A DNA stretch of 64,000 nt from Sphingomonas sp. 67-36 (lineage in GTDB: Bacteria; Pseudomonadota; Alphaproteobacteria; Sphingomonadales; Sphingomonadaceae). The translations under genes and the position numbers were made by a program. The DNA lies in the NCBI GenBank assembly GCA_001897375.1, contig MKSU01000010.1, positions 62,001 to 126,000 on the forward strand, written 5' to 3'. Positions 1 to 64,000 of the stretch are shown piece after piece; positions within the stretch are counted from its first letter, which is position 1; each line of letters begins with the position of its first letter. Below the pieces are notes generated by a model. That model was not told the DNA's origin. It made no database searches and saw nothing but the letters and a program-made list of their open reading frames with translations.

Positions 1-1002
1 TGGCTGAGCCGCGCTTCCAGCCTGCGCATTCATCACGCGCGTCCGGTGATCGTGAACGGCAAGGTCGTCGCGATCCTGCTGCTCTCACGCTCGCCGCGCG
101 TCCTGTTTCGCGGCCTCTATGAGGATCGTGGCAAGATAGCGATCGGCGTCGCCGCGATTTTCGCGATTCTGGTCGTGCTGAGCGGTCTGCTCTCGCGCGG
201 GATTTTACGGCCGATCGAGGCACTGAGCGACGCGACGCGTAGCGTGGCGCGCGGTGGCGGGGCGGTGCCGCCGGCGCCATCCACCGCCGCGATCGAGATT
301 CAGGCGCTCTATGCCGATTTCGCGCACATGGCCGAGGCGATCGAGCGTCGCTCACGCTACCTGCGCGATTTCGCCCATGCCGTCAGCCATGAGTTCAAGA
401 CCCCGCTTGCCGGTATTTGCGGCGTGCTCGAACTGCTCGACGAGCATCATGACAGGATGTCGGAGAGCGAACGCCGCCTTTTCATCGCTAATGCCGGCGT
501 CGATGCCGAACGGCTGGCGCATCTGGTCACACGGCTCCTCGATCTGGCGCGGGCGGATATGGCGGAGCCGGGCGTGACCGGCGCGGTCGATCTGGCGTCC
601 GCGCTCCATCGTGTCGCGGACGCCTGTCGTTCGGACAGCTTCTCATTGGACCTTGATCTGCCCGGGACGCTTCCGCCGATTCAGGTGCCCGCCGCCACCA
701 TCGAAGCCGTTGTCGGCAGCCTTATCGAAAACAGCCGGCAGGCGGGAGCCCGCGTGGTGAGTCTTTCGGCCCGCGCGGCAGCCGGCAGGGTCATTCTCAA
801 CATATCGGATGACGGCCCAGGCATCGCGCCCGGCGACAGGGAGCGCATCTTCGAACCTTTCTTCACCAGCCGCCGCGCATCGGGAGGAACCGGTCTTGGC
901 CTCCCGATCGCACGTTCGCTGTTGGCTGCATCACATGCGACCATCGAACTGGCGGAGTCTGATCGAGGGGCGGCGTTCATCATCAGCTTGCCGGCGATGT
1001 AA
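1..1002 (+). CDS. Sensor histidine kinase, 5' end outside the window
   Basis: Membrane-bound two-component sensor kinase that autophosphorylates and passes phosphate to a response regulator not seen here. The frame is open from base 1, so the first GTG or ATG inside the window is not the true start. Visible in order: the end of a periplasmic sensor region, a transmembrane helix (about bases 135-205), a HAMP-like linker, the H box around HAVSHEFKTPLAG, the N box (ENSRQAG) and G boxes (DDGPGI, GGTGLGLPIA). These are the complete HisKA and HATPase_c modules. The signal sensed cannot be told. The next gene is convergent, 12 bp away. Confidence 0.9.
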   Translation, partial: WLSRASSLRIHHARPVIVNGKVVAILLLSRSPRVLFRGLYEDRGKIAIGVAAIFAILVVLSGLLSRGILRPIEALSDATRSVARGGGAVPPAPSTAAIEIQALYADFAHMAEAIERRSRYLRDFAHAVSHEFKTPLAGICGVLELLDEHHDRMSESERRLFIANAGVDAERLAHLVTRLLDLARADMAEPGVTGAVDLASALHRVADACRSDSFSLDLDLPGTLPPIQVPAATIEAVVGSLIENSRQAGARVVSLSARAAAGRVILNISDDGPGIAPGDRERIFEPFFTSRRASGGTGLGLPIARSLLAASHATIELAESDRGAAFIISLPAM

Positions 1003-1014
1003 CCTGCCGTCGAT

Positions 1015-2640
1015 CTACGTTTTCTGGAGTTGCCCGCGATAATGCACGACCCGACCTAAAATCGGTAGCGCTATCGGCACATCGAAATGGAAGCGACCGT
1101 TCTCCTCCCACTCGCGCGCAAGCGAACGCGGGGCGAGCGCAAGCGGCAGGCGGAAGGGGCCAATCCACCATCGGCGCATGACCATCGTCAGCCCGTCTTC
1201 ATCGGATGGCAAATCGAAGCCGAAGCGGAACGCGCCGAAGCGCTCGACCAGCAAATCCCCCCTCTGGTTCAACCGGCTGCGGAAGCTCTTGCCGCCGAAC
1301 GCGCGCGTCCACGTCTCCGCGCCATCCCTTTCCTCGAACGCGACATGAAGTTCATGCGTCCCGGCACGCGGAAAACCGATGACGGATGCGATCGCGGCGG
1401 TCAGGATGTTTGTCGGTCCGTTCACCTCGGCAAAGCCGCTTGCGCCTCCATCGCGCAACGCCTCGTGCATCGCGCGGACTGCATGCGGCAATTGTGCGAA
1501 CCGGGCTCCCATCACTCGCGCGTAGAGCGATGCAGGGAGGATATGCTCGGTCACTTCGTGGCGGATCGCGAGCCCGTCGAACGCCGGCTGATAATCGGCG
1601 AGATCGAGACTCGATCCCGCGTCTCGTGCGCCGGCTGGCTCCAGCCCGTCAAGAATGCGCGAAACCAGTGGCGGCACCGAGAGCGCGGGAATTTCCGGTC
1701 CGTCGCCCTTGCTCGCGATGAGCGTCCAGCGGCGCTCGACGCGCTTGCCGTCGATGATGCCGAACAGGCGCACGATCATCGCCGACCGATCGCTTCCCAC
1801 CCAGCCGGTCAATCCCTGAAGCGGCCGCAGCAGGCGCGCCATCGGCGCGAGGCTCGATAGCAGGTTCCATCGGACTAGCCAGCTTGCGAGCCATAACATG
1901 AAAGTCTGAAACCCAAGTTCGGTGCCAGCACGGAAGGTGACGGCAGGTCTTCCCGGCAGCCCGTCCGGCAGCAGCCCATGATCCGGAACATCGACCAATG
2001 CGGCCAGACGAAAGCCCAATGGCCGGTCTCCGGCAACGGCGAAATGTTCGCGGCGAAGCTCCTGCCATCCGCTTCGTTCGGTCCAGCGCCTGCCCCGCCA
2101 GAGCTTCAGCGGCTGCCCGATCTGAGCGAGGATTGCGCCGGCGACCGCAGGGCCGGCCGTGGCGCGATTTGAGGCGCTGATTGCCATGTCGATCGCCCGT
2201 ACATCCTCAAAACCATAAGCGAGCCTGCGGACCACAGCGCCGGATAACGCGGGCACGCTGGAGGCGCCCGAGATGACGGCCACGCCGGCAGCCTTTGCCG
2301 CCGCATCAAGCTTGGCGATATCGCAAACGAATTCGCGTGCATCGGCAATATCGACATAATGGATGCCAGCTTCGATGCACGCCGCAGGCACCATGTGATC
2401 CAGCGTCTGGAAAGGGCCGGAAGCGTCGACGAGCAAGGCGGGCCGATGTTCGGACAGGGCAGTGGCAACGCTGGCACGATCGATCGCGATCGGCGTCAGG
2501 CGCGGCTTGTCAGCACAAAACGCCTGCGCCTTCGCGAGGCTGCGACCCGCGACAAGCACATCGTGCCCGGCCGAGGCGAGCCTGCGGGCGATGCGTCCGC
2601 CGAAGCCGCCATAGCCGCCGAGGACAAGGATGCGGCTCAA
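1015..2640 (-). CDS. Saccharopine dehydrogenase-like NAD(P)-binding protein with DUF4166 domain
   Basis: 541 aa. The N-terminus has a Rossmann fold (ILVLGGYGGFGGRIARRL) followed by a saccharopine-dehydrogenase-type dinucleotide domain up to about residue 330. The last 170 residues match the DUF4166 type that is often fused behind it (GARFAQLPHAVRAMHE, and the end GRVVHYRGQL). The start codon is TTG. Members are usually annotated as putative oxidoreductases, and no substrate is established. It lies 82 bp downstream of the FAD monooxygenase on the same strand and could be co-transcribed with it. Confidence 0.8.
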   Translation of the reverse strand: MSRILVLGGYGGFGGRIARRLASAGHDVLVAGRSLAKAQAFCADKPRLTPIAIDRASVATALSEHRPALLVDASGPFQTLDHMVPAACIEAGIHYVDIADAREFVCDIAKLDAAAKAAGVAVISGASSVPALSGAVVRRLAYGFEDVRAIDMAISASNRATAGPAVAGAILAQIGQPLKLWRGRRWTERSGWQELRREHFAVAGDRPLGFRLAALVDVPDHGLLPDGLPGRPAVTFRAGTELGFQTFMLWLASWLVRWNLLSSLAPMARLLRPLQGLTGWVGSDRSAMIVRLFGIIDGKRVERRWTLIASKGDGPEIPALSVPPLVSRILDGLEPAGARDAGSSLDLADYQPAFDGLAIRHEVTEHILPASLYARVMGARFAQLPHAVRAMHEALRDGGASGFAEVNGPTNILTAAIASVIGFPRAGTHELHVAFEERDGAETWTRAFGGKSFRSRLNQRGDLLVERFGAFRFGFDLPSDEDGLTMVMRRWWIGPFRLPLALAPRSLAREWEENGRFHFDVPIALPILGRVVHYRGQLQKT

Positions 2641-2722
2641 GGCAGGCGCGACAGAACGGCGTCGCCGTCACGGATGCCCCGATTGCCGTCGACGACCTGC
2701 ATGGACGCGGGCCGGAAGCCGC

Positions 2723-3970
2723 TCATGCCGCATTCCACATCGGTTCGTTCCCCCGCGACGGCCGCGGCGCGTCGAGACCAAGCGGACGCAGGGGATTGCC
2801 GATCAGTCCGCTGACCATCGCCGCCTGTATCCAGGTCGCCGGCCAAAGTTTCGACAACGGACCGACCAGGCGATCGCGGACAAAGGGCAATGTAAGGCTG
2901 TCGGATTGATAGACCGGCGTGAACAGCGCGGTGAGTCGCTGATAGAGGTGCACGTGCCGCCGTCGCCTGGCGATTGCACGCTCCAATCCCGCCGCGACGC
3001 TTGCACTCTCGCGGAGGCCCCTGGCGAGCGCCCAGGCGTCGAGCAGCGCCATGTTGGCGCCTTGCCCCAATTGTGGGCTTGCCGAATGCCAGGCATCGCC
3101 GATGTGGATGAGCGCGGGCTCAGCCGGGTTCCGCAACGTCCGGTGGGCATAATGGGCAAAGGTGAGTTGATCGGGGCTGACGATCTGATCGAGCAGAGGC
3201 GCACACGCCGGCCAGAGCGGCAGCACCTCCGCCTTCCAGGCGTCCAGCCCGGCGGCGCGCCATTCGTCCAGCCGGTCGGCGCGCAGCGACCAGAAGAAGG
3301 CGACCTGCGGGCGTCCGGCATTGTTCGATCCGTTACCGATTGGAAGAACGCCCACCATCGTGCTCGCACGTCGATAACGCTGTTCGAGCGCGGCGTTGTC
3401 GAAGCTCGCACCATCGGGCCAGTCGAGGCTGGCCCATAGCGCGCCATAGGCCAGCGAACGGCCCGTGGGCGGCGCGAGCGGCGTGCGCGTTCCCAGCGCG
3501 TCCACAACCAGATCGAAAGGCCCCGCGGTATTGCCGTCGGCGAAACGAAGGTGGCGCGTCGCCCCGTCAAGAATAGCGCCCGCCACCGTTCGGCCCGTCG
3601 CGATCGGTATGCCGGCCGCTATCACCGCATCATGGAGCAGCGCGAACAGGCTCGCCCGATGGATGCCAATCCCAAACGCAGGCCGGTGTCCGAGCGCGGC
3701 ATAGCGCACATCCAGCACGACGCGGCCCCCTGTCCCTGCCTTGCCGATCAGGCGATCTATCCGCGCCCCGCTTTGTAGAACCACATCGGCCAGCCCCAAT
3801 TGTTCCAGCACCGCGAGGCCGGTCGGCTGAACCATCAGGCCCGATCCGATCGGCAGCGGCGTTTCGAACCGTTCGAACAACGTCACGCGGTGCCCGTCCC
3901 GCTTCAACAGCAGAGCTGCTGTCAGCCCTCCCGGCCCGCAGCCGGCGACAGCAATATCGAGTGGCCCCAT
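2723..3970 (-). CDS. FAD-dependent monooxygenase of the PHBH class
   Basis: 415 aa from the ATG at 3970. This start puts the FAD-binding motif (DIAVAGCGPGGLTAALLLKR) at the N-terminus as in the family, and an ATG 14 codons upstream looks less likely. The second FAD motif, GDAWHSASPQLGQGANMAL, is present near residue 300. Class A flavoprotein monooxygenases hydroxylate aromatic or related substrates with NAD(P)H and O2. The substrate is unknown. The downstream neighbour on the same strand is the saccharopine-dehydrogenase-like gene. Confidence 0.85.
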   Translation of the reverse strand: MGPLDIAVAGCGPGGLTAALLLKRDGHRVTLFERFETPLPIGSGLMVQPTGLAVLEQLGLADVVLQSGARIDRLIGKAGTGGRVVLDVRYAALGHRPAFGIGIHRASLFALLHDAVIAAGIPIATGRTVAGAILDGATRHLRFADGNTAGPFDLVVDALGTRTPLAPPTGRSLAYGALWASLDWPDGASFDNAALEQRYRRASTMVGVLPIGNGSNNAGRPQVAFFWSLRADRLDEWRAAGLDAWKAEVLPLWPACAPLLDQIVSPDQLTFAHYAHRTLRNPAEPALIHIGDAWHSASPQLGQGANMALLDAWALARGLRESASVAAGLERAIARRRRHVHLYQRLTALFTPVYQSDSLTLPFVRDRLVGPLSKLWPATWIQAAMVSGLIGNPLRPLGLDAPRPSRGNEPMWNAA

Positions 3971-4102
3971 GCCCCTTGTGCTAGCGCGAAAATCCGCTCG
4001 AACAAATGTCAAACGCCTACCTCGCTGCTATTTGGTGTCGCGGTCCCACACCCGAAGCGGCCGGTCTTCAATTCGCCAGGCCAAAGCATTCACATCAGCA
4101 GA

Positions 4103-4263
4103 TGAACCGCGCCGGGTTTGCCGGAGGCTCCAACTCCTGAGAGAGTGGAGCCACGATGAGCAAGACGACGAACAAGTTTTCCCCTGAGGTCCGCGAGCGC
4201 GCGGTTTGCATGGTTGTCGTTCCTCACCGCGAAGGGATCGCACCGGCGGGACGGTGGGCGTAA
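4103..4263 (+). mobile_element. Left-end remnant of an IS3-family (IS407-like) element with broken orfA
   Basis: The stretch opens with a TGAACCGCGCCGGGTTTGCC end of the kind found at IS3/IS407-group termini. An orfA start follows at 4156, reading MSKTTNKFSPEVRERAV, the typical N-terminus of these helix-turn-helix proteins. After about 20 codons similarity decays and a TAA at 4261-4263 ends the frame. The remaining orfA, all of orfB and the right end are absent, so this is an immobile scar. The call rests on recall of the family, not on alignment. Confidence 0.6.
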
Positions 4264-4362
4264 CGGCCGCCAACAGGATCATGAAATCCTGCTAATATGG
4301 ATCAAGTGCGGAACGCGGCGCGGCGGCCAGGCATTTCCAACTCACCTATCAGGAGAGAACCA

Positions 4363-4545
4363 ATGGGTGAGTTCAAGGACAAGGTGAAGGGCACCGCCAA
4401 CGAGGTGGCCGGCAAGGTCAAAGAGGAAATCGGCAAGGCGACCGGCGACCAAAAGATGGAAGCCAAGGGCGCCGCGCAGAACGCCAAGGGCCACATGCAG
4501 AAAGCGGCCGGCGACGTGAAGGGCAAGCTCGGCGACAAGATGTAA
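4363..4545 (+). CDS. CsbD family stress-response protein
   Basis: 60 aa, highly charged and repetitive (GEFKDKVKGTANEVAGKV, then further KGxxxxAKG-type turns), the hallmark of CsbD-like proteins. The ATG at 4363 is chosen over an upstream in-frame ATG at 4297 because AGGAGAG lies six bases before it and family similarity begins there. CsbD proteins are small, soluble and induced by general stress in many bacteria; their molecular function is not established. A hairpin terminator follows immediately. Confidence 0.88.
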   Translation: MGEFKDKVKGTANEVAGKVKEEIGKATGDQKMEAKGAAQNAKGHMQKAAGDVKGKLGDKM

Positions 4546-4552
4546 CAGACTT

Positions 4553-4589
4553 GGCGCGGGTGCTGGTGTCACTTCACCCGCGCCACTTT
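4553..4589 (+). terminator. Probable intrinsic terminator of the csbD-like gene
   Basis: A perfect 9-bp stem (GGCGCGGGT at 4553-4561 and ACCCGCGCC at 4576-4584) begins seven bases after the stop codon and is followed by ACTTT. The T tract is short. Confidence 0.6.
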
Positions 4590-4713
4590 GCTCGACACCG
4601 GCGTAGCACCGAGTCGAGATGTTCGCGCGTCGCCATAGGGCGGTTATCCCCCCAGACTCGGCCATACCGGTGTGGCGTTGTGAGGTCCGAAACCGTCATT
4701 CATTTGCATCCAG

Positions 4714-5205
4714 TCATTTCTGATCCCGGGGGGCCTGATCCGGAACCGGATTCTTGAGGGCTGCTGCATAGCGTTGCATGAGCGTCGCCAGGTGATCGAG
4801 ATCGCTGGCTGACCAGTCGGCGAGCGCACGCCGGCCGAGGCGTTCGCGAGCCACGTCGATATGCTCGTTCATCGCGGCACCTTCGGCGGTGACGACGGCT
4901 TCTCTCGAACGACCGTCAGTCCGGTTTTTGCGCCGGGTCACCAACCCCATGGCCGTGAGTTGCCCGATCTGACGACTGACGGTGCTGTGGTCGCGCCCGA
5001 CGCGACCGGCGAGGTCGACGACGCCGATCGGACCGAAGCGGCCAATCAAAACGATGAGTGGGAAAAGCGCCCGCTCCAGTCGAACGTCCGCTTCCTTCAG
5101 CAGTACGTCGTCAAGCTCAGGTCGATTGATGACGGCGACAATATCCAGCACCGCATCATGGATAGCACGCAGGCGCTTGGAAAAATGTGCATCACGCACG
5201 AACAT
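4714..5205 (-). CDS. MarR family transcriptional regulator
   Basis: 163 aa from the ATG at 5205; an in-frame TTG at 5220 is an alternative start. The winged helix-turn-helix spans about residues 50-115 (VVDLAGRVGRDHSTVSRQIG, then a wing RRKNRTDGRSREAVV). MarR proteins are dimeric repressors that commonly control an adjacent divergent gene and respond to small phenolics or oxidants. Here the divergent gene is an MDR oxidoreductase starting 63 bp away, so it is the likely target. Confidence 0.88.
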   Translation of the reverse strand: MFVRDAHFSKRLRAIHDAVLDIVAVINRPELDDVLLKEADVRLERALFPLIVLIGRFGPIGVVDLAGRVGRDHSTVSRQIGQLTAMGLVTRRKNRTDGRSREAVVTAEGAAMNEHIDVARERLGRRALADWSASDLDHLATLMQRYAAALKNPVPDQAPRDQK

Positions 5206-5226
5206 TGACCTTTCGGACAAAAAGAG

Positions 5227-5251
5227 ATATGTGTGCTCTATACACGGATAT
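5227..5251. promoter_or_regulatory. Candidate MarR operator in the divergent intergenic region
   Basis: An imperfect inverted repeat, ATAT-NN-GTG, a 7-base centre and CAC-NN-ATAT, lies in the short AT-rich gap between the regulator and the MDR gene, where both promoters must be. The spacing fits a MarR dimer. The site is inferred from symmetry and position only. Confidence 0.35.
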
Positions 5252-5268
5252 AGACAAAAGGGTAGCTT

Positions 5269-6213
5269 ATGCGCGCGGCGATCGTTGACGGTAAGGGCGA
5301 GGTTCCCCGGTTCGGTGATTTTGAGCTGCCGGTCGCGGGCCCGGGCGAAACGTTCGTCAACGTCACGGCGTCCGCGCTCAGCCAGCTGACCCGGGGCCGC
5401 GCTTCAGGAGCGCATTACAGCTCCGGTGCGATTTATCCTTTCATTCCCGGGGTCGATGGGGTCGGCCGCACGACCGATGGTCGTCGCATCTACTTCGTCC
5501 TTCCGCGATCGCCTTTCGGGGCGATGGCGGAGCACACCGTCGTCCCCGACGGTCACTGGTTCGAACTGCCCGACGGGATCGACGACAAAAGAGCCGCGGT
5601 CATCGCAAATCCGGCAATGTCGTCGTGGGCGGCGCTGACGGAGCGGGCTCGCATCCAGCCCGGCGAGACCGTATTGGTGAATGGCGCAACCGGCGCGTCC
5701 GGGTCACTGGCGGTCCGGATCGCTCGCCATCTGGGTGCCGGAAAAGTCATTGCGACCGGGCGCAACGCAGAACGGCTTTCCCTATTGAATGCGGACGCGG
5801 CGATCGTTCTCGGCGATGAACCCGATCAGTTCGAGCGGGATATGTCGGCCCACTTCGTCGAGGGCGTCGATATCGTGCTCGACTATCTTTGGGGGCCGAG
5901 TGCGCGCAGTCTTCTGATCGCAGGCGCGAAGGCTGCGCCCGATGGCGCGGCGATCCGGTTCGTGCAGATCGGGTCGGTCAGCGGCGGCGAGGTGGCGATC
6001 CCCGCAGCCGTGCTACGCTCGTCTGCGATCGAGATGATCGGAAGCGGCATCGGCAGCGTGCCGTTCGATCGGCTGCTCGCCGCCGTCGAAGGCGCAATAT
6101 CAGTCGCCGAGCAGATCGGACTGGCCCTCGACTATACGGCGATCCCGCTCGACGATGTTACCCGCGGCTGGACTGTAGCCGGTGAGGCGCGGACGGTATT
6201 CGTGGTCCGCTAG
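5269..6213 (+). CDS. Zinc-independent MDR/quinone-oxidoreductase-like dehydrogenase
   Basis: 314 aa medium-chain dehydrogenase/reductase. It has an N-terminal GroES-like domain (to about residue 115) and a Rossmann domain with VLVNGATGASGSLAVRIARH binding NAD(P)H. The GHE and cysteine zinc-ligand signatures of true alcohol dehydrogenases are not visible, which favours a quinone-reductase or enoyl-reductase type. Start ATG with AAGGG upstream. It is divergent from the MarR regulator and probably controlled by it. Substrate unknown. Confidence 0.85.
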   Translation: MRAAIVDGKGEVPRFGDFELPVAGPGETFVNVTASALSQLTRGRASGAHYSSGAIYPFIPGVDGVGRTTDGRRIYFVLPRSPFGAMAEHTVVPDGHWFELPDGIDDKRAAVIANPAMSSWAALTERARIQPGETVLVNGATGASGSLAVRIARHLGAGKVIATGRNAERLSLLNADAAIVLGDEPDQFERDMSAHFVEGVDIVLDYLWGPSARSLLIAGAKAAPDGAAIRFVQIGSVSGGEVAIPAAVLRSSAIEMIGSGIGSVPFDRLLAAVEGAISVAEQIGLALDYTAIPLDDVTRGWTVAGEARTVFVVR

Positions 6214-6412
6214 GCGCCTCATCCTAGTTGTTCAGCCAGCTTTTGGACGACCCCGAAAGCCGTCATTCTTATCAGGCTGGCTAGTCGACAGTGAGCGATC
6301 AACACGGAACTTTGCAGTCATTCCCGGCAGGCGGCATGTGAACTCTCTTATAAGGGGCCGCCATTCGCCGGTAACGAATCGGCCGGCATCGTGACATGCG
6401 TGCGCGGCCGTC

Positions 6413-7081
6413 TCAGGCTTCCGGCGCGGGGCGGGCGGCGGTGTCGGGCAACAGCACCTCGATCTCGACCCGGCGGTTGCGGGCGCGTCCTTCCGGGTCG
6501 TCGCTGCCGTCGGCATGCGCATTGGGCGCGATGGGCCTGCGCTCGCCCAGCGCGATCACGTCGATCCGGGCCCGGCTGACGCCGTTCTTCACGAGATAAT
6601 CGCGCACCGCCTCGGCCATGCGGCGGGAGACGATCAGGTTGGCGCTGTCGCTCCCGCGCGAATCCGTGTTGCCGCGCAGGATGATGCGCCCTCCGGCGGC
6701 GGTGACCGGCTGATGGAGGAGATCGTCCAGCGTTCGCCGGCCCGTATCGTCCAGCACCGTGCCGGACGCCCCGAACGCGATGGTGCGCGTGACGGGTTCG
6801 AGCGGCGGCGGGGCTGGTTCGGGGGGCGCCACGTCAGGCCGGAGAATGGATTTCGTCTCACCGCCCGAGGCATTGTCCGGCGCCTGAGTGTTCGTGCTGT
6901 CGTCCAGCGAAGTGGTGGGCGTCGCGGCTCCGGTCGATCGGGCCGTTTCGGGGGTGGGCGCCATGCCGTTGGCTTCGGCGGGCGCGGCGCGATTGGCGGG
7001 AACCTCGCCCTGCTGCTGGCACGCCGCCACGCCCAGACACAGCGGGATCAGGCCCGTCGCCCATGCGGCGCTTTTCCTCAC
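6413..7081 (-). CDS. OmpA/Pal-like outer-membrane lipoprotein
   Basis: 222 aa from a GTG at 7081 whose last two bases overlap the stop of the antiporter gene (GTGA), with GGAGGAGA upstream. The N-terminus is a lipoprotein signal ending in VAAC. A low-complexity Ala/Pro/Thr linker follows, then a C-terminal OmpA domain (residues about 110-215) with the peptidoglycan-binding TDSRGSDSANLIVSRRMAE and ALGERRPIAPN motifs. It likely ties the outer membrane to peptidoglycan. A longer open frame upstream runs inside the antiporter gene and is not coding. Confidence 0.87.
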   Translation of the reverse strand: MRKSAAWATGLIPLCLGVAACQQQGEVPANRAAPAEANGMAPTPETARSTGAATPTTSLDDSTNTQAPDNASGGETKSILRPDVAPPEPAPPPLEPVTRTIAFGASGTVLDDTGRRTLDDLLHQPVTAAGGRIILRGNTDSRGSDSANLIVSRRMAEAVRDYLVKNGVSRARIDVIALGERRPIAPNAHADGSDDPEGRARNRRVEIEVLLPDTAARPAPEA

Positions 7082-8922
7082 GACATCTCCTCCGTTCTTT
7101 TCTTCAGCCGCTGCTCCGGGCTGCGGTTCGCGTCGGGCGGCCCATAGGACAGGATCGTATCCCCGATCTGCGGCGTCGGGCGCGAGGCGTGGGTGAAGAA
7201 GTTGAGCGATCCGCCCTTCCGCACCAGCAGCAGCAGGTCGGCCTCTTCCGGCAGATCGGCGCGCGCCGTCTCGAAATCGAACTGCTCGCTGATCCGCGTC
7301 TTGCGGAACGACCAGCCGGCGCGCTCGCGGTCCAGCAGCTCCTCCACCCCGAGGCCGGAAGTGAACATCGCGCGGCCGCGCAGGCTGTCCGGCAACGCGC
7401 GGGCGTCGTCCTCGCTCGCGTCGCCGAGCTGATAGACCTTGTCGCGCCCGATCTCCGGCGCGAACTCGCTGCACACCAGCGCGTTATAGGCTTCGTTGTC
7501 GGTGGTCGCGGCCAGCACCTCGAACTGCGTCATGTCGAGCTGGTCCTCGGTCGCCTCCGCGAGGATCTCGCCGTGATAGGTCGGGATGCCCGCCTGCCGC
7601 GCCGCCGCCAGCCGGTTCCAGCTCGTGTCGGCGATCGTCACCGGCACCTCGAGCTGCCGCAGGTGCTCGGCCAGCGACAGGCTCCACGGCGTGCTGCCGA
7701 CGATCAGCAGCCCGCGCTGCGCGGAGCCGGTCACCTTGAGCAGGCGCGCGACCGGGCCGATCGTGAAACCGTGCGCGACGATCGTGGCCACCACCACCGC
7801 GAACGACAGCGTGACGAGGATCGAGCCGTCGCCATAGCCCAGATGGCTGAGCCGCAGCGCGAACAGGCCGGAGATCGCGACCGCGACGATGCCGCGCGGC
7901 GCGACCCAGCCGATCAGCAGCCGTTCCCTCCACGGCACCGGGCTGAAGGCGAGGCTGAGGAAGACGGTCGCGGGCCGCACGAGGAACAGCAGCGCGAGCA
8001 GGAAGGCGAGGAACCGCCACTCGAACTGCTGCAGGAACGCGAAGTTCAGCGAGGCGGAGAGCAGGACGAAGACGCCCGACACGAGCAGGACGGTCACATT
8101 CTCCTTGAACGGATGGATGTCGCGCAGCGAGTTCAGCCGCATGTTGGCGAGCGCAACCCCCATCACCGTCACCGCCAGCAGCCCGGTCTCGTTCTGGATC
8201 ATGTTCGACAGCACGAACACACCGATCACCGTCACCAGCAGCACCGGCGCCTTGAGATATTCGGGCACATAGCCACGCGGGAAGGCCCAGCCGACGATCC
8301 GCGCGACGACCCAGCCCAGCAGGCCCGCCACCACCGCCGCCGCGACCAGCGAGACGATGACGCTGCCGAACGTCCCGCCCGCCGCCGAGCGACGAAGATA
8401 TTCATAGGTGATGAGGCCGCACAGCGCGCCGAACGGATCGTTGACGATCGCTTCCCACTTCAGGATGGCGCGCGGGCGCGGCGCGATGTTGCTCTGTCGC
8501 AGCAACGGGATGACGACGGTCGGCCCCGTCACCACCAGGATGCCGCCGAACAGGATGGCGACCGGCCAGACCAGGCCCGCCACATAGTAACAGGCCAGCG
8601 CGCCGAGCACCCAGCCGACCGGCACGCCGAGCAGCACCAGCCGGGTGACGGCGCCGTCGGTTCGGCGCAATTCCCGGAAGTTGAGGCTCAGGCCGCCCTC
8701 GAACAGGATGATGGCCACGGCGATCGACACCATCGGCTCCAGCAGCGCGCCGAACGTGTGCTGGGGATTGATGAGGCCGATCACCGGCCCCGCGATCACG
8801 CCGGCCGCGAGCATCAGCGCGATCGCCGGCCAGCCCGTGCGCCATGCGATCCACTGCGCCCCGATCCCGAGCAGGCCGATGAGCGCGATGACCGCCGATT
8901 GCTCTCCGATCGGGTTCAGCAT
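7078..8922 (-). CDS. Cation:proton antiporter (CPA1/NhaP type) with TrkA-N-like C-terminus
   Basis: 614 aa inner-membrane transporter. Roughly the first 400 residues form 12-13 hydrophobic helices with antiporter core features (IILFEGGLSLNFRELRR, VVTGPTVVIPLLRQ, KWEAIVNDPFGAL with the conserved ND). The soluble C-terminus contains a TrkA-N-like nucleotide-binding segment (GLLIVGSTPWSLSLAEHLRQ) followed by a TrkA-C-like region. It would exchange Na+ or K+ for H+ in pH and ion homeostasis, with nucleotide gating. It is translationally coupled to the OmpA lipoprotein downstream. Confidence 0.88.
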   Translation of the reverse strand: MLNPIGEQSAVIALIGLLGIGAQWIAWRTGWPAIALMLAAGVIAGPVIGLINPQHTFGALLEPMVSIAVAIILFEGGLSLNFRELRRTDGAVTRLVLLGVPVGWVLGALACYYVAGLVWPVAILFGGILVVTGPTVVIPLLRQSNIAPRPRAILKWEAIVNDPFGALCGLITYEYLRRSAAGGTFGSVIVSLVAAAVVAGLLGWVVARIVGWAFPRGYVPEYLKAPVLLVTVIGVFVLSNMIQNETGLLAVTVMGVALANMRLNSLRDIHPFKENVTVLLVSGVFVLLSASLNFAFLQQFEWRFLAFLLALLFLVRPATVFLSLAFSPVPWRERLLIGWVAPRGIVAVAISGLFALRLSHLGYGDGSILVTLSFAVVVATIVAHGFTIGPVARLLKVTGSAQRGLLIVGSTPWSLSLAEHLRQLEVPVTIADTSWNRLAAARQAGIPTYHGEILAEATEDQLDMTQFEVLAATTDNEAYNALVCSEFAPEIGRDKVYQLGDASEDDARALPDSLRGRAMFTSGLGVEELLDRERAGWSFRKTRISEQFDFETARADLPEEADLLLLVRKGGSLNFFTHASRPTPQIGDTILSYGPPDANRSPEQRLKKRTEEMS

Positions 8923-9190
8923 CGCCCCATGCTAGCCGCGCGGCATGGATGCCCGCAACCGCGTCGGGCGCTTCGGCCTATCATTAACGGCAACAAGGCG
9001 CCCCAATGTCGGCCGTTCCGGCCTTCAACACCATTTCCTGAAACCGGGCAGTCTGCTTTTTCAGGCGAGAGAGGACCGGCAGCGTTCGGCAGGGTCGAGT
9101 TCGGGTGGCTTGCCGGCCGTTCGCTTGTCACACTGGCCATCGACCAACCGCGAACGGGGCCACCGTTGGGAGTAACGGGCGCGCGCTTCA

Positions 9191-9540
9191 TCACCTGAGC
9201 TTCCGGACGAGAAGCTTCGCGATAGATGCGTCCAGTTCCTGTCTGCTCCAGGAGTGCCGGCCGCCGGGCGTCACGGGGTAGGGCAAGGTTCCGCGATAAA
9301 CCTCGCGTATGAACGCCGACTCCGGGGGAGATCGAGATACGCGGAGACGACCCGCTGGCGCATCAGCTCCGGCCAATCGCGAAAGCGGAGCGCAATCTCG
9401 ATAACCGGAGGCGGCGGCTCGCCTTCGGGCACCTTGAAACCAACAACGCCCGCGATCGTGGCCGCCGCTTCCTCGCCCTTCTCGTTCAGGACGAGGTGCC
9501 GGACCTCCTTGATACGGATGAAGCCCTTTCCATGTTCCAT
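9191..9540 (-). pseudogene. Hypothetical protein split by a one-base frameshift
   Basis: The first frame (from ATG 9540) encodes MEHGKGFIRIKEVRHL to about AYLDLP. Coding character then moves to another frame that reads ESAFIREVYRGTLPYP and ends at 9191 with IAKLLVRKLR. The switch falls at a run of five G on the + strand (9324-9328); one extra base there would restore a protein of about 115 aa. I do not recognise the family. The lesion may be a real mutation or a homopolymer miscall. Confidence 0.55.
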
Positions 9541-9607
9541 GCGCTTCGCATAACAGTCCGCCACGCGTGCCGCCGCGCTCAAGGTTCGAGTCGTGCGCCC
9601 CTCGCGG

Positions 9608-10027
9608 CTATTTGCCGAGCTGCCCGCGCATCGCCCCTTTCGGATATTTCGCCGTGTGGACGTTTACGTAGTAGTTGGATGGCTCTGCGAGGATCGCTGC
9701 CAGGGTATCAGCAGGGGCGGTGGCGCAGCCTTTGGACGAACCCTGGGCTGGCGGATCGAGCGGCACGACCACCGGGCCGGCTACCCCGGCCGCACCTTTG
9801 TGGACATGCGCCATGGTCGGCGTGTCCGTTCCGGTGGCGGACAGTTCGTAACAGAGCTGACCCTTGGCGGTATCAATGGTGACGCTCGCCGTACCGTGGC
9901 CGGCGGCTGGCGCAGGCGGCACCTCGGCGGGGCCGGAAAGCATTGTCCTGAAAGCAACTGGTCCGGCAGCAAGTGCAGGACCTCCAAAAAATGCCATGCA
10001 AGCAATGGCGGGAAGGGACATCCTCAT
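9608..10027 (-). CDS. Exported CHRD domain protein
   Basis: 139 aa with a Sec signal peptide (about residues 1-20, cleavage near ALAA). The single CHRD (chordin-type) domain contains LSGPAEVPPAPAAGHGTA, MAHVHKGAAGVAGPVVV and KGAMRGQL, with the characteristic H-x-H. Bacterial CHRD proteins are periplasmic or secreted and of unknown biochemical role. RBS GGAGAACG precedes the ATG. Single-gene unit. Confidence 0.88.
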   Translation of the reverse strand: MRMSLPAIACMAFFGGPALAAGPVAFRTMLSGPAEVPPAPAAGHGTASVTIDTAKGQLCYELSATGTDTPTMAHVHKGAAGVAGPVVVPLDPPAQGSSKGCATAPADTLAAILAEPSNYYVNVHTAKYPKGAMRGQLGK

Positions 10028-10339
10028 CGACGTTCTCCTGATCCAGCGCGTGCTATACGCGTAGATGCAGGGTCGGCCTGTCGAGGATAAAGGTCAATCA
10101 GAGAGTCCTCATAAACCTTGGAGAGGCGGAAGTCTTTGGCGCGGCAGCTGGTCGCGGTCGCTGTCATGATCCCGGCAAGGGAGAGAGCCGGCAGGAGAAC
10201 GCTGCTTCGCAGCGTTTGAACGGCCTTGAAGGTGGGCAACCATATGGTCAAATCGGTAGTCAGGCCCGGCAGCGCTTCAGGGGTAGGGCCCGCGCCTGCT
10301 GAGAGAAGCCGATGGCAAGGGCGATCCCGATATCCCGCA
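10028..10339. other. Intergenic stretch of 312 bp
   Basis: Lies between the CHRD gene start and the TetR gene stop, so it should hold the CHRD promoter. A 75-codon frame on the minus strand (10024-10251) has no recognisable domain or convincing ribosome binding site and is not called. No repeat or RNA structure stood out. Confidence 0.5.
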
Positions 10340-10927
10340 TCAATCCGCCGTCAGCATCGTCAGCACGCTATCGACGATCAGGCGGAGCTTGTGCGGGGTG
10401 GACGGCATTCGGCGGACGACGACGTGGTGGGTCATCAGTCCGACATAGGAATCGAAGGCGAAATGCAGGCGATCCTGATCCGCGTCCGGCGCGATCTGGC
10501 GGAACAGGGCCAGGAAATACTCGCGCTCCCCCTGCGCATAGCGTTCGGTGATGTCATGCAATTCCGGCGAGCGCGCGCTCGCCTCGATCAGGCTGAGCAC
10601 CGCGAGGCCGCGCTTGCCCGACAAATAATCGAGCGTTGCCCGCGCGTGCATCATCAGCGCCTCCACCGGAGGGACATCCGCCGCGATGACCGGCTCGACC
10701 GCGCGCGACGTCGCGAACAGGGTCGCGCCGACCAGTTCGGCCTTGTTCGAGAAGCGGCGGTAGATCGACATGCGCGTGCAGCCGGCGGCGGTCGCCACCG
10801 CCTCGAAAGTGAGGCCGGCATAGCCTTCACGCGCGATCACGTCCCATGTCGCGGCGTGGAGCGCCGCGTCGATCGCGTGCAGGCGCGGACGGCCACGCCC
10901 GCGTGTGGCAACTGCAACCCTCTCCAT
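10340..10927 (-). CDS. TetR/AcrR family transcriptional regulator
   Basis: 195 aa. The N-terminal helix-turn-helix is clear: GYAGLTFEAVATAAGCTRMS followed by IYRRFSNKAELV. The C-terminal ligand domain is all-helical and matches the TetR_C type with no assignable ligand. RBS AGAGGA lies just before the ATG. It is 74 bp downstream of the phosphoesterase gene on the same strand and may control that TonB-receptor unit, but no operator was identified. Confidence 0.87.
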   Translation of the reverse strand: MERVAVATRGRGRPRLHAIDAALHAATWDVIAREGYAGLTFEAVATAAGCTRMSIYRRFSNKAELVGATLFATSRAVEPVIAADVPPVEALMMHARATLDYLSGKRGLAVLSLIEASARSPELHDITERYAQGEREYFLALFRQIAPDADQDRLHFAFDSYVGLMTHHVVVRRMPSTPHKLRLIVDSVLTMLTAD

Positions 10928-11001
10928 GTTCCTCTTTCTCTTGTCGCCCTATCCGCCGGCCGATCCTCGAAGGCATCGGCCGGCAGGTCAATCGATGCCG
11001 A

Positions 11002-12270
11002 TCAGTTGCCGGGGCCGAACCGTTTGCGGAAGCCGGTCAGCTCGATCGTGTAATCGTCTTGCCCGTGGAATTGCTCGTCGCTCAGCTTCGGCTTCTCGGC
11101 GGCCTTGTACCACGCGGCATATTCCGCCGTGTCGCGGCTCTGCTTCTTGTAGTGCGTCGAATAGGTCTGGACGTGGATCACCGGCGTCTCGCCGGCCATG
11201 TCGAACCTCATCAGCCTGAGCCAGCCGTCGCCGATGCCCTCGCCCTGCTGCAACTTCGCGCCGGCGTCGATCGCGGTCTGGCGGCGATCCTGATAGTCGG
11301 CCAGCACCTGCCACACCTTGTTGCCGGCGCGATTGTCGTCGACGCGCAGAGCCTGCCCGTGCTCATGGCCGCACAGCACGAGGAAGATCTGGTCGTTCCG
11401 GCTGATGAGCTTGTCCCACATCATCTGCGGCGTGTTGTCGTCGGGATCGACGGCGTGATTGTCGATGATCGGGTTCGGCACGCGCTCGCCCTCGTTGGTG
11501 AGGTAATCGTGGGTCGAGATGATCGTCGGCAGGCCGGGATGCTCCGCGATCACCTTCGCCGCCCATTCAAGCGAGGCGTTGGGCGCATCGAAGCGCAGAC
11601 CGATGTGGAGGAAGGTGTAACCGCCCGCGGTGAAGATTTGCGCGCTGTCCGCGCCGCCGTCGTGGCTGGCGACATACCACGGCTTGCCCTTGAACAGCGG
11701 CTGGTCCGCGCCGAACAGCGAGCGGAAATTGTCGAGGCCCCCGGCGTGGAGCATGCCCAGGCTCGACATGTCCTTGAACACGGCGGCCGGCGGGTGGTTC
11801 GCGTCGGTCCACATCGCGTCATGGTCGTGGTTGCCCGGCACGACCGAGAGCGGCACCTTGCCCGCGATCAGCGCATAGCCATTGCGCGCGGTGGGGATCT
11901 CCACCGTCGTCACCTTCTCCGTCGGGGCGAACATCCGGTCCATGATCGGGTTCGCCACCCATTTGAAGCCGCGCGCCTCATGCTCCGGATCGATATGCTT
12001 CGTCTGGTGCTGCCACACGTCGCCCAGCGCGGTGACGAAGGCGATATCGCCGCCGTTCGATCTGGTGTGGTCGGCGATGAACTGCATCTGCTCGAGGAAC
12101 ATGCGGTCCGCGTCGAACTTGAAGCCCTCGGCGGTCTGGTGGGTGTAGTCGATATAGTTCTGCGTGTCGGGGATGGCGGCGATGGTGAAGCCGGTGTCCT
12201 TCGCGCAGGAGGGCGCGGACAGGCCGAGCGTCAGCGCGGTGGCGGCGAGCAGGGCGAAAGAGCGTTTCAT
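11002..12270 (-). CDS. Exported calcineurin-like metallophosphoesterase
   Basis: 422 aa with a Sec signal peptide (MKRSFALLAATALTLGLSAP). Metallophosphoesterase motifs appear in order: AAIPDTQNY (D-x-Q replacing the usual D-x-H, known in some subfamilies), TALGDVW, VPGNHDHD, ISTHDYL and CGHEHG. It would hydrolyse phosphate esters in the periplasm or outside the cell using two metal ions. The start at 12270 lies 20 bp behind the TonB receptor, so the two form one transcription unit. Substrate unknown. Confidence 0.88.
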   Translation of the reverse strand: MKRSFALLAATALTLGLSAPSCAKDTGFTIAAIPDTQNYIDYTHQTAEGFKFDADRMFLEQMQFIADHTRSNGGDIAFVTALGDVWQHQTKHIDPEHEARGFKWVANPIMDRMFAPTEKVTTVEIPTARNGYALIAGKVPLSVVPGNHDHDAMWTDANHPPAAVFKDMSSLGMLHAGGLDNFRSLFGADQPLFKGKPWYVASHDGGADSAQIFTAGGYTFLHIGLRFDAPNASLEWAAKVIAEHPGLPTIISTHDYLTNEGERVPNPIIDNHAVDPDDNTPQMMWDKLISRNDQIFLVLCGHEHGQALRVDDNRAGNKVWQVLADYQDRRQTAIDAGAKLQQGEGIGDGWLRLMRFDMAGETPVIHVQTYSTHYKKQSRDTAEYAAWYKAAEKPKLSDEQFHGQDDYTIELTGFRKRFGPGN

Positions 12271-12290
12271 GGGATCAGTCTCCGTTCGGG

Positions 12291-14672
12291 TCAGAAGTTG
12301 AAGCGCAGGGTCGCGCCATAGGTGGCGGGATCGCCGAAGAAGGCGACATAGGTGCCGGGCAGCACCGCGCCGTAATTGAAGTAATTGGTCGGATAGGCGC
12401 GGTTGGTGACGTTGCGGCCCCATACCGACAGGTCCCACAGCCGGTCCTTCGCGCGGATGCCGACGCGCAGGTTGAGCAGGCCGTAGCCGCCGGTGAGCGT
12501 CATCGGCGAATCGTCCAGCGAGCCGTAGAAATGCGAGCGCCACGAATATTCCGCGCTGGCATAGCCGGTCAGCGCGGTGCCGATATCGTGCTCATAGGAG
12601 CCGTTCGCGCCCAGCGTCCATTTCGGCGCGCCGGCGATCGGCTTGCCGGAAAGGTCGCAGGCCGGCGCGGAGATGCCGATCGGGCACGGGCCGTTGCGAT
12701 AGGAGCGATAGGCCGCGTCGTTATAGGCGGCATAGCCGTGCAGCGAGAGGCCGCGCGCCGGCTGCACCGTCGCCTCCGCCTCCACGCCCTGCGTGCGCGC
12801 CGCGCCGGCGTTGGTGAGGAGCTGGACGATCTGCCCGTCCACTTCCTGCAGCACATTCGCCTGATAGTTGCGGATATCGGTGCGGAAGACGCTGAGGTTG
12901 AGCTGCACGCGATGCGCGAACAGGTCGCTCTTCAGCCCGGCCTCGTAATTGGTAGCGACCTCCGGCTCGACCTTCAGCGCGTCGGCGCCCAGCCCGGCGG
13001 GTGGAAGCGTGGTGTTGAGGCCGCCCGCCTTCTGCCCGCGTGACACCAGGGCGTAGAACATCAGGCCCGGCGTCGGATGGTAATCGGTGCTGACGAGGAA
13101 CGACGGCGCGCTATTGGAGATTTCCGCGTGGATCGGCCCGGCCGCCTGATCGGCCAGCGCCGCGACCGGCATCCCGGTGACGCGGCTGACCGGAACCGGG
13201 CGCCACACGTCCTCGCGCTTCGTCTCGCGCGTCTGGCGGATGCCGGCGGTGATGTTCCAGTCCGGCGTGACGTGCCAGTTCGCCTGGCCGAAGGCGGCGA
13301 TGCTGTGCGTCAGCGGATTGGCGAAGGTGTTCCAGCGCGTCTGGTTGTAGCTTACGAGCTTCGCCAGCGCGGGCGAATATTGCGCATAGACCGGCAACAG
13401 CGCGTTGGGGATGCCGGAGAGCCAGGCGGCGGCATCCTTGCCATATTCGAGATGCTGGTTGGTCTCGACATATTGGTTGAAATAATAGAGCCCGACCACG
13501 CCATCGACGCGCCCCATGCGCGGCAGGGCGAGGCGAAGCTCCTGCGTCCACTGGCGATCCTGGATGTGATAGCCGCCGTACATCACGTCGGCGCTGCTGC
13601 CCTCGGTGTCCGAATTGGAATCATATTGCCAGTAGCGGAAGGCGGTGATCGAGGTGAGCTTGAAGCCGCCGCCCAGCTCCCAGTCGATCTGCGCCGATCC
13701 CGCGCCCTGCCGCGTGCCGGTGTCGGTCGGGCCATCGACCGCCGTGGTGCGGCCGCGCGGATCTACCGCGATCACCCCGCCGGTCGCGGCGAGCTTGGCC
13801 TTGATGAGGTCCGGCGTCAGGCCCCAGGTGGAGATGGTGCTGACCGCGCCGCTGCTCTGCTGCTCGCTACCATATTCGCCGATCAGGCGGATCGACAGGT
13901 TGCTCTGCGGCTTCCACAGCAATTGCACGCGCGCGCCGGCGCGACCCAGCGTGCTGGTGTCCTTGCCGGTGGTGATGTTGTCGACCACGCCGTCGCGCGT
14001 CGTGCGGTATCCGGTGACGCGCACGGCGAGCGTGTCGCTCACCGGCCCGCTCATCGATGCCTGATATTGCTGGTAATTATAGTTGCCGTAGCTCGCCTGC
14101 GCGCGGAACTCCGTGTTGAAGCTCGGCAGCTCGGTGGTGATGTTGACCAGCCCGGCGGTGGCGTTCTTGCCGAACAGGGTGCCCTGCGGCCCGCGCAGCA
14201 CCTCCACCTGCTTGATGTCGACCAGATCGTTCGCGACCATGCCGGGGCGGCCGAGATAGACGCCGTCGACGAACACGCCCGCGCTGTTCTCCAGCCCGTC
14301 GCTGCCCGGATTGTTGCCGAGGCCGCGGATCGAGATGCTCGACTGGTGGCCGTTGGTGATGACGACATTGGTGCCGGGGACGAGCTGGTTCAGGTCTTCC
14401 AGCCGGATATGGTCGTTACGCGCGAGGTCCGCGCCGCTGATCGCGGTGATCGCGACCGGCACGTCCTGGAGCTTCTCGCTGGCCTTGCGCGCGGTGACGA
14501 CCACCGCATCGCCGCCCTCGTCGGCGGCGGGATCGGGCGCTGCGGCGGCGGTGGGAGCGTCCGCCGCATGGGCGGGTGATGCGGCGAGGGCGGCGAGCAT
14601 CACGGCCAGTGCCGAGCCCCCCTGCCATCGGAGACGGACGAGCGAACGGGAACGGATTGCGCGCGGGATCAA
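12291..14672 (-). CDS. TonB-dependent outer-membrane receptor
   Basis: 793 aa: a signal peptide to about residue 36, then a plug domain (AVVVTARKASEKLQDVP, IRGLGNNPGSDG, VEVLRGPQGTLFGKNATAGL) and a 22-strand type barrel ending in aromatic NF. Such receptors import substrates energised by TonB-ExbBD. The downstream exported phosphoesterase suggests a phosphorylated substrate or one released by dephosphorylation; this is inference from context. The sphingomonad IroN/FyuA-like class to which it belongs is used for many carbon and phosphorus compounds besides iron. Confidence 0.92.
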   Translation of the reverse strand: MIPRAIRSRSLVRLRWQGGSALAVMLAALAASPAHAADAPTAAAAPDPAADEGGDAVVVTARKASEKLQDVPVAITAISGADLARNDHIRLEDLNQLVPGTNVVITNGHQSSISIRGLGNNPGSDGLENSAGVFVDGVYLGRPGMVANDLVDIKQVEVLRGPQGTLFGKNATAGLVNITTELPSFNTEFRAQASYGNYNYQQYQASMSGPVSDTLAVRVTGYRTTRDGVVDNITTGKDTSTLGRAGARVQLLWKPQSNLSIRLIGEYGSEQQSSGAVSTISTWGLTPDLIKAKLAATGGVIAVDPRGRTTAVDGPTDTGTRQGAGSAQIDWELGGGFKLTSITAFRYWQYDSNSDTEGSSADVMYGGYHIQDRQWTQELRLALPRMGRVDGVVGLYYFNQYVETNQHLEYGKDAAAWLSGIPNALLPVYAQYSPALAKLVSYNQTRWNTFANPLTHSIAAFGQANWHVTPDWNITAGIRQTRETKREDVWRPVPVSRVTGMPVAALADQAAGPIHAEISNSAPSFLVSTDYHPTPGLMFYALVSRGQKAGGLNTTLPPAGLGADALKVEPEVATNYEAGLKSDLFAHRVQLNLSVFRTDIRNYQANVLQEVDGQIVQLLTNAGAARTQGVEAEATVQPARGLSLHGYAAYNDAAYRSYRNGPCPIGISAPACDLSGKPIAGAPKWTLGANGSYEHDIGTALTGYASAEYSWRSHFYGSLDDSPMTLTGGYGLLNLRVGIRAKDRLWDLSVWGRNVTNRAYPTNYFNYGAVLPGTYVAFFGDPATYGATLRFNF

Positions 14673-15007
14673 GGGAGCCTCCAGGGTGAATAACGAGTCG
14701 CGAGTGGCTCGTAATTCCCGGCGGTGACAGTTTGCGGTCGCGACGATGAAGGAACCGCGTCAATCGCGGTTGCCGCGTCCGCTATCGCGTCAATCCGGCA
14801 TCGCGTGACGTGCCGGGATACGCCGGCAAAGGAGGATCTGACGGCGGGCTGGCTATCGCCGCCGCGCCCGACCTTTCTTTATTCAGGGGGTGGATCGCCG
14901 GTCGTCCCGATCTCGGCGATGCTGAGTCGCCACAGGAAGGACTCCATGTCGGCGCCTGGCGGCCAGGCGATCACCTCCGACGTGCTGCCGCCGCCGTTCT
15001 TCCACGG
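14673..15007. other. Gap between TonB receptor start and IS5 relic
   Basis: About 335 bp holding the receptor's promoter region. An open frame on the + strand runs through it into the transposase remnant, but the sequence before about 15008 shows no transposase similarity and looks like random continuation of the frame. No ordered signal was found. Confidence 0.45.
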
Positions 15008-15453
15008 CGTCGCCGCGCGCTGCGCGGCCGGACGCAACAAAGGCGGGCTGAATTCCAAGCTTCATGCCGTCTGCGACGGCAAGGGAAGACCGCTGGTCAT
15101 GCTGCTCAGTGAGGGGCAGATGAGCGACTACAAAGGCGCGGCCCTGATGCTCGACGCCTTGCCCAGCGCCGAAGCTCTGCTCGGCGACCGAGGCTACGAC
15201 GCCGACTGGTTTCGCAAGGCGCTTGCGGATCGCAACATTATCGCCTGCATCCCGTCAAAGAAGAATCGAAAGGTGCAGATTCCGCACGATGCGTCGCTCT
15301 ATCGCCAGCGCCACAAGATCGAGAATATGTTTGGCAGGCTCAAGGATTGGCGACGCATCCACACCCGCTACGACCGATGCGCGCACACTTTCATGTCCGC
15401 CATCCGCATCGCGGTAACCTTCATCTTCTGGATCAATCAATGAGTCCTGATCT
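15008..15453 (+). mobile_element. Truncated IS5-family transposase, C-terminal half with right end
   Basis: Encodes the second half of an IS5-family DDE transposase: RNKGGLNSKLHAVCDGKGRP, LLGDRGYDADWFRKAL (second catalytic Asp region) and YRQRHKIENMFGRLKDWRRI (catalytic Glu region), ending at TGA 15441-15443. The end AATGAGTCCTGA just after the stop resembles the terminal repeat of the relic at 19.2 kb. The N-terminal half and left end are missing, so it cannot move. Confidence 0.8.
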
Positions 15454-15515
15454 CGGTTGCCGATTGAACCGATTGCGTATTATTGCGAATGACTTGCAAA
15501 TAATCGGGAGGTTGT

Positions 15516-15899
15516 ATGAGTGCCGCCGATATTGCTGTTGGCGATCAGGCCGTTCTCATCGCGCTGAGATGCTGGTCGACCGCGCGATGCGGCAGCCAAC
15601 CCGTACAATCCATCCTCTCCCGCGCGCTCGATCGCTTCGAGCTTGCGATCCTGTCGCCGGTTCTCGACAGCCTGCTGCGATTCTACGAGATCGCGCTCGG
15701 GCGACGGATCGTGGCGGGGCATGGCGTGCGGCCGAGCGACGACGAGCGTCTGCTTCAGGACCTGATCGCGGGACGCGCTCCATCGAGCGACTGTTTGACC
15801 TGCGGGAAGCGCGCGAAGAGTGATTTCCAATGCGCGCTCTGCTCGGCACGTATCATGCTTCGGCTCGCCTGCGCGGATCGAACGGGGCTCGCGCGATGA
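15516..15899 (+). CDS. Hypothetical protein with C-terminal paired CxxC motif
   Basis: 127 aa. RBS GGGAGG precedes the ATG, supporting translation. The middle is helical (ILSRALDRFELAILSPVLDS). The C-terminus has C93-x2-C96 and C106-x2-C109, the spacing of a small zinc ribbon. I do not recognise the family. Its stop overlaps the ATG of the following flavin-oxidase pseudogene (ATGA), so the two were once an operon. It sits 62 bp after an IS5 relic. Confidence 0.6.
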   Translation: MSAADIAVGDQAVLIALRCWSTARCGSQPVQSILSRALDRFELAILSPVLDSLLRFYEIALGRRIVAGHGVRPSDDERLLQDLIAGRAPSSDCLTCGKRAKSDFQCALCSARIMLRLACADRTGLAR

Positions 15900-16330
15900 G
15901 CGACGCCGCCATCACCACGCTTGAAGGTCTCGAAGCCGTGATCGGCAAGACCCCCGGGCCGGTCAACCTCAAGGTGATCGATCATCTCGACGATCACGCG
16001 CGCCGCTGGATCGCCAGCTCGCCGCTGTTGTTTGGGGGGATTCGACAATAGGTGGGGGACCTCGCCGGTTTCGCATCCGGCGATCGCGATCGCCTCGTCG
16101 TTCCGCTGTCTGGCGTGGATGATCCCGAACTCGTGGAACCGGGATCAACTTTCGACAGACTTTTCCTCATCCCGACAATCGGCGAGACGTTACGCGTGAA
16201 CGGGCGCGTGGCGGCGGTCGAGTGTGACACCGCCATTGTCCTTGTCGACGAATGCTACGGGCATTGTGCGTCGCGACTTGAATCCGAGTGCCCAGATCTC
16301 GCTGCCCGCGTGGCAGCCGCGCGGTTTGCG
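15896..16330 (+). pseudogene. Decayed pyridoxamine 5'-phosphate oxidase-family protein
   Basis: The opening ITTLEGLEAVIGKTPGPVNLK...RRWIASSPLLF matches the N-terminus of PNPOx-like FMN-binding proteins. A TAG at 16049-16051 interrupts it. In the same frame come fragments of the rest of the family: GDLAGFASGDRDRLVVPLSG, LFLIPTIGETLRVNGR and VLVDECYGHCA. Stretches between these are missing compared with intact members. The combination of a stop and internal deletions means a dead gene rather than a sequencing slip. The 3' boundary is approximate. Confidence 0.6.
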
Positions 16331-16401
16331 GTGCTGGCAAACTTTCGTCCAAAGCGGACATTTGCTTGCCCGCTCGCTCGATTGCACGATGATCAGCGAC
16401 G

Positions 16402-16689
16402 TCAGGCGAGTCCCAGTAGCCAGTTGGCCAGCGACACCGGGCGGATCGTCGCTCCGGGCATATGCTCGCTGAGTTCGCGCCGATTGGCTATCAGCCATGC
16501 AAGGCAGTCCGCGCGGCTTTCGAACAGCGCGAAACGCGCCCGCGACGGCGCCATTCTCTCTTCATCGACGAGGAACCGGGCGTGGGGGCGGCAGCCGGGG
16601 GCGGCGATCCAGTCACGGCTCGGGGCCTCCACCGCGGCCGCCCAATATGGCCTGCGGGGATCGAGCGAATCCACCTGACTTCGATCCAT
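16402..16689 (-). CDS. Small hypothetical protein
   Basis: 95 aa from ATG 16689, with GAGAGG seven bases upstream; an in-frame start 11 codons earlier is possible. Soluble, no signal or membrane helix, aromatic-rich N-terminal half (RRPYWAAAVEAPSRDWIAAP) and a helical C-terminus. Family not recognised. It is read on the same strand as katG, which lies upstream beyond the strong hairpin, so it probably has its own promoter. Confidence 0.5.
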   Translation of the reverse strand: MDRSQVDSLDPRRPYWAAAVEAPSRDWIAAPGCRPHARFLVDEERMAPSRARFALFESRADCLAWLIANRRELSEHMPGATIRPVSLANWLLGLA

Positions 16690-16779
16690 CGAACATCCTC
16701 TCCACGTTCGATCGATCCGCAATGCCTCTCATGACGGGGCGGTGTCGGAAGCGATCGGGAACGATCCGTTCCGGGATCA

Positions 16780-16818
16780 GGCGCGCCGCGGCCGGGAAAC
16801 GCCCGGCCGCGGCGCGCC
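16780..16818 (-). terminator. 17-bp perfect hairpin after katG
   Basis: GGCGCGCCGCGGCCGGG at 16780-16796 pairs without mismatch with 16802-16818 around an AAACG loop, eight bases beyond the katG stop. A stem of this strength should stop or protect the katG transcript, although no T tract follows on the katG-sense strand, so it may depend on Rho or act as an RNA 3'-end stabiliser. Confidence 0.7.
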
Positions 16819-16825
16819 GGTCCTG

Positions 16826-19069
<2,244 letters not shown>

Positions 19070-19179
19070 CTAATCTCTCCTGTGCTTGTCGGACACAGCC
19101 TAGACCGGACGCGGCACTGACGTTAGCGATTAAACCCAGTCAAAGATAATCAGGAAATCGATCAGTGCCGATCCAATCT

Positions 19180-19792
19180 CTAGGGTCAGGATTCATTGGT
19201 CATAGCCAGAAGATAACGGTGGCAGCGAGGGCGATGGCGGAGAGGGAGGTAGTTGGGCATCGATCGTAGCGGGTTGCGACGCGTCGCCAGTCTTTGAGGC
19301 GACCGAAAATGATCTCGATGCGGTTGCGACGCCGGTAGCGGCGCTTGTCGTACTTTACCGGTTCGTTGCGCGATTTTCGGCCTGGAATGGATGGCTTAAT
19401 GCCTTTTTCCGCAGCGCATCCCTGAACCAGTCAGCGTCGTAGTCCCGGTCACCGAGCGGCCATTGCGTCTTCGGCAACGCGCTCGGCGCCCGTCGAGACC
19501 TTCCATTATCCGGGCGAACACGCCCGCTGCGCCCCATCGCTTCCAGCGATTACGCAGCGCTTGTGAGGCCATAGTCCCTCGGCGCGTCCGCCAGCGCAAC
19601 CCGTTGCGGTCCACGAAGATGATCCCGCTCAACACCCGCCGATCGTCAACCCGCGGCCTGCCATGGCTCCTCGGAAATACCGCTCAAGCCGCGCCATCTG
19701 CTCGTCCGTCAGTCAGTACAGATCACTCACATCCAGTCTCCTCACGGAGCCTGAATCACAGCGCGAATCTCATATCAATGTCCTGGACCTAG
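19180..19792 (-). mobile_element. Internally deleted IS5/IS427-type relic flanked by CTAG
   Basis: Read on the minus strand, it begins with a CTAGGTCCAGGACATTG end. Transposase N-terminal pieces follow (LSGIIFVDRNGLRWR, WKRWGAAGVFARIMEGL), then after a large internal loss GDRDYDADWFRDAL and the catalytic-Glu region. It ends with the GGTCAGGATTCATTGG end at 19184. Imperfect terminal repeats are preserved and both outer edges are CTAG, consistent with a target duplication. Frameshifts and about 605 bp total length show it is dead. Confidence 0.75.
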
Positions 19793-19973
19793 GGCGCTAT
19801 GTACACGATGTTCTCGGTCATTTGGGTGACGTGAATGTCGCAGAACGCCGAGATGCGCGGAGGCGGCAGACAGCCTGATGGTCGAGGTTATCCGGGTGTC
19901 GATCCTGCTCGGCGCGATGGCGGGCGGATTGTTGCTTGACGACACCTCGCGTCAGGCGCGATTCCGATCTCTG

Positions 19974-19990
19974 CTTATGGCGTGCATAAG
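19974..19990. promoter_or_regulatory. Candidate LysR-type operator upstream of the betaine/sarcosine operon
   Basis: CTTATG-GCGTG-CATAAG is a perfect 6+5+6 inverted repeat lying 82 bp before the first gene of the operon. The inner TATG-N5-CATA fits the T-N11-A pattern bound by LysR-type regulators, and a LysR gene lies at the far end of the same gene set. Binding is inferred. Confidence 0.45.
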
Positions 19991-20072
19991 TCATTCCGAT
20001 GGAGCCACTCTTCATTTCCTCCCCGGTTTCGCTCTTGGCATATCCGGGCGAGAGGCCGGCTTGAGGGGCTTT

Positions 20073-22580
20073 ATGCAGACGACGGCGCGTGTGGTGGTGA
20101 TCGGTGGCGGCGTGGTCGGGGTGAGCACGCTTTATCATCTCGCGAAGATGGGCTGGCCGGACGTGGTGCTGATCGAGCGCAAGGAACTGACCTCGGGCTC
20201 GACCTGGCATGCCGCGGGGCTGCTGCCCTTGTTCAACCTCAGCTATTCGGTCGGCAAGCTCCACCAATATTCGGTCGATTTCTATCCGACGCTGGAGGCG
20301 GAGACCGGGCTCAACGTCGGCTTCTCGAACGTCAGCAACATCCGGCTGGCGACCAGCCGCGACCGAATGGACGAATATCTCTATTACGCCGGCGTCGCAC
20401 GCACGATCGGCGTGGACGTGCGGTTCCTCACGCCGGGCGAGGTGCGCGAGGCGTGGCCGCTGGCGGATACGGCCAACCTGCTCGGCGCGATCCAGCATCC
20501 GGCGGACGGCTATATCCAGCCCGCCGACCTGACGCAGGCGCTGGCCTTCGGCGCGCGGCGGCGCGGGGCGACGATCTATCGCGAGACGACCGTCACCGGC
20601 ATTACGCAGAAGCCGAACGGCGAATGGATCGTCTCGACCGACAAGGGCGACATCGCCTGCGAGCATGTCGTCTCCGCCAGCGGCAGCTTCGCGCGGCGGA
20701 CGGGAGCGATGGTCGGGCTGGACATCCCGGTGATCCCGGTCGAGCATCAATATATCGTGACCGAGCAGCATCCCATGTTGATGGAGCGTCGCGCCAAGGG
20801 GCTGCCGGAGATGGGCGTGCTGCGCGAATCCGACGCGAGCTGGTATATGCGCGAGGAAGCGGGCGGGCTGCTGCTCGGCCCGTATGAGGTCGGCGCGCCG
20901 GCCTGCTATGTCGACGGCCCTGCGGCGAACAGCGAATATGAATTGTTTCCCGACGCGCTGGAGCGGCTGGAGCCCTATATCCTCTCCGCCATCGCGCGCG
21001 TGCCGGCATTCGGCGAGGTGGGGGTGAAGAAGGTCTATAACGGCGCGATCGCCTATACGCCGGACGGCTCCCCGATCGTCGGCCCGGCCTGGGGGAAGCG
21101 CAACTTCTGGCTCAACGAAGGCCACAGCTTCGGCATCACCGCGGCGGGCGGGGCAGGGTGGCAGCTCGCGCAATGGATCGTCGAGGGCGAGCCGGGCATC
21201 GACATGATGGGCGTCGATCCGCGCCGCTTCGGCGACTATGCCGGCGAAGGCTATCTGATCGAGAAGAATGAGGAGGCCTATGCGCGCGTCTTCTCCGTCC
21301 ATTATCCGGACGAGGAGCGCGAGGCCGCCCGCCCGCTGCGCCGCGCGCCCTGCTACGACCGGATGAAGGCGTTGGGCGCAGTGTTCGGCAGCGTGTTTGG
21401 CTGGGAGCGGCCGAACTGGTTTGCGCCGCAGGGCTATGCGCTGACCGACGCGGACCTCGACAAGCCGGACGTGATCCTGAACGACAACCATCCGGTCGTG
21501 TCCGGCGAGCCGATCCGCGAGAAATGGTCGTTCCGCCGCTCCAATTATTTCGAGCATGTCGGGCGCGAGTGCCTGCACGTCCACGAGAAGGTCGGCCTGC
21601 TCGACATGACCGCCTTCGCCAAATGCCTGATCTCCGGGCCGGGGGCGGAAGACTGGCTCAACGCGCTGCTCAGCAATGTCGTGCCGAAGAAAGTCGGCAA
21701 GCTCTCGCTCTCCTATCTGCTGACGGCCGAGGGCGGGGTGCGGGCGGAGTTCACCGTCTACAAGAAGGCGCCGGAGACCTATTATCTCGTCTCCGCCGGC
21801 GCGCTGGAGCGGCACGACCACGATTATCTGGCGAAGGCGCTGCCCGCCGACGGCTCGGTGCGGTTCGAGCGGCTGACGACGCAGATGGGCGTGCTGGTGC
21901 TCGCCGGGCCGAAGGCGCGCGACGTGTTGCAGGTGGTGACGCGCGCGGACTTGTCGAACGCGGCCTTCCCTTGGCTCACCGGCCAGCGCATCTCGATCGG
22001 CGCGGCGCCGGTCGATGCCTTGCGCGTCAATTTCATCGGCGAGCTGGGCTGGGAGATCCACCATCCGATCGAGATGCAGAATTACATCTTCGACAAGCTG
22101 ATGGCGGCCGGCGCGGCGCACGATATCCGCCCTTTCGGCATCCGCGCGATGGACAGCATGCGGCTCGAAAAGGGCTACAAACTGATCCCGCGCGAATTGT
22201 CGGTGGAATATGCCGCGCTGGAGAGCGGGCTGGATCGCTTCGTCAGCTTCAAAAAGCCTGCGTTCGTCGGGCGCGAGGGCCTGCTCGCGCGCGCGGAGCG
22301 GGGGCTGCAATGGCAATTCGTGACGCTGGAGGTGTCGGGCGTGACCGACGCCGATGCGCGCGGCTCCGAGCCGATCCTGCGCGACGGCGCGCTGGTCGGC
22401 CGCGCGACCTCCGGCGGCTATGGCTGGCGGACGGGCAAATCGCTGGCGCTGGCGATGGTCTCACCGGACCATGCAACGCCGGGGACGGCGCTGGAGATCG
22501 TCATCCTTGGCAAGTCCCATAAGGCGGTGGTGATCCCGGATTCGCCGTTCGATCCCGACAATCACGCATTGCGGAGCTGA
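20073..22580 (+). CDS. Dimethylglycine/sarcosine dehydrogenase-like flavoprotein with GcvT domains
   Basis: 835 aa from ATG 20073 (GAGGGG five bases upstream); an open frame continues 65 codons further up without a plausible start. Domains: an N-terminal FAD-binding oxidoreductase (VVVIGGGVVGVSTLYHLAKM, STWHAAGLLPLFN), an FAO_M-type linker, then GCV_T and GCV_T_C tetrahydrofolate-binding folds (about residue 430 onward, NFIGELGWEIHHP, RLEKGYKL). The family oxidises N-methylated amino acids and passes the methyl as methylene-THF. First gene of a six-gene operon with a betaine demethylase and soxBDAG; dimethylglycine is the most likely substrate. Confidence 0.85.
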   Translation: MQTTARVVVIGGGVVGVSTLYHLAKMGWPDVVLIERKELTSGSTWHAAGLLPLFNLSYSVGKLHQYSVDFYPTLEAETGLNVGFSNVSNIRLATSRDRMDEYLYYAGVARTIGVDVRFLTPGEVREAWPLADTANLLGAIQHPADGYIQPADLTQALAFGARRRGATIYRETTVTGITQKPNGEWIVSTDKGDIACEHVVSASGSFARRTGAMVGLDIPVIPVEHQYIVTEQHPMLMERRAKGLPEMGVLRESDASWYMREEAGGLLLGPYEVGAPACYVDGPAANSEYELFPDALERLEPYILSAIARVPAFGEVGVKKVYNGAIAYTPDGSPIVGPAWGKRNFWLNEGHSFGITAAGGAGWQLAQWIVEGEPGIDMMGVDPRRFGDYAGEGYLIEKNEEAYARVFSVHYPDEEREAARPLRRAPCYDRMKALGAVFGSVFGWERPNWFAPQGYALTDADLDKPDVILNDNHPVVSGEPIREKWSFRRSNYFEHVGRECLHVHEKVGLLDMTAFAKCLISGPGAEDWLNALLSNVVPKKVGKLSLSYLLTAEGGVRAEFTVYKKAPETYYLVSAGALERHDHDYLAKALPADGSVRFERLTTQMGVLVLAGPKARDVLQVVTRADLSNAAFPWLTGQRISIGAAPVDALRVNFIGELGWEIHHPIEMQNYIFDKLMAAGAAHDIRPFGIRAMDSMRLEKGYKLIPRELSVEYAALESGLDRFVSFKKPAFVGREGLLARAERGLQWQFVTLEVSGVTDADARGSEPILRDGALVGRATSGGYGWRTGKSLALAMVSPDHATPGTALEIVILGKSHKAVVIPDSPFDPDNHALRS

Positions 22581-22584
22581 TGCG

Positions 22585-23832
22585 ATGAGCGATTTCGCCG
22601 CGATCGCCGAGCTGCTGGCGCAGAACCGCCCCGGATACACTTTGCCGCAGCAGCTCTATGTCGGCGAGGAGGCGTATCGCTTCGATGCGGAGGTGATGCT
22701 GAAATCGGTGTGGCTCTACGCCTGCACCGTGGCGCATGTGAAGAACCCCGGCGACTGGTATCTGTTCGAGCTTGGCGAAACCTCCGCGATCATCCTGCGC
22801 GGGCGCGATGGGGAGATCCGCGCCTTCCACAACACCTGCACGCATCGCGGCGCGAAATTGTGCGACGGCCGCGCGGGCAACGCGCCGCGCATCATGTGCC
22901 CCTATCACCAATGGACCTTCGCGCTCGATGGCAAATTGCTCGCCGCGCGCAACATGCCGGAGGAGTTCGAGAAAGCGGCGTTCGGCCTGCGCCCGGTCGC
23001 AGTCGAGAATGCGGGCGGGCTGATCTTCCTGTGCTTCGCCGACGACCCGCCGCCGATCGACCGCGCCAAGGCGGATATCGCGGCGCAGGTGAAGCTCTAC
23101 GACATGGATCGGCTGAGGGTGGCGGTGCAGGACGATTTGATCGAGCACGCCAACTGGAAGCTCGTGATGGAGAATAATCGCGAATGCTATCATTGCGATG
23201 TCAACCATCCCGAATTGCTCAAGTCGCTCTCCACCTACGGCTTCGGCAAGGGACTGCCGGAGGACGGCGAGGGCGATGTGGTGGACGACGCGCGATTCGA
23301 CGCGATGCTGGAGGAGCAGCGCGCGCATTGGCAGGCGCTCGGCATCTACCATGACCTGATCGAGTTCCCCGAAGGCTGGTGGCACCGCGTCGCGCGGCTG
23401 CCGCTGGCTCATGGCGCGGTGTCGCAGACGCTCGACGGCAAACCCGCGTCCGGGAAGCTGATCTGGCCGCACGGGCTGGAGCCGACCAGCCTGTCGATCT
23501 GGACCCAGCCCAATTCGTGGCATCACTTCTGCTGCGATCATGTCGTCACCTTCTCGCTGGTCCCGCTCGGGCCGGACCGCACGTTGCTGCGCACGAGCTG
23601 GCTGGTGCACGAGGATGCGGTGGAGGGCGTGGATTACGATCCCGAAAACCTCGCCGCCGTGTGGCGCGCGACCAATAAGCAGGACAGCCGGCTCGCCAGC
23701 ATCAACCACGCCGGCATCCGCGGCGACGGCTATCGGCAGGGGATGTATTCGGTGGAGGAGAAGCTGGTCGACGCGTTCAAGACCTTCTACGTCGAACGCG
23801 GCGCGGCGGCGCTGGCCGCGCGGGGGGCGTGA
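22585..23832 (+). CDS. Rieske non-heme iron demethylase alpha subunit (GbcA/Stc2-like)
   Basis: 415 aa. The Rieske cluster ligands are C85-x-H87 (CTHRG) and C105-x2-H108 (CPYHQW). The mononuclear iron site is in NRECYHCDVNHPELL. This arrangement and length match oxygenases that demethylate quaternary ammonium compounds: glycine betaine (GbcA) or stachydrine (Stc2). With dimethylglycine and sarcosine enzymes either side, conversion of glycine betaine to dimethylglycine is most likely. The required ferredoxin-type reductase is not in this window. It starts five bases after the previous stop. Confidence 0.87.
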   Translation: MSDFAAIAELLAQNRPGYTLPQQLYVGEEAYRFDAEVMLKSVWLYACTVAHVKNPGDWYLFELGETSAIILRGRDGEIRAFHNTCTHRGAKLCDGRAGNAPRIMCPYHQWTFALDGKLLAARNMPEEFEKAAFGLRPVAVENAGGLIFLCFADDPPPIDRAKADIAAQVKLYDMDRLRVAVQDDLIEHANWKLVMENNRECYHCDVNHPELLKSLSTYGFGKGLPEDGEGDVVDDARFDAMLEEQRAHWQALGIYHDLIEFPEGWWHRVARLPLAHGAVSQTLDGKPASGKLIWPHGLEPTSLSIWTQPNSWHHFCCDHVVTFSLVPLGPDRTLLRTSWLVHEDAVEGVDYDPENLAAVWRATNKQDSRLASINHAGIRGDGYRQGMYSVEEKLVDAFKTFYVERGAAALAARGA

Positions 23833-25085
23833 TGCGGCGCTTCTCCGCCCTCAGCCTGTTCGCCGAAGCCTTGCGCGGGCATCAGGAATGGCCCGAGCAT
23901 TGGCCGGACAAGCCGCCGAAGGCCGCCTATGACGCGATCATCGTCGGCGCGGGCGGGCATGGGCTGGGCGCGGCCTACTATCTCGCGAGCAAGTACGGCA
24001 TCCGCAACGTCGCGGTGATCGAGAAGGGCTGGCTGGGCGGCGGCAACACCGGGCGCAACACCACGATCATCCGCTCCAACTATCTCTACGACGAGAGCGC
24101 GCATCTCTACGACCATGCCGTCAAATTGTGGGACGGCTTGAGCCAAGAGCTGAACTTCAACGTCATGTATTCGAAGCGCGGCGTGCTGATGCTCGCGCAC
24201 AACGTGCACGACGTGCAGAGCTTCAGGCGCCATATCCACGCCAACCGGCTGAACGGCGTCGACAACGAATGGCTCACGGCGGAGGAATGCAAGGCTTATT
24301 GCCCGCCGCTCGATATCTCGCCCAACGCGCGGCACCCGGTGCTGGGCGGCGCGCTCCAGCGGCGCGGGGGCACGGCGCGGCACGACAGCGTGGCATGGGG
24401 CTATGCCCGCGCGGCGGCGGCGCTGGGGGTGGACATCATCCAGAATTGCGCCGTCACCGGCATAAGGCGCGGGCCGGACGGCGCGGTGCAGGGCGTGGAG
24501 ACCGAGCGCGGCTTCATCGCGGCGAAGAAGGTGGGCGTGTCGGCGGCGGGCAGCAGCTCGCTGGTGATGCGGATGGCGGGGCTGGATTTCCCGCTGGAAA
24601 GCTATCCGCTCCAGGCTTTGGTGTCGGAGCCGGTGAAGCCGATTTTCCCCTGCGTCGTCATGTCGAACACGGTGCACGCCTATATCAGCCAGTCCGACAA
24701 GGGCGAGCTGGTGATCGGCGCGGGGACCGATCAATATACCAGCTATTCGCAGCGCGGCGCGCTGCACATCATCGAGCATACGTTGGCATCGATCTGCGAG
24801 ATCTTCCCGATCTTCACGCGGATGCGGATGCTCAGGAGCTGGGGCGGGATCGTCGACGTCACGCCGGACCGCTCGCCGATCCTTGGCAAGACGCCGGTGC
24901 CGGGGCTCTACGTCAATTGCGGCTGGGGCACCGGCGGGTTCAAGGCGACGCCGGGCGCGGGCGACCTGCTCGCCTATACGATGGCGCATGACGCGCCGCA
25001 TCCGATCAACGCGCCGTTCAACCTCGACCGCTTCCGTAACGGCGGCCTGATCGACGAGGCCGCCGCCGCGGCGGTCGCGCATTGA
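23832..25085 (+). CDS. soxB: Sarcosine oxidase beta subunit
   Basis: 417 aa, starting within the stop of the Rieske gene (TGATG overlap). FAD-binding motif IIVGAGGHGLGAAYYLASKYG, then the GNTGRNTTIIRSNY segment typical of heterotetrameric sarcosine oxidase beta, where FMN is covalently attached near the active site, and the C-terminal NCGWGTGGFKATPG. The beta subunit carries out oxidation of sarcosine to glycine with O2. Gene order beta-delta-alpha-gamma matches the classical soxBDAG operon. Confidence 0.95.
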   Translation: MRRFSALSLFAEALRGHQEWPEHWPDKPPKAAYDAIIVGAGGHGLGAAYYLASKYGIRNVAVIEKGWLGGGNTGRNTTIIRSNYLYDESAHLYDHAVKLWDGLSQELNFNVMYSKRGVLMLAHNVHDVQSFRRHIHANRLNGVDNEWLTAEECKAYCPPLDISPNARHPVLGGALQRRGGTARHDSVAWGYARAAAALGVDIIQNCAVTGIRRGPDGAVQGVETERGFIAAKKVGVSAAGSSSLVMRMAGLDFPLESYPLQALVSEPVKPIFPCVVMSNTVHAYISQSDKGELVIGAGTDQYTSYSQRGALHIIEHTLASICEIFPIFTRMRMLRSWGGIVDVTPDRSPILGKTPVPGLYVNCGWGTGGFKATPGAGDLLAYTMAHDAPHPINAPFNLDRFRNGGLIDEAAAAAVAH

Positions 25086-25098
25086 GGGGAGCGGGACG

Positions 25099-25371
25099 AT
25101 GCTGCTGATCCATTGCCCCTATTGCGACGAGGACCGCGCCGAGGTGGAGTTCGTCTATGGCGGCGAGGCGCATATCGCCCGCCCGCCCGATCCCTCGGCG
25201 CTGGGCGACGCGGAATGGGAAGCCTATCTCTACCTGCGCGCCAATCCGCGCGGTCGGCATCATGAGCGCTGGCGGCACACGCACGGCTGCGGCCGCTTCT
25301 TCAACGCGGTGCGCGACACGGTGACCGACCGTTTCGAGACCACCTACAAGGCGGGCGAGGCGCGGGCGTGA
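25099..25371 (+). CDS. soxD: Sarcosine oxidase delta subunit
   Basis: 90 aa, the usual length. CPYC near the N-terminus and H-x2-C (HTHGCGRFF) near residue 60 are the zinc ligands of SoxD. The subunit is structural in the SoxABDG complex. Its stop overlaps the soxA GTG start (GTGA). Confidence 0.95.
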   Translation: MLLIHCPYCDEDRAEVEFVYGGEAHIARPPDPSALGDAEWEAYLYLRANPRGRHHERWRHTHGCGRFFNAVRDTVTDRFETTYKAGEARA

Positions 25372-28232
25372 GCGGATATCGGTTGCCCGCCGGCGGGCGT
25401 ATCGACCGGAATGCGCCGATCCGCTTCCGCTTCGACGGGAAGGACTATCGCGGGTTCGCGGGCGACACGCTCGCCTCCGCACTGGTGGCGAGCGGCGTCA
25501 CCGTGTTCGGGCGCTCGTTCAAATATCACCGCCCGCGCGGATTGCTGGCGACGGGCGTGGAGGAGCCGAACGCGCTCGTCACGATCGATCGCGGGCCGGG
25601 GCGGGTGACGCCGAACCTGCGCGCGCCCTCCGTCGCGCTGCATGAGGGGCTGACGGCGGCGAGCCAGAATCGCTATCCCTCGCTGCGCTTGGATCTCGGC
25701 GCGGTGAACGACAAGCTGGGGGCGTTCTTCCCGGCGGGCTTCTACAACAAGACTTTCATGTGGCCGCGCTCGGCGTGGGAGAAGGTCTACGAGCCGGCGA
25801 TCCGCCGCATGGCCGGGCTGGGCGAAAGCCCCGTGACACGCGATCCCGATCATTACGCCGCCACCTATGCGCATTGCGAGACCTTGGTGATCGGCGGCGG
25901 CCCCGCCGGCATCGCGGCGGCGCTGGAGGCGGGCGGGCGCGGCGGCCGGGTGATCCTGATCGACGAGCAGGAGGAACCGGGCGGTGGCGCGCTCGCCGAT
26001 CCGGCGCAATGGGCGTGGCTGGAGGAGAGCTTGGCGAGGCTGGCGGCGCTCGCCAATGTCCGCGTGCTCACGCGGACGACGGCGTTCGGCTTCTATCACC
26101 GGAATTTCGTCGGCGCGGTCGAGCGGCTGACCGATCATCTTCCCCCCGCCGGAGCGAGCGGCGCGCGCGAGAAGCTGTGGCGCATCCGGGCGGGCGAGGT
26201 GGTGTTGGCGCAGGGTGCGATCGAGCGGCCTCTGGTGTTCGACGGCAATGACGTGCCCGGCGTGATGCTGGCGAGCGCGGCGCGAACGCTGGCGTTGCGC
26301 TACGGCGTTGCGGTCGGGCGGCGCGTCGTGGTGATGGCGGTGCATGACAGCGGCTGGCGCGACGCGCTCGCGCTGGCGGCGGCGGTCGTGACGATCGCGG
26401 CGATCGTGGACCTGCGCGATGCGGTGGACTCGCGGCTGCTGTCGGCGGCGGAGGCGGCTGGGATCGCCTGCCGCACCGGCCATGCGGTGACGGGCGTGCG
26501 CGGCCGCCTCGCGGTGAGCGGCGTGGAGATCGCGCCCGGCGGCACCGGCGCGGCGGAGCGGATCGCGTGTGACGCATTGCTGATAGCGGGCGGCTGGACG
26601 CCCTCCGTCCACCTGTGGAGCCATGCGCGCGGCACCTTGCGCTGGGATGACGCATGGGGGGCCTATCTCCCCGATGCCGCGATCGAGCAGGTGCGCTGCG
26701 TCGGCGCATGCGGCGGCGATTGGGATTTCGGAGGTGGCGTCGCGGTGCCGGCGCTGCCCTCCGCCAAGCCGGCGCACCGGCAGAAGGCGTTCGTCGATTA
26801 CCAGAACGACGTGAAGTCGGGTGATATCGAACTGGCGGTGCGCGAAGGCTATCGCTCGATCGAGCATATCAAGCGCTACACCACCAACGGCATGGCGACC
26901 GATCAGGGCAAGACATCGAACCTGAACGGCCTGCGCATCGCGTCGGAGGCGCTGGCGCGGCCGGTGACGCAGGTCGGCCTCACCACCTTCCGCCCGCCCT
27001 ATACGCCGCAGACGTTCGGCGCGCTGATGGGGCATCACAAGGATGCCTTGTTCCAGCCGGTGCGCAAGACCGCGATCGACGGCTGGGCAATGGAACATGG
27101 CGCGGTGTTCGAGAATGTCGCGCAATGGCGGCGCGCGCGCTATTTCCCGCAAGCGGGCGAGGACATGCACGCGGCGGTGGCGCGCGAATGCCGCGCGGTG
27201 CGGGAGAGCGTCGGCATGTTCGACGCCTCGACGCTCGGCAAGATCGAGGTGGTCGGGCCGGACGCGGCGGAATTCCTCAACCGCATGTACACGAATCCGT
27301 GGAAGTCGCTCCTGCCCGGCCGCTGCCGCTATGGCCTGATGCTGCGCGAGGATGGGTTCATCACCGACGACGGCGTGGCGGGGCGGATGGCCGACGACCG
27401 CTTCCACGTCACCACCACCACCGGCGGTGCGGCGCGCGTGCTGGCGATGATGGAGGATTACCTCCAGACCGAATGGCCCGGCCTGAACGTCTGGCTGACC
27501 AGCACGACCGAGCACTGGGCGGTGATCGCGGTGCAGGGCCCGCGCGCGCGCGATGTGATCGCGCCGCTGGTGGAGGGGATCGACCTGTCGCCCGACGCCT
27601 TCCCGCACATGGCGGTGCGTGAGGGGCGGATCTGCGGCGTGCCGACACGGCTGTTCCGGGTGAGCTTCACCGGCGAGCTTGGCTTCGAGGTCAACGTCCC
27701 CGCCGGCCATGCGCGCGCGGTGTGGGAGGCGATCGATGTGGCGGGGCAGCAGTTCGGCATCACGCCTTATGGCACCGAGACGATGCATGTGCTGCGCGCG
27801 GAAAAGGGCTTCATCATCGTCGGGCAGGATACCGACGGCACGGTGACGCCCGACGATGCCGGCATGGATTGGGCGATCGGCAAGAAGAAGCGCGATTTCG
27901 TCGGCAAGCGTTCCCTCGCGCGGCCGGACATGGTGGTGGGCGGGCGCAAGCAGTTCGTCGGCCTGCTCACCGACGATCCGGCCGAGGTGCTGGAGGAAGG
28001 CGCGCAGATCGTCGCCGATCCCGCGCAGCCGATGCCGATGACGATGATCGGTCACGTCACCTCCTCCTATTGGAGCGCGACGCTCGGCCGCTCGATCGCG
28101 CTGGCGCTGGTGCGGGACGGGCGGGCGCTCATGGGCGAGGCGCTGTATGTGCCGATGCCGGGGCGGACGATCCGTGCGACCGTCTGCCCGACGGTATTCT
28201 ACGATGCGGAAGGGAGCCGTCTGAATGATTGA
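25368..28232 (+). CDS. soxA: Sarcosine oxidase alpha subunit
   Basis: 954 aa from a GTG that overlaps the soxD stop. Order of domains: an N-terminal 2Fe-2S-like fold (FRFDGKDYRGFAGDTLASAL), a dinucleotide-binding NAD module (LVIGGGPAGIAAALEAGGRG) and a GcvT-type folate-binding C-terminus (about residue 560 onward; VSFTGELGFEVNVPAGH). In the complex it binds NAD+ and the folate site where formaldehyde from sarcosine becomes 5,10-methylene-THF. Complete for the family. Confidence 0.95.
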   Translation: MSGYRLPAGGRIDRNAPIRFRFDGKDYRGFAGDTLASALVASGVTVFGRSFKYHRPRGLLATGVEEPNALVTIDRGPGRVTPNLRAPSVALHEGLTAASQNRYPSLRLDLGAVNDKLGAFFPAGFYNKTFMWPRSAWEKVYEPAIRRMAGLGESPVTRDPDHYAATYAHCETLVIGGGPAGIAAALEAGGRGGRVILIDEQEEPGGGALADPAQWAWLEESLARLAALANVRVLTRTTAFGFYHRNFVGAVERLTDHLPPAGASGAREKLWRIRAGEVVLAQGAIERPLVFDGNDVPGVMLASAARTLALRYGVAVGRRVVVMAVHDSGWRDALALAAAVVTIAAIVDLRDAVDSRLLSAAEAAGIACRTGHAVTGVRGRLAVSGVEIAPGGTGAAERIACDALLIAGGWTPSVHLWSHARGTLRWDDAWGAYLPDAAIEQVRCVGACGGDWDFGGGVAVPALPSAKPAHRQKAFVDYQNDVKSGDIELAVREGYRSIEHIKRYTTNGMATDQGKTSNLNGLRIASEALARPVTQVGLTTFRPPYTPQTFGALMGHHKDALFQPVRKTAIDGWAMEHGAVFENVAQWRRARYFPQAGEDMHAAVARECRAVRESVGMFDASTLGKIEVVGPDAAEFLNRMYTNPWKSLLPGRCRYGLMLREDGFITDDGVAGRMADDRFHVTTTTGGAARVLAMMEDYLQTEWPGLNVWLTSTTEHWAVIAVQGPRARDVIAPLVEGIDLSPDAFPHMAVREGRICGVPTRLFRVSFTGELGFEVNVPAGHARAVWEAIDVAGQQFGITPYGTETMHVLRAEKGFIIVGQDTDGTVTPDDAGMDWAIGKKKRDFVGKRSLARPDMVVGGRKQFVGLLTDDPAEVLEEGAQIVADPAQPMPMTMIGHVTSSYWSATLGRSIALALVRDGRALMGEALYVPMPGRTIRATVCPTVFYDAEGSRLND

Positions 28233-28749
28233 GATCGCCCCGCTCGCCATCGCAGCGACCGATCTCGCGGTGGGGGCGGAGCCGCTGGCTGGCCGTAACG
28301 TGCGGTTGTCGCTCGCCCCGTCCGCCGCGCGCTATTCGCTGCGCGCGCGGGATGCGGCGCTGCTGTCGGCGGTGATCGGACGCGCGCTGCCGGCGCGGAT
28401 CGGCGAGATGGTGGAGGGCATCGCCTGCCTTGGGCCGGACGAATGGCTCGCCTTGCTACCGGCGGGCGGGGTGTTGGCGCTCGGCGAGGAGCAGGCGGTG
28501 AGCGTGGTGGACATCTCCGATCGCGCGCTCGGCTTCGTGCTGGAGGGGCGCGGCGCGGCGGCGGCGATCGCCAGCGGCTGCCCCCTCGATCTGGAGCGTT
28601 TCGCCGTCGGCCGCGCGACGCGCACCTTGTTCGAGACGGTCGAGATCGTGCTGTTCCGCGAGGATGAGACTCGTTTCCGCGTCGAGGTGTGGCGCAGCTT
28701 CGCGCCGTGGCTGTGGCACGCGCTCGCCGCAGTAATAGCGGAGGGTTAG
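28225..28749 (+). CDS. soxG: Sarcosine oxidase gamma subunit
   Basis: 174 aa, overlapping the end of soxA by eight bases. Typical SoxG features: VVDISDRALGFVLEGRGAAA in the middle and the C-terminal FRVEVWRSFAPWLWHAL. It is a structural subunit with a truncated GcvT-like fold. Its stop codon overlaps the stop of the convergent LysR gene. Confidence 0.92.
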   Translation: MIEIAPLAIAATDLAVGAEPLAGRNVRLSLAPSAARYSLRARDAALLSAVIGRALPARIGEMVEGIACLGPDEWLALLPAGGVLALGEEQAVSVVDISDRALGFVLEGRGAAAAIASGCPLDLERFAVGRATRTLFETVEIVLFREDETRFRVEVWRSFAPWLWHALAAVIAEG

Positions 28750-29693
28750 GCTGAGGGGACTGTCCAGGGCAATTGCGCCAATATCGGCGCCAGCGCCTGC
28801 TCGCGGATCACCTCGCGCGCGAGATCGGCGGTATGTTCGGCGAGATCGCCAAGCTCGCCGGCACGCGCCACCACCTGGATGCGACGCGAGAAGCGCGCGC
28901 GCGGCAACGGCTCGATCCTGAGGCGCGGCATCAGCGACGGCATCGCCGCGAGGCACAGCAATGACGTGATGCTCCAGCCGATGCCGAGCGCGACGGTGGT
29001 GAGTTGCTGGTGGATAATGTCCACCTCGATCACGTTGGGCAGCGCCAGCTTCATCCGCGTAAGCTGGCTCTCGATCCTTTGTCCCATGCCGGTGTCGAGC
29101 GAATAGCGCACGAACGGCAGCCGTCCGGCTGCCTCGCCGGGATCGGCCGGGCCGTCGTAATCGGCCGGAAATACCAGCACGAAGGGATCGTCCGTCACAT
29201 CGTGATGCTCGATGCCGGGATGCTTCTCCAGCGTGTTGCTGCCCGTCACCAGCATGTCGCAGCGCCGCGCGAGGAAATCCTGCTGCTGGTTGAGCGAAAT
29301 GCCCGACCGCACCCGCCAGCGCGCCACGCGCTTGCCGTGGCGGTGGAGCAAGGGTGCGGTGAGCAGGGTGGCGAACGTTTCCGACATGCCGATCGTGATC
29401 TGGTCGATCGGCTGGCGCGCGCCCTCGCGCACCTCGTCCACAACGCGCCGCGCCGCCGACAGCAATCCACGCGCCCGCTCATACAGTGCGCGGCCCGCCG
29501 GGGTGACGCCAAGCGGGCGCAGCGAGCGATCGAACAACGCGGTGCCGATGCCCTGCTCCAGTCGGGTGATCGTCTGCGACACCGCCGATTGCGTTATGCG
29601 GAGCTGCTGCGCGCTCGCCGTCATCCCGCCCAGCTCGACGGTGAGGACGAACACTTCCAGAGCATGAAGATCGAACTCGGCAGGCAGGCGCAT
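28746..29693 (-). CDS. LysR family transcriptional regulator
   Basis: 315 aa from ATG 29693 with GGAG six bases before it; a TTG at 29711 is an alternative. N-terminal winged HTH (GGMTASAQQLRITQSAVSQT) and a LysR substrate-binding domain from about residue 95. It is convergent with soxG and divergent from purU, placing it at the hinge of the one-carbon module. It is a plausible activator of both; candidate T-N11-A sites occur upstream of purU and of the operon start at 20.07 kb. The ligand could be betaine, dimethylglycine or sarcosine. Confidence 0.88.
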   Translation of the reverse strand: MRLPAEFDLHALEVFVLTVELGGMTASAQQLRITQSAVSQTITRLEQGIGTALFDRSLRPLGVTPAGRALYERARGLLSAARRVVDEVREGARQPIDQITIGMSETFATLLTAPLLHRHGKRVARWRVRSGISLNQQQDFLARRCDMLVTGSNTLEKHPGIEHHDVTDDPFVLVFPADYDGPADPGEAAGRLPFVRYSLDTGMGQRIESQLTRMKLALPNVIEVDIIHQQLTTVALGIGWSITSLLCLAAMPSLMPRLRIEPLPRARFSRRIQVVARAGELGDLAEHTADLAREVIREQALAPILAQLPWTVPSA

Positions 29694-29717
29694 CGGTCGC
29701 TCCGCGATCAAATCACC

Positions 29718-29755
29718 TGAAATTTCATATTACATCTACTTATGAGAAGCCAATG
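29718..29755. promoter_or_regulatory. Candidate regulatory sites between the LysR gene and purU
   Basis: Two elements lie in the 119-bp divergent gap: a perfect 10-bp palindrome TGAAATTTCA (29718-29727), and CTTATG-N5-CCAATG (29739-29755). The latter repeats the left half and spacing of the perfect CTTATG-N5-CATAAG site upstream of the sox operon. Either could serve LysR autoregulation. Confidence 0.35.
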
Positions 29756-29812
29756 ATCTTTCCCACTTCCGTCCTTTTGCCTAGATGCGCGTTCGGGGAA
29801 GGTGGAGTGGCA

Positions 29813-30667
29813 ATGACGAAGCCCGATTTCGTGCTGCTGGTGTCGTGCGTCGATCGCAAGGGGATCGTCGCTGCGGTCGCCAATTCGATCGCGGCGCAGG
29901 ATTGCAACATCGTCCATAGCGCGCAGTTCGGCGATGCGGAGAGCGGCCGGTTCTTCATGCGCGTCACCTTCGCCGCGCCCACGCGAATGACGACGGAGAG
30001 CTTCGGGCGCGGCTTCCTGCCGGTCGCCGCGGCCTTCGGCCTCGAATGGCAGGTGCATGATCTGGCGGTGAAGCAGCGCGCGCTGGTGATGGTCAGCCGG
30101 GGTGGGCATTGCCTCAACGACCTGCTCTATCGCACCGCGACCGGATATCTGCCGATGGAGGTGACGTCGGTCGTCTCGAACCACGAGGTCTGGCGCCGGC
30201 GCGTGGAGCATGAGGGCATCGCCTATCACTGCCTGCCGGTCACGCCGGAGAGCAAGGCGGCGCAGGAGGAGAAATTGCTCGCGCTGATCGCGGAGCAGCG
30301 CGTCGATCTCATCATCCTCGCGCGCTACATGCAGGTGCTGTCCGATGCCGCGTGCCGCGCGCTGGAGGGACGGGTCATCAACATCCACCACAGCTCGCTC
30401 CCGGCCTTCAAGGGCGCGCGGCCCTATCATCGCGCGTGGGAGCGCGGCGTGAAGCTGGTCGGCGCGACGGCGCATTACGTCACGCCCGATCTCGACGAAG
30501 GCCCGATCATCGCGCAGGACGTGTCGACGGTCGATCACGCCGATACGGTCGACGACCTCATTGCCCAGGGCCAGGAGACGGAAAGTCGCGTGCTGACCCG
30601 TGCGGTGAAGGCGCATTGCGAGCATCGCGTGATGCTCAACGGCCAGCGGACGGTGGTGTTCAGATGA
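29813..30667 (+). CDS. purU: Formyltetrahydrofolate deformylase PurU
   Basis: 284 aa from ATG 29813 (GGAAGGTGGAG upstream). An N-terminal ACT domain (VLLVSCVDRKGIVAAVANSI) is followed by a formyltransferase-like hydrolase domain with INIHHSSLPAFKGARPYHRA and TPDLDEGPIIAQD. It hydrolyses 10-formyl-THF to formate and THF. Next to a sarcosine oxidase operon its job is to regenerate free THF while methyl groups from betaine are being oxidised, as in pseudomonad sox loci. Confidence 0.94.
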   Translation: MTKPDFVLLVSCVDRKGIVAAVANSIAAQDCNIVHSAQFGDAESGRFFMRVTFAAPTRMTTESFGRGFLPVAAAFGLEWQVHDLAVKQRALVMVSRGGHCLNDLLYRTATGYLPMEVTSVVSNHEVWRRRVEHEGIAYHCLPVTPESKAAQEEKLLALIAEQRVDLIILARYMQVLSDAACRALEGRVINIHHSSLPAFKGARPYHRAWERGVKLVGATAHYVTPDLDEGPIIAQDVSTVDHADTVDDLIAQGQETESRVLTRAVKAHCEHRVMLNGQRTVVFR

Positions 30668-31158
30668 GCGAGGAAGCGCTGCGCGCAGCGTTCGCCGATC
30701 ATGGCATCGCATGGGACGCGCTGGAGCATCCGGCGGTGTTCACCGTCGAGGAAAGCGCCGCGATCCATGATGCGCTGCCGGGTGCGCATACCAAGAACCT
30801 GTTCCTGAAAGATGCCGGAGGCGCGTTCTGGCTGGTGACGGTCGATCATGCCAGGCGTGTCGACCTCAAGGCGCTGGCCAGCGCGCTCGGCGCGCGGAAG
30901 CTGAGCTTCGGCAAGGCGGAGGACATGGAGCGGCTGCTCGGCGTCACGCCCGGATCGGTGACGCCGCTCGCCGCGATCAACGATCGCGAGGGCCTGGTGC
31001 GCGTGGTGATCGACGCTGATCTCGCGGAAGCGGCGCGGGTCAACGTCCACCCGCTGCGTAACACCGCGACGGTGGGATTGTCGGGGAGCGCGTTACGCGG
31101 GTTGCTGGCGCACTGGGGGCATGAGCCGTTGGTGGCGGTGATCGCGGAACGGGCCTGA
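30664..31158 (+). CDS. Prolyl-tRNA deacylase/YbaK-domain editing protein
   Basis: 164 aa, its ATG overlapping the purU stop (ATGA). YbaK/ProX fold: TKNLFLKDAGGAFWLVTVDH, KLSFGKAEDMERLLGVTPGS and HPLRNTATVGLS. Free-standing ProX/PrdX proteins hydrolyse mischarged Ala-tRNA(Pro), and related members clear other misacylated tRNAs. No clear link to the surrounding catabolism; it is simply coupled to purU. Confidence 0.9.
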   Translation: MSEEALRAAFADHGIAWDALEHPAVFTVEESAAIHDALPGAHTKNLFLKDAGGAFWLVTVDHARRVDLKALASALGARKLSFGKAEDMERLLGVTPGSVTPLAAINDREGLVRVVIDADLAEAARVNVHPLRNTATVGLSGSALRGLLAHWGHEPLVAVIAERA

Positions 31159-31167
31159 ATCGACCTA

Positions 31168-31191
31168 AAGCCCTCCTGGAGAGGAGGAGCT
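31168..31191. terminator. Candidate bidirectional terminator between convergent genes
   Basis: CCTCCT-GGAG-AGGAGG (31172-31187), with AAGC and AGCTT outside extending the stem around a small bulge, lies in the 39-bp gap between two converging stop codons. It could end both transcripts; no long T tract. Confidence 0.4.
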
Positions 31192-31197
31192 TCAAGC

Positions 31198-32244
31198 TTA
31201 CCGCTTCGCCCAGGCGCAAATCCCCAAGGTCGCGCCCTTCGTCACCAGCGCGTTGGCTTCCTTCGCCGGCACCGCGCGGGTCTTGCCGGCGTCGCACAGC
31301 ACGGTCTGGTCGGTGAAGCCGGCAAGCTCGATCAGCACCTGATCCCAGTGGCGGTATTGCACGTCATGGCCCTCGCCCGGAAAGACGCGGAACGAGGCGA
31401 CGTTGGGGAAGTGGCCGCGCCAATATTCGGCCTGGTCGATCTTCACCAGCGGGTCCGCGCCGCCCTGATAGATATGCACCGGTGCGGTCACCTTCGACAC
31501 GTCCGCCGCCGGGCCGCAATAGCGCAGCATCTCCGCCGCTTCTGGCGTGGGGTCGCCCATCTGGCCGCGAATGAAGAAGGTGCGCGCGCCTTCCTCATAA
31601 GCGCGGTCGGCGAATCCGGGGATGCGATGCGTCGGGCTGTTCGCCGGGAAGGCCCACCAATTCTGCGGATTCTGCACCGAGCCGGCGACACCCTTGCTCG
31701 CCTGCTCCAGCGTCACCTTGCAACGGTCCGACCCTTGCGCGGTCGCCGCCGTAGCGAGCATGTGGAGCGAGATCAGCCGCTCCGGCATGGCGCTGGCCAC
31801 CGCCGCCATATACGGGCCGCCGCCGGAGATCGCGACGCCGGCGAAGCGCTTCACGCCGAGGTGATCGAGCACCGCGCGTACCTCGGCGGCGTAATCGGCC
31901 ACGCCCCAGTCGGGCTTGAAGGCGGTGTCGCCGAAACCGTTGCGCTCCACGACGATGAAGCGCAGCCTGAGCTGGCGGCGCAATGTCTGGAGGAAATCGG
32001 TCATCCCCGCCGCCCGCGCGCTGGTGCCGGTGCCGCCGATGAACAGCACGGTGCGGCCGCCGGTCTCCCCGGTGTCGGTGAAATGCACGACGCGGCCGGA
32101 GGGCAGGGTGAGCGACTGCACCGCCGGCCCGAAATCGTCGAAATCGGACTGGATCGGGCCGATCGCTGGCACCGAGGGCGCTTCGGCCAACAAAGGCGTC
32201 GCGCCGAGCAGCGCAAGCGGCATCGCGAGCAATCCGATCTTCAT
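31198..32244 (-). CDS. Exported alpha/beta hydrolase, candidate acylcarnitine hydrolase
   Basis: 348 aa with a signal peptide (MKIGLLAMPLALLGATPLLA). Alpha/beta-hydrolase fold: oxyanion-side VLFIGGTGTSARA, nucleophile in VAISGGGPYMA, acid in GGADPLV and histidine in GEGHDVQ. It lies 28 bp behind the carnitine dehydrogenase gene. In Pseudomonas the cdhCAB operon also ends in an alpha/beta hydrolase, HocS, that frees carnitine from short-chain acylcarnitines, so the same role is proposed here from position alone. Unlike a cytoplasmic enzyme, this one is exported. Confidence 0.75.
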   Translation of the reverse strand: MKIGLLAMPLALLGATPLLAEAPSVPAIGPIQSDFDDFGPAVQSLTLPSGRVVHFTDTGETGGRTVLFIGGTGTSARAAGMTDFLQTLRRQLRLRFIVVERNGFGDTAFKPDWGVADYAAEVRAVLDHLGVKRFAGVAISGGGPYMAAVASAMPERLISLHMLATAATAQGSDRCKVTLEQASKGVAGSVQNPQNWWAFPANSPTHRIPGFADRAYEEGARTFFIRGQMGDPTPEAAEMLRYCGPAADVSKVTAPVHIYQGGADPLVKIDQAEYWRGHFPNVASFRVFPGEGHDVQYRHWDQVLIELAGFTDQTVLCDAGKTRAVPAKEANALVTKGATLGICAWAKR

Positions 32245-32272
32245 CCGTCCTCTCCTTATCGTATCCGTGCGG

Positions 32273-33754
32273 TCATTTCCCCGGCATCGCGATCCGCCGC
32301 CCCGCGCCATCGGGCAAGGGGAGCACCGCCTGCGCCTTCCCCAGCGCCGCGGCCCGCGCGGCCGGCGCGCCGGAAGCGGGGCCGCCGCGCCCGGTGGCGG
32401 CATCGACGTGAAGCAGCATCTGCTCGGCGGTCGCGACGCACGCGCCGTCGCTTCCGCGCGACAGGCTGTGGAAGACGTGCAGCCGTTTCTCGTCCGCGCC
32501 CAGCACCTGCGTCGTCGCGGTCAGCCGGTCGCCGGCCTTCGCCTCGCCGAGATGGCGGATATGCGTCTCGACCGTGTACCAGCTTCCGTGGTTCGCCAGA
32601 TAATCGGCATCGACCGACAGATGGCGCAGCAGCGCATCGGTCGTGTCGCCGAACACCTGGAGATAGCGATGCTCGGTCATATGGCCGTTATAGTCGATCC
32701 ACTCCGCTGCCACGTCCGCCTCATGGAGCGCGAGCGGCCGCGTCTCATCGACCTCGCCGGAGGCGGCGGGCATCTTCGCCATCAGCACACGTGCATAATC
32801 GGCGAGCGTCCTGCCCGCGCCGTAATCCTGTCCGCGCAGGCCGGAGAGCACCGCGACCAAAGCATCGTCGCGCGTCCGTTCAAGCTCTCGGATCGAGACG
32901 CCGGCGGCCTGATCGTCGGACTGTTCGGCCACGCGATCGACCAGCGCGTCGGTCAGCTCCGGCGCCTCCAGCTTCGTCCACGGCAGCTTCAGCGCCGGGC
33001 CGAACTGCGCGAGGAAATGCCGCATCCCCGCCTCGCCGCCCGCGACGCGGTAGATCAGGAATGTCCCCATGAACGACCAGCGCAGCCCCGCGCCGTAACG
33101 GATCGCGTCGTCGATCTCCTCGGTCGTGGCGATGCCGTCGTTGACCAGCCACAGAGCCTCGCGCCACAGCGCCTCCAGCAGGCGATCGGCGATGAAGCCG
33201 TCGATCTCCTTGCGGACGTGCAAGGGGTGCATCCCGAGCGAGGCGTAGAAATCCGCCGCCCATTGCTTCGCCGCGTTGGAGGTGGCGTCGCCGCCGCAGA
33301 TCTCGACCAGAGGCAGCAGATAGACCGGGTTGAACGGATGGCCGACCACCAGCCGCTCCGGGTGCGCCATCCCCGATTGCAGCCGCGTCGGCAGCAGGCC
33401 GGAGGTGGACGAGCCGATCACCACATCGGGCCGCGTCGCGCGATCGATGCGGCCGAGGATATCGATCTTGAGGTCCTCGCGCTCCGGCAGGCTCTCCTGC
33501 ACGAAATCCGCGTCCGCCACCGCATCCTCGACCGACGAGGCGAGGCGCAGCTTTCCCTCGGCGGGCAGGCCGGACGGGATCAGCTTCGTCCACGCCCGCC
33601 GCGCGCCGGCCAGCACCGTCTCCATCTTGCGACCGATCTCGGGATCGGGATCGAAGATCGCCACGTCGATTCCGTTGAGCAGCAGGCGCGCCGCCCAGCC
33701 CGCGCCGATCACCCCGCCGCCGACCAGCCCGGCCCTGCGCACCGCGCCCGCCAC
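32273..33754 (-). CDS. lcdH: L-carnitine dehydrogenase fused to thioesterase
   Basis: 493 aa from a GTG three bases past the upstream stop. N-terminal NAD-binding domain (LVGGGVIGAGWAARLLLNG) and 3-hydroxyacyl-CoA-dehydrogenase C-domain (VGHPFNPVYLLPLVEICGG, EIDGFIADRLLEALWREAL) to about residue 310. The C-terminal 150 residues form a hot-dog thioesterase (VAAEWIDYNGHMTEHRYLQV). This fusion is the known form of carnitine dehydrogenase in rhizobia; in Pseudomonas the parts are separate (CdhA, CdhB). It oxidises carnitine to 3-dehydrocarnitine, and the thioesterase would release glycine betaine from betainyl-CoA. Confidence 0.9.
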   Translation of the reverse strand: MAGAVRRAGLVGGGVIGAGWAARLLLNGIDVAIFDPDPEIGRKMETVLAGARRAWTKLIPSGLPAEGKLRLASSVEDAVADADFVQESLPEREDLKIDILGRIDRATRPDVVIGSSTSGLLPTRLQSGMAHPERLVVGHPFNPVYLLPLVEICGGDATSNAAKQWAADFYASLGMHPLHVRKEIDGFIADRLLEALWREALWLVNDGIATTEEIDDAIRYGAGLRWSFMGTFLIYRVAGGEAGMRHFLAQFGPALKLPWTKLEAPELTDALVDRVAEQSDDQAAGVSIRELERTRDDALVAVLSGLRGQDYGAGRTLADYARVLMAKMPAASGEVDETRPLALHEADVAAEWIDYNGHMTEHRYLQVFGDTTDALLRHLSVDADYLANHGSWYTVETHIRHLGEAKAGDRLTATTQVLGADEKRLHVFHSLSRGSDGACVATAEQMLLHVDAATGRGGPASGAPAARAAALGKAQAVLPLPDGAGRRIAMPGK

Positions 33755-33756
33755 GA

Positions 33757-34650
33757 TCAGGCGGCCTTCCTGAGCTTGAGCTTCTCGCGCACCGCCGCCG
33801 GCCCCATCACATTGACGTTCATCGCCTCGATGATCGCGCGGGCGCGGTCGACGAGATCGCCGTTCGACGCCTTCACCCCGCGCGAGAGATACAGGTTGTC
33901 CTCCAGCCCGACACGCACATTGCCGCCCGCCAGCACCGCCATCGCCACATACGGCAACTGGCGCGGCCCGATCGAGAAGGCGGAGAAGGTCGCGCCGGCG
34001 GGAAGCTGGGCGACCATCGCCATCGTCGTCATCGGATCGTCCGGCGCGCCATAGGGGATGCCCATGCAGAGCTGGATCATCAGCGGATCGTCGAGCAGCG
34101 CTTCCTTGACGAGATCCTTCACGAACACGAGGTGACCGAAATCGAACACCTCCAGCTCCGGCCGCACGCCAAGCTCCTGCACGCGCTTCGCCATCGTGCG
34201 CAGGTGCGTCGGCGTGTTGGTCATCACATAATCGCCGGCCGAGAAGTTCATCGTGCCGCAGTCGAGCGTGCAGATTTCCGGCAGCAGCTTCTCGACATGC
34301 ACCAGCCGCTCCAGCGGGCCGATCATGTCGGTGCCGACCGGATTGAGCGGCAGCGGCGTCTCGCCCGGCCCGAACACGACGTCGCCACCCATGCCGGCGG
34401 TGAGGTTGATGATCACGTCGGTGTCCGATTCGCGGATGCGTTCCACCACCTCGCGATAGAGCGACGGATCGCGGCTGGCGGCGCCGGTTTCGGGATCGCG
34501 GACATGAATATGCGCAATCGCCGCGCCCGCCTTCGCCGCCTCGATCGACGCCTCGGCGATCTGCTTCGGCGTGATCGGCAGGCCGGGATGCCGGCTGGCG
34601 GTATCGCCCGATCCCGTCACGGCGCAGGTGATGAACACGTCGCTTTGCAT
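33757..34650 (-). CDS. cdhC: BKACE family 3-dehydrocarnitine cleavage enzyme
   Basis: 297 aa. Zn-dependent beta-keto acid cleavage enzyme: [14 protein letters not shown] (metal-binding H-x-H), [25 protein letters not shown] and [14 protein letters not shown] are all present. Family members transfer acetyl-CoA onto beta-keto acids; beside carnitine dehydrogenase the expected reaction is 3-dehydrocarnitine plus acetyl-CoA to betainyl-CoA plus acetoacetate. Operon order BKACE, dehydrogenase-thioesterase, hydrolase matches cdhC-A-B-hocS. It is divergent from the AraC/GlxA regulator. Confidence 0.88.
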
Positions 34651-34722
34651 GTGGCCCTCTCGCTATCCTGCCGGGAAGTCTGCTTGACGCTTTCGCGATG
34701 CGTGGGGTGATAAGCGACATAA

Positions 34723-35715
34723 TTGGTGCATTTCACGACAAAAGATGCTTCAATCCGCGTCATGGCCGATGGCGTCGAGACGGTGGATTTCCTGCTGGTG
34801 GAGGGCTTTTCCGCGCTCGCCTTCTTCTCGGCGGTCGAGCCGCTGCGCGTCGCCAATCGCATCGCCGGGCGGACGGTCTTTGCGTGGCGGCTCCATTCGG
34901 AAAACGGCGAGCCGGTGCCGGCGTCGAGCGCGATGCGCTTCCCGGTCGATCGTCCGCTGGCGGCGATCGCCGCGCCGGGCACGCTGATCGTCTGTGCCGG
35001 CTTCCGGCCGGAGCGCGCGGTCGGGCGCGCCGGTCTCGCGGCGCTGCGCCGTTTCGCGCACGACGGCGGGCGGCTCGGCGCGCTCGATACCGGCGTCGAG
35101 GTGCTGGCGCGTGCCGGCGTCGCGGGGCGCGGGCCGGTCGCGATCCACTGGGAGGCGGCGCCCGAGTTCCGCGAGCGCTGGCCGGACATCCCCGTCACCG
35201 ACGCGCTCTACGCGATCGGCGAGCGCGTGTTCACCTGCGCCGGGGGGACGGCGGCGCTCGACATGATGCTGGAGCGGCTGGCGCTGAGCCACGGCCTCGC
35301 CTTCGCCCATGCGGTGTCGGAGCAGTTCATCCATGACCGCATCCGCCGCGCGGGCGAGGCGCAGCGGATGGCGCTCGGCCGGCGACTGGCGGTGCGCAAC
35401 CGCGCGGTGCTGGGGGTGATCACGGTGATGGAGGCGCATCTCGACGCGCCGCTCGCCTCCGCCGCGCTGGCGGCGCGCGCCGGGCTGTCGGTGCGGCAGG
35501 TCGAGCGGCTGTTCGACGCGCATGTCGGCATGTCGCCGCAGGATTATTACCGCCGGCTGCGCGTCGAGCGGGCGCGGGCGATGCTGGAAACCACCGAGAT
35601 GCGCGTGCTCGATGTGGCGCTGGCGACCGGGTTCGATTCAGCCTCCGCGCTTGCCCGTGTGTTTCGTCGGGCTTTCGGCATTAGCCCGGCAGCGGTGCGC
35701 AAGCCAGGGCGCTGA
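34723..35715 (+). CDS. GlxA/CdhR-like AraC family regulator
   Basis: 330 aa. N-terminal DJ-1/PfpI-like domain (FLLVEGFSALAFFSAVEPLR, CAGGTAALDMMLERL) and C-terminal AraC double HTH (LSVRQVERLFDAHVGMSP, VLDVALATGFDSASALARVF). This architecture is shared by GbdR and CdhR, which activate betaine and carnitine catabolism in Pseudomonas. Divergent from the cdhC-lcdH operon by 72 bp, so a CdhR-type role is likely. The start is uncertain: GTG 34723 or ATG 34762; neither has a strong ribosome binding site. Confidence 0.87.
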   Translation: MVHFTTKDASIRVMADGVETVDFLLVEGFSALAFFSAVEPLRVANRIAGRTVFAWRLHSENGEPVPASSAMRFPVDRPLAAIAAPGTLIVCAGFRPERAVGRAGLAALRRFAHDGGRLGALDTGVEVLARAGVAGRGPVAIHWEAAPEFRERWPDIPVTDALYAIGERVFTCAGGTAALDMMLERLALSHGLAFAHAVSEQFIHDRIRRAGEAQRMALGRRLAVRNRAVLGVITVMEAHLDAPLASAALAARAGLSVRQVERLFDAHVGMSPQDYYRRLRVERARAMLETTEMRVLDVALATGFDSASALARVFRRAFGISPAAVRKPGR

Positions 35716-35806
35716 ACCCCCTTGCGGGGCCAAAAAGCCGGCCCCAGCATCGCGTGCGTACATACGGGCGCGCGCCGAAGCCGCCCCGAAACAGGGAGGA
35801 GCGGCG

Positions 35807-37194
35807 ATGTCGAGCCAGTCATTGATCGAGGTGCGGTCGATCGATTTCGTGCCGCTGGAGGAGCGGCACGGCAAGGTGTGGCACCTGTGGCCGATCTGGT
35901 TCGCGGGCGACGCGCATCTCGCCACGCTCGCGACGGGCGCGCTGGGCATCGCGATGGGGATCAACCTGTTCTGGTCGATCGTCGCGATCGTCGGGGGATG
36001 CGCGCTCGGCACCTTCTTCATGGCGTTCCACGCGGCGCAGGGGCCGCAACTCGGCCTGCCGCAGATGATCCAGTCGCGGCCGCAGTTCGGGCACCTCGGC
36101 GCGCTGCTGGTGTGGGGCGTCGCGCTGGTCACCTATATCGGATATAACGCCTTCAATCAGGTGCTTGCCGGGCAGACGATGCGCGAGTTGGCGGCGCTGC
36201 CGGTGCATCCGACGATGGTGGTGTTCACGTTGGTCGGCCTGGGCGTGGCGCTGATCGGATGCGACCTGATCCATCGGGCGCAGCGCGTGCTGGCCTTCAC
36301 GCTGATCGTGATCCTCGCGGTGTTCAGCGTCGGCGCGATGCTGTTCGTGCCGCTGCCGGCGGGGCAGCTCGATCCGGGCAGGTTCCTGGTCGTGCCGTTC
36401 ATGATGCAGTTCTTCGCGGCGGCGGCCTATCAGCTCAGCTGGTCGATCTACGTTTCGGATTATTCGCGCTACCTGCCGCCCGACGTCGGCGTGCGATCGG
36501 CCTTCTGGTGGACCTTCGCCGGCGCGATGATCGGCGGGGTGTGGATGATGCTGGTCGGCGCAATCGCGGTCGCCGCCTTCCCGCACATGAACGTGATCGC
36601 CGCCGCGCGCGTGGTGGGCGATGCCATCATCTCCGGCTTCGGCACCGTGCTGCTGGTGGTCGCCTTCGCCAGCCTGATCACCGCCACCTCGCTCAATTTC
36701 TACGGCGCCTCGCTCACCCTGCTCAGCATCGCGGACGCGTTCCGCAAGGTGACGGCGTCGGTGAGGAACAGGGTGATCGCGCTGGTGATCGTGATGCTCG
36801 CATCATCGATCCTCTCCTTCTCCGCCTCGGGCAGTTTCATGCACCAATATGAGCTGCTGCTGTCGATCCTGATCTACCTGTTCACGCCGTGGACCGCGAT
36901 CAACCTCGTCGATTTCTACATCGTGCGGAAATGCCATTATTCGATTCCCGACATCTTCGATCCCGACGGCATCTACGGCCGGTGGAACGCGGCGGGGCTG
37001 ATCGCCTATCTGATCGGCTTCGCGGCGATGGTACCTTCAGCACGCATCTGTTCACCGGCACGGCGGCGCGGCTGATGGGCGGGGTGGACGTGTCGATGCT
37101 GATCGGCCTGCCGGTTTCCGCCTTCGCCTATCTGTGGCTGTGCCGGCGTGAAAAGACCGTGGAGTTCACGGAGGAGCGTGTCGCCCAACCATAA
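35807..37194 (+). pseudogene. NCS1 family permease with a C-terminal frameshift
   Basis: AGGGAGGA before ATG 35807. The first frame gives 422 aa of a 12-helix NCS1 (nucleobase/thiamine/allantoin-type, CodB-like) permease, but at about 37030-37034 coding shifts frame. GFAAMVP should continue as FSTHLFTGTAARLMGGV...FTEERVAQP to 37194, found one base out of phase. Adding one base restores about 462 aa. As read, the last helix is lost. Position after the carnitine genes hints at a quaternary-amine or related nitrogen substrate, without proof. Could be a sequencing error. Confidence 0.75.
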
Positions 37195-37217
37195 GCAAAA
37201 CGCGCCTTGACCATAAG
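37189..37217. promoter_or_regulatory. Two direct CCATAAG repeats before the TonB receptor
   Basis: CCATAAG occurs at 37189-37195 (overlapping the permease stop) and 37211-37217, 22 bases apart, i.e. on about the same helical face. CATAAG is the half-site seen in the inverted repeat upstream of the sox operon. Function inferred. Confidence 0.3.
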
Positions 37218-37349
37218 AACCTTTGCTGAATAGCCTCGCGCTCAAGCAGTTTCATAGCAGTAGAAGCAACAAAAACACGTCCGATGGATCGACAGCCGGG
37301 AATGTCGATTCCCGGGGCGATGGTGATCGTGATCAAAGGGGGGATAGAT

Positions 37350-39632
37350 ATGGTTCGACATCAGCTTCTGGCCGGCGCCGCCGCCTTCGTCGCCCTGACG
37401 CTGCCGGCATTGCCCGCGACGGCGCAAGCGCACGACGATGCCGCGCAGGAAGATATCGTCGTTTACGGCAAGGGCGAGACGCGGCAGGTGCAGACGCTCA
37501 CCGCTGCCGATATCGCCGCCAGCGCGCCGGGCACCAGTGCGCTCAAGGTGCTGGAGAAGCTGCCGAGCGTGTCCTTCCAGTCGGCGAACGCGCTGGGCAC
37601 CAACGAATGGTCGACGCGCATCTCGGTGCGCAGCTTCGCGCAGAATCAACTCGGCTTCACGCTGGACGACGTGCCGCTGGGCGACATGAGCTATGCCAAT
37701 TTCAACGGCCTGCACATCAGCCGCGCGATCGCGTCGGAGAACATCGCCCGGTCCACGCTGGCGCAGGGCTCGGGCGCGCTCGATACGGCGTCCAGCTCCA
37801 ATCTCGGCGGCACGCTGCAATTCTTCAGCAAGACGCCGGACGACAAGATGGGTGGCGATCTGGAGGCGAGCTACGGCAGCTCGAACGCCTATCGCCTGTT
37901 CGGCCGGCTGGAGAGTGGCGATATCGGCGGCGGGGTGAAAGGCTATGTCAGCGGTTCGTGGCTCGATGCGCCGAAATGGAAGGGCGAGGGCAAGCAGCAG
38001 GCGTGGTCGATCAACAGCAAGCTGCTGATCCCGCTCGGCGCGCAGGGCAGCATCACCGCCTTCGCCAATTATTCGGATTTCAAGGACGACGACTACATGG
38101 ACACGTCCCTGGCCCTGATAAAAAAATACGGCTGGGACTGGGATTACATCCGCAACGACTATCCCACCGCGCTGGCGATCGCCAAGAACCTTCAGTCCGA
38201 TCTGGTATATTACAGCAAATATTGCGCGAACTACCCCGGATATTCGCAGACGATCTGCGCCGACGATACCTATTACAACGGCTATGGCCTGCGTAAGGAT
38301 TTCCTCGCCGGCGCGAATATCGATTACAAGTTCAGCGACGCGGTATCGATCCGCCTGACCCCTTATTATCACCACAACAAGGGCATCGGCACATGGTGGA
38401 CCCCTTATGTCGGCACACCGGGCGGCGCGGCGCTCTCGATCCGCTCGACCGCTTACGATATCGATCGCGGCGGGCTGACCGGCGCGCTGACCTTCAAGGT
38501 GGCGAACCATACGATCGAGGCCGGCGGCTGGTACGAGCACAACAGCTATGTGCTGACGCGCGAATATTTCCCGCTCGCGGCAGGCAACGTGTCGAGCATC
38601 GACAATCGCGAATGGCCGCAGAACCCGTTCTACATCGATTATAAATACGACGATACGATCGATACCTATCAATATTTCGTGCAGGATACCTGGCAGGTCA
38701 CGCCGGACTTCAAGATCAGCGCCGGCTTCAAGGGGCTGAACGTCAAGATCGACAACAGGCTCGATCCGGCGAGCCAGGGCTCGCTCGCGGCGCGCGACAC
38801 GACCGGCAAGCTCCAGTCGAAGGATATGTTCATCCCGCAGGCCGGCGCGAACTACAGCTTCTCGGACGCGATCGAGGGCTTCGTCAGCTACGCCGAGAAC
38901 ATGCGCGCCTTCACGATCGAGCCGTTCCAGACCAGCAAGGCCGGTTTTCAGGCGATCCAGCATGCGATCAAGCCAGAAACCTCCTGGACGCTGGAAGGCG
39001 GCCTGCGCTTCCACCTGCCTGACTTCGAGGGGTCGATCGCCGGCTATCACGTCAAGTTCAGCAACCGCCTGCTGTCGATCCAGAATTGCGCGGCGGTGGT
39101 TGGCTGCCCGAGCGTGCTGTCGAACGTCGGCTCGGTCACCACCAACGGCGTCGAACTGGCGGGAACCTATCGCTTCACCCCCGTCCTCTCGCTCTACGGC
39201 TCCTATGCCTACACCGACGCGACCTATGACGACGACGTGACCAGCAACAACGTCACCTATGCGACCACGGGCAAGGCAGTGGTCAACACGCCGAAGCATC
39301 TCGCCAACGGGAGTCTCTCGTATGACGATGGCGCGATCATCGCCCGGATCGGCGGCAACTATCAGAGCCGGCGCTATTATACCTACACCAACGACGCCAG
39401 CGCGCCGGGCCGGGTGCTGGTCGACGTGACGCTGGGCTATCGCTTCCATGATACCGGTGGCCTGCTCGACGGGCTGGAGATCCAGGGCAACGTCACCAAC
39501 CTGTTCGACAAGAAATATGTCGGCACGCTAGGGCAGAACGGCTTCGCTTTCACCGATCCGAACCGCACGCTCCAGTCGATGCTGGTCGGCGCGCCGCGAC
39601 AAGCGTTCATCTCGCTGCGGAAGAGGTTCTGA
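37350..39632 (+). CDS. TonB-dependent outer-membrane receptor of the carnitine region
   Basis: 760 aa from ATG 37350, preceded by AAAGGGGGG. Signal peptide to about residue 27 (ALPATAQA), a plug (IVVYGKGETRQVQTLTAADI, LGFTLDDVPLGD) and a barrel ending AFISLRKRF. The plug lacks the usual LRGPQGTLFG and has STLAQGSGALDTASSSNLGG instead, typical of a divergent sphingomonad receptor subgroup. Its place after the carnitine genes and shared CATAAG motif suggest uptake of a betaine, carnitine or their esters; this is inference. Confidence 0.9.
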   Translation: MVRHQLLAGAAAFVALTLPALPATAQAHDDAAQEDIVVYGKGETRQVQTLTAADIAASAPGTSALKVLEKLPSVSFQSANALGTNEWSTRISVRSFAQNQLGFTLDDVPLGDMSYANFNGLHISRAIASENIARSTLAQGSGALDTASSSNLGGTLQFFSKTPDDKMGGDLEASYGSSNAYRLFGRLESGDIGGGVKGYVSGSWLDAPKWKGEGKQQAWSINSKLLIPLGAQGSITAFANYSDFKDDDYMDTSLALIKKYGWDWDYIRNDYPTALAIAKNLQSDLVYYSKYCANYPGYSQTICADDTYYNGYGLRKDFLAGANIDYKFSDAVSIRLTPYYHHNKGIGTWWTPYVGTPGGAALSIRSTAYDIDRGGLTGALTFKVANHTIEAGGWYEHNSYVLTREYFPLAAGNVSSIDNREWPQNPFYIDYKYDDTIDTYQYFVQDTWQVTPDFKISAGFKGLNVKIDNRLDPASQGSLAARDTTGKLQSKDMFIPQAGANYSFSDAIEGFVSYAENMRAFTIEPFQTSKAGFQAIQHAIKPETSWTLEGGLRFHLPDFEGSIAGYHVKFSNRLLSIQNCAAVVGCPSVLSNVGSVTTNGVELAGTYRFTPVLSLYGSYAYTDATYDDDVTSNNVTYATTGKAVVNTPKHLANGSLSYDDGAIIARIGGNYQSRRYYTYTNDASAPGRVLVDVTLGYRFHDTGGLLDGLEIQGNVTNLFDKKYVGTLGQNGFAFTDPNRTLQSMLVGAPRQAFISLRKRF

Positions 39633-40074
39633 ACACCGTAGGTCGGGGCCGATGTGTTCGTCGTAACCCTGCCACGTCGTGGAGCATGTGCGCGCATAAC
39701 GTGCGTTGGCGTTCAACGGCCGGATTTTACCCAGATAGTGCGTTTCTGAGCCGAGGAGGACCGCCGACGGGACGGGCGTCGGTGCATCGCTCTTGATGCC
39801 TTGCTATAGCCACATGACTGGCGGTTATTCGGGCGGGCAGGGGGCATGAGCGGGTTACCGCTCGGCTATCTCACCAGTTCCGGCGAGCGCGCCGCCGCGA
39901 GGCCCAGGAAATAACTGCGCATGGCGTGCGGACTCCGATTGCCTCGATGGTTTGCAACCGCTGCGGCGTTCATTCCGTTCCGGCGTCGCCAGCGGAAATA
40001 AATCTATGTTTCAAAATAAATCCTTTGGGAGAAAACCGGCGTCCCATGCATTGTGTTTCGCACGAGGCGTTTCA
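39633..40074. other. Gap of 442 bp with a possible cytochrome oxidase subunit II leader fragment
   Basis: Mostly featureless, but at 39846-39914 a 22-codon frame with a strong purine-rich RBS (GGGCAGGGGGC) reads MSGLPLGYLTSSGERAAA before a TAA. This resembles the N-terminus of CoxB-like subunit II proteins, whose membrane helices are missing here. The region 39960-40074 before the small membrane protein is AT-richer and may hold its promoter. Confidence 0.3.
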
Positions 40075-40206
40075 ATGAATCAGCATCGCGATCCCGGAAG
40101 ACGCAGGATAGGCAAGGGGCTTGCCTCGATTTTCGTTATCATCGCCGGGCTGGCGCTGGTGATTTTCGTGGGGTTCAACGTATATTATCTGGTGCGCGCG
40201 AAGTGA
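40075..40206 (+). CDS. Small single-helix membrane protein
   Basis: 43 aa from ATG 40075 with CGAGG upstream. A basic N-terminus (RDPGRRRIGKG) and one transmembrane helix (SIFVIIAGLALVIFVGFNVY) predict an N-in orientation. No family recognised. It precedes a cytochrome c frame by 51 bp and may be a respiratory accessory peptide or the detached membrane anchor of that cytochrome. Confidence 0.5.
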   Translation: MNQHRDPGRRRIGKGLASIFVIIAGLALVIFVGFNVYYLVRAK

Positions 40207-40257
40207 CCGCGCGGAATTGCAAAAAATCCTATTCCGGGTCCGCCCGCCGTTGAATCC

Positions 40258-40638
40258 ATGTCGAAAGCGCGAGTTCGGCCGCGGGCGCCGAGGCTTTACG
40301 AGCAGCGCTGCATTGCCTGTCACGGCGGTCCAGGCATCGCGCGGGCGCAATGGGCGAGCGCCATGCTCCCCACGCCGCCCTATCTGGTCGGTGCTTCAGC
40401 GCGATGGTCTCATGTCGAGCTTTACACGCTGGTCCATGACGGCGTTAAAATGACCGGTATGCCGGCATGGGGCGAAGTCTCCTCGCCGGAGGAGATCGCA
40501 AAGATCGTCGCGCTGGTCGAAGCGATACCGAAAATGACGCCGGATCAATTCGAGGCGCTTCGACGGGAAGCCGCACGCGGCGAAACTGCATTCGAACGGA
40601 GACGTACTGCTGCTCAAGGCGAATCCCGCGCGCGCTAG
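40258..40638 (+). CDS. Cytochrome c class I domain lacking a signal peptide, possibly truncated
   Basis: 126 aa. Heme-attachment CIACH in RLYEQRCIACHGGPG, distal Met in MTGMPAWGE, and a normal C-terminal helix (LVEAIPKMTPDQFEAL). Relatives of this group normally carry an N-terminal transmembrane anchor and a spacer of about 70 residues; here the heme motif begins only 18 residues after the start and no export signal is present. Without export heme cannot be attached, so the gene is probably 5'-truncated. It overlaps the convergent DUF72 gene by four bases. Confidence 0.6.
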   Translation: MSKARVRPRAPRLYEQRCIACHGGPGIARAQWASAMLPTPPYLVGASARWSHVELYTLVHDGVKMTGMPAWGEVSSPEEIAKIVALVEAIPKMTPDQFEALRREAARGETAFERRRTAAQGESRAR

Positions 40639-41384
40639 CGACGTTGGTGTTCATTTTGATCTGATGGCCCGCTATGCAGGAGTTCCATTAGCGACAGCGC
40701 GTTGCCTGTGGCGGCGAACGCTGCGGTGTTGTCGAATATGCACCATGGTGTGATTCCGCGGTCGGTTTCCGCGCGAAGGCGCTCTGCGCAAAGTGCGATC
40801 GCCTGTGCGCTGTACATCGAGTGATACATTACCGGCGATCCATGCAGGCGCCAGTATGTCAGGCCGCGCCATCCCCCGGGAGCGGCGGCTGCCGCTACCG
40901 GCGCCGGATCGGCACCGGCCCGCGCAATTTGAAGCCGATCGAGAGCCGCATCGGCTTCATCGGTGAACCATGTCGCATTGCGCGGCTCGCAGGCGATTTC
41001 CGCATCGATCGCCTCCCGCAACTTGGTGAAGAATCGGTTGGCGACGCTGGCGTCATAGCGGAGACTTGGCGGCAATTGCACCAGTAATACCGCCAGCTTG
41101 CTCCCCAGCTCTGTCACTTCGCCGGCGAACCGGGTGATCAGCGGATCGACGTCGATGAGTTTCGCGTGATGGGTGATTGTTCTCGGAACCTTCACCGAGA
41201 AGCGGAACGATTCGGGTGTGCTTGCCGCCCATTTCTGCCAGGTCGAGGGCCGATGCGCCCGATAGAAGGAGGAGTTCACTTCCACCGCGTCGAATATCCG
41301 GGAATAGCGTTCCAGCGACGTGCCTTCTGCCGGAAAAGCTGCCGCGTCGCGGCTCGCAATGCTCCAGCTTGCTGTCCCTATCAT
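40635..41384 (-). CDS. DUF72 family protein
   Basis: 249 aa from ATG 41384, an alternative start being 41429. Family motifs: IGTASWSI at the N-terminus, FDAVEVNSSFYRAHRPSTWQ, FRFSVKVPRTITH, and the C-terminal TYWRLHGSP. DUF72 proteins adopt a TIM-barrel fold of unknown activity. It follows the DUF1989 gene on the same strand and may share its transcript. Confidence 0.85.
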   Translation of the reverse strand: MIGTASWSIASRDAAAFPAEGTSLERYSRIFDAVEVNSSFYRAHRPSTWQKWAASTPESFRFSVKVPRTITHHAKLIDVDPLITRFAGEVTELGSKLAVLLVQLPPSLRYDASVANRFFTKLREAIDAEIACEPRNATWFTDEADAALDRLQIARAGADPAPVAAAAAPGGWRGLTYWRLHGSPVMYHSMYSAQAIALCAERLRAETDRGITPWCIFDNTAAFAATGNALSLMELLHSGPSDQNEHQRR

Positions 41385-41448
41385 CGCATCTCTCGGGCGA
41401 CGACCTTCGCTTTTCCCCCGCGGATGCATCCCGATCGCACCAGTCTGT

Positions 41449-42051
41449 TTATTGGAGCGGTGCATCGATGCGGTAATGAATCGGCTTGAAGGAGCCGCCA
41501 TTGGAATCGGGCGCCGAGCAGGCGGTCAGCCCGATGATCAGGTCCATCTCCGCGCGGAAGGAGATATGATCGCCTGCCTTGCTGATCGGCGGCAACACCT
41601 TGAGTCGGCCGGAATTTGCGTCGACGGGCACATTCATGAAGCAATTGAACGCGATCGGGATGTGGTCCGGGCCAATGCCATAAGGCTGCAATGCTTCCGC
41701 CAGGTTGCCGAAGCATCCGCGATGCGGCGGCAGGTCGGGGTAGAAATGCAGGAAGGTGTCGACCGAGCAAGGCGTAAGCAGGAAATCGTGGCATCCCACG
41801 CTGTCGTCGACGATCGTCAGCATGACGCGCGAGCGGTTTGAGTAGAGTTTGTGCCCCACGGTGAGCCTGATCGTTTCGGCATAGTCGAGCGTGCGTCCCG
41901 AAGAGATAACCTCATCCGTATCTTCGGCATTATAGGCGAGCAGATCGGCGACCTGCTCGCCGCGTGGATCGATCACGGTCAGCGTGGCGCCTTGGGGGAG
42001 GCGGAAAGCGGTGCCGCTGCGCTCGGGGATGACCTGCACCTCGGGGGTCAT
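41449..42051 (-). CDS. DUF1989 (urea carboxylase-associated) family protein
   Basis: 200 aa. Features of the family: FRLPQGATLTVIDPRGEQVA, SRVMLTIVDDSVGCHDFLLTPC, CFGNLAEAL and FNCFMNVPVD, with conserved cysteines and histidine likely binding a metal. Characterised relatives include the CgdAB carboxyguanidine deiminase in guanidine breakdown and proteins next to urea carboxylases. Its ATG overlaps the stop of the upstream heme-hydroxylase-like gene (ATGA), implying work on a common nitrogenous substrate. Confidence 0.87.
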   Translation of the reverse strand: MTPEVQVIPERSGTAFRLPQGATLTVIDPRGEQVADLLAYNAEDTDEVISSGRTLDYAETIRLTVGHKLYSNRSRVMLTIVDDSVGCHDFLLTPCSVDTFLHFYPDLPPHRGCFGNLAEALQPYGIGPDHIPIAFNCFMNVPVDANSGRLKVLPPISKAGDHISFRAEMDLIIGLTACSAPDSNGGSFKPIHYRIDAPLQ

Positions 42052-42734
42052 TCGATCTTCCCGCGATATTCGAACGGCGCTTGCCAGTCTTGATCCACTA
42101 TCCGGCCCGAATATTGCCGCGCTTCGCTTGCCTCTCCGTGGCGGGCGAGCATCGGGTTGATGGAGCCGGCGAGCCGCTCGTCGCGGACGAGTATCTTCTT
42201 ACGCAACCCTTCATATTTGTCGGCGTCGCGCAGGCGCTCGAATTGGTCGTGCAGGTTGAACACCAGTGCGGGGTGTTCGAAACGGCGCGCCGGGCGACTG
42301 GCGTTCGGGTTCAGCCCGACGATAAAGAATGCCTCCCCGCCAAAGCTTAGCGAGAAATGCGGGTTCACGGGATCTGCGCTTACGCGTGCGTCATATTCCT
42401 GACCGCGCCATACGTCCTTGTCGCTGAGCGATTGCACGCGCGCCCACAACGCTGCCTCGAACTCCCGCTCGGTCAGGTCCGTGGGGCCGTCGAAGACCAC
42501 GGCATAACTTTGGAAGATAACGGGATCGGCGCGATAGTCCTGGGCGAACCGCAGCAACCCTTCATGAATCCTCAGGTCATCCCACGCGCTGTCGATACGG
42601 TCGCAGGCCAGAACGGTAAGGCGACCATGCGCGAGCGCAGATTTCGCTCCCACGCACGGGAACGATGCTGCCGCGACTTGCGCGAAAAGTTTTCGCTCAA
42701 GCTTTACCTGAGCTTCGTGGGTCCAATGAAACAT
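42048..42734 (-). CDS. YqcI/YcgG family heme-dependent N-hydroxylase-like protein
   Basis: 228 aa. Matches the YqcI/YcgG family: FPCVGAKSALAHGRL near the N-terminus, RVSADPVNPHFSLSFGGEAF, and the C-terminal NPMLARHGEASEARQYSGR. Studied members are GntA (hydroxylates a guanidino nitrogen in guanitoxin synthesis) and DcsA (L-arginine hydroxylation in D-cycloserine synthesis), both heme enzymes. Here it is coupled only to a DUF1989 gene, so a catabolic or detoxifying use of an N-hydroxylated guanidine or amine is as likely as biosynthesis. Confidence 0.82.
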   Translation of the reverse strand: MFHWTHEAQVKLERKLFAQVAAASFPCVGAKSALAHGRLTVLACDRIDSAWDDLRIHEGLLRFAQDYRADPVIFQSYAVVFDGPTDLTEREFEAALWARVQSLSDKDVWRGQEYDARVSADPVNPHFSLSFGGEAFFIVGLNPNASRPARRFEHPALVFNLHDQFERLRDADKYEGLRKKILVRDERLAGSINPMLARHGEASEARQYSGRIVDQDWQAPFEYRGKIE

Positions 42735-42798
42735 GGATCGTTTTCACCCGGAGATTGGCAGGAATTGCGCACGACCGGACGAACGATCCGGATCGTCG

Positions 42799-42945
42799 AT
42801 GGTTTCAAACACGCCGGCAGGCGTCGATCCGTTTGCGGTCGATAATCCTAAGGCTCGACTCTTTGATCGCGATCTTCGGGTTCGCGTTCCAGTTCAAGAT
42901 ATCCCGCGGCGGAATCGTCGGACTTGGAAGATGTGGATAACTGTA
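42799..42945 (+). pseudogene. Possible N-terminal fragment of an NCS1-type transporter
   Basis: In the 465-bp gap before the surface lipoprotein gene, a frame from ATG 42799 reads GVDPFAVDNPKARLFDRDLR and then a PRRNRRTWKMW segment, like the cytoplasmic N-terminus of NCS1 permeases just before the first helix. No membrane segment follows. It is divergent from the N-hydroxylase/DUF1989 operon, where a transporter would be expected. The rest of the gap shows no clear feature. Confidence 0.35.
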
Positions 42946-43199
42946 GAATCACCGAAAATTCGAAAGCGGTCCATCGGTAGTCGGTCCACCCCTTCGGTTC
43001 GGATCACGGTGAATCCGTGATCGCTTAACGCCAAGATTTTGCCGAGAGATTTTGCTGGTCCAGCCACTTGTCAAGTCATTGAAGATGGGGGAGGAGACGA
43101 GTCAGCATGTCGTCGGGTCATGGCTCGATAGGAGCGAGTTGCGTTGCATCGGGGAAGTGCAGTGTAGCTCGGTCGATTGCTTGGCAAAGGGGGAAGATA

Positions 43200-44912
43200 A
43201 TGCGGAAATTCACGACGCTCCTGAGTGCGACGGCTTTCTTGTCGCTTGCGGGATGCGGAGGAGGGGGCGGCACCTCCAGCGCCGGGAGCACGCCGGTCAA
43301 TCCGCCCGCAGCAACAAACAGCACGCTCACCAATCTCCAATACAGTCAATCCTTCGTCAATGACGCGACGACCGCCGCTGTCGCGCTGGACCTCACGACG
43401 AAGACCGGAATCTCAGGCGATACCGCTGTAAGCACATTGACCATCAGCTATGATGCAAAAAACCAGAGTTATACGGTGGCCGTGGATAGCCGCAGCCAGA
43501 CATTCGGGCAGGCCGACATCAAGAGCAATGACCCGGGCCAAACGCTTTACCAGAAGTCCGATGGCACCAATCGCGATTATCTGACGTTGGTGAAAATCCC
43601 CTATACCGGCACGCAGGCGACGCAATATGTCGGTTTGGGATATTGGCAGCGAAACGTTCTAGCCGATACTCGGCAGGATACCAATTACACGGCTTTTACT
43701 TATGGCTTGCCGACTGCGGCGGCGGCTGTCCCGCGAACCGGCATCGGTGTATTCGGTATCGATGCCTTTGGTTTTGCGTCGAAACCGGGGTCCGAGCCAA
43801 TCTCGTTTCAAGGGCATGGGCAATTTAGCGTCGATTTCGGCGCCGCGATTTTTACGGCTCAGGCTTACACGACCGAAACGGGCCTGGTGTCCGGAAGCTC
43901 CACGAGCGGGGGCGGGATCGACCTCCTCGCCGGCGGGCACCTGTCCTCTAACGGCACCTTCTCCGGCAGTGCCTTATATGAAAGTATGCTCGGCAGCGCT
44001 GGGGGTAGCCTGAGCGGGAGGTTCTACGGGCCATCGGCGGAGGAACTGGGCGCGAGCTTCAATGGGCAGGGAGCTGATGGTTTGACCGCGGTGGGGTCAT
44101 TCACAGGGCAGCGTGACAGCAGTGCCAAACCGGTAAACCTGACCCTTACCAACATGACACAGCAACAGCTTTTCTATACCCAATATGGCGGTAACTTGGT
44201 CGGCCAGTTGAACTGGCAGAATGCCGAAACCTTTACCGCATCGCCGCCTACCTCCGACCTTTATGGCGGGCAGTTCACTATCAACGACAAAGTGGCGAGC
44301 ACTAATCCGAACTTTATCACCTATCGTAAGACGTTCACCGGTACGATCGGTAGTGAGGATGTGGTGCTGGAGCTTTTTAAGCCCGGCGCCGGCAACAGTG
44401 AACTTGCACTGACCTACGCCAGCTTTGGTCACTGGTCGTCCAGTGGATCATATGGCAACAACCAGCCCAATGATCAATTTTTTACCTATGGACTGGATAC
44501 CCCCGCGCGCCTGCTCACCGGAAAAACGGGTTCAGGTCATTACGAAGGCGTCGCCTACGGAAACGCGATAAACGGGACCGGCGGACGCTATGACGTTCAC
44601 GGCTCGTCACGGTTTGACGTGAACTTCACAAGCCAGAGTTATACAGGCGGGATGACTATTTCCGGCACCGCCAGAGGTGACGGTAGCGCTATCGATTTCG
44701 GCAGTTTCGACTTCGCTGGCAAGATCGGTGGCTACAGTGCCGGAACCGTCGCGGATATATTGCGCAACGGGCAGGCGATTGGTCAACTCACCACTCGGTT
44801 TTACGGACCCGACGGAGATGAGATCGCCGGTCCGTTTTACGTTTTGACCCCTGCCGGTGGGCCGGCGGGCAATATCGGGATATCCGGCGTCGTGGCTGCC
44901 AAACGACAGTGA
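43200..44912 (+). CDS. TbpB-like surface lipoprotein (Slam substrate)
   Basis: 570 aa from ATG 43200 (GGGGGAAG upstream). Lipoprotein signal ending LSLAGC, then a poly-Gly linker as in surface lipoproteins. Two beta-barrel lobes end in the family signature, FYGPSAEELGASF (about residue 280) and FYGPDGDEIAGPF (about residue 545), as in transferrin-binding protein B and HpuA-like proteins. It is probably flipped to the cell surface by the Slam protein encoded next, whose start overlaps its stop. Ligand unknown; no partner TonB receptor is adjacent. Confidence 0.85.
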   Translation: MRKFTTLLSATAFLSLAGCGGGGGTSSAGSTPVNPPAATNSTLTNLQYSQSFVNDATTAAVALDLTTKTGISGDTAVSTLTISYDAKNQSYTVAVDSRSQTFGQADIKSNDPGQTLYQKSDGTNRDYLTLVKIPYTGTQATQYVGLGYWQRNVLADTRQDTNYTAFTYGLPTAAAAVPRTGIGVFGIDAFGFASKPGSEPISFQGHGQFSVDFGAAIFTAQAYTTETGLVSGSSTSGGGIDLLAGGHLSSNGTFSGSALYESMLGSAGGSLSGRFYGPSAEELGASFNGQGADGLTAVGSFTGQRDSSAKPVNLTLTNMTQQQLFYTQYGGNLVGQLNWQNAETFTASPPTSDLYGGQFTINDKVASTNPNFITYRKTFTGTIGSEDVVLELFKPGAGNSELALTYASFGHWSSSGSYGNNQPNDQFFTYGLDTPARLLTGKTGSGHYEGVAYGNAINGTGGRYDVHGSSRFDVNFTSQSYTGGMTISGTARGDGSAIDFGSFDFAGKIGGYSAGTVADILRNGQAIGQLTTRFYGPDGDEIAGPFYVLTPAGGPAGNIGISGVVAAKRQ

Positions 44913-46213
44913 TTGCCGCGATCGCGCTGGCGTTGACCGCCCCTGCACAGGAGCAGACCACGGCGGCGACACGGATGGAAAATCTGTCGGTGGTCGAGAT
45001 GTTTTCGCTCGCGGATCGTGCGCGTGCCGCAAACCGGATCGATGATGCGATCGGCTTCTATGACGCGCTGATGCATGATCCTAACCCTGATATCCGGGCG
45101 GAGGCGCGCTTTCGCAAGGGCATGATGCTCGCAAACGCACGGCGTTATCGGGAGGCAGCCGTCGCTTTTCGCAGCGTGCTCGATGAGAAGCCCGATGCCG
45201 CCCGCGCGCGGCTGGAGTTGGCGCGTATGCTCGCAGCGATCGGCGATGAAAGGGCTGCTCGACGCGAACTGAGACAAGTTCAGGCTAGTGGTCTGCCGTC
45301 GGATGTCGCTGCGACGGTTGGTCAATTCGACCAGATCCTGCGATCACGCAAGCGGGTGGGTGGATCATTCGAAGTCGCGCTGGCACCCGATTCGAACATT
45401 AACCGCGCAACGCAAGCGCGCTTGCTGGATACGATTATCGCGCCGGTCACCTTGTCCGATGACGCACGCGCTAAATCCGAGATGGGACTGCATGCCGCCG
45501 GCCAGATTTACGCCCGTGTCCCGCTTTCGGACTCGATCGCGTTGGTTCCGCGCGCTGCGGGATTGGCGAACCTGTACCGCCAGTCCGAATTCGACGATAT
45601 CTCAGCGTCCGCTCTCGTCGGTGTGGAATGGCGGCGCCAGCAGGACCGCTTCAGCCCATCGTTGGGACGGACGTGGCGATGGTATGGCAACAAACTTTAC
45701 GCGCGAACCGATGCTGCGGCGCTCGACTGGCTGCATGTTGTTGGAAAGCGTGCGCAACTTATCATCACCGCCAGCGTCAGCCGCGCTGATTATCTGCAAA
45801 ACGATCTCCAAGACGGGACGATCGCGGATCTGGGCATTTCGATCGAGCGAGCGGTGTCATCACGGGTGGGGGGCAGCATCAGTCTTTCCGTGACGCGGCA
45901 GTCGGCCCGAGATTCCGGTTATGCGACATGGGCGGGAGGGGTTACTGGCTTGGGTTGGCGCGAGATCGGTAAAACGACTCTGTTTCTTTCGGGCGGGTTA
46001 CGTCGAACGGAAGGAGACGCAGCGTTGTTTCTGTTTGGCGATCGGCGGCGGGAATGGCTTGTCACCGGGCGTGCGGGTGCAACCTTCCGCAACCTAAAGG
46101 TCGGAACCTTCGCGCCGTATGTGCGCGTAACCTACGAGCGGAACGCATCAAGTTTACAACTCTACGATTATTCACGATTGGCAACTGAGGCCGGGTTGAC
46201 GCGTGCTTTCTAA
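44909..46213 (+). CDS. Slam (surface lipoprotein assembly modulator) outer-membrane translocon
   Basis: 434 aa from a GTG overlapping the previous stop (GTGA). A short signal peptide (ALTAPAQ), an N-terminal periplasmic TPR region (residues about 25-140; AGRAR-like helices such as RFRKGMMLANARRYREAAVA), then a C-terminal DUF560 barrel opening with GGSFEVALAPDSNINRAT and ending in an aromatic residue (AF). Slam proteins move TbpB-type lipoproteins across the outer membrane. Pairing with the TbpB-like gene strongly supports the call. Confidence 0.85.
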   Translation: MIAAIALALTAPAQEQTTAATRMENLSVVEMFSLADRARAANRIDDAIGFYDALMHDPNPDIRAEARFRKGMMLANARRYREAAVAFRSVLDEKPDAARARLELARMLAAIGDERAARRELRQVQASGLPSDVAATVGQFDQILRSRKRVGGSFEVALAPDSNINRATQARLLDTIIAPVTLSDDARAKSEMGLHAAGQIYARVPLSDSIALVPRAAGLANLYRQSEFDDISASALVGVEWRRQQDRFSPSLGRTWRWYGNKLYARTDAAALDWLHVVGKRAQLIITASVSRADYLQNDLQDGTIADLGISIERAVSSRVGGSISLSVTRQSARDSGYATWAGGVTGLGWREIGKTTLFLSGGLRRTEGDAALFLFGDRRREWLVTGRAGATFRNLKVGTFAPYVRVTYERNASSLQLYDYSRLATEAGLTRAF

Positions 46214-46226
46214 ATTCACAACACGC

Positions 46227-46424
46227 TCAGGTCGGCGACGGTAATTCGACCGACATGTCGGTCTGAGCCGTCAACGCCGGCCAGCGTTGATGAAAGGCGA
46301 CGATGTTCGCTTCTCCTCGATAATGAACGCCGTCGATAAATATCGCTGGGGCCAGTTGCCAAATCCTTGATTTTCCACCCGGCGACTGTCTCGTGATTGC
46401 CGCCGTGACGCTTGACACCATCAA
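46227..46424 (-). CDS. Short hypothetical frame
   Basis: 65 codons from a TTG, in the gap between Slam and the LacI gene. The sequence WQLAPAIFIDGVHYRGEANI has the look of the C-terminal part of a thioredoxin-fold protein, but no CxxC or complete fold is present. It may be a remnant. Weak call. Confidence 0.25.
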   Translation of the reverse strand: MMVSSVTAAITRQSPGGKSRIWQLAPAIFIDGVHYRGEANIVAFHQRWPALTAQTDMSVELPSPT

Positions 46425-46441
46425 ACGCCGAAACCAGCCAT

Positions 46442-47476
46442 TTAAGTGGTGCGCGCGATCAACCGGGTAGGCAACATCGCCGATTTCGGGCGGTGGCCGT
46501 CGAGAAGCTGCATCAGCTTCTCGACGAGCATGGCGCCCGCTACGGCGGTGGGCTGCTCGATCGTGGTGATCGCGGGGGTGAAATGTGCGGCGGGCGGGAT
46601 GTTGTTGTAGCCGACCAGCGAATAATCGCGCGGCGTGAGATGGCCGTGGCGTGAGAAAGCGCCGATGATCGCCATCGCGGCGGTGTCGGAAAAGGCGAAG
46701 ACCGCATCCGGCAACTCGCCGCGCCCGATATATTGCCCGGCCGCCTCCTGGATCGAGGCGAAGGCGAGCGAATCCGTCACCAGCTGCTCGACCCGCACTT
46801 CGGGATGCGTGGCTGCGATCTCTGCCAGACCATCGTAGCGCAGGCGCAATTCCTCATGCGCCGGATCGCCGACGAACAGCCAGCGGCGGCGATCCATCTT
46901 CAGGAAATGCTCGCCGGCGAGCCGACCGCCGAGGAAATTGTCGCTGCCGACCGCGCAATAATCGGAAACCTGATGCACCGCGCCCCATACGACGATCGGG
47001 ATGCCGCGCCGCGCCACGTCGCACAGCATCCACTCGCGCGCGCCCTGGCCCAGCACGATGAAGCCGTCCGCGCCACGCGAGCGATGCAACTCGACGAACC
47101 CATCCACCCGATCCAGCCCGACCGGGGAGAGGAGCAGGTCGATCTCCCGCACCGACAGCGCTTCCGAGACTCCCGCTAGCAACTCAAAAATGAAGGGGTC
47201 GCCGATCGCGCCGTGGCGGTGCGAGCCGAAGTCGAGCACGACGGCGACGGTGTTGGCGCGCTCCTGCCGCAGGCGTTGCGCGTTGCGGTTGACGACATAG
47301 CCCTGCGCGCGCGCGGCCTCCAGCACGCGCTCGCGGGTTTCGGCGTTCACCAGCGGGCTGTTGTTGAACACACGCGAGACGGTGGGCTTCGATACGTTCG
47401 CGGCGCGCGCGATGTCCGCCATCGTGGGCCGCGCGCGGCGTGGGGAGGAAGGTCTGTCTGAAACGTCGCTGGGCAT
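46442..47476 (-). CDS. LacI family transcriptional regulator
   Basis: 344 aa. N-terminal LacI HTH with hinge (TMADIARAANVSKPTVSRVF, ERVLEAARAQGYVVN) and a periplasmic-binding-protein-like sugar-sensing domain. Divergent from the seven-gene TonB receptor/glycosidase operon that starts 146 bp away, with a LacI-type palindrome between them. It most likely represses that operon and responds to a sugar derived from the substrate, perhaps trehalose or glucose derivatives. Confidence 0.92.
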   Translation of the reverse strand: MPSDVSDRPSSPRRARPTMADIARAANVSKPTVSRVFNNSPLVNAETRERVLEAARAQGYVVNRNAQRLRQERANTVAVVLDFGSHRHGAIGDPFIFELLAGVSEALSVREIDLLLSPVGLDRVDGFVELHRSRGADGFIVLGQGAREWMLCDVARRGIPIVVWGAVHQVSDYCAVGSDNFLGGRLAGEHFLKMDRRRWLFVGDPAHEELRLRYDGLAEIAATHPEVRVEQLVTDSLAFASIQEAAGQYIGRGELPDAVFAFSDTAAMAIIGAFSRHGHLTPRDYSLVGYNNIPPAAHFTPAITTIEQPTAVAGAMLVEKLMQLLDGHRPKSAMLPTRLIARTT

Positions 47477-47544
47477 CGGAGCCGGAAACTATGGGACGCG
47501 CCGCCCGCGCGCAATCGCCAAAGCGAGCCGATAGAAACAAATCT

Positions 47545-47558
47545 TGAAACCGATTTCA
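47545..47558. promoter_or_regulatory. Candidate LacI operator
   Basis: TGAAACCGATTTCA is a 14-bp near-perfect palindrome with central CG (six of seven positions symmetric), the form of LacI/GalR-family operators. It lies 64 bp before the TonB receptor start and 69 bp from the LacI start. Confidence 0.65.
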
Positions 47559-47621
47559 GCAAGTGATAGCCAACCCGTGTCGAAGCGGGAAACATGCCCG
47601 CTGGTAACGGGGAGGTGCTCG

Positions 47622-50126
47622 ATGCGCGCGATTCGCAAATTGTCTTATGGCCTGTCCGCGAGTGCCTCGGCGTTCGCGCTTCTCGTCGCGGTTCCGGCGC
47701 TGGCGCTGGCGCAGGAGGGCGAGGGCGCGCAGCAGGCGGCGCCCGCCGATTCCGGCCTGGGCGACGTGGTGGTCACCGCCCGGCGCACCGAGGAGAGGGC
47801 ACAGAAAGTGCCTGTCGCGATCACCGCCTTCACGCAGGACACGATCCGCGAGAAGGCGATCAGCAACGGCACCGACCTTCAGAATTTCACCCCTTCGCTG
47901 ACCGTGCTGGGCGACGTCGCGCGCAACCAGGAAACCTATACGATCCGCGGCATGGGGGGCACCGAAAGCCAGGGATCGGGCAGCGGCCCCGGCGTGGTGG
48001 CCTATTTCGCCGAGGTGCCGACCTCCGCCAGCGGGCCGGGCAATTTCTTCGACCTCGCCTCGCTTCAGGTGCTGAAGGGACCGCAGGGCACATTGTTCGG
48101 CCGCAACACCACCGGCGGCGCGGTGCTGCTGGAGCCGGCGCGGCCGAAGATGAACACGATCGAGGGCTATGTGCGGGGCACGCTCGGCAGCCTCCGCCGG
48201 CGCAGCGCCGAGGGCGCGCTCAACGTGCCGATCATCGACAACGTGCTGGCGATCCGCGTCGCCGGCCAGTTCGACAAGCGCGACGGCTATGTGAAGGATG
48301 TCGTCACCGGGCGCGACTACCTCAACCGCAACAATTACTCGCTGCGGCTGGGCATCCAGTTCAACCCGACCGACACGATCAGCAGCTATACGGCGGTCAA
48401 TTACATCGACGTGGACGAGCATGGCGGCGGCAGCGTGCTGCTCGCGGTGCGACCGGGCAGCCCCTATGCCGACCTGCTCGCGCCCTATCTCGCGGCGCAG
48501 CAGGCGCGCGGGCCATACAAGACGGCGCTCAGCACGCCGACGTTCGAGAAGGCGAAGAGCCTGCTGATCCTCAACAACACGCAATGGCAGCCGACGCAGA
48601 CGCTGACGATCAAGAACATCTTCAGCTACGCCCGCGACCGCTCGACCAGCGCGACCGACCGCGATTCCACCCCGCTGCCGATCGCCGACCTGCTCGGCGC
48701 CTTCCCCGGCAGCTACAACAACAACCTGCGCACGATCACGGAGGAATTGCAGGTCCGCTACGACGACGGCACCTTCCGCTTGCAGGCGGGCGGCTTCTTC
48801 CTCGACCAGAAAAGCCCGCAGTCGGAGCCGCTGACCTTCCTGACGCGCAACCCGTTGCAGGCGCTGGGCATCCTCGGCGGCGGCCCGGTCGTCCTCCCAC
48901 CGGCGCTGCAGGCTGCTCTCGGCGTCGATGGTCCGCTGCTGCCGGCGCTGAGCGTCCAGCCCTATGCCTCGGTATGGTCGCGCAGCAAGGCGGCCTATGC
49001 GCAGGCGCAATACAAGATCACGCCGACGCTGACCGCCACCGCCGGCTTCCGCTGGACGTGGGATTCGTTCGGCGGCAACATCATGGCCTATCAGGACCCC
49101 GCCAGCTATCAGGTGTTCAACCAACTGGCCGCGCTGGGCGTGATCACGCAGGATCAGGCGGCGCAGGTGATCGGCCTCAACGCCAACCTGTGCGTCTATG
49201 ACGCTTACAAGGCGGTCGCGGCGGGCGGTTTCCCCACGCTTTATTATCCGAATTGCACCAGGCCGACCTTCAGCGGCAAGAGCAACGGGCCGACCTGGCA
49301 GGTCGGGCTGGACTGGCAGGCCGATCCCTCCACGCTCGTCTATGCCGTCTCGCGGCGCGGCTATAAGTCGGGCGCGAACAACCCGATCGTCACCTTGTTC
49401 CTCGGCGACGATTATCCGCTGGCGATCGTGAAGCCGGAGCGCGTGACCGACGCCGAGGTCGGGCTGAAGCGCGACTGGACGATCGGCGGGATGAAGGCGC
49501 GCACCAACATCGCCGCCTTCTACACCTGGTTCAACAATATCCAGGTGATCCAGCGCGCGGCGATCGCCGGCGCGGACATCCTCGCCAATGCGCAGAAGGC
49601 GCGCGTGATGGGTCTGGAGTTCGAAGGCGTGCTCCAGCCGTTCCGCGCGCTGACGCTGAGCGGCACCTATTCGTATAACGACGCGAAATATCTCGATTAT
49701 ACGACGATCGCGATCCCGGCGATCCCCTCCGCGCTGACCGCCGCGCAGCCCTCGATGAACCTTGCGAGCACGCCGTTCACCTTCGTCGCGCGGCACAAGT
49801 TCAGCCTCGACGGGCGGCTCGCGCTGCCGATCGCGGCGGCGGCGGGCGACATGGCGCTGCGCGCGACCTATTCGTGGCAGTCGCGCGAGCGGGTGGCGTC
49901 CGATCCGCAGCCGTTCGACACACAGGCGCCCTATGGCCTGCTCAACCTGCGGCTGGAATGGAACAACGTGCGCGGCGCGCCGCTCGACCTCGCCTTCTAC
50001 GGCACGAACGTCACCGGCACGAAATATCGCGTCACGGCCAATACGGGCTACAACAACACCGGCTTCTCCAATTCGATCTACGGCGAGCCGGCGCAATATG
50101 GGTTCGAACTGAGGTATCGTTTCTGA
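47622..50126 (+). CDS. TonB-dependent receptor of the glycoside/trehalose locus
   Basis: 834 aa from ATG 47622, preceded by GGGGAGG. Signal peptide to about residue 30 (VPALALAQ), plug (DVVVTARRTEERAQKVP, YTIRGMGGTESQGSG, LQVLKGPQGTLFGRNTTGGA) and a barrel ending FELRYRF. First gene of an operon whose other members share overlapping stops and starts. It should import the oligosaccharide or glycolipid that the downstream hydrolases process. Confidence 0.93.
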   Translation: MRAIRKLSYGLSASASAFALLVAVPALALAQEGEGAQQAAPADSGLGDVVVTARRTEERAQKVPVAITAFTQDTIREKAISNGTDLQNFTPSLTVLGDVARNQETYTIRGMGGTESQGSGSGPGVVAYFAEVPTSASGPGNFFDLASLQVLKGPQGTLFGRNTTGGAVLLEPARPKMNTIEGYVRGTLGSLRRRSAEGALNVPIIDNVLAIRVAGQFDKRDGYVKDVVTGRDYLNRNNYSLRLGIQFNPTDTISSYTAVNYIDVDEHGGGSVLLAVRPGSPYADLLAPYLAAQQARGPYKTALSTPTFEKAKSLLILNNTQWQPTQTLTIKNIFSYARDRSTSATDRDSTPLPIADLLGAFPGSYNNNLRTITEELQVRYDDGTFRLQAGGFFLDQKSPQSEPLTFLTRNPLQALGILGGGPVVLPPALQAALGVDGPLLPALSVQPYASVWSRSKAAYAQAQYKITPTLTATAGFRWTWDSFGGNIMAYQDPASYQVFNQLAALGVITQDQAAQVIGLNANLCVYDAYKAVAAGGFPTLYYPNCTRPTFSGKSNGPTWQVGLDWQADPSTLVYAVSRRGYKSGANNPIVTLFLGDDYPLAIVKPERVTDAEVGLKRDWTIGGMKARTNIAAFYTWFNNIQVIQRAAIAGADILANAQKARVMGLEFEGVLQPFRALTLSGTYSYNDAKYLDYTTIAIPAIPSALTAAQPSMNLASTPFTFVARHKFSLDGRLALPIAAAAGDMALRATYSWQSRERVASDPQPFDTQAPYGLLNLRLEWNNVRGAPLDLAFYGTNVTGTKYRVTANTGYNNTGFSNSIYGEPAQYGFELRYRF

Positions 50127-51466
50127 TGCGCCGGGTGCGCCGCGCGATCGTGCCGCTGGCGCTGCTGCTGCTCGCCTCGTGCGGTTCCTCGCCTGAGCGG
50201 CGGGCGATCGACGGCGCGCAGCAGCGGCTGGTCGAGCGGATGCGGCAGGCCGGGGCGACCGACCTCGACACCAACGGCCGCGCCGATGGCGGGATGAGCG
50301 TGCGGGGCAAGCTCGCCGGGCGCGGCTTCGCCATCGCCGTGCCCGCGACGTGGAACGGCGAAGTGCTGCTGTTCGCCAACGGCTATTCGACGCCGGGCAC
50401 GCCGATCCGGGTGCCGGCCGACCCGGTGGTCAGCGATCCCACCCTCGGCCTGTTCCCCGCCGCCTATCGCGACGGCTTCGCGGTGGGGGAAAGCGCCTAT
50501 GACAAGTCGGGGATGGCGGTGAGGAGCGCCGTCCTCAACACGATGCGGCTGCGCGACTGGTTCGCGAAGCTGGGCGCGACCCGCTTCTATATCGGCGGCG
50601 GATCGATGGGCGGGAACATCACGCTGGCGCTGATCGAGAAATATCCGGCCGCCTTTTCCGGCGCGCTGGCGGCGTGCGGGGTGACGGGCGGCTGGGAGGA
50701 GGAGATCGGCCACCTCGTCGATCTGCGCGCGAGCTACAATTATTTCACGAGGGGAACCGATTACGCGCTGCCCGGCGACAAGGACATCACCAGCGACGGC
50801 ATATCGTCCACCCCGCCGACCGGGCTGGGCTTCGCGCAGCCGGCGTGGCTGATGATGCAGATAAAACGGGTGGCGTCGCCGATCGCCCGGCTGTTCAAGG
50901 CGGCGCGCGCTGATCCGCAAGGGCCGGAGGCGAAGATGGTCGCGCGCATCGCCAGCGTCGCCGACGCCGATGCCGATCCGATGAGCGTCGCCTTTCCGAT
51001 CATGACCGCGATGGTCGGGATGGACGACATGAAGGCGAGCTTCGGCGGCCTCGTCTATGGCAACCGGAACAAGGCCTATGCCAGCCCGTTGCTGAACGCC
51101 GCGGAGACGCAGGCGCTCAATCGCGACATCCAGCGCAACGACGCCGATCCGGCGGCGGTCGCCTTCGCCGACCAATGGTATCGCCCCACCGGCCGCTTCC
51201 GCACCCCGCTGATCGCGGTGCACAACCCGCATGACGGGCTGGTGTTCGCCGATCAGGCGCGGATGCTGCGCGCGCGTGTCGAGGCGGCGGGCAACGGCGC
51301 GCGGCTGTTCCAGATCTGGGCGCCGTCGCAGCAGAAGGAGATCCCCACCACCGGCCTGACCGGCTGGGGTCATTGCGCGTTCACGCCGCGCCAGATGGGC
51401 GTGCTGTGGATCACCTTGCGCCGCTGGGTCGAGACCGGGCAGCGGCCGGCGGACGGGAGATACTGA
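50126..51466 (+). CDS. Lipoprotein alpha/beta hydrolase
   Basis: 446 aa; its ATG shares a base with the receptor stop (TGATG). A lipoprotein signal ends LLLASC, so it is membrane-anchored, probably in the periplasm. Alpha/beta-hydrolase fold with nucleophile elbow YIGGGSMGGN, acid near HNPHDGLV and histidine in GWGHCAF. Resembles large secreted esterases or peptidyl-type hydrolases, without a clear family name. In this operon it likely removes an acyl or aryl ester from the imported sugar. Confidence 0.8.
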   Translation: MRRVRRAIVPLALLLLASCGSSPERRAIDGAQQRLVERMRQAGATDLDTNGRADGGMSVRGKLAGRGFAIAVPATWNGEVLLFANGYSTPGTPIRVPADPVVSDPTLGLFPAAYRDGFAVGESAYDKSGMAVRSAVLNTMRLRDWFAKLGATRFYIGGGSMGGNITLALIEKYPAAFSGALAACGVTGGWEEEIGHLVDLRASYNYFTRGTDYALPGDKDITSDGISSTPPTGLGFAQPAWLMMQIKRVASPIARLFKAARADPQGPEAKMVARIASVADADADPMSVAFPIMTAMVGMDDMKASFGGLVYGNRNKAYASPLLNAAETQALNRDIQRNDADPAAVAFADQWYRPTGRFRTPLIAVHNPHDGLVFADQARMLRARVEAAGNGARLFQIWAPSQQKEIPTTGLTGWGHCAFTPRQMGVLWITLRRWVETGQRPADGRY

Positions 51467-51467
51467 C

Positions 51468-52775
51468 ATGACGATGATCGACCGGCGCGGCGCGATCGGC
51501 GCTCTGGCCGGCGGCGCGGCGGCGGCGGCGCTTCCCGCGAGGGCGGCGGCGAAATCCGGCTTCCTGTGGGGCGCGGCGACCGCCGGGCATCAGGTGGAGG
51601 GCAATAACGTCAACGCCGATATCTGGCTGCTGGAGCAGGTGAGGCCGACCATCTTCGTCGAGCCGTCCGGCGACGCGTGCGACAGCCTCAACCGCTGGCG
51701 CGAGGATGTCGCGCTGGTGAAGGCGCTGGGGCTGAACTGCTATCGCTTCTCGGTCGAATGGTCGCGGATCGAGCCGGCGCCGGGGCAGTTCAGCCAGGCC
51801 TATCTCGATCATTATGCGCGCATGGTCGATCATTGCCGCGACCAGGGGATCGCGCCGGTCGTCACGCTCAACCATTTCACCTGCCCGCGCTGGTTCGCGG
51901 CGGCCGGCGGATGGCTCCAGCAGGATGCGCCGGAACTGTTCGCGCGCTATTGCGGCAAGGTGGCGGGCGCGATGGCGGCGGGGATGAGCCATGCGCTGAC
52001 CTTCAACGAGCCGAACGGGCCGCTCGCCGAGCCGTGGTCGCTCAACCCGCCCACGGCGGCGGTGCGCGCACGGGTGGCGGCGAGCGTCGCGGCGGCGGCG
52101 AAGGCGAGCGGGTCGGACCGCTTCTCGCTGCTCAACGGCGGCGATCCCGAGCCGATGATCCCGGGCATCACCGCCGCGCACGTCAAGGCGCGGGAGGCGA
52201 TCCGTGCTGCGCGCGACGACCTGCCGATCGGCATGAGCCTCGCGCTGCCCGACGACGTGGCGGTCGGCGCGGACAGCGCGATCGAGCGCAAGCGCGCCGC
52301 CGTCTACGGCCCGTTCTTCGCGGTGATGGACAAGGACGATTTCGTCGGCGTCCAGACCTATGAGCGCCGCTATATCGGCCGCGAGCGCGAGGTTCCGCCG
52401 CCGCCGGGCACGCCGCGCCGCGCGAACGGCGCGGAATGGTTCCCGGCCGCCGTCGGCAACGCCGTCCGCTATGCGCACAAGGCGACCGGCAAGCCGGTGA
52501 TGGTCACGGAGAACGGCATCGAGGCGAGCGACGATGCCGATCGCGCGCGCTTCATCCCGGAAGCGGTCGCCTCGGTCGAGGCGGCGATGCGCGACGGGGT
52601 GCCCGTGCTCGGCTATATCCACTGGTCGCTGCTCGACAATTTCGAGTGGATCAGGGGCTATGGCCCCAAGTTCGGGCTGGTCGCGGTCGATCGCACGACC
52701 TTCAAGCGCACGCCCAAGCCCAGCGCGCGGGTGTTGAGCCGGATCGCCCGCGCGGGCGGGACGGCGCGGGCATGA
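51468..52775 (+). CDS. Exported GH1 beta-glucosidase-like glycoside hydrolase
   Basis: 435 aa. Tat-like signal (DRRGAIGALAGGAAAAALPA). Glycoside hydrolase family 1 landmarks: FLWGAATAGHQVEG, the acid/base Glu181 in TFNEPN, the nucleophile Glu348 in TENGIE, and the C-terminal HWSLLDNFEW. Retaining beta-glycosidase, probably releasing glucose from a beta-glucoside in the periplasm. It starts one base after the hydrolase stop and overlaps the next esterase by four bases. Confidence 0.92.
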   Translation: MTMIDRRGAIGALAGGAAAAALPARAAAKSGFLWGAATAGHQVEGNNVNADIWLLEQVRPTIFVEPSGDACDSLNRWREDVALVKALGLNCYRFSVEWSRIEPAPGQFSQAYLDHYARMVDHCRDQGIAPVVTLNHFTCPRWFAAAGGWLQQDAPELFARYCGKVAGAMAAGMSHALTFNEPNGPLAEPWSLNPPTAAVRARVAASVAAAAKASGSDRFSLLNGGDPEPMIPGITAAHVKAREAIRAARDDLPIGMSLALPDDVAVGADSAIERKRAAVYGPFFAVMDKDDFVGVQTYERRYIGREREVPPPPGTPRRANGAEWFPAAVGNAVRYAHKATGKPVMVTENGIEASDDADRARFIPEAVASVEAAMRDGVPVLGYIHWSLLDNFEWIRGYGPKFGLVAVDRTTFKRTPKPSARVLSRIARAGGTARA

Positions 52776-53740
52776 TGCGCCGCGCGGCGACGCTCCTCGC
52801 CGGGATCGCGCTGGTCGCGGGCGCCGCCGACGCGCAGCAACTCCGCCTGTGGTCCGACACCGTCTCGCCCGGGGCCAGAGCGGCGCTGGCGGCCGAGGCG
52901 GCACGCCCGCCGGCGGGCCCGACGCCCGAGGCGCAGCGCGCGCCCATCGACGTGGTGCAGCGCGATCTCGGCGGCCGCCGCCTCGCGCGCTATCGCGTGA
53001 CGATGAAGGAGGATGTCGTCGCCGGCGTGCCGGTGCGGATCTTCTCGCCGCCGGGCAAGGCGAAAGGCGGCGCGGTGCTGATGAACCTGCACGGCGGCGG
53101 CTTCGTCACCGATGCCGGCTCGATCACCGAGAATGTCGCGATCGCCGCGCTGACCGGCTATCGCGTGGTGGCGGTGCGCTACCGGCTCGCCCCGGAACAT
53201 CCCTTTCCGGCGGCGCTGGACGATGCGCTGGCGGTGTATCGCGCGCTGCTGAAACAGGCGCCGGGCGGGCGGATCGGGGTTTACGGCACGTCGGCCGGCG
53301 CGATCCTCTCCGCCGAACTGGTCGCGCGGCTGCGCGCGGCGCATCTGCCGCAACCGGCGGCGCTGGGCTTCTTCTCCGGCACCGCCGATTTCGGCGCGAC
53401 GGGAGACAGCGTTTCGCTGTTCGCGAACCCGGCGGCGCTCGCCGCGGTCACGAGCGCCTATCTCGGCGGCACCGATCCGGCCACGCCGGGGCTGTCCCCC
53501 GCGCGCGGCGACCTCAAGGGCTGGCCGGCGACGCTGTGCGTCGCCAGCACGCGCGATTTCCTGCTGAGCGCGACCGCCGGCTTCTGCCGCAAGCTCGACG
53601 CCGCCGGGGTCGATGCGCGGCTGGTGGTGTTCGACGGCCTGCCGCACGCCTTCTGGGCTTATATCGACGCGCCCGAGAGCGACGAGGCGATGGCCGCCAT
53701 GGCCCGCTTCCTGTCGGCGCGACTGGAGGGAAGGAAATGA
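52772..53740 (+). CDS. Exported HSL-type esterase, first copy
   Basis: 322 aa starting in an ATGA overlap with the GH1 gene. Signal peptide (ALVAGAADA). Hormone-sensitive-lipase family IV features: oxyanion HGGGF, nucleophile GTSAGA, YRLAPEHPFPAALDD, and catalytic His in DGLPHAFW. Short-acyl carboxylesterase or deacetylase acting on the imported glycoside is likely. A paralogue follows immediately, similar in all motifs but diverged in the rest. Confidence 0.9.
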   Translation: MMRRAATLLAGIALVAGAADAQQLRLWSDTVSPGARAALAAEAARPPAGPTPEAQRAPIDVVQRDLGGRRLARYRVTMKEDVVAGVPVRIFSPPGKAKGGAVLMNLHGGGFVTDAGSITENVAIAALTGYRVVAVRYRLAPEHPFPAALDDALAVYRALLKQAPGGRIGVYGTSAGAILSAELVARLRAAHLPQPAALGFFSGTADFGATGDSVSLFANPAALAAVTSAYLGGTDPATPGLSPARGDLKGWPATLCVASTRDFLLSATAGFCRKLDAAGVDARLVVFDGLPHAFWAYIDAPESDEAMAAMARFLSARLEGRK

Positions 53741-54795
53741 ACCGATCGCTCGCGGCGCTGGCCGCGTTTTCGCTCGCCGCGCCGGCGGCGGTGCAGATCG
53801 CCGTGCCGGCGGCGGTGCAGATCGCCGTGCCGGCGTTCAACCTGCCGATGTCGAACCAGCTCAGCCCGGAGGCGCTGAAGGTGCTGGAGCGGATGAAGGC
53901 CGCCACCGCACCGCCCGCGATCGAGGGCGACGTCGCGAAGCAGCGCGCCTTCTACCAGAAATACAATGATGACCGGCTGGCGGAGATGCGCCGCCATTTC
54001 GCGACGCGCGAGACGCATATGACGATGGGCGGCGTGGCGGTCGACGTGGTCGAGCCGAAGGCCGGCATCGCGCCGGGCAACGCGCAGCGCGTGCTGATCA
54101 ACGTGCACGGCGGCGGCTTCATGTGGGGCGCGGGGAGCGGCGCGCTGGTCGAGGCGATCCCGATCGCCGCGACGATGCGGGTTAAGGTGGTGACGGTCGA
54201 TTACCGGCTCGCGCCCGAGCATCGCTACCCGGCGGCGTCGGAGGACGTGACGGCGGTCTATCGCGAACTGCTCAGAAGCTATCGGGCGGAGAATATCGGC
54301 ATCTACGGCTGTTCGGCCGGCGGGGTGATCACCGCGCAGGCGACCGCGTGGATCGCCTCGAAGGGATTGCCGCGCCCCGGCGCGCTCGGCACCTTCTGCG
54401 GCACCGGCGCGCCGTTTTCGGGGGACAGCCCGTATCTCGCGGGGCCGATCACCGGCGGCGCGGCGCTGCCCGCGCCCGCGCTGCCCCCGGTGCTGCCGGT
54501 TTCGTACATGGCGGGCGTGCCGGCGAGCGACCCGCTCGCCTATCCGCTGACCTCGGCGGACGAGATCAGGGCGATGCCGCCGACGCTGCTGCTGGCGGGC
54601 GGGCGTGATTTCGCGGTCAGCGCGCTGACGCTGGCGCATCGCCGCCTTGCCGCCGCCGGGATGGAAAGCGAGCTGCAAGTGTTCGACGGCCTGCCGCACG
54701 CCTTCTTCGTCTGGCCCGACATGCCGGAATCGACCGAGGCGTTCGCGACGATCGCGCGCTTCTTCGATCGCCATCTGGGGCGCCGCCCGCGCTGA
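53737..54795 (+). CDS. Exported HSL-type esterase, second copy
   Basis: 352 aa, ATGA overlap with the first copy and AAGGA before the start. Same family IV motifs: HGGGF, YGCSAGGV (Cys before the nucleophile Ser), YRLAPEHRYPAASED and DGLPHAFF. The signal-peptide region carries a perfect 24-bp tandem duplication (AAVQIAVP twice), lengthening the hydrophobic leader. Tandem paralogues suggest two different ester positions or acyl lengths on one substrate. Confidence 0.9.
   Translation: MNRSLAALAAFSLAAPAAVQIAVPAAVQIAVPAFNLPMSNQLSPEALKVLERMKAATAPPAIEGDVAKQRAFYQKYNDDRLAEMRRHFATRETHMTMGGVAVDVVEPKAGIAPGNAQRVLINVHGGGFMWGAGSGALVEAIPIAATMRVKVVTVDYRLAPEHRYPAASEDVTAVYRELLRSYRAENIGIYGCSAGGVITAQATAWIASKGLPRPGALGTFCGTGAPFSGDSPYLAGPITGGAALPAPALPPVLPVSYMAGVPASDPLAYPLTSADEIRAMPPTLLLAGGRDFAVSALTLAHRRLAAAGMESELQVFDGLPHAFFVWPDMPESTEAFATIARFFDRHLGRRPR
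53781..53828 (+). repeat. Perfect 24-bp tandem duplication inside a signal peptide
   Basis: Bases 53781-53804 are repeated exactly at 53805-53828, and the first seven bases occur again. In frame, it adds eight residues (AAVQIAVP) to the leader of the second esterase. It has not diverged, so it is recent or under slippage. Confidence 0.9.
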
Positions 54796-56018
54796 TGCGG
54801 ACGCGCACCATCATTGCGCTGGCGCTGGGATATGCGTTGCTCGGCATCCTGATGAACAGCGTCGGGGTGGTGATCCTGCAATCGATCCGCCATTTCGACG
54901 CGACCAAGCCGATGGGATCGACGCTGGAGGCGTGCAAGGACCTGTCGGTGGTCGCGGCAAGCTTCCTGCTGGCGACGCGCATCCCCGCCTTCGGCTATCG
55001 CCGCACGCTGATGGCGGTGATGGCCGCGATGGCGCTGGCCTGCGTGGCGGCATCCTTCGCCAATGCCTTCGCCGCGATGCAATTGCTGTTCGTGGCGACC
55101 GGGCTGTCGTTCGGCGCGGCGAAGGTGGCGACCTATGCGGCGATCGGTCTCGTCGCGCGCGACGCGGACGATCATGCCGCCGTCACCGGGCAGATCGAGG
55201 GCGTGTTCATGATCGGGCTGCTGGCCGGCGTGTGGCTGTTCGGCGCGTTCGTAGCGCGCGATGCGGACGGCGGGTCGTGGCTGGGCGTCTATCGCGTGCT
55301 GGCGGCGGGCTTCGCACTGGTCGCGCTGGCGTGGCTGGCGGTGCCGCTCGACGAGCGCGGGGCGACCGCGCCGGAGGCCGCGCGCGCCGGCTGGCGGCAG
55401 ATGGCGACGCTGGCCGCGCTGCCGGTCACGATCGCCGTGCTCGCGGCGCTATTCCTCTACGTGCTGATCGAGCAGGGGGTGGGGAGCTGGCTGCCGACCT
55501 TCAACAACGAGGTGCTGCGCCTGCCGCCCGCGATGAGCGTGGAGATGTCCAGCATCTATGTCGGCGCGCTCGCATTCGGGCGGTTCGCGTCCGCGCCGCT
55601 GTTCCGCCGGTTCGGCTGGCTGGCGGTGCTGCTCGGCTGTGTGACGGGGGCGGCGGCGCTGATGGCGGTCGCCCTGCCGCTGGCACGCGGCGTGGACGCC
55701 AGCGCGGCGCGAGGATGGGCGGATGCGCCGCCCGCCGCCTTCCTCTTTCCGCTGATCGGGGTGATGCTCGCGCCGATCTATCCCACGATCTGTTCCGTCG
55801 CGCTGAGCGGCCTCGCACAAGGGCGGCAGGCGGCGCTGATGGGGCTGATCGTGATCTTCTCCGCGCTCGGCGGGACGCTCGGCTCGCTGATCGTCAGCCT
55901 GATGTTCCAGCACGCGCCGGGCCGATATGTCTTCTACATCCTGCTGCTGCCGCTCGCGCTGATCGGCGCGATCCTGCCCGTCATCCGGCGACGGCAGGCG
56001 CGCGAGGTGGCGGCATGA
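54795..56018 (+). CDS. MFS transporter
   Basis: 407 aa with 12 predicted helices (ALALGYALLGILMNSVGVV at the start, FYILLLPLALIGAILPVI at the end). Its layout resembles the FucP/GluP-like sugar:H+ symporter branch. It shares one base with the esterase stop and four with the trehalase start. Likely moves the freed sugar, perhaps trehalose, from periplasm to cytoplasm, where the next enzyme would cut it. Confidence 0.85.
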   Translation: MRTRTIIALALGYALLGILMNSVGVVILQSIRHFDATKPMGSTLEACKDLSVVAASFLLATRIPAFGYRRTLMAVMAAMALACVAASFANAFAAMQLLFVATGLSFGAAKVATYAAIGLVARDADDHAAVTGQIEGVFMIGLLAGVWLFGAFVARDADGGSWLGVYRVLAAGFALVALAWLAVPLDERGATAPEAARAGWRQMATLAALPVTIAVLAALFLYVLIEQGVGSWLPTFNNEVLRLPPAMSVEMSSIYVGALAFGRFASAPLFRRFGWLAVLLGCVTGAAALMAVALPLARGVDASAARGWADAPPAAFLFPLIGVMLAPIYPTICSVALSGLAQGRQAALMGLIVIFSALGGTLGSLIVSLMFQHAPGRYVFYILLLPLALIGAILPVIRRRQAREVAA

Positions 56019-57541
56019 CGCTCGCCCCGCCGCCCTCGGCGCTGTTCGGCCCATTGTTCGAGGCGGTGCAGCGCGCGCGTCTCCATGCCGATTCCAAGAC
56101 GTTCGCCGACGCCGTGCCGCGCCGCGCGCCGGCCGCCATCCTTGCCGACTGGCTCGCCGCGCCGGTTCGCGATGCCACCGCGCTCAGGACGTTCGTCGTC
56201 GCCAATTTCGAATTGCCGCCGGAGCGAGGAGAACTCTCCGCTGGCATGGAGGAACTGGCCGACCATATCGCGCGGCTGTGGCCGTGGCTGACCCGGCCGC
56301 CGCTGGTAACGCGCGAAGGGGAATCGGCGCTGGCGGTGGCGCGGCGCCATGTCGTGCCCGGCGGACGCTTCCGCGAGCTTTATTACTGGGACAGCTATTT
56401 CACGATGCTCGGCCTCGTCCGTTCGGGGCGGCAGGATCTGGTTGAGGACATGATCGCGGTGTTCGGCGATCTGCTCGACAGCTACGGCCATATCCCGAAC
56501 GGCACGCGCAGCTATTATCTGTCGCGCTCGCATCCGCCGGTCTTCTACCTGATGGCGGCCTTGTCGCGGGACGGATCGGCGGCGGCGCGGCGCGGGCGGC
56601 TGGAATGGATGCGGATCGAGCATCGCTTCTGGATGGCGGGGGAGGAGAATCTGGCCCCCGGCGACGCGCATCGCCGCGTGGCGCGGCTCCCCGACGGCAA
56701 CCTGCTCAACCGCTATTGGGACGACCGCCCCGCGCCGCGCGACGAATCCTGGCGCGAGGACGTCGCGCTGGCCGAAGCCAATCCGGGACGCAACGCGAGC
56801 GCCTTGTGGCGCGAGTTGCGCGCCGGAGCGGAGAGCGGCTGGGATTTCAGCTCGCGCTGGCTGGACGATCCGGCCGACCTCGCCTCGATCCGCACCACCA
56901 GCCTGCTGCCGATCGACCTCAACAGCCTGCTGCACGGGCTGGAGCGCGCGATCGCGACAGCGGCGGACGAACTGGGCGAGGCGCAAACGGCGGCGCTGTT
57001 CGCCGCCCGCGCGGCGGCGCGCGGCGCCGCGATCGAGAAGCACCTGTGGAACGATGCGCGGGGCTATTACGCCGATCACGATCTGGCCCGTGGCCGGGTC
57101 GACGAACGGCTGACCGGCGCGAGCGCTTTTCCCCTGTTCTGCGGCGTCGCGCGGCCGGATCGCGCGCGTCGGACGGCGGAGTCGCTCGCGGGCCTGCTGC
57201 GGCCCGGCGGGCTGCTGGCGACGGCGGTCCATTCCGGGCAGCAATGGGATGCGCCGAACGGCTGGGCGCCGCTGCAATGGATCGCGGTGGAGGGGCTGCG
57301 CGCCTATGGCTGCGACGCACTGGCGGCGGACGTCGCCGGCCGCTGGGTCGCGATGGTCGAGGCGACCTATCGCGAAACCGGGCTGCTGTTCGAGAAATAT
57401 GACGTGGAGACATGCCGCGGCGGCGGCGGCGGCGAATATGCACCGGTCACCGGCTTCGGCTGGACCAACGGGGTGACGCTGGCGCTAATGGAGCAAGGTC
57501 GCGCCCGAAACGATCGGGAGGGAGAGAGGCGTTGCGGATGA
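56015..57541 (+). CDS. GH37 trehalase
   Basis: 508 aa; ATGA overlap with the MFS gene. Trehalase signatures are all visible: PGGRFRELYYWDSYF, QWDAPNGWAPLQW and GGGGEYAPVTGFGWTNG, plus the catalytic-Asp region SGWDFSSRW. Inverting hydrolysis of alpha,alpha-trehalose to two glucose. No signal peptide is seen, so it acts in the cytoplasm (TreF-like), downstream of the MFS permease. It implies that trehalose is a product of the locus. The C-terminus after GFGWTNG is short. Confidence 0.92.
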   Translation: MTLAPPPSALFGPLFEAVQRARLHADSKTFADAVPRRAPAAILADWLAAPVRDATALRTFVVANFELPPERGELSAGMEELADHIARLWPWLTRPPLVTREGESALAVARRHVVPGGRFRELYYWDSYFTMLGLVRSGRQDLVEDMIAVFGDLLDSYGHIPNGTRSYYLSRSHPPVFYLMAALSRDGSAAARRGRLEWMRIEHRFWMAGEENLAPGDAHRRVARLPDGNLLNRYWDDRPAPRDESWREDVALAEANPGRNASALWRELRAGAESGWDFSSRWLDDPADLASIRTTSLLPIDLNSLLHGLERAIATAADELGEAQTAALFAARAAARGAAIEKHLWNDARGYYADHDLARGRVDERLTGASAFPLFCGVARPDRARRTAESLAGLLRPGGLLATAVHSGQQWDAPNGWAPLQWIAVEGLRAYGCDALAADVAGRWVAMVEATYRETGLLFEKYDVETCRGGGGGEYAPVTGFGWTNGVTLALMEQGRARNDREGERRCG

Positions 57542-57623
57542 TGACGGAGCTGCCATCGGCGGCGCACCCGTCCCGTCGATGCCGTTGCCGCCCGTTGCCA
57601 GTCACGCGCGCGGCAGCGCTCGC

Positions 57624-57880
57624 TCATCTCATGGATTCCGCTTCGACCTGCACGCCGAACGAATTGAGCATGATCGAGACCATCACATATTCACTCGCGT
57701 GAAGACGACATCCATCATCTGCCGCTCGGTGACATGCCGGGCGAGCGCAGCCCGGTTCGCGTCGTTGACGAAATGGTCGGCGACAATATCGTCCACGCGC
57801 GGATCAGCGCAGCCTCGCGCGCGGGCCAGCCGCCTGGCGATCCGTAGCGGATGCGCGCCAGCTCGTTTTCGCTGGCCGCC
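57624..57880 (-). pseudogene. Carboxymuconolactone decarboxylase-family fragment with two frameshifts
   Basis: Reading the minus strand across frames gives SENELARIRYGSPGGWPARE, then DDIVADHFVNDANRAALARH, then EYVMVSIMLNSFGVQVEAES and a stop. This is the C-terminal half of a CMD/AhpD-like protein. Frames change near 57793-57800 and 57692-57700, each fixed by one added base. The N-terminal half with the usual active-site region is absent, so it is a real relic even if one shift is an error. Confidence 0.65.
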
Positions 57881-57936
57881 GGACGTCGAGTAGCTGCGGC
57901 ACGAAGCGACAGGTGTCGGCTGTTGCGCCAGGCCGC

Positions 57937-58977
57937 TCAGCAATGCGGGTCGGCGCAGCGGGACAGCATGTACAGCCGCAAGTTCTCGCGCCGGTTGACG
58001 CGATAGGCGCCGGTGACGACGCCGCATACGGCGGCGAAGATCAGCAGCGCGAAGCTGGCGAGTCCGATCGCCATCCGCTTGTTCTTCGGCTCGGCCATCG
58101 CGCGCAGCGCTCGCCCGGTCTGCGGATAGAGCAGGATCGCGGAATTGGACGGCGACCATTGCGTACGCTTCAGGTCCATCCGCGTCTCGTGGCGGCCCCA
58201 CATGTCGATCACCACGATCATCGCGAGCAGCGAGAGCAGCGCGCTCGGCACCCAGATCATGAAACCGCCGCGCTGCTCGTCGACGATCGGCGCGATCATC
58301 GCCAACTGCTCGGTCGCGGCATAGGCCGGATACAGCACATTGCTCTTGACCGTGAGATAGGCGCCGAGGAGGATCTGCGCGAGGATCGCCAGCCAGATCA
58401 TCATCAGCCGCTCGCCGTGGCTCACGCCCAATGGCGCCGGCCTGCGCCCGGCGATCCGGCTCCAGAACAGCAGGCCGCTGAGCAGCAGGCTGAGATGCAT
58501 CGCCAGCCCGATCGCGGCGTTGTCCAGGGCGGCGGACTGGAGGGCGGGAAGCTCCCAGAGATAGAAGGTGCCGACATAGAGCAGCAGGGCGATGGCCGGA
58601 TGGGAGAGGATCGGCCATGCTCGCCGCGTGGCGGGGGCGAGCAGCGCCGGCCGCAGGACGCGCCGCCGCAGCGATTGCGGGAGGCCGGCGACCAGCGTGC
58701 CGGCGGGCCGCGCCATCGCGATCAGGATCGGCGTGGCGATCCGCGCCACGATGATGCTGATCTGATGCACGTAGAACAATTCGTGCGCCCATTCCGCGAA
58801 CGGCCATTGCAGCGACAGGAACAGCATCGCCAGCCCCGCCGCGAAGGCGTAGTGACGCAGCATATCGGCCCGCCGGTGGCTTGCCGCGCGCCGCCGCAAG
58901 CCCCGCAGATAGATCAGGGCGACCAGCAGGATCGGCACGCCGCCCGCCACGAAGAAGAGGGGGCCGGGAAGAGTCAT
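57937..58977 (-). CDS. CtaG-like cytochrome c oxidase assembly membrane protein, copy 1
   Basis: 346 aa with about eight membrane helices. Caa3-type CtaG family features: FAEWAHELFYVHQISIIVAR, PALQSAALDNAAIGLAMHLS and RGGFMIWVPSAL. A C-terminal helix (SFALLIFAAVCGVVTGA) precedes a soluble tail with two Cys. Implicated in copper delivery to, or assembly of, heme-copper oxidases. Divergent from a second copy 124 bp away. A much longer open frame upstream is not coding. Confidence 0.82.
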   Translation of the reverse strand: MTLPGPLFFVAGGVPILLVALIYLRGLRRRAASHRRADMLRHYAFAAGLAMLFLSLQWPFAEWAHELFYVHQISIIVARIATPILIAMARPAGTLVAGLPQSLRRRVLRPALLAPATRRAWPILSHPAIALLLYVGTFYLWELPALQSAALDNAAIGLAMHLSLLLSGLLFWSRIAGRRPAPLGVSHGERLMMIWLAILAQILLGAYLTVKSNVLYPAYAATEQLAMIAPIVDEQRGGFMIWVPSALLSLLAMIVVIDMWGRHETRMDLKRTQWSPSNSAILLYPQTGRALRAMAEPKNKRMAIGLASFALLIFAAVCGVVTGAYRVNRRENLRLYMLSRCADPHC

Positions 58978-59100
58978 GGCCCTAGCCCCTAGGCCGCGCG
59001 AATATGACGGTCCAATGAAAATCCCGTCATCTTTCGCCGCTTGGTCATGGACTTCCGAAGGTCTAGCAAAAGCGCCGAGAGGCAGGTCGAGTCGCCCGTC

Positions 59101-60087
59101 ATGACAGATATCCGTGGCCGATCCGGTCCGCTTTCCCCGGAGTTGCTCGCGTCGACGGACGTGCGCGCGGCGCTCGCGCTGGCGGCGGCGAGCATGGTCT
59201 TGTGGTGGCTGTGCCGCTTCCACGCCGCCGCGCTTCCCGCGATCGCGCCGTGGGACTTCTCGTTCTCGTGGTTCTTCGCCACGACTTTCCCGCTGTGGTG
59301 GTACTGGCGCGGGCTGCGCGCGACCGAACTGGCGGAGCGCCCGTCGCGATGGCGCTCGGCGGCGTTCCTGATCGGCATGGCCGCGATCTACATCGTGCTC
59401 CAGACGCGGTTCGAATATCTCGCCGAGCACATGTTCTTCCTGAACCGGCTTCAGCATGTGGTGATGCACCATCTGGGGCCGTTCTTCATCGCGCTCGCCT
59501 GGCCGTGGCCGACGATCCTGCGCGGGATGCCGGAACGGGTGCGGCGGCTGGCGCTCGCGCCGCCGGTGCTGCGTTTCCTCCATATCGTCCGCCAGCCGCT
59601 GCTCGCCGCGTTCCTGTTCGTCGGCCTGATCGCGCTGTGGCTGGTGCCAGCGATCCACTTTCGCGCGATGATCGACCCCCGGCTCTATCTGGTGATGAAC
59701 TGGTCGATGGTGGGCGACGGCGTGCTGTTCTGGAGCGTCGTGCTCGACCGGCGTGATCGCGCGCGGGCCGGGATATCCTTCGGGATGCGCGCGGCGCTGG
59801 CCATCGGGGTGATGTTCCCCCAGATCCTGATCGGCGCGATCATCGCGCTGTCGCGCCACGATCTCTATGGCTTCTATGCGTGGTGCGGCCGCATCTATCC
59901 CGGCATCGGCGCGCTGGACGATCAGGCCTATGGCGGGCTGATCATCTGGATTCCGCCGGCGATGATGAGCGTCGCGTCGCTGCTGCTCGTGCTCGATGCG
60001 CTGCGCCGCGCCGAGGAGAAGGCGGAGAAGCAGAGGACGCCGGGCGGCGGCGCCCGGATATCGGCATCGAGCTGGACGGGGCGCTGA
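59101..60087 (+). CDS. CtaG-like cytochrome c oxidase assembly membrane protein, copy 2
   Basis: 328 aa from ATG 59101 (ATG 59047 possible). Same fold as copy 1: EYLAEHMFFLNRLQHVVMHH, PAIHFRAMIDPRLYLVMNWS and YGGLIIWIPPAMMS, with conserved His and Met clusters that could bind copper. The stop lies seven bases from the stop of the convergent SCO gene. The pair of CtaG-like genes plus SCO forms a copper-centre assembly set without oxidase subunits nearby. Confidence 0.82.
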   Translation: MTDIRGRSGPLSPELLASTDVRAALALAAASMVLWWLCRFHAAALPAIAPWDFSFSWFFATTFPLWWYWRGLRATELAERPSRWRSAAFLIGMAAIYIVLQTRFEYLAEHMFFLNRLQHVVMHHLGPFFIALAWPWPTILRGMPERVRRLALAPPVLRFLHIVRQPLLAAFLFVGLIALWLVPAIHFRAMIDPRLYLVMNWSMVGDGVLFWSVVLDRRDRARAGISFGMRAALAIGVMFPQILIGAIIALSRHDLYGFYAWCGRIYPGIGALDDQAYGGLIIWIPPAMMSVASLLLVLDALRRAEEKAEKQRTPGGGARISASSWTGR

Positions 60088-60093
60088 AGCGCC

Positions 60094-60711
60094 TCAGTCG
60101 CCGTTTTCGACCAGCCGGCGCAGATCTGCGCCCGCGCTGTCCAGGTCCGCATTCTGCGTCGACAGCGAACTGACCAGCAGGCGCGCCGCGCCGCCGCGAT
60201 CGAAGACGTAGATGCCGGAGCTGTGCGTCACCTCATAATCCCGGCCCGGCCGCACCGAATAGGCCACACGATATCGTCGGGCGAGCGCGGCCAGCGCATC
60301 GGGGTCGCCGCGCAGGCCATCGACCTGCGGGCCGAACGCCGCGACATATTGCCGGAGCACCGGCAGCGTGTCGCGATTCGGATCGACCGTCACGAACAGC
60401 ACGCGGACCGAGCCGGCGTCGCGGCCGAGCCGGCGCAGCACCTGCCCGACATTGGCGAGCGTCATCGGGCACACGTCCGGGCAACTGGCGTAGCCGAAAT
60501 AGAGCAAGGTGACCTTGCCGCGATAATCGGCCGCCGTCACCGGCTTGCGGTCATTGGCCCGCGTCATGTCGAACGCCAGCGCCGGCAGGCCGGTGACGAC
60601 GGTATCGTGCCAACCCGCTTGCCGGGCGCAGGCGCTCGCCAGCGTCAGCATGAGCGAGGCGGCGAGCAGGCGGGCCATGCTCCGCCGGACTGGACGATGA
60701 TCGGTGGGCAC
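60094..60711 (-). CDS. SCO1/SenC family copper chaperone
   Basis: 205 aa from GTG 60711 (AAAGGA eight bases upstream); ATG 60678 is an alternative. Lipoprotein-like leader ending LASAC. Thioredoxin fold with the copper-binding CPDVC (YASCPDVCPMT) and His in THSSG. SCO proteins load or reduce the CuA centre of cytochrome oxidase and take part in copper/redox sensing. Convergent with the second CtaG-like gene. Confidence 0.93.
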   Translation of the reverse strand: MPTDHRPVRRSMARLLAASLMLTLASACARQAGWHDTVVTGLPALAFDMTRANDRKPVTAADYRGKVTLLYFGYASCPDVCPMTLANVGQVLRRLGRDAGSVRVLFVTVDPNRDTLPVLRQYVAAFGPQVDGLRGDPDALAALARRYRVAYSVRPGRDYEVTHSSGIYVFDRGGAARLLVSSLSTQNADLDSAGADLRRLVENGD

Positions 60712-60919
60712 GGGCGGTTCCTTTCAACCGCCGCTCATCGGCGCAAAGGAGTCGCGATGCAACGCCTGCCTCGGCATCAGATATTTCCGATGCTGGGACA
60801 CGTCGGCCTGTGGCGAGCCGTAGGCCGACGCCGCGTCCAGCGATAATCCATCCAGGGGCAGCGACCCGCGTCGCCGACGGGCTGCCCTGACCTGTTCCGC
60901 TAGAGGGAAGGCTTCGGGG

Positions 60920-61618
60920 CTACAGGAGCCAGGAGAAGGCACGGCGCAGGTAATCCTCGCCCCCGGTTCGAACTATCTCGCCGTGCGCCACGATCACGCG
61001 CTCGGGATGCGCGTCGAGCAAGGCGCGTATCCTGGGCCGCGCCGCCGTTCGGTGCCGGAAGCTGAGGCGATATTCGGGCGGAGGATAGCCCCAGCCTTCG
61101 ACCATCTTCGCCGTGCCGGCGATCGTCCGCAGCCACCACGGCCAGTGACGCGCGAGGAACGCCTTGCTGAACGGCTGTGACAGGTCGGCGATGATCGCGG
61201 TGCGCGAGGCGCGATGATAAAAGAGCAGCTCATCGAGCAGCGGCGAGTTGGTGAAATGGAACTGGTCGATCTGTCCCGCCCATTCCGGCGGCGGATCATC
61301 TCCCAGCGTTCCCGAGAAGCTCAGCGCCGCAAGCTTCGCGATGGTCGATCGAGTGCCCCACATGCGCGCGTCGGGGAAGGCCTTCTGCCACGCATCGAGG
61401 AACAGGTAGTGAAGCTTGTTCGGACTGACGAGGTGCCGCACGGGGCCGAGCGCGCGTACCTGCCTTTCGATGTCCGCCGTCAGCTCGACCGGCGACCAAA
61501 TCCACAGGCCACCGTCATCGAGGCGCACCACCGCCATGCGGGTCGGATAATCGTATCCCAAGAACGGGACGATTCCGCCATCTCCTGTCCAGATGTCCGG
61601 GCCGAGAGGCTCCAGCAT
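60920..61618 (-). CDS. DUF4336 domain protein
   Basis: 232 aa. Family pattern: ending-to-end domain with TRMAVVRLDDGGLWIWSPVE, GPVRHLVSPNKLHYLFL, and VIVAHGEIVRTGG, suggestive of a metallo-hydrolase-like fold missing most canonical His ligands. Function unknown. It follows bufC by 69 bp on the same strand and may be the last gene of the bufferin transcript. Confidence 0.8.
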   Translation of the reverse strand: MLEPLGPDIWTGDGGIVPFLGYDYPTRMAVVRLDDGGLWIWSPVELTADIERQVRALGPVRHLVSPNKLHYLFLDAWQKAFPDARMWGTRSTIAKLAALSFSGTLGDDPPPEWAGQIDQFHFTNSPLLDELLFYHRASRTAIIADLSQPFSKAFLARHWPWWLRTIAGTAKMVEGWGYPPPEYRLSFRHRTAARPRIRALLDAHPERVIVAHGEIVRTGGEDYLRRAFSWLL

Positions 61619-61687
61619 GGCGACTCACCAAGGAATGAAAACCGCGATTGCCGCGATATTGTCCCCGAACACCGCCTGATGGAAGGT

Positions 61688-62455
61688 TCATCGCCTGCGG
61701 ATGGCGGAAGGCTGTGCCGCGACGATCAGGCCGTCGCCGATCCACCGGCCGAGCATCCGGCCGGCGCGGGCGATCCCCGCTTCCTCGCCGAACGCGTCGG
61801 CCATCGCCGTGCATAGATCGGCGAACCGCATCCCCGCCCGGATCGAGAGCAGCGCCTGCCGCTCATATTGATCGATTGCGCGGAATCGGGCGGTATAGCC
61901 CTGCCGCCACACGAGGATCGCGCCCGGCTCCGGCAGCAATTCCACCGACGGCGGCTCCTCGCCTTCCGCCAGCGCGGACCAGATCGCGGTGGCGTTGGTC
62001 GTCAGGTCGCCCAAGTCGAGCGTCGGCGTGAGGCGCAGCACGGCGCGGTCCCAGTCGATATCGGTGAGATCATCCGCCGTCAGCGCCACGGCGTCGGTGG
62101 CGACGAACGCTTCGCCCAGCGCCATGTCGAGCCAGGCCAGTTCGGCCACTTCCGGGTCGGCGGGGTAGAGCGCCGCCAGCGTCGCGGGGAAATCGCGCCC
62201 GTAAGCGTCGAGCGTCCAGCTATGCGGCGGCACGCGATCGACATGCGCCACGACCGCCCGGTGGAACGCCTCCCCGCCGATCCAGTCGCGCGTGCGCTCG
62301 AAGCTTTCCCCAAGGCAGGCGGCGAGTTGGGCGCGATAATTGTTCTGATAGACGCGCAGGCCCGGCGCGGTGTCGTCGCCAAGACGAGCGGCGGCATCGC
62401 CGTCCTCGCGCGTCAGCCAGAGGCGCATGTCGCGCTGGAGGGCGAGCAGGCTCAT
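61688..62455 (-). CDS. bufC: BufC-like MNIO partner protein (DUF2063)
   Basis: 255 aa from ATG 62455, overlapping the bufB stop (ATGA). N-terminal DUF2063 helical domain: GLRVYQNNYRAQLAACLGES, HVDRVPPHSWTLDAYGRDFP, AELAWLDMALGEAF. BufC/MbnC-type proteins bind the precursor peptide and present it to the iron oxygenase BufB. The C-terminus (about residues 190-255) resembles a small winged-helix domain. Confidence 0.88.
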   Translation of the reverse strand: MSLLALQRDMRLWLTREDGDAAARLGDDTAPGLRVYQNNYRAQLAACLGESFERTRDWIGGEAFHRAVVAHVDRVPPHSWTLDAYGRDFPATLAALYPADPEVAELAWLDMALGEAFVATDAVALTADDLTDIDWDRAVLRLTPTLDLGDLTTNATAIWSALAEGEEPPSVELLPEPGAILVWRQGYTARFRAIDQYERQALLSIRAGMRFADLCTAMADAFGEEAGIARAGRMLGRWIGDGLIVAAQPSAIRRR

Positions 62456-63282
62456 GCCGCTTCCCGCAGCGCGCCGCTCGCGATCCGGCGGGCGGTGTCG
62501 AGTTCGGCGAGCAGGTCGGCGAGGGGAGGGATATCGTCGTCGCGCTCGATCATCGTCGCGACCGGGCCGAGGCGCGGCAGGACATGCGCGTAGAGATCCC
62601 ACACCGATGCGGGCACCGGGCGGTCATGCGTGTCGATCAGCAATTCCTTGCCCCGGCTGTGGCCGGCGAGATGGACCTGCCGCACGCGATCATGCGGCAC
62701 GCCGTCGAGATAGGCGATCGGGTCGAAGCCGTGGTTGCTCGCGCTCACGAACACATTGTTGACGTCGAGCAGCAGGCCGCAGCCGGTGCGCGCGCAGATG
62801 CTATCGAGGAAGTGCCATTCGGTCATGTCGGCGGGGGCGAAGTCGATATAGCTGGATGGGTTCTCGATCAGCATCTCGCGTCCCAGCGCCTCCTGCGCGC
62901 GATCGATATTGGCGCAGACCACCTCCAGCGCCTCCGCGGTATAGGGAAGCGGCAGCAGGTCGTGCGAGCTGAAGCCCTCGATCCGCGTCCAGCTCAGGTG
63001 ATCGGAGACGAACAGCGGCTCGATCTCGTCGACCAATGCCCTGAGGCGTGCGAGATAGGCGCCGTCCAGCCCGTCGGCCGAACCGATCGACATCGACACG
63101 CCGTGCAGCGCAACCGGATAAAGTTCGCGCACGTCGCGCAGGATCTGGCGCGGCCTGCCGCCGTCGACCATGAAATTCTCCGAGATCACCTCGACGAAAT
63201 CGACCGCGACGCGGGTATCGAGGAAATCGGCGTAATGCGGCTTGCGCAGGCCAAGGCCGAAGCCGCCGAAGGAGGGTATCAT
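62452..63282 (-). CDS. bufB: BufB multinuclear iron oxygenase (DUF692, MNIO)
   Basis: 276 aa TIM-barrel MNIO. Metal-binding motifs are conserved: ALHGVSMSIG, FVSDHLSW, LLIENPSSYI, LLLDVNNVFVSASNHG, QVHLAGH and DTHDRPV. Relatives (MbnB, BufB) oxidise cysteine residues of precursor peptides; for bufferins the product is a thiooxazole. RBS GGGAGC. Located 59 bp after bufA across a strong hairpin and coupled to bufC, it is the modifying enzyme for the BufA peptide. Confidence 0.92.
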   Translation of the reverse strand: MIPSFGGFGLGLRKPHYADFLDTRVAVDFVEVISENFMVDGGRPRQILRDVRELYPVALHGVSMSIGSADGLDGAYLARLRALVDEIEPLFVSDHLSWTRIEGFSSHDLLPLPYTAEALEVVCANIDRAQEALGREMLIENPSSYIDFAPADMTEWHFLDSICARTGCGLLLDVNNVFVSASNHGFDPIAYLDGVPHDRVRQVHLAGHSRGKELLIDTHDRPVPASVWDLYAHVLPRLGPVATMIERDDDIPPLADLLAELDTARRIASGALREAA

Positions 63283-63304
63283 CGTCTAGCTCCCGAAAAG
63301 GAGA

Positions 63305-63334
63305 ACCGGCCCGGCCGTTGCGCACCGGGCCGGT
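63305..63334 (-). terminator. Strong hairpin between bufA and bufB
   Basis: ACCGGCCCGG (63305-63314) pairs perfectly with CCGGGCCGGT (63325-63334). It begins seven bases after the bufA stop and is followed on the minus strand by TTCTCCTTTT. Probably a leaky terminator or a 3' stabiliser giving more precursor peptide than enzyme. Confidence 0.6.
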
Positions 63335-63341
63335 GGGCCGG

Positions 63342-63605
63342 TCAGTTCGGCGCGGTCAGGCTGCCGCCCGCTGCGGTGCAGGCCTTGGCGGTCAATTCCT
63401 TGAAGCCTTGCCCCTTGCAGTCGTTCTGCCCCTTGCAATCGTTCTTCGCCGTCTTGCAGTCCGACTGGCCCTTGCAGGTGTTGACGCCGTAGCAATGGAC
63501 CTTGGTGGCGCCCTTGGCGACGGCGGCGGTCGGCGCGGCGGCCACGCCGATCGCGACGACTGCGGCGGCGGCGGCGATGCTGGTGCCGGTGCGGATGATG
63601 GTCAT
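63342..63605 (-). CDS. bufA: BufA bufferin precursor peptide (DUF2282 type)
   Basis: 87 aa. Signal peptide (residues about 1-30, ending AAVAK). The core has six Cys: 38, 44, 50, 57, 63, 76, with a repeated CKGQSDC / CKGQNDC unit and the closing CKGQGFKELTAKAC. DUF2282 peptides are substrates of BufBC and after modification and export act as periplasmic copper-binding bufferins. A sigma-F promoter lies 44 bases upstream. First gene of bufABC. Confidence 0.92.
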   Translation of the reverse strand: MTIIRTGTSIAAAAAVVAIGVAAAPTAAVAKGATKVHCYGVNTCKGQSDCKTAKNDCKGQNDCKGQGFKELTAKACTAAGGSLTAPN

Positions 63606-63648
63606 GCTGGTCTCCGAAAGATGAGGTTGGCCTTGTTGGCCTCCGCAA

Positions 63649-63674
63649 TTCGACCGCCGCGCCTTTCCGGTTAC
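63649..63674 (-). promoter_or_regulatory. Sigma-F type ECF promoter of bufABC
   Basis: On the minus strand, GTAACC (63674-63669), a 16-base spacer and CGAA (63652-63649) match the consensus described for Caulobacter sigma-F, GTAACC-N16-CGAA. It lies between the NrsF-like stop and the bufA start, at the right distance to drive bufA. Confidence 0.8.
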
Positions 63675-63688
63675 AGCGCGCGCGAAAA

Positions 63689-64000
63689 TCACCAGCGCAG
63701 CAGGCGCGGCCCGAGCAACGCGCCGATCGATGCCGCCAGCAGGATGCCGAGCGAGTACCAGGTCAGCACGAAGATCGCCGAAACCTCCGGGCAATGGACG
63801 CAATAGACCGTCGCGGCGAACGCCCCCGCCGAAAGCCCGGCCGCCGCGCCCGCCGCGCGCAGCCGGGTCGGCGCGAGTCGGCGGAACGACCAAAGCAGCC
63901 CCGCGAAGATCGGCATCGCCAGCGCCAGCACGATCCACGGGCACACCTTCCAGCTATGCCCGAGCCACATCGCCAGCCACGCGCCCGGCGGAGTCCGCGC
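63689..64000 (-). CDS. NrsF (DUF1109) family anti-sigma factor, N-terminus outside the window
   Basis: The last 103 codons are visible and the frame is open to the window edge. Membrane segments with the family ending: AAGLSAGAFAATVYCVHCPE, FVLTWYSLGILLAASIGALL, GPRLLRW. NrsF proteins are six-helix membrane anti-sigma factors; the paired Cys in CVHC are implicated in metal sensing. NrsF holds sigma-F, which in Caulobacter drives bufferin genes under copper stress. A sigma-F gene is expected just beyond the window. Confidence 0.85.
   Translation of the reverse strand, partial: ARTPPGAWLAMWLGHSWKVCPWIVLALAMPIFAGLLWSFRRLAPTRLRAAGAAAGLSAGAFAATVYCVHCPEVSAIFVLTWYSLGILLAASIGALLGPRLLRW

Follow-up and report, generated by a model that had tools for sequence, protein, structure and literature searches.

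Two overlapping genes were found on the minus strand of the window, by which we mean the whole stretch of 64,000 nucleotides analysed:

42048..42734, minus strand: gene 1, a YqcI/YcgG-family protein of 228 aa, predicted to be a thiolate-heme N-oxygenase
41449..42051, minus strand: gene 2, a DUF1989 protein of 200 aa, predicted to be a metal (Zn, three Cys) enzyme of a YqcI-tied clade
42048..42051, minus strand: ATGA stop/start overlap of the YqcI and DUF1989 genes

The original prediction had described an ATGA-coupled operon of a GntA/DcsA-like YqcI gene and a DUF1989 gene. Both open reading frames were present with the 4-base overlap, and translation of the two genes is likely to be coupled through it. 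Both family assignments were borne out by scores far above the Pfam cut-offs: gene 1 matched PF08892 (YqcI_YcgG; E 4.7e-52, 177.3 bits against a cut-off of 27) and gene 2 matched PF09347 (E 1.3e-57, 194.5 bits against 27), the sole domain found in that protein. Profile searches of the window genome (4.0 Mb, 32 contigs, 99.99% complete) detected one PF08892 match and one PF09347 match, both at this locus (41449-42734), so that no second DUF1989 subunit was found in the genome.

Gene 1 also scored 239.3 bits, against a cut-off of 145, with the NCBIfam model NF041366 "GntA" (profile positions 18-232 of 232), a model for the N-hydroxylase of the guanitoxin pre-toxin. Read at face value, this database label would make the protein a true guanitoxin N-hydroxylase, a reading that we regard as extremely improbable. 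As had been predicted, the 10 window ORFs scanned with NCBIfam included no further gene bearing a guanitoxin or cycloserine name; no other guanitoxin-named gene was seen in the annotated plasmid neighbourhoods either (the PLSDB gene tables being incomplete), and the constant partner is a DUF1989 gene instead. The label "guanitoxin biosynthesis GntA" received no support on this YqcI branch from the neighbourhoods read, in which DUF1989 was the usual neighbour, and is probably a mislabelling of the window gene and its plasmid relatives. Genes that carry this label without signs of a guanitoxin pathway nearby matter to the screening of genomes for toxins.

In order to place gene 1 among characterised relatives, 142 paired and 6 unpaired YqcI sequences were aligned with AglA residues 21-186, duplicates and rows under 180 residues having been dropped. 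The predicted heme ligand was invariant:

42654..42656, minus strand: codon of Cys27, predicted heme thiolate ligand (AglA Cys44), Cys in 142/142 paired and 6/6 unpaired rows

In the available text on AglA, an enzyme of argolaphos biosynthesis, the heme is ligated by Cys44, the substrate is held by Phe152 and Phe182, and a separate PDR/VanB reductase is used (PMC12866846); in ChmN, another member of the YqcI family, the heme-ligating cysteine is C47. Both substrate-holding residues were retained, as Phe137 (140/142 paired rows) and Phe165 (142/142), and Arg151, equivalent to the AglA heme-propionate contact Arg166, was kept in 135/142; Lys196, Arg200 and loop L2 lie beyond the aligned AglA fragment. 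Two further contacts were changed, AglA Gln177 to Asn160 (142/142) and AglA Arg179 to His162 (141/142), and the substrate therefore probably differs from that of AglA. The window protein has Asn142 at a position occupied by His in 137/142 paired rows. Its AlphaFold model (pLDDT 70.9, with low confidence at 105-134 and 191-211) had AglA entries (PDB 9ub3 and others) as best structural matches, at 14-16% identity over the structural alignment, and displayed the AglA sandwich; the protein is thus predicted to fold like AglA. AglA operates in a phosphonopeptide pathway, whereas the window gene lies in a two-gene operon.

Only six members of the YqcI/YcgG family are reported as characterised in the sections available of PMC12866846. 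AglA, GntA and ChmN oxygenate guanidine nitrogens of arginine or its derivatives (PMC12866846 and PMC10849742, as far as their available text goes), DcsA binds heme with an activity that the accessible part of PMC10849742 gives as unconfirmed in vitro, and the accessible part of PMC11705231 relates GrbE of gramibactin biosynthesis to AglA, Mhr24 and DcsA, which it describes as arginine hydroxylases. With so few characterised members, a guanidino substrate may not hold for the window branch.

The residues of interest in the DUF1989 partner were encoded as follows:

41881..41904, minus strand: codons 50-57 (SSGRTLDY), motif of the YqcI-paired DUF1989 clade; S50, G52 and D56 in 45/45 paired rows, R53 in 44/45, Y57 in 43/45
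41767..41769, minus strand: codon of Cys95, predicted Zn ligand, kept in 45/45 paired rows; corresponds to TMAO demethylase C263 by motif spacing
41713..41715, minus strand: codon of Cys113, predicted Zn ligand, kept in 45/45 paired rows; corresponds to TMAO demethylase C279
41518..41520, minus strand: codon of Cys178, predicted Zn ligand, kept in 44/45 paired rows with a gap in the other; corresponds to TMAO demethylase C343

A PF09347 tree was built from 45 representatives (80% identity) of 158 paired domains, some loci being counted twice, together with 35 unpaired domains. The paired DUF1989 domains formed one side of a single branch (support 99/96) that was present in 100% of 200 bootstrap trees. 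Tandem DUF1989 pairs (UAAP1/UAAP2, CgdA/CgdB-like), recognised by position and one annotation in a tree with an arbitrary root and without a biochemically verified Cgd sequence, grouped elsewhere (100/99). Residues typical of the paired clade were S50-x-G52-R53-[TS]-x-D56-Y57 and a block around HDFLLTPCS; G52 and D56 also occurred in an unpaired Clostridioides DUF1989 protein (L184). Three DUF1989 proteins of the paired type that stood apart from YqcI (L197, L198 and L201; outside the tree) scored 289 to 297 bits by profile and, on that score, belong with the paired clade. Four genomes (G001, G014, G146 and G324) had a tandem DUF1989 pair besides the YqcI-linked copy.

These data weakened the link to carboxyguanidine deiminase made in the original prediction. 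The window DUF1989 protein fell far below both UAAP cut-offs (107.2 against 284.7 bits for TIGR03424 and 87.5 against 205.95 bits for TIGR03425) and outside the clade of tandem UAAP1/UAAP2-like pairs, and it is single in its genome whereas CgdA and CgdB are two subunits. According to the accessible text of PMC11410670, carboxyguanidine is the substrate of known DUF1989 enzymes, and CgdA and CgdB are defined as the descendants of their common ancestor in the PF09347 tree; since the paired clade is separate, the window protein appears to be neither under that definition. The likeness extends to the PF09347 domain and to the 3' tandem (UAAP2-like) subunit, which has all three cysteines. Among ten 5' tandem subunits, the first Zn-type cysteine was present in two, the second in none and the third in seven, a loss in line with the remark, in the part of PMC11271267 available, that CgdAB includes an inactive cognate.

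The cysteines C263, C279 and C343 bind Zn in the TMAO demethylase Tdm, a DUF1989 enzyme whose substrate, TMAO, is an N-oxide (PMC12560246, accessible text). Motif alignment with Tdm therefore predicts a Zn-type metal protein for the window DUF1989, and His110, matching the proposed Tdm iron ligand H276, was kept in only 40/45 paired rows, which counts against the metal-enzyme role proposed here. The AlphaFold model (pLDDT 80.8) matched 3siy, 3oru and 3di4, that is, the DUF1989 fold. An N-oxidative dealkylation, in which YqcI would oxidise an N-alkyl compound and DUF1989 would take the alkyl group off as an aldehyde, is suggested by this enzyme and by the three retained Zn cysteines, but it appears improbable: the window protein scored 73.8 bits against a cut-off of 1100 with the TMAO demethylase model NF053776, its 200 aa hold PF09347 without the GcvT domain of Tdm, two Tdm-like domains branched apart from the paired clade, and no one-carbon gene family recurred beside the pair in 25 diverse loci.

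The association of the two families was investigated in two draws of genomes. Among 298 Sphingomonadaceae genomes, YqcI was present in 113 and DUF1989 in 136; DUF1989 was found in 111/113 genomes with YqcI versus 25/185 without it (Fisher p 4.7e-54, a value that is only indicative because the species are related). The co-occurrence proposed as a check in the original prediction was thus clearly beyond chance. The two YqcI genomes without DUF1989 were G054, with a weaker match (E 1e-24), and G176, an assembly of 70% completeness. Given this frequency, a widespread part of bacterial nitrogen metabolism may have gone undescribed. At least 98 of the 124 YqcI places had DUF1989 directly 3' on the same strand among the listed DUF1989 places, and nine further pairs from loci read separately raised this to at least 107/124; the remaining 17 include G085, G165, G058 and G102, which were left out of the locus reading. 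Second YqcI copies without a partner were detected in four genomes that also have a paired copy (G008:C1, G187:C22, G213:C1 and G194:C1; L192, L194, L195 and L196). In G060, YqcI was accompanied by only a DUF1989 fragment, located upstream, and the partner lay ~15 kb away in G293 and ~1.8 kb away in G077. Six YqcI matches were partial or weak (G178:C11, G176, G054, G175 and two in G215), and in G178 a DUF1989 gene lacking a neighbouring YqcI was seen close to the end of a contig (L201).

The second draw, of 398 Pseudomonadota genomes, contained YqcI in 22 (10 Sphingomonadaceae and 12 others) and DUF1989 in 110 (genome-level Fisher p 9.8e-14). All 22 had DUF1989 directly 3' on the same strand when the two coordinate lists were compared by eye; by place, 22/23 were paired, the exception being a second copy in G444. 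A search of the fetched loci with hmmsearch agreed, L113-L133 having the partner and L134 lacking it. Among named genomes, the best 80 of 431 related places, nearly all titled sphingomonads, were examined; DUF1989 was present in all but one (79/80), and the genome of this exception, L053, has another, paired YqcI copy (L080). The pairing of YqcI and DUF1989 is real and beyond chance.

Conservation of the pair extended across phyla. A tblastn search with YqcI against 72,556 plasmid records matched 20, in 14 of which DUF1989 adjoined YqcI: seven sphingomonad records, Skermanella, three Comamonadaceae, Deinococcus ficus (Deinococcota), and Hymenobacter and Chryseobacterium (Bacteroidota). No DUF1989 was present in the stretches scanned of two Streptomyces records, Rahnella, one Pseudoalteromonas and the archaeon Haladaptatus, and a second Pseudoalteromonas was absent from the DUF1989 matches (E up to 1e-20). 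The unpaired plasmid proteins were mostly, not strictly, more distant, one Streptomyces YqcI having 41.6% identity versus 41.4% for the paired Deinococcus. The unannotated Hymenobacter DUF1989 match and one Novosphingobium YqcI match were each split into two pieces, and these copies may therefore be broken. Across 23 diverse pairs, identities ranged from 35 to 79% for YqcI and from 48 to 88% for DUF1989 and were correlated (r 0.84), as would be expected for genes inherited together.

Neighbouring genes were variable. Across 81 regions (the window and 80 sphingomonad loci), one member of the pair occurred in all 81 and the other in 80, while the next gene-like clusters occurred in at most 33 (ORFs overlying the pair in other frames were set aside). 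No other family held a constant position in the 25 diverse loci, of which 21 have the pair; only three of them, including two from sister species, had an EAL/GGDEF-type gene in common, 3-4 kb upstream. Annotated plasmid neighbourhoods of the pair were mostly unlike each other. The prediction of a minimal system was accurate in this sense, as only the pair was constant across both sets: it is a stand-alone module. No reductase gene recurred beside the pair in the loci compared, so a general cellular reductase must serve YqcI.

The tight coupling of the two genes and the absence of a further constant gene from these regions would also suit a role in damage control, with DUF1989 destroying a reactive product or by-product of YqcI while the main product leaves by another route. 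We consider this doubtful, as known DUF1989 enzymes are metabolic and partnerless YqcI copies exist; for the most part, however, the copies read belong to genomes that also contain a paired one, which limits this test. Together with the DUF1989 genes that stand apart (L197, L198 and L201), the unpaired copies indicate that each gene may have a use alone.

Five patterns were tried upstream of YqcI and one, TTGAT-N4-ATCAA, stood out. At a threshold of at least 9/10 bases, it was present in 30/144 loci, compared with a mean of 0.35 and at most 1 in 20 block shuffles; at 8/10 or more, it was present in 38/150 loci, 118-135 bases before the domain start, versus 0 to 3 in five control windows. The palindrome sits ~60 bases before the YqcI start codon in sphingomonad loci (L040-L110 and L148), and in this part of the sphingomonads it resembles an FNR/FixK-type site. 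In 8/37 such loci, a long upstream ORF in the same direction ends 74-86 bases before the YqcI start, which assigns the palindrome to the pair in these eight. The 38 site-bearing loci are not 38 events, since related species share the palindrome by descent. It was absent from the window and from 112/150 loci, and no perfect copy was detected in the window genome, in which five CRP-type HTH matches were found. Low-oxygen control is hard to square with an oxygenase that needs O2, except if it is active at low O2 levels or uses peroxide.

The fixed upstream distance of this site in 38/150 loci raises the reading that in this branch the heme protein, rather than N-oxygenating a substrate, senses gases or redox state or works like a peroxidase, together with DUF1989 and when oxygen is low. 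Retention of the AglA substrate-holding phenylalanines in nearly every paired row and the lack of the palindrome in the window and most loci make this quite unlikely. A slightly more remote proposal likens the pair to a nitric oxide synthase divided between two proteins: the thiolate-heme enzyme would hydroxylate a guanidino nitrogen and the metal protein would split the product, releasing a reactive nitrogen species (hydroxylamine, nitroxyl, NO or hydroxyurea) for signalling or as a stress chemical, under low-oxygen control in part of the sphingomonads; we hold this to be a long shot.

The reading that we favour, with about an even chance of being correct, is a self-contained two-enzyme pathway of N-oxygenation by YqcI followed by C-N cleavage by DUF1989. 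In a first step, YqcI, as a Cys-ligated heme enzyme served by a general cellular reductase, would N-oxygenate a small guanidino or amine metabolite, a guanidino compound (arginine or one of its derivatives, for example) being the likeliest; family membership, the predicted fold and the kept heme cysteine point to this step. In a second, DUF1989, acting without a second DUF1989 subunit, would cleave the C-N bond of the product by hydrolysis or elimination, as the reactions of known DUF1989 enzymes and the retained metal-type cysteines suggest. We infer both activities, their order and the substrate class; because characterised YqcI proteins act on guanidine nitrogens and DUF1989 enzymes act on carboxyguanidine or TMAO, N-oxygenation followed by metal-dependent C-N cleavage is the simplest joint reading. 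The oxidation and deamination of a guanidine-like compound proposed in the original prediction is plausible, its deiminase half being weakened by the separate clade. By analogy, the logic would be that of DcsA then DcsB, or of trimethylamine oxidation followed by TMAO demethylase. The pair may serve to supply nitrogen, to make a bioactive small molecule or to remove a nuisance metabolite. For DUF1989, it hints at a possible function in addition to carboxyguanidine deiminase and TMAO demethylase, and a system of just two enzymes, with no third constant gene, is easily testable in one tube.

One specific form of this two-enzyme pathway, as is the dealkylation considered above, so that their likelihoods overlap with that of the general reading, follows D-cycloserine biosynthesis. 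There, DcsA and then DcsB lead through N-hydroxyarginine to hydroxyurea and ornithine, with a YqcI-family enzyme followed by a hydrolase of another family than DUF1989. Here arginine (or agmatine) would be N-hydroxylated and DUF1989 would replace the arginase-like DcsB, giving hydroxyurea (or hydroxylamine) and ornithine (or citrulline). The substrates of the characterised YqcI enzymes are consistent with this, and no DcsB-type enzyme was found for the role, profile searches of the window genome detecting neither the ureohydrolase family PF00491 (DcsB/arginase-type) nor the ADI family PF02274. Nothing in the sequence, however, fixes arginine as the substrate, and a succinylarginine dihydrolase (AstB) is present in the genome, which gives ordinary arginine breakdown its own route and makes the pair unlikely to be the main one. 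This form is accordingly a serious candidate that we nevertheless think unlikely.

The pair had been called undescribed, and no description was found in the openly licensed literature; as far as the accessible text of that literature extends, no joining of DUF1989 (or a urea carboxylase-associated protein) to YqcI was found. The pair is a new combination of known families.

Other loci in the window and the compared records also yielded observations. At 43107-46213 of the window, a TbpB-like gene resembling Slam-dependent lipoproteins (below the model cut-off) is followed by a Slam-like outer membrane gene. At 33757-37075, an AraC-type regulator resembling GbdR (below the cut-off) lies with an NCS1-type transporter, perhaps for betaine or carnitine use, and the gene beside them presumably encodes a beta-keto acid cleavage enzyme. 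In a Sphingomonas insulae plasmid (L148), the DUF1989 gene overlaps at its end with a gene for a nucleoside deaminase (6361-6855), which in this one case may supply a third enzyme. A distant YqcI heads another cassette in a Rahnella sikkimica plasmid (L138, 5956-11241), where it is followed by genes for an SDR, an unknown protein, a 2Fe-2S protein, a LysE exporter, a phenylalanine-tRNA-ligase-beta-related protein and a MOSC protein. Both genes of the pair were present in an unverified phage record from faeces (L204, MT836826.1), with 43% identity for YqcI and 50% for DUF1989; this record may be a mislabelled bacterial contig.
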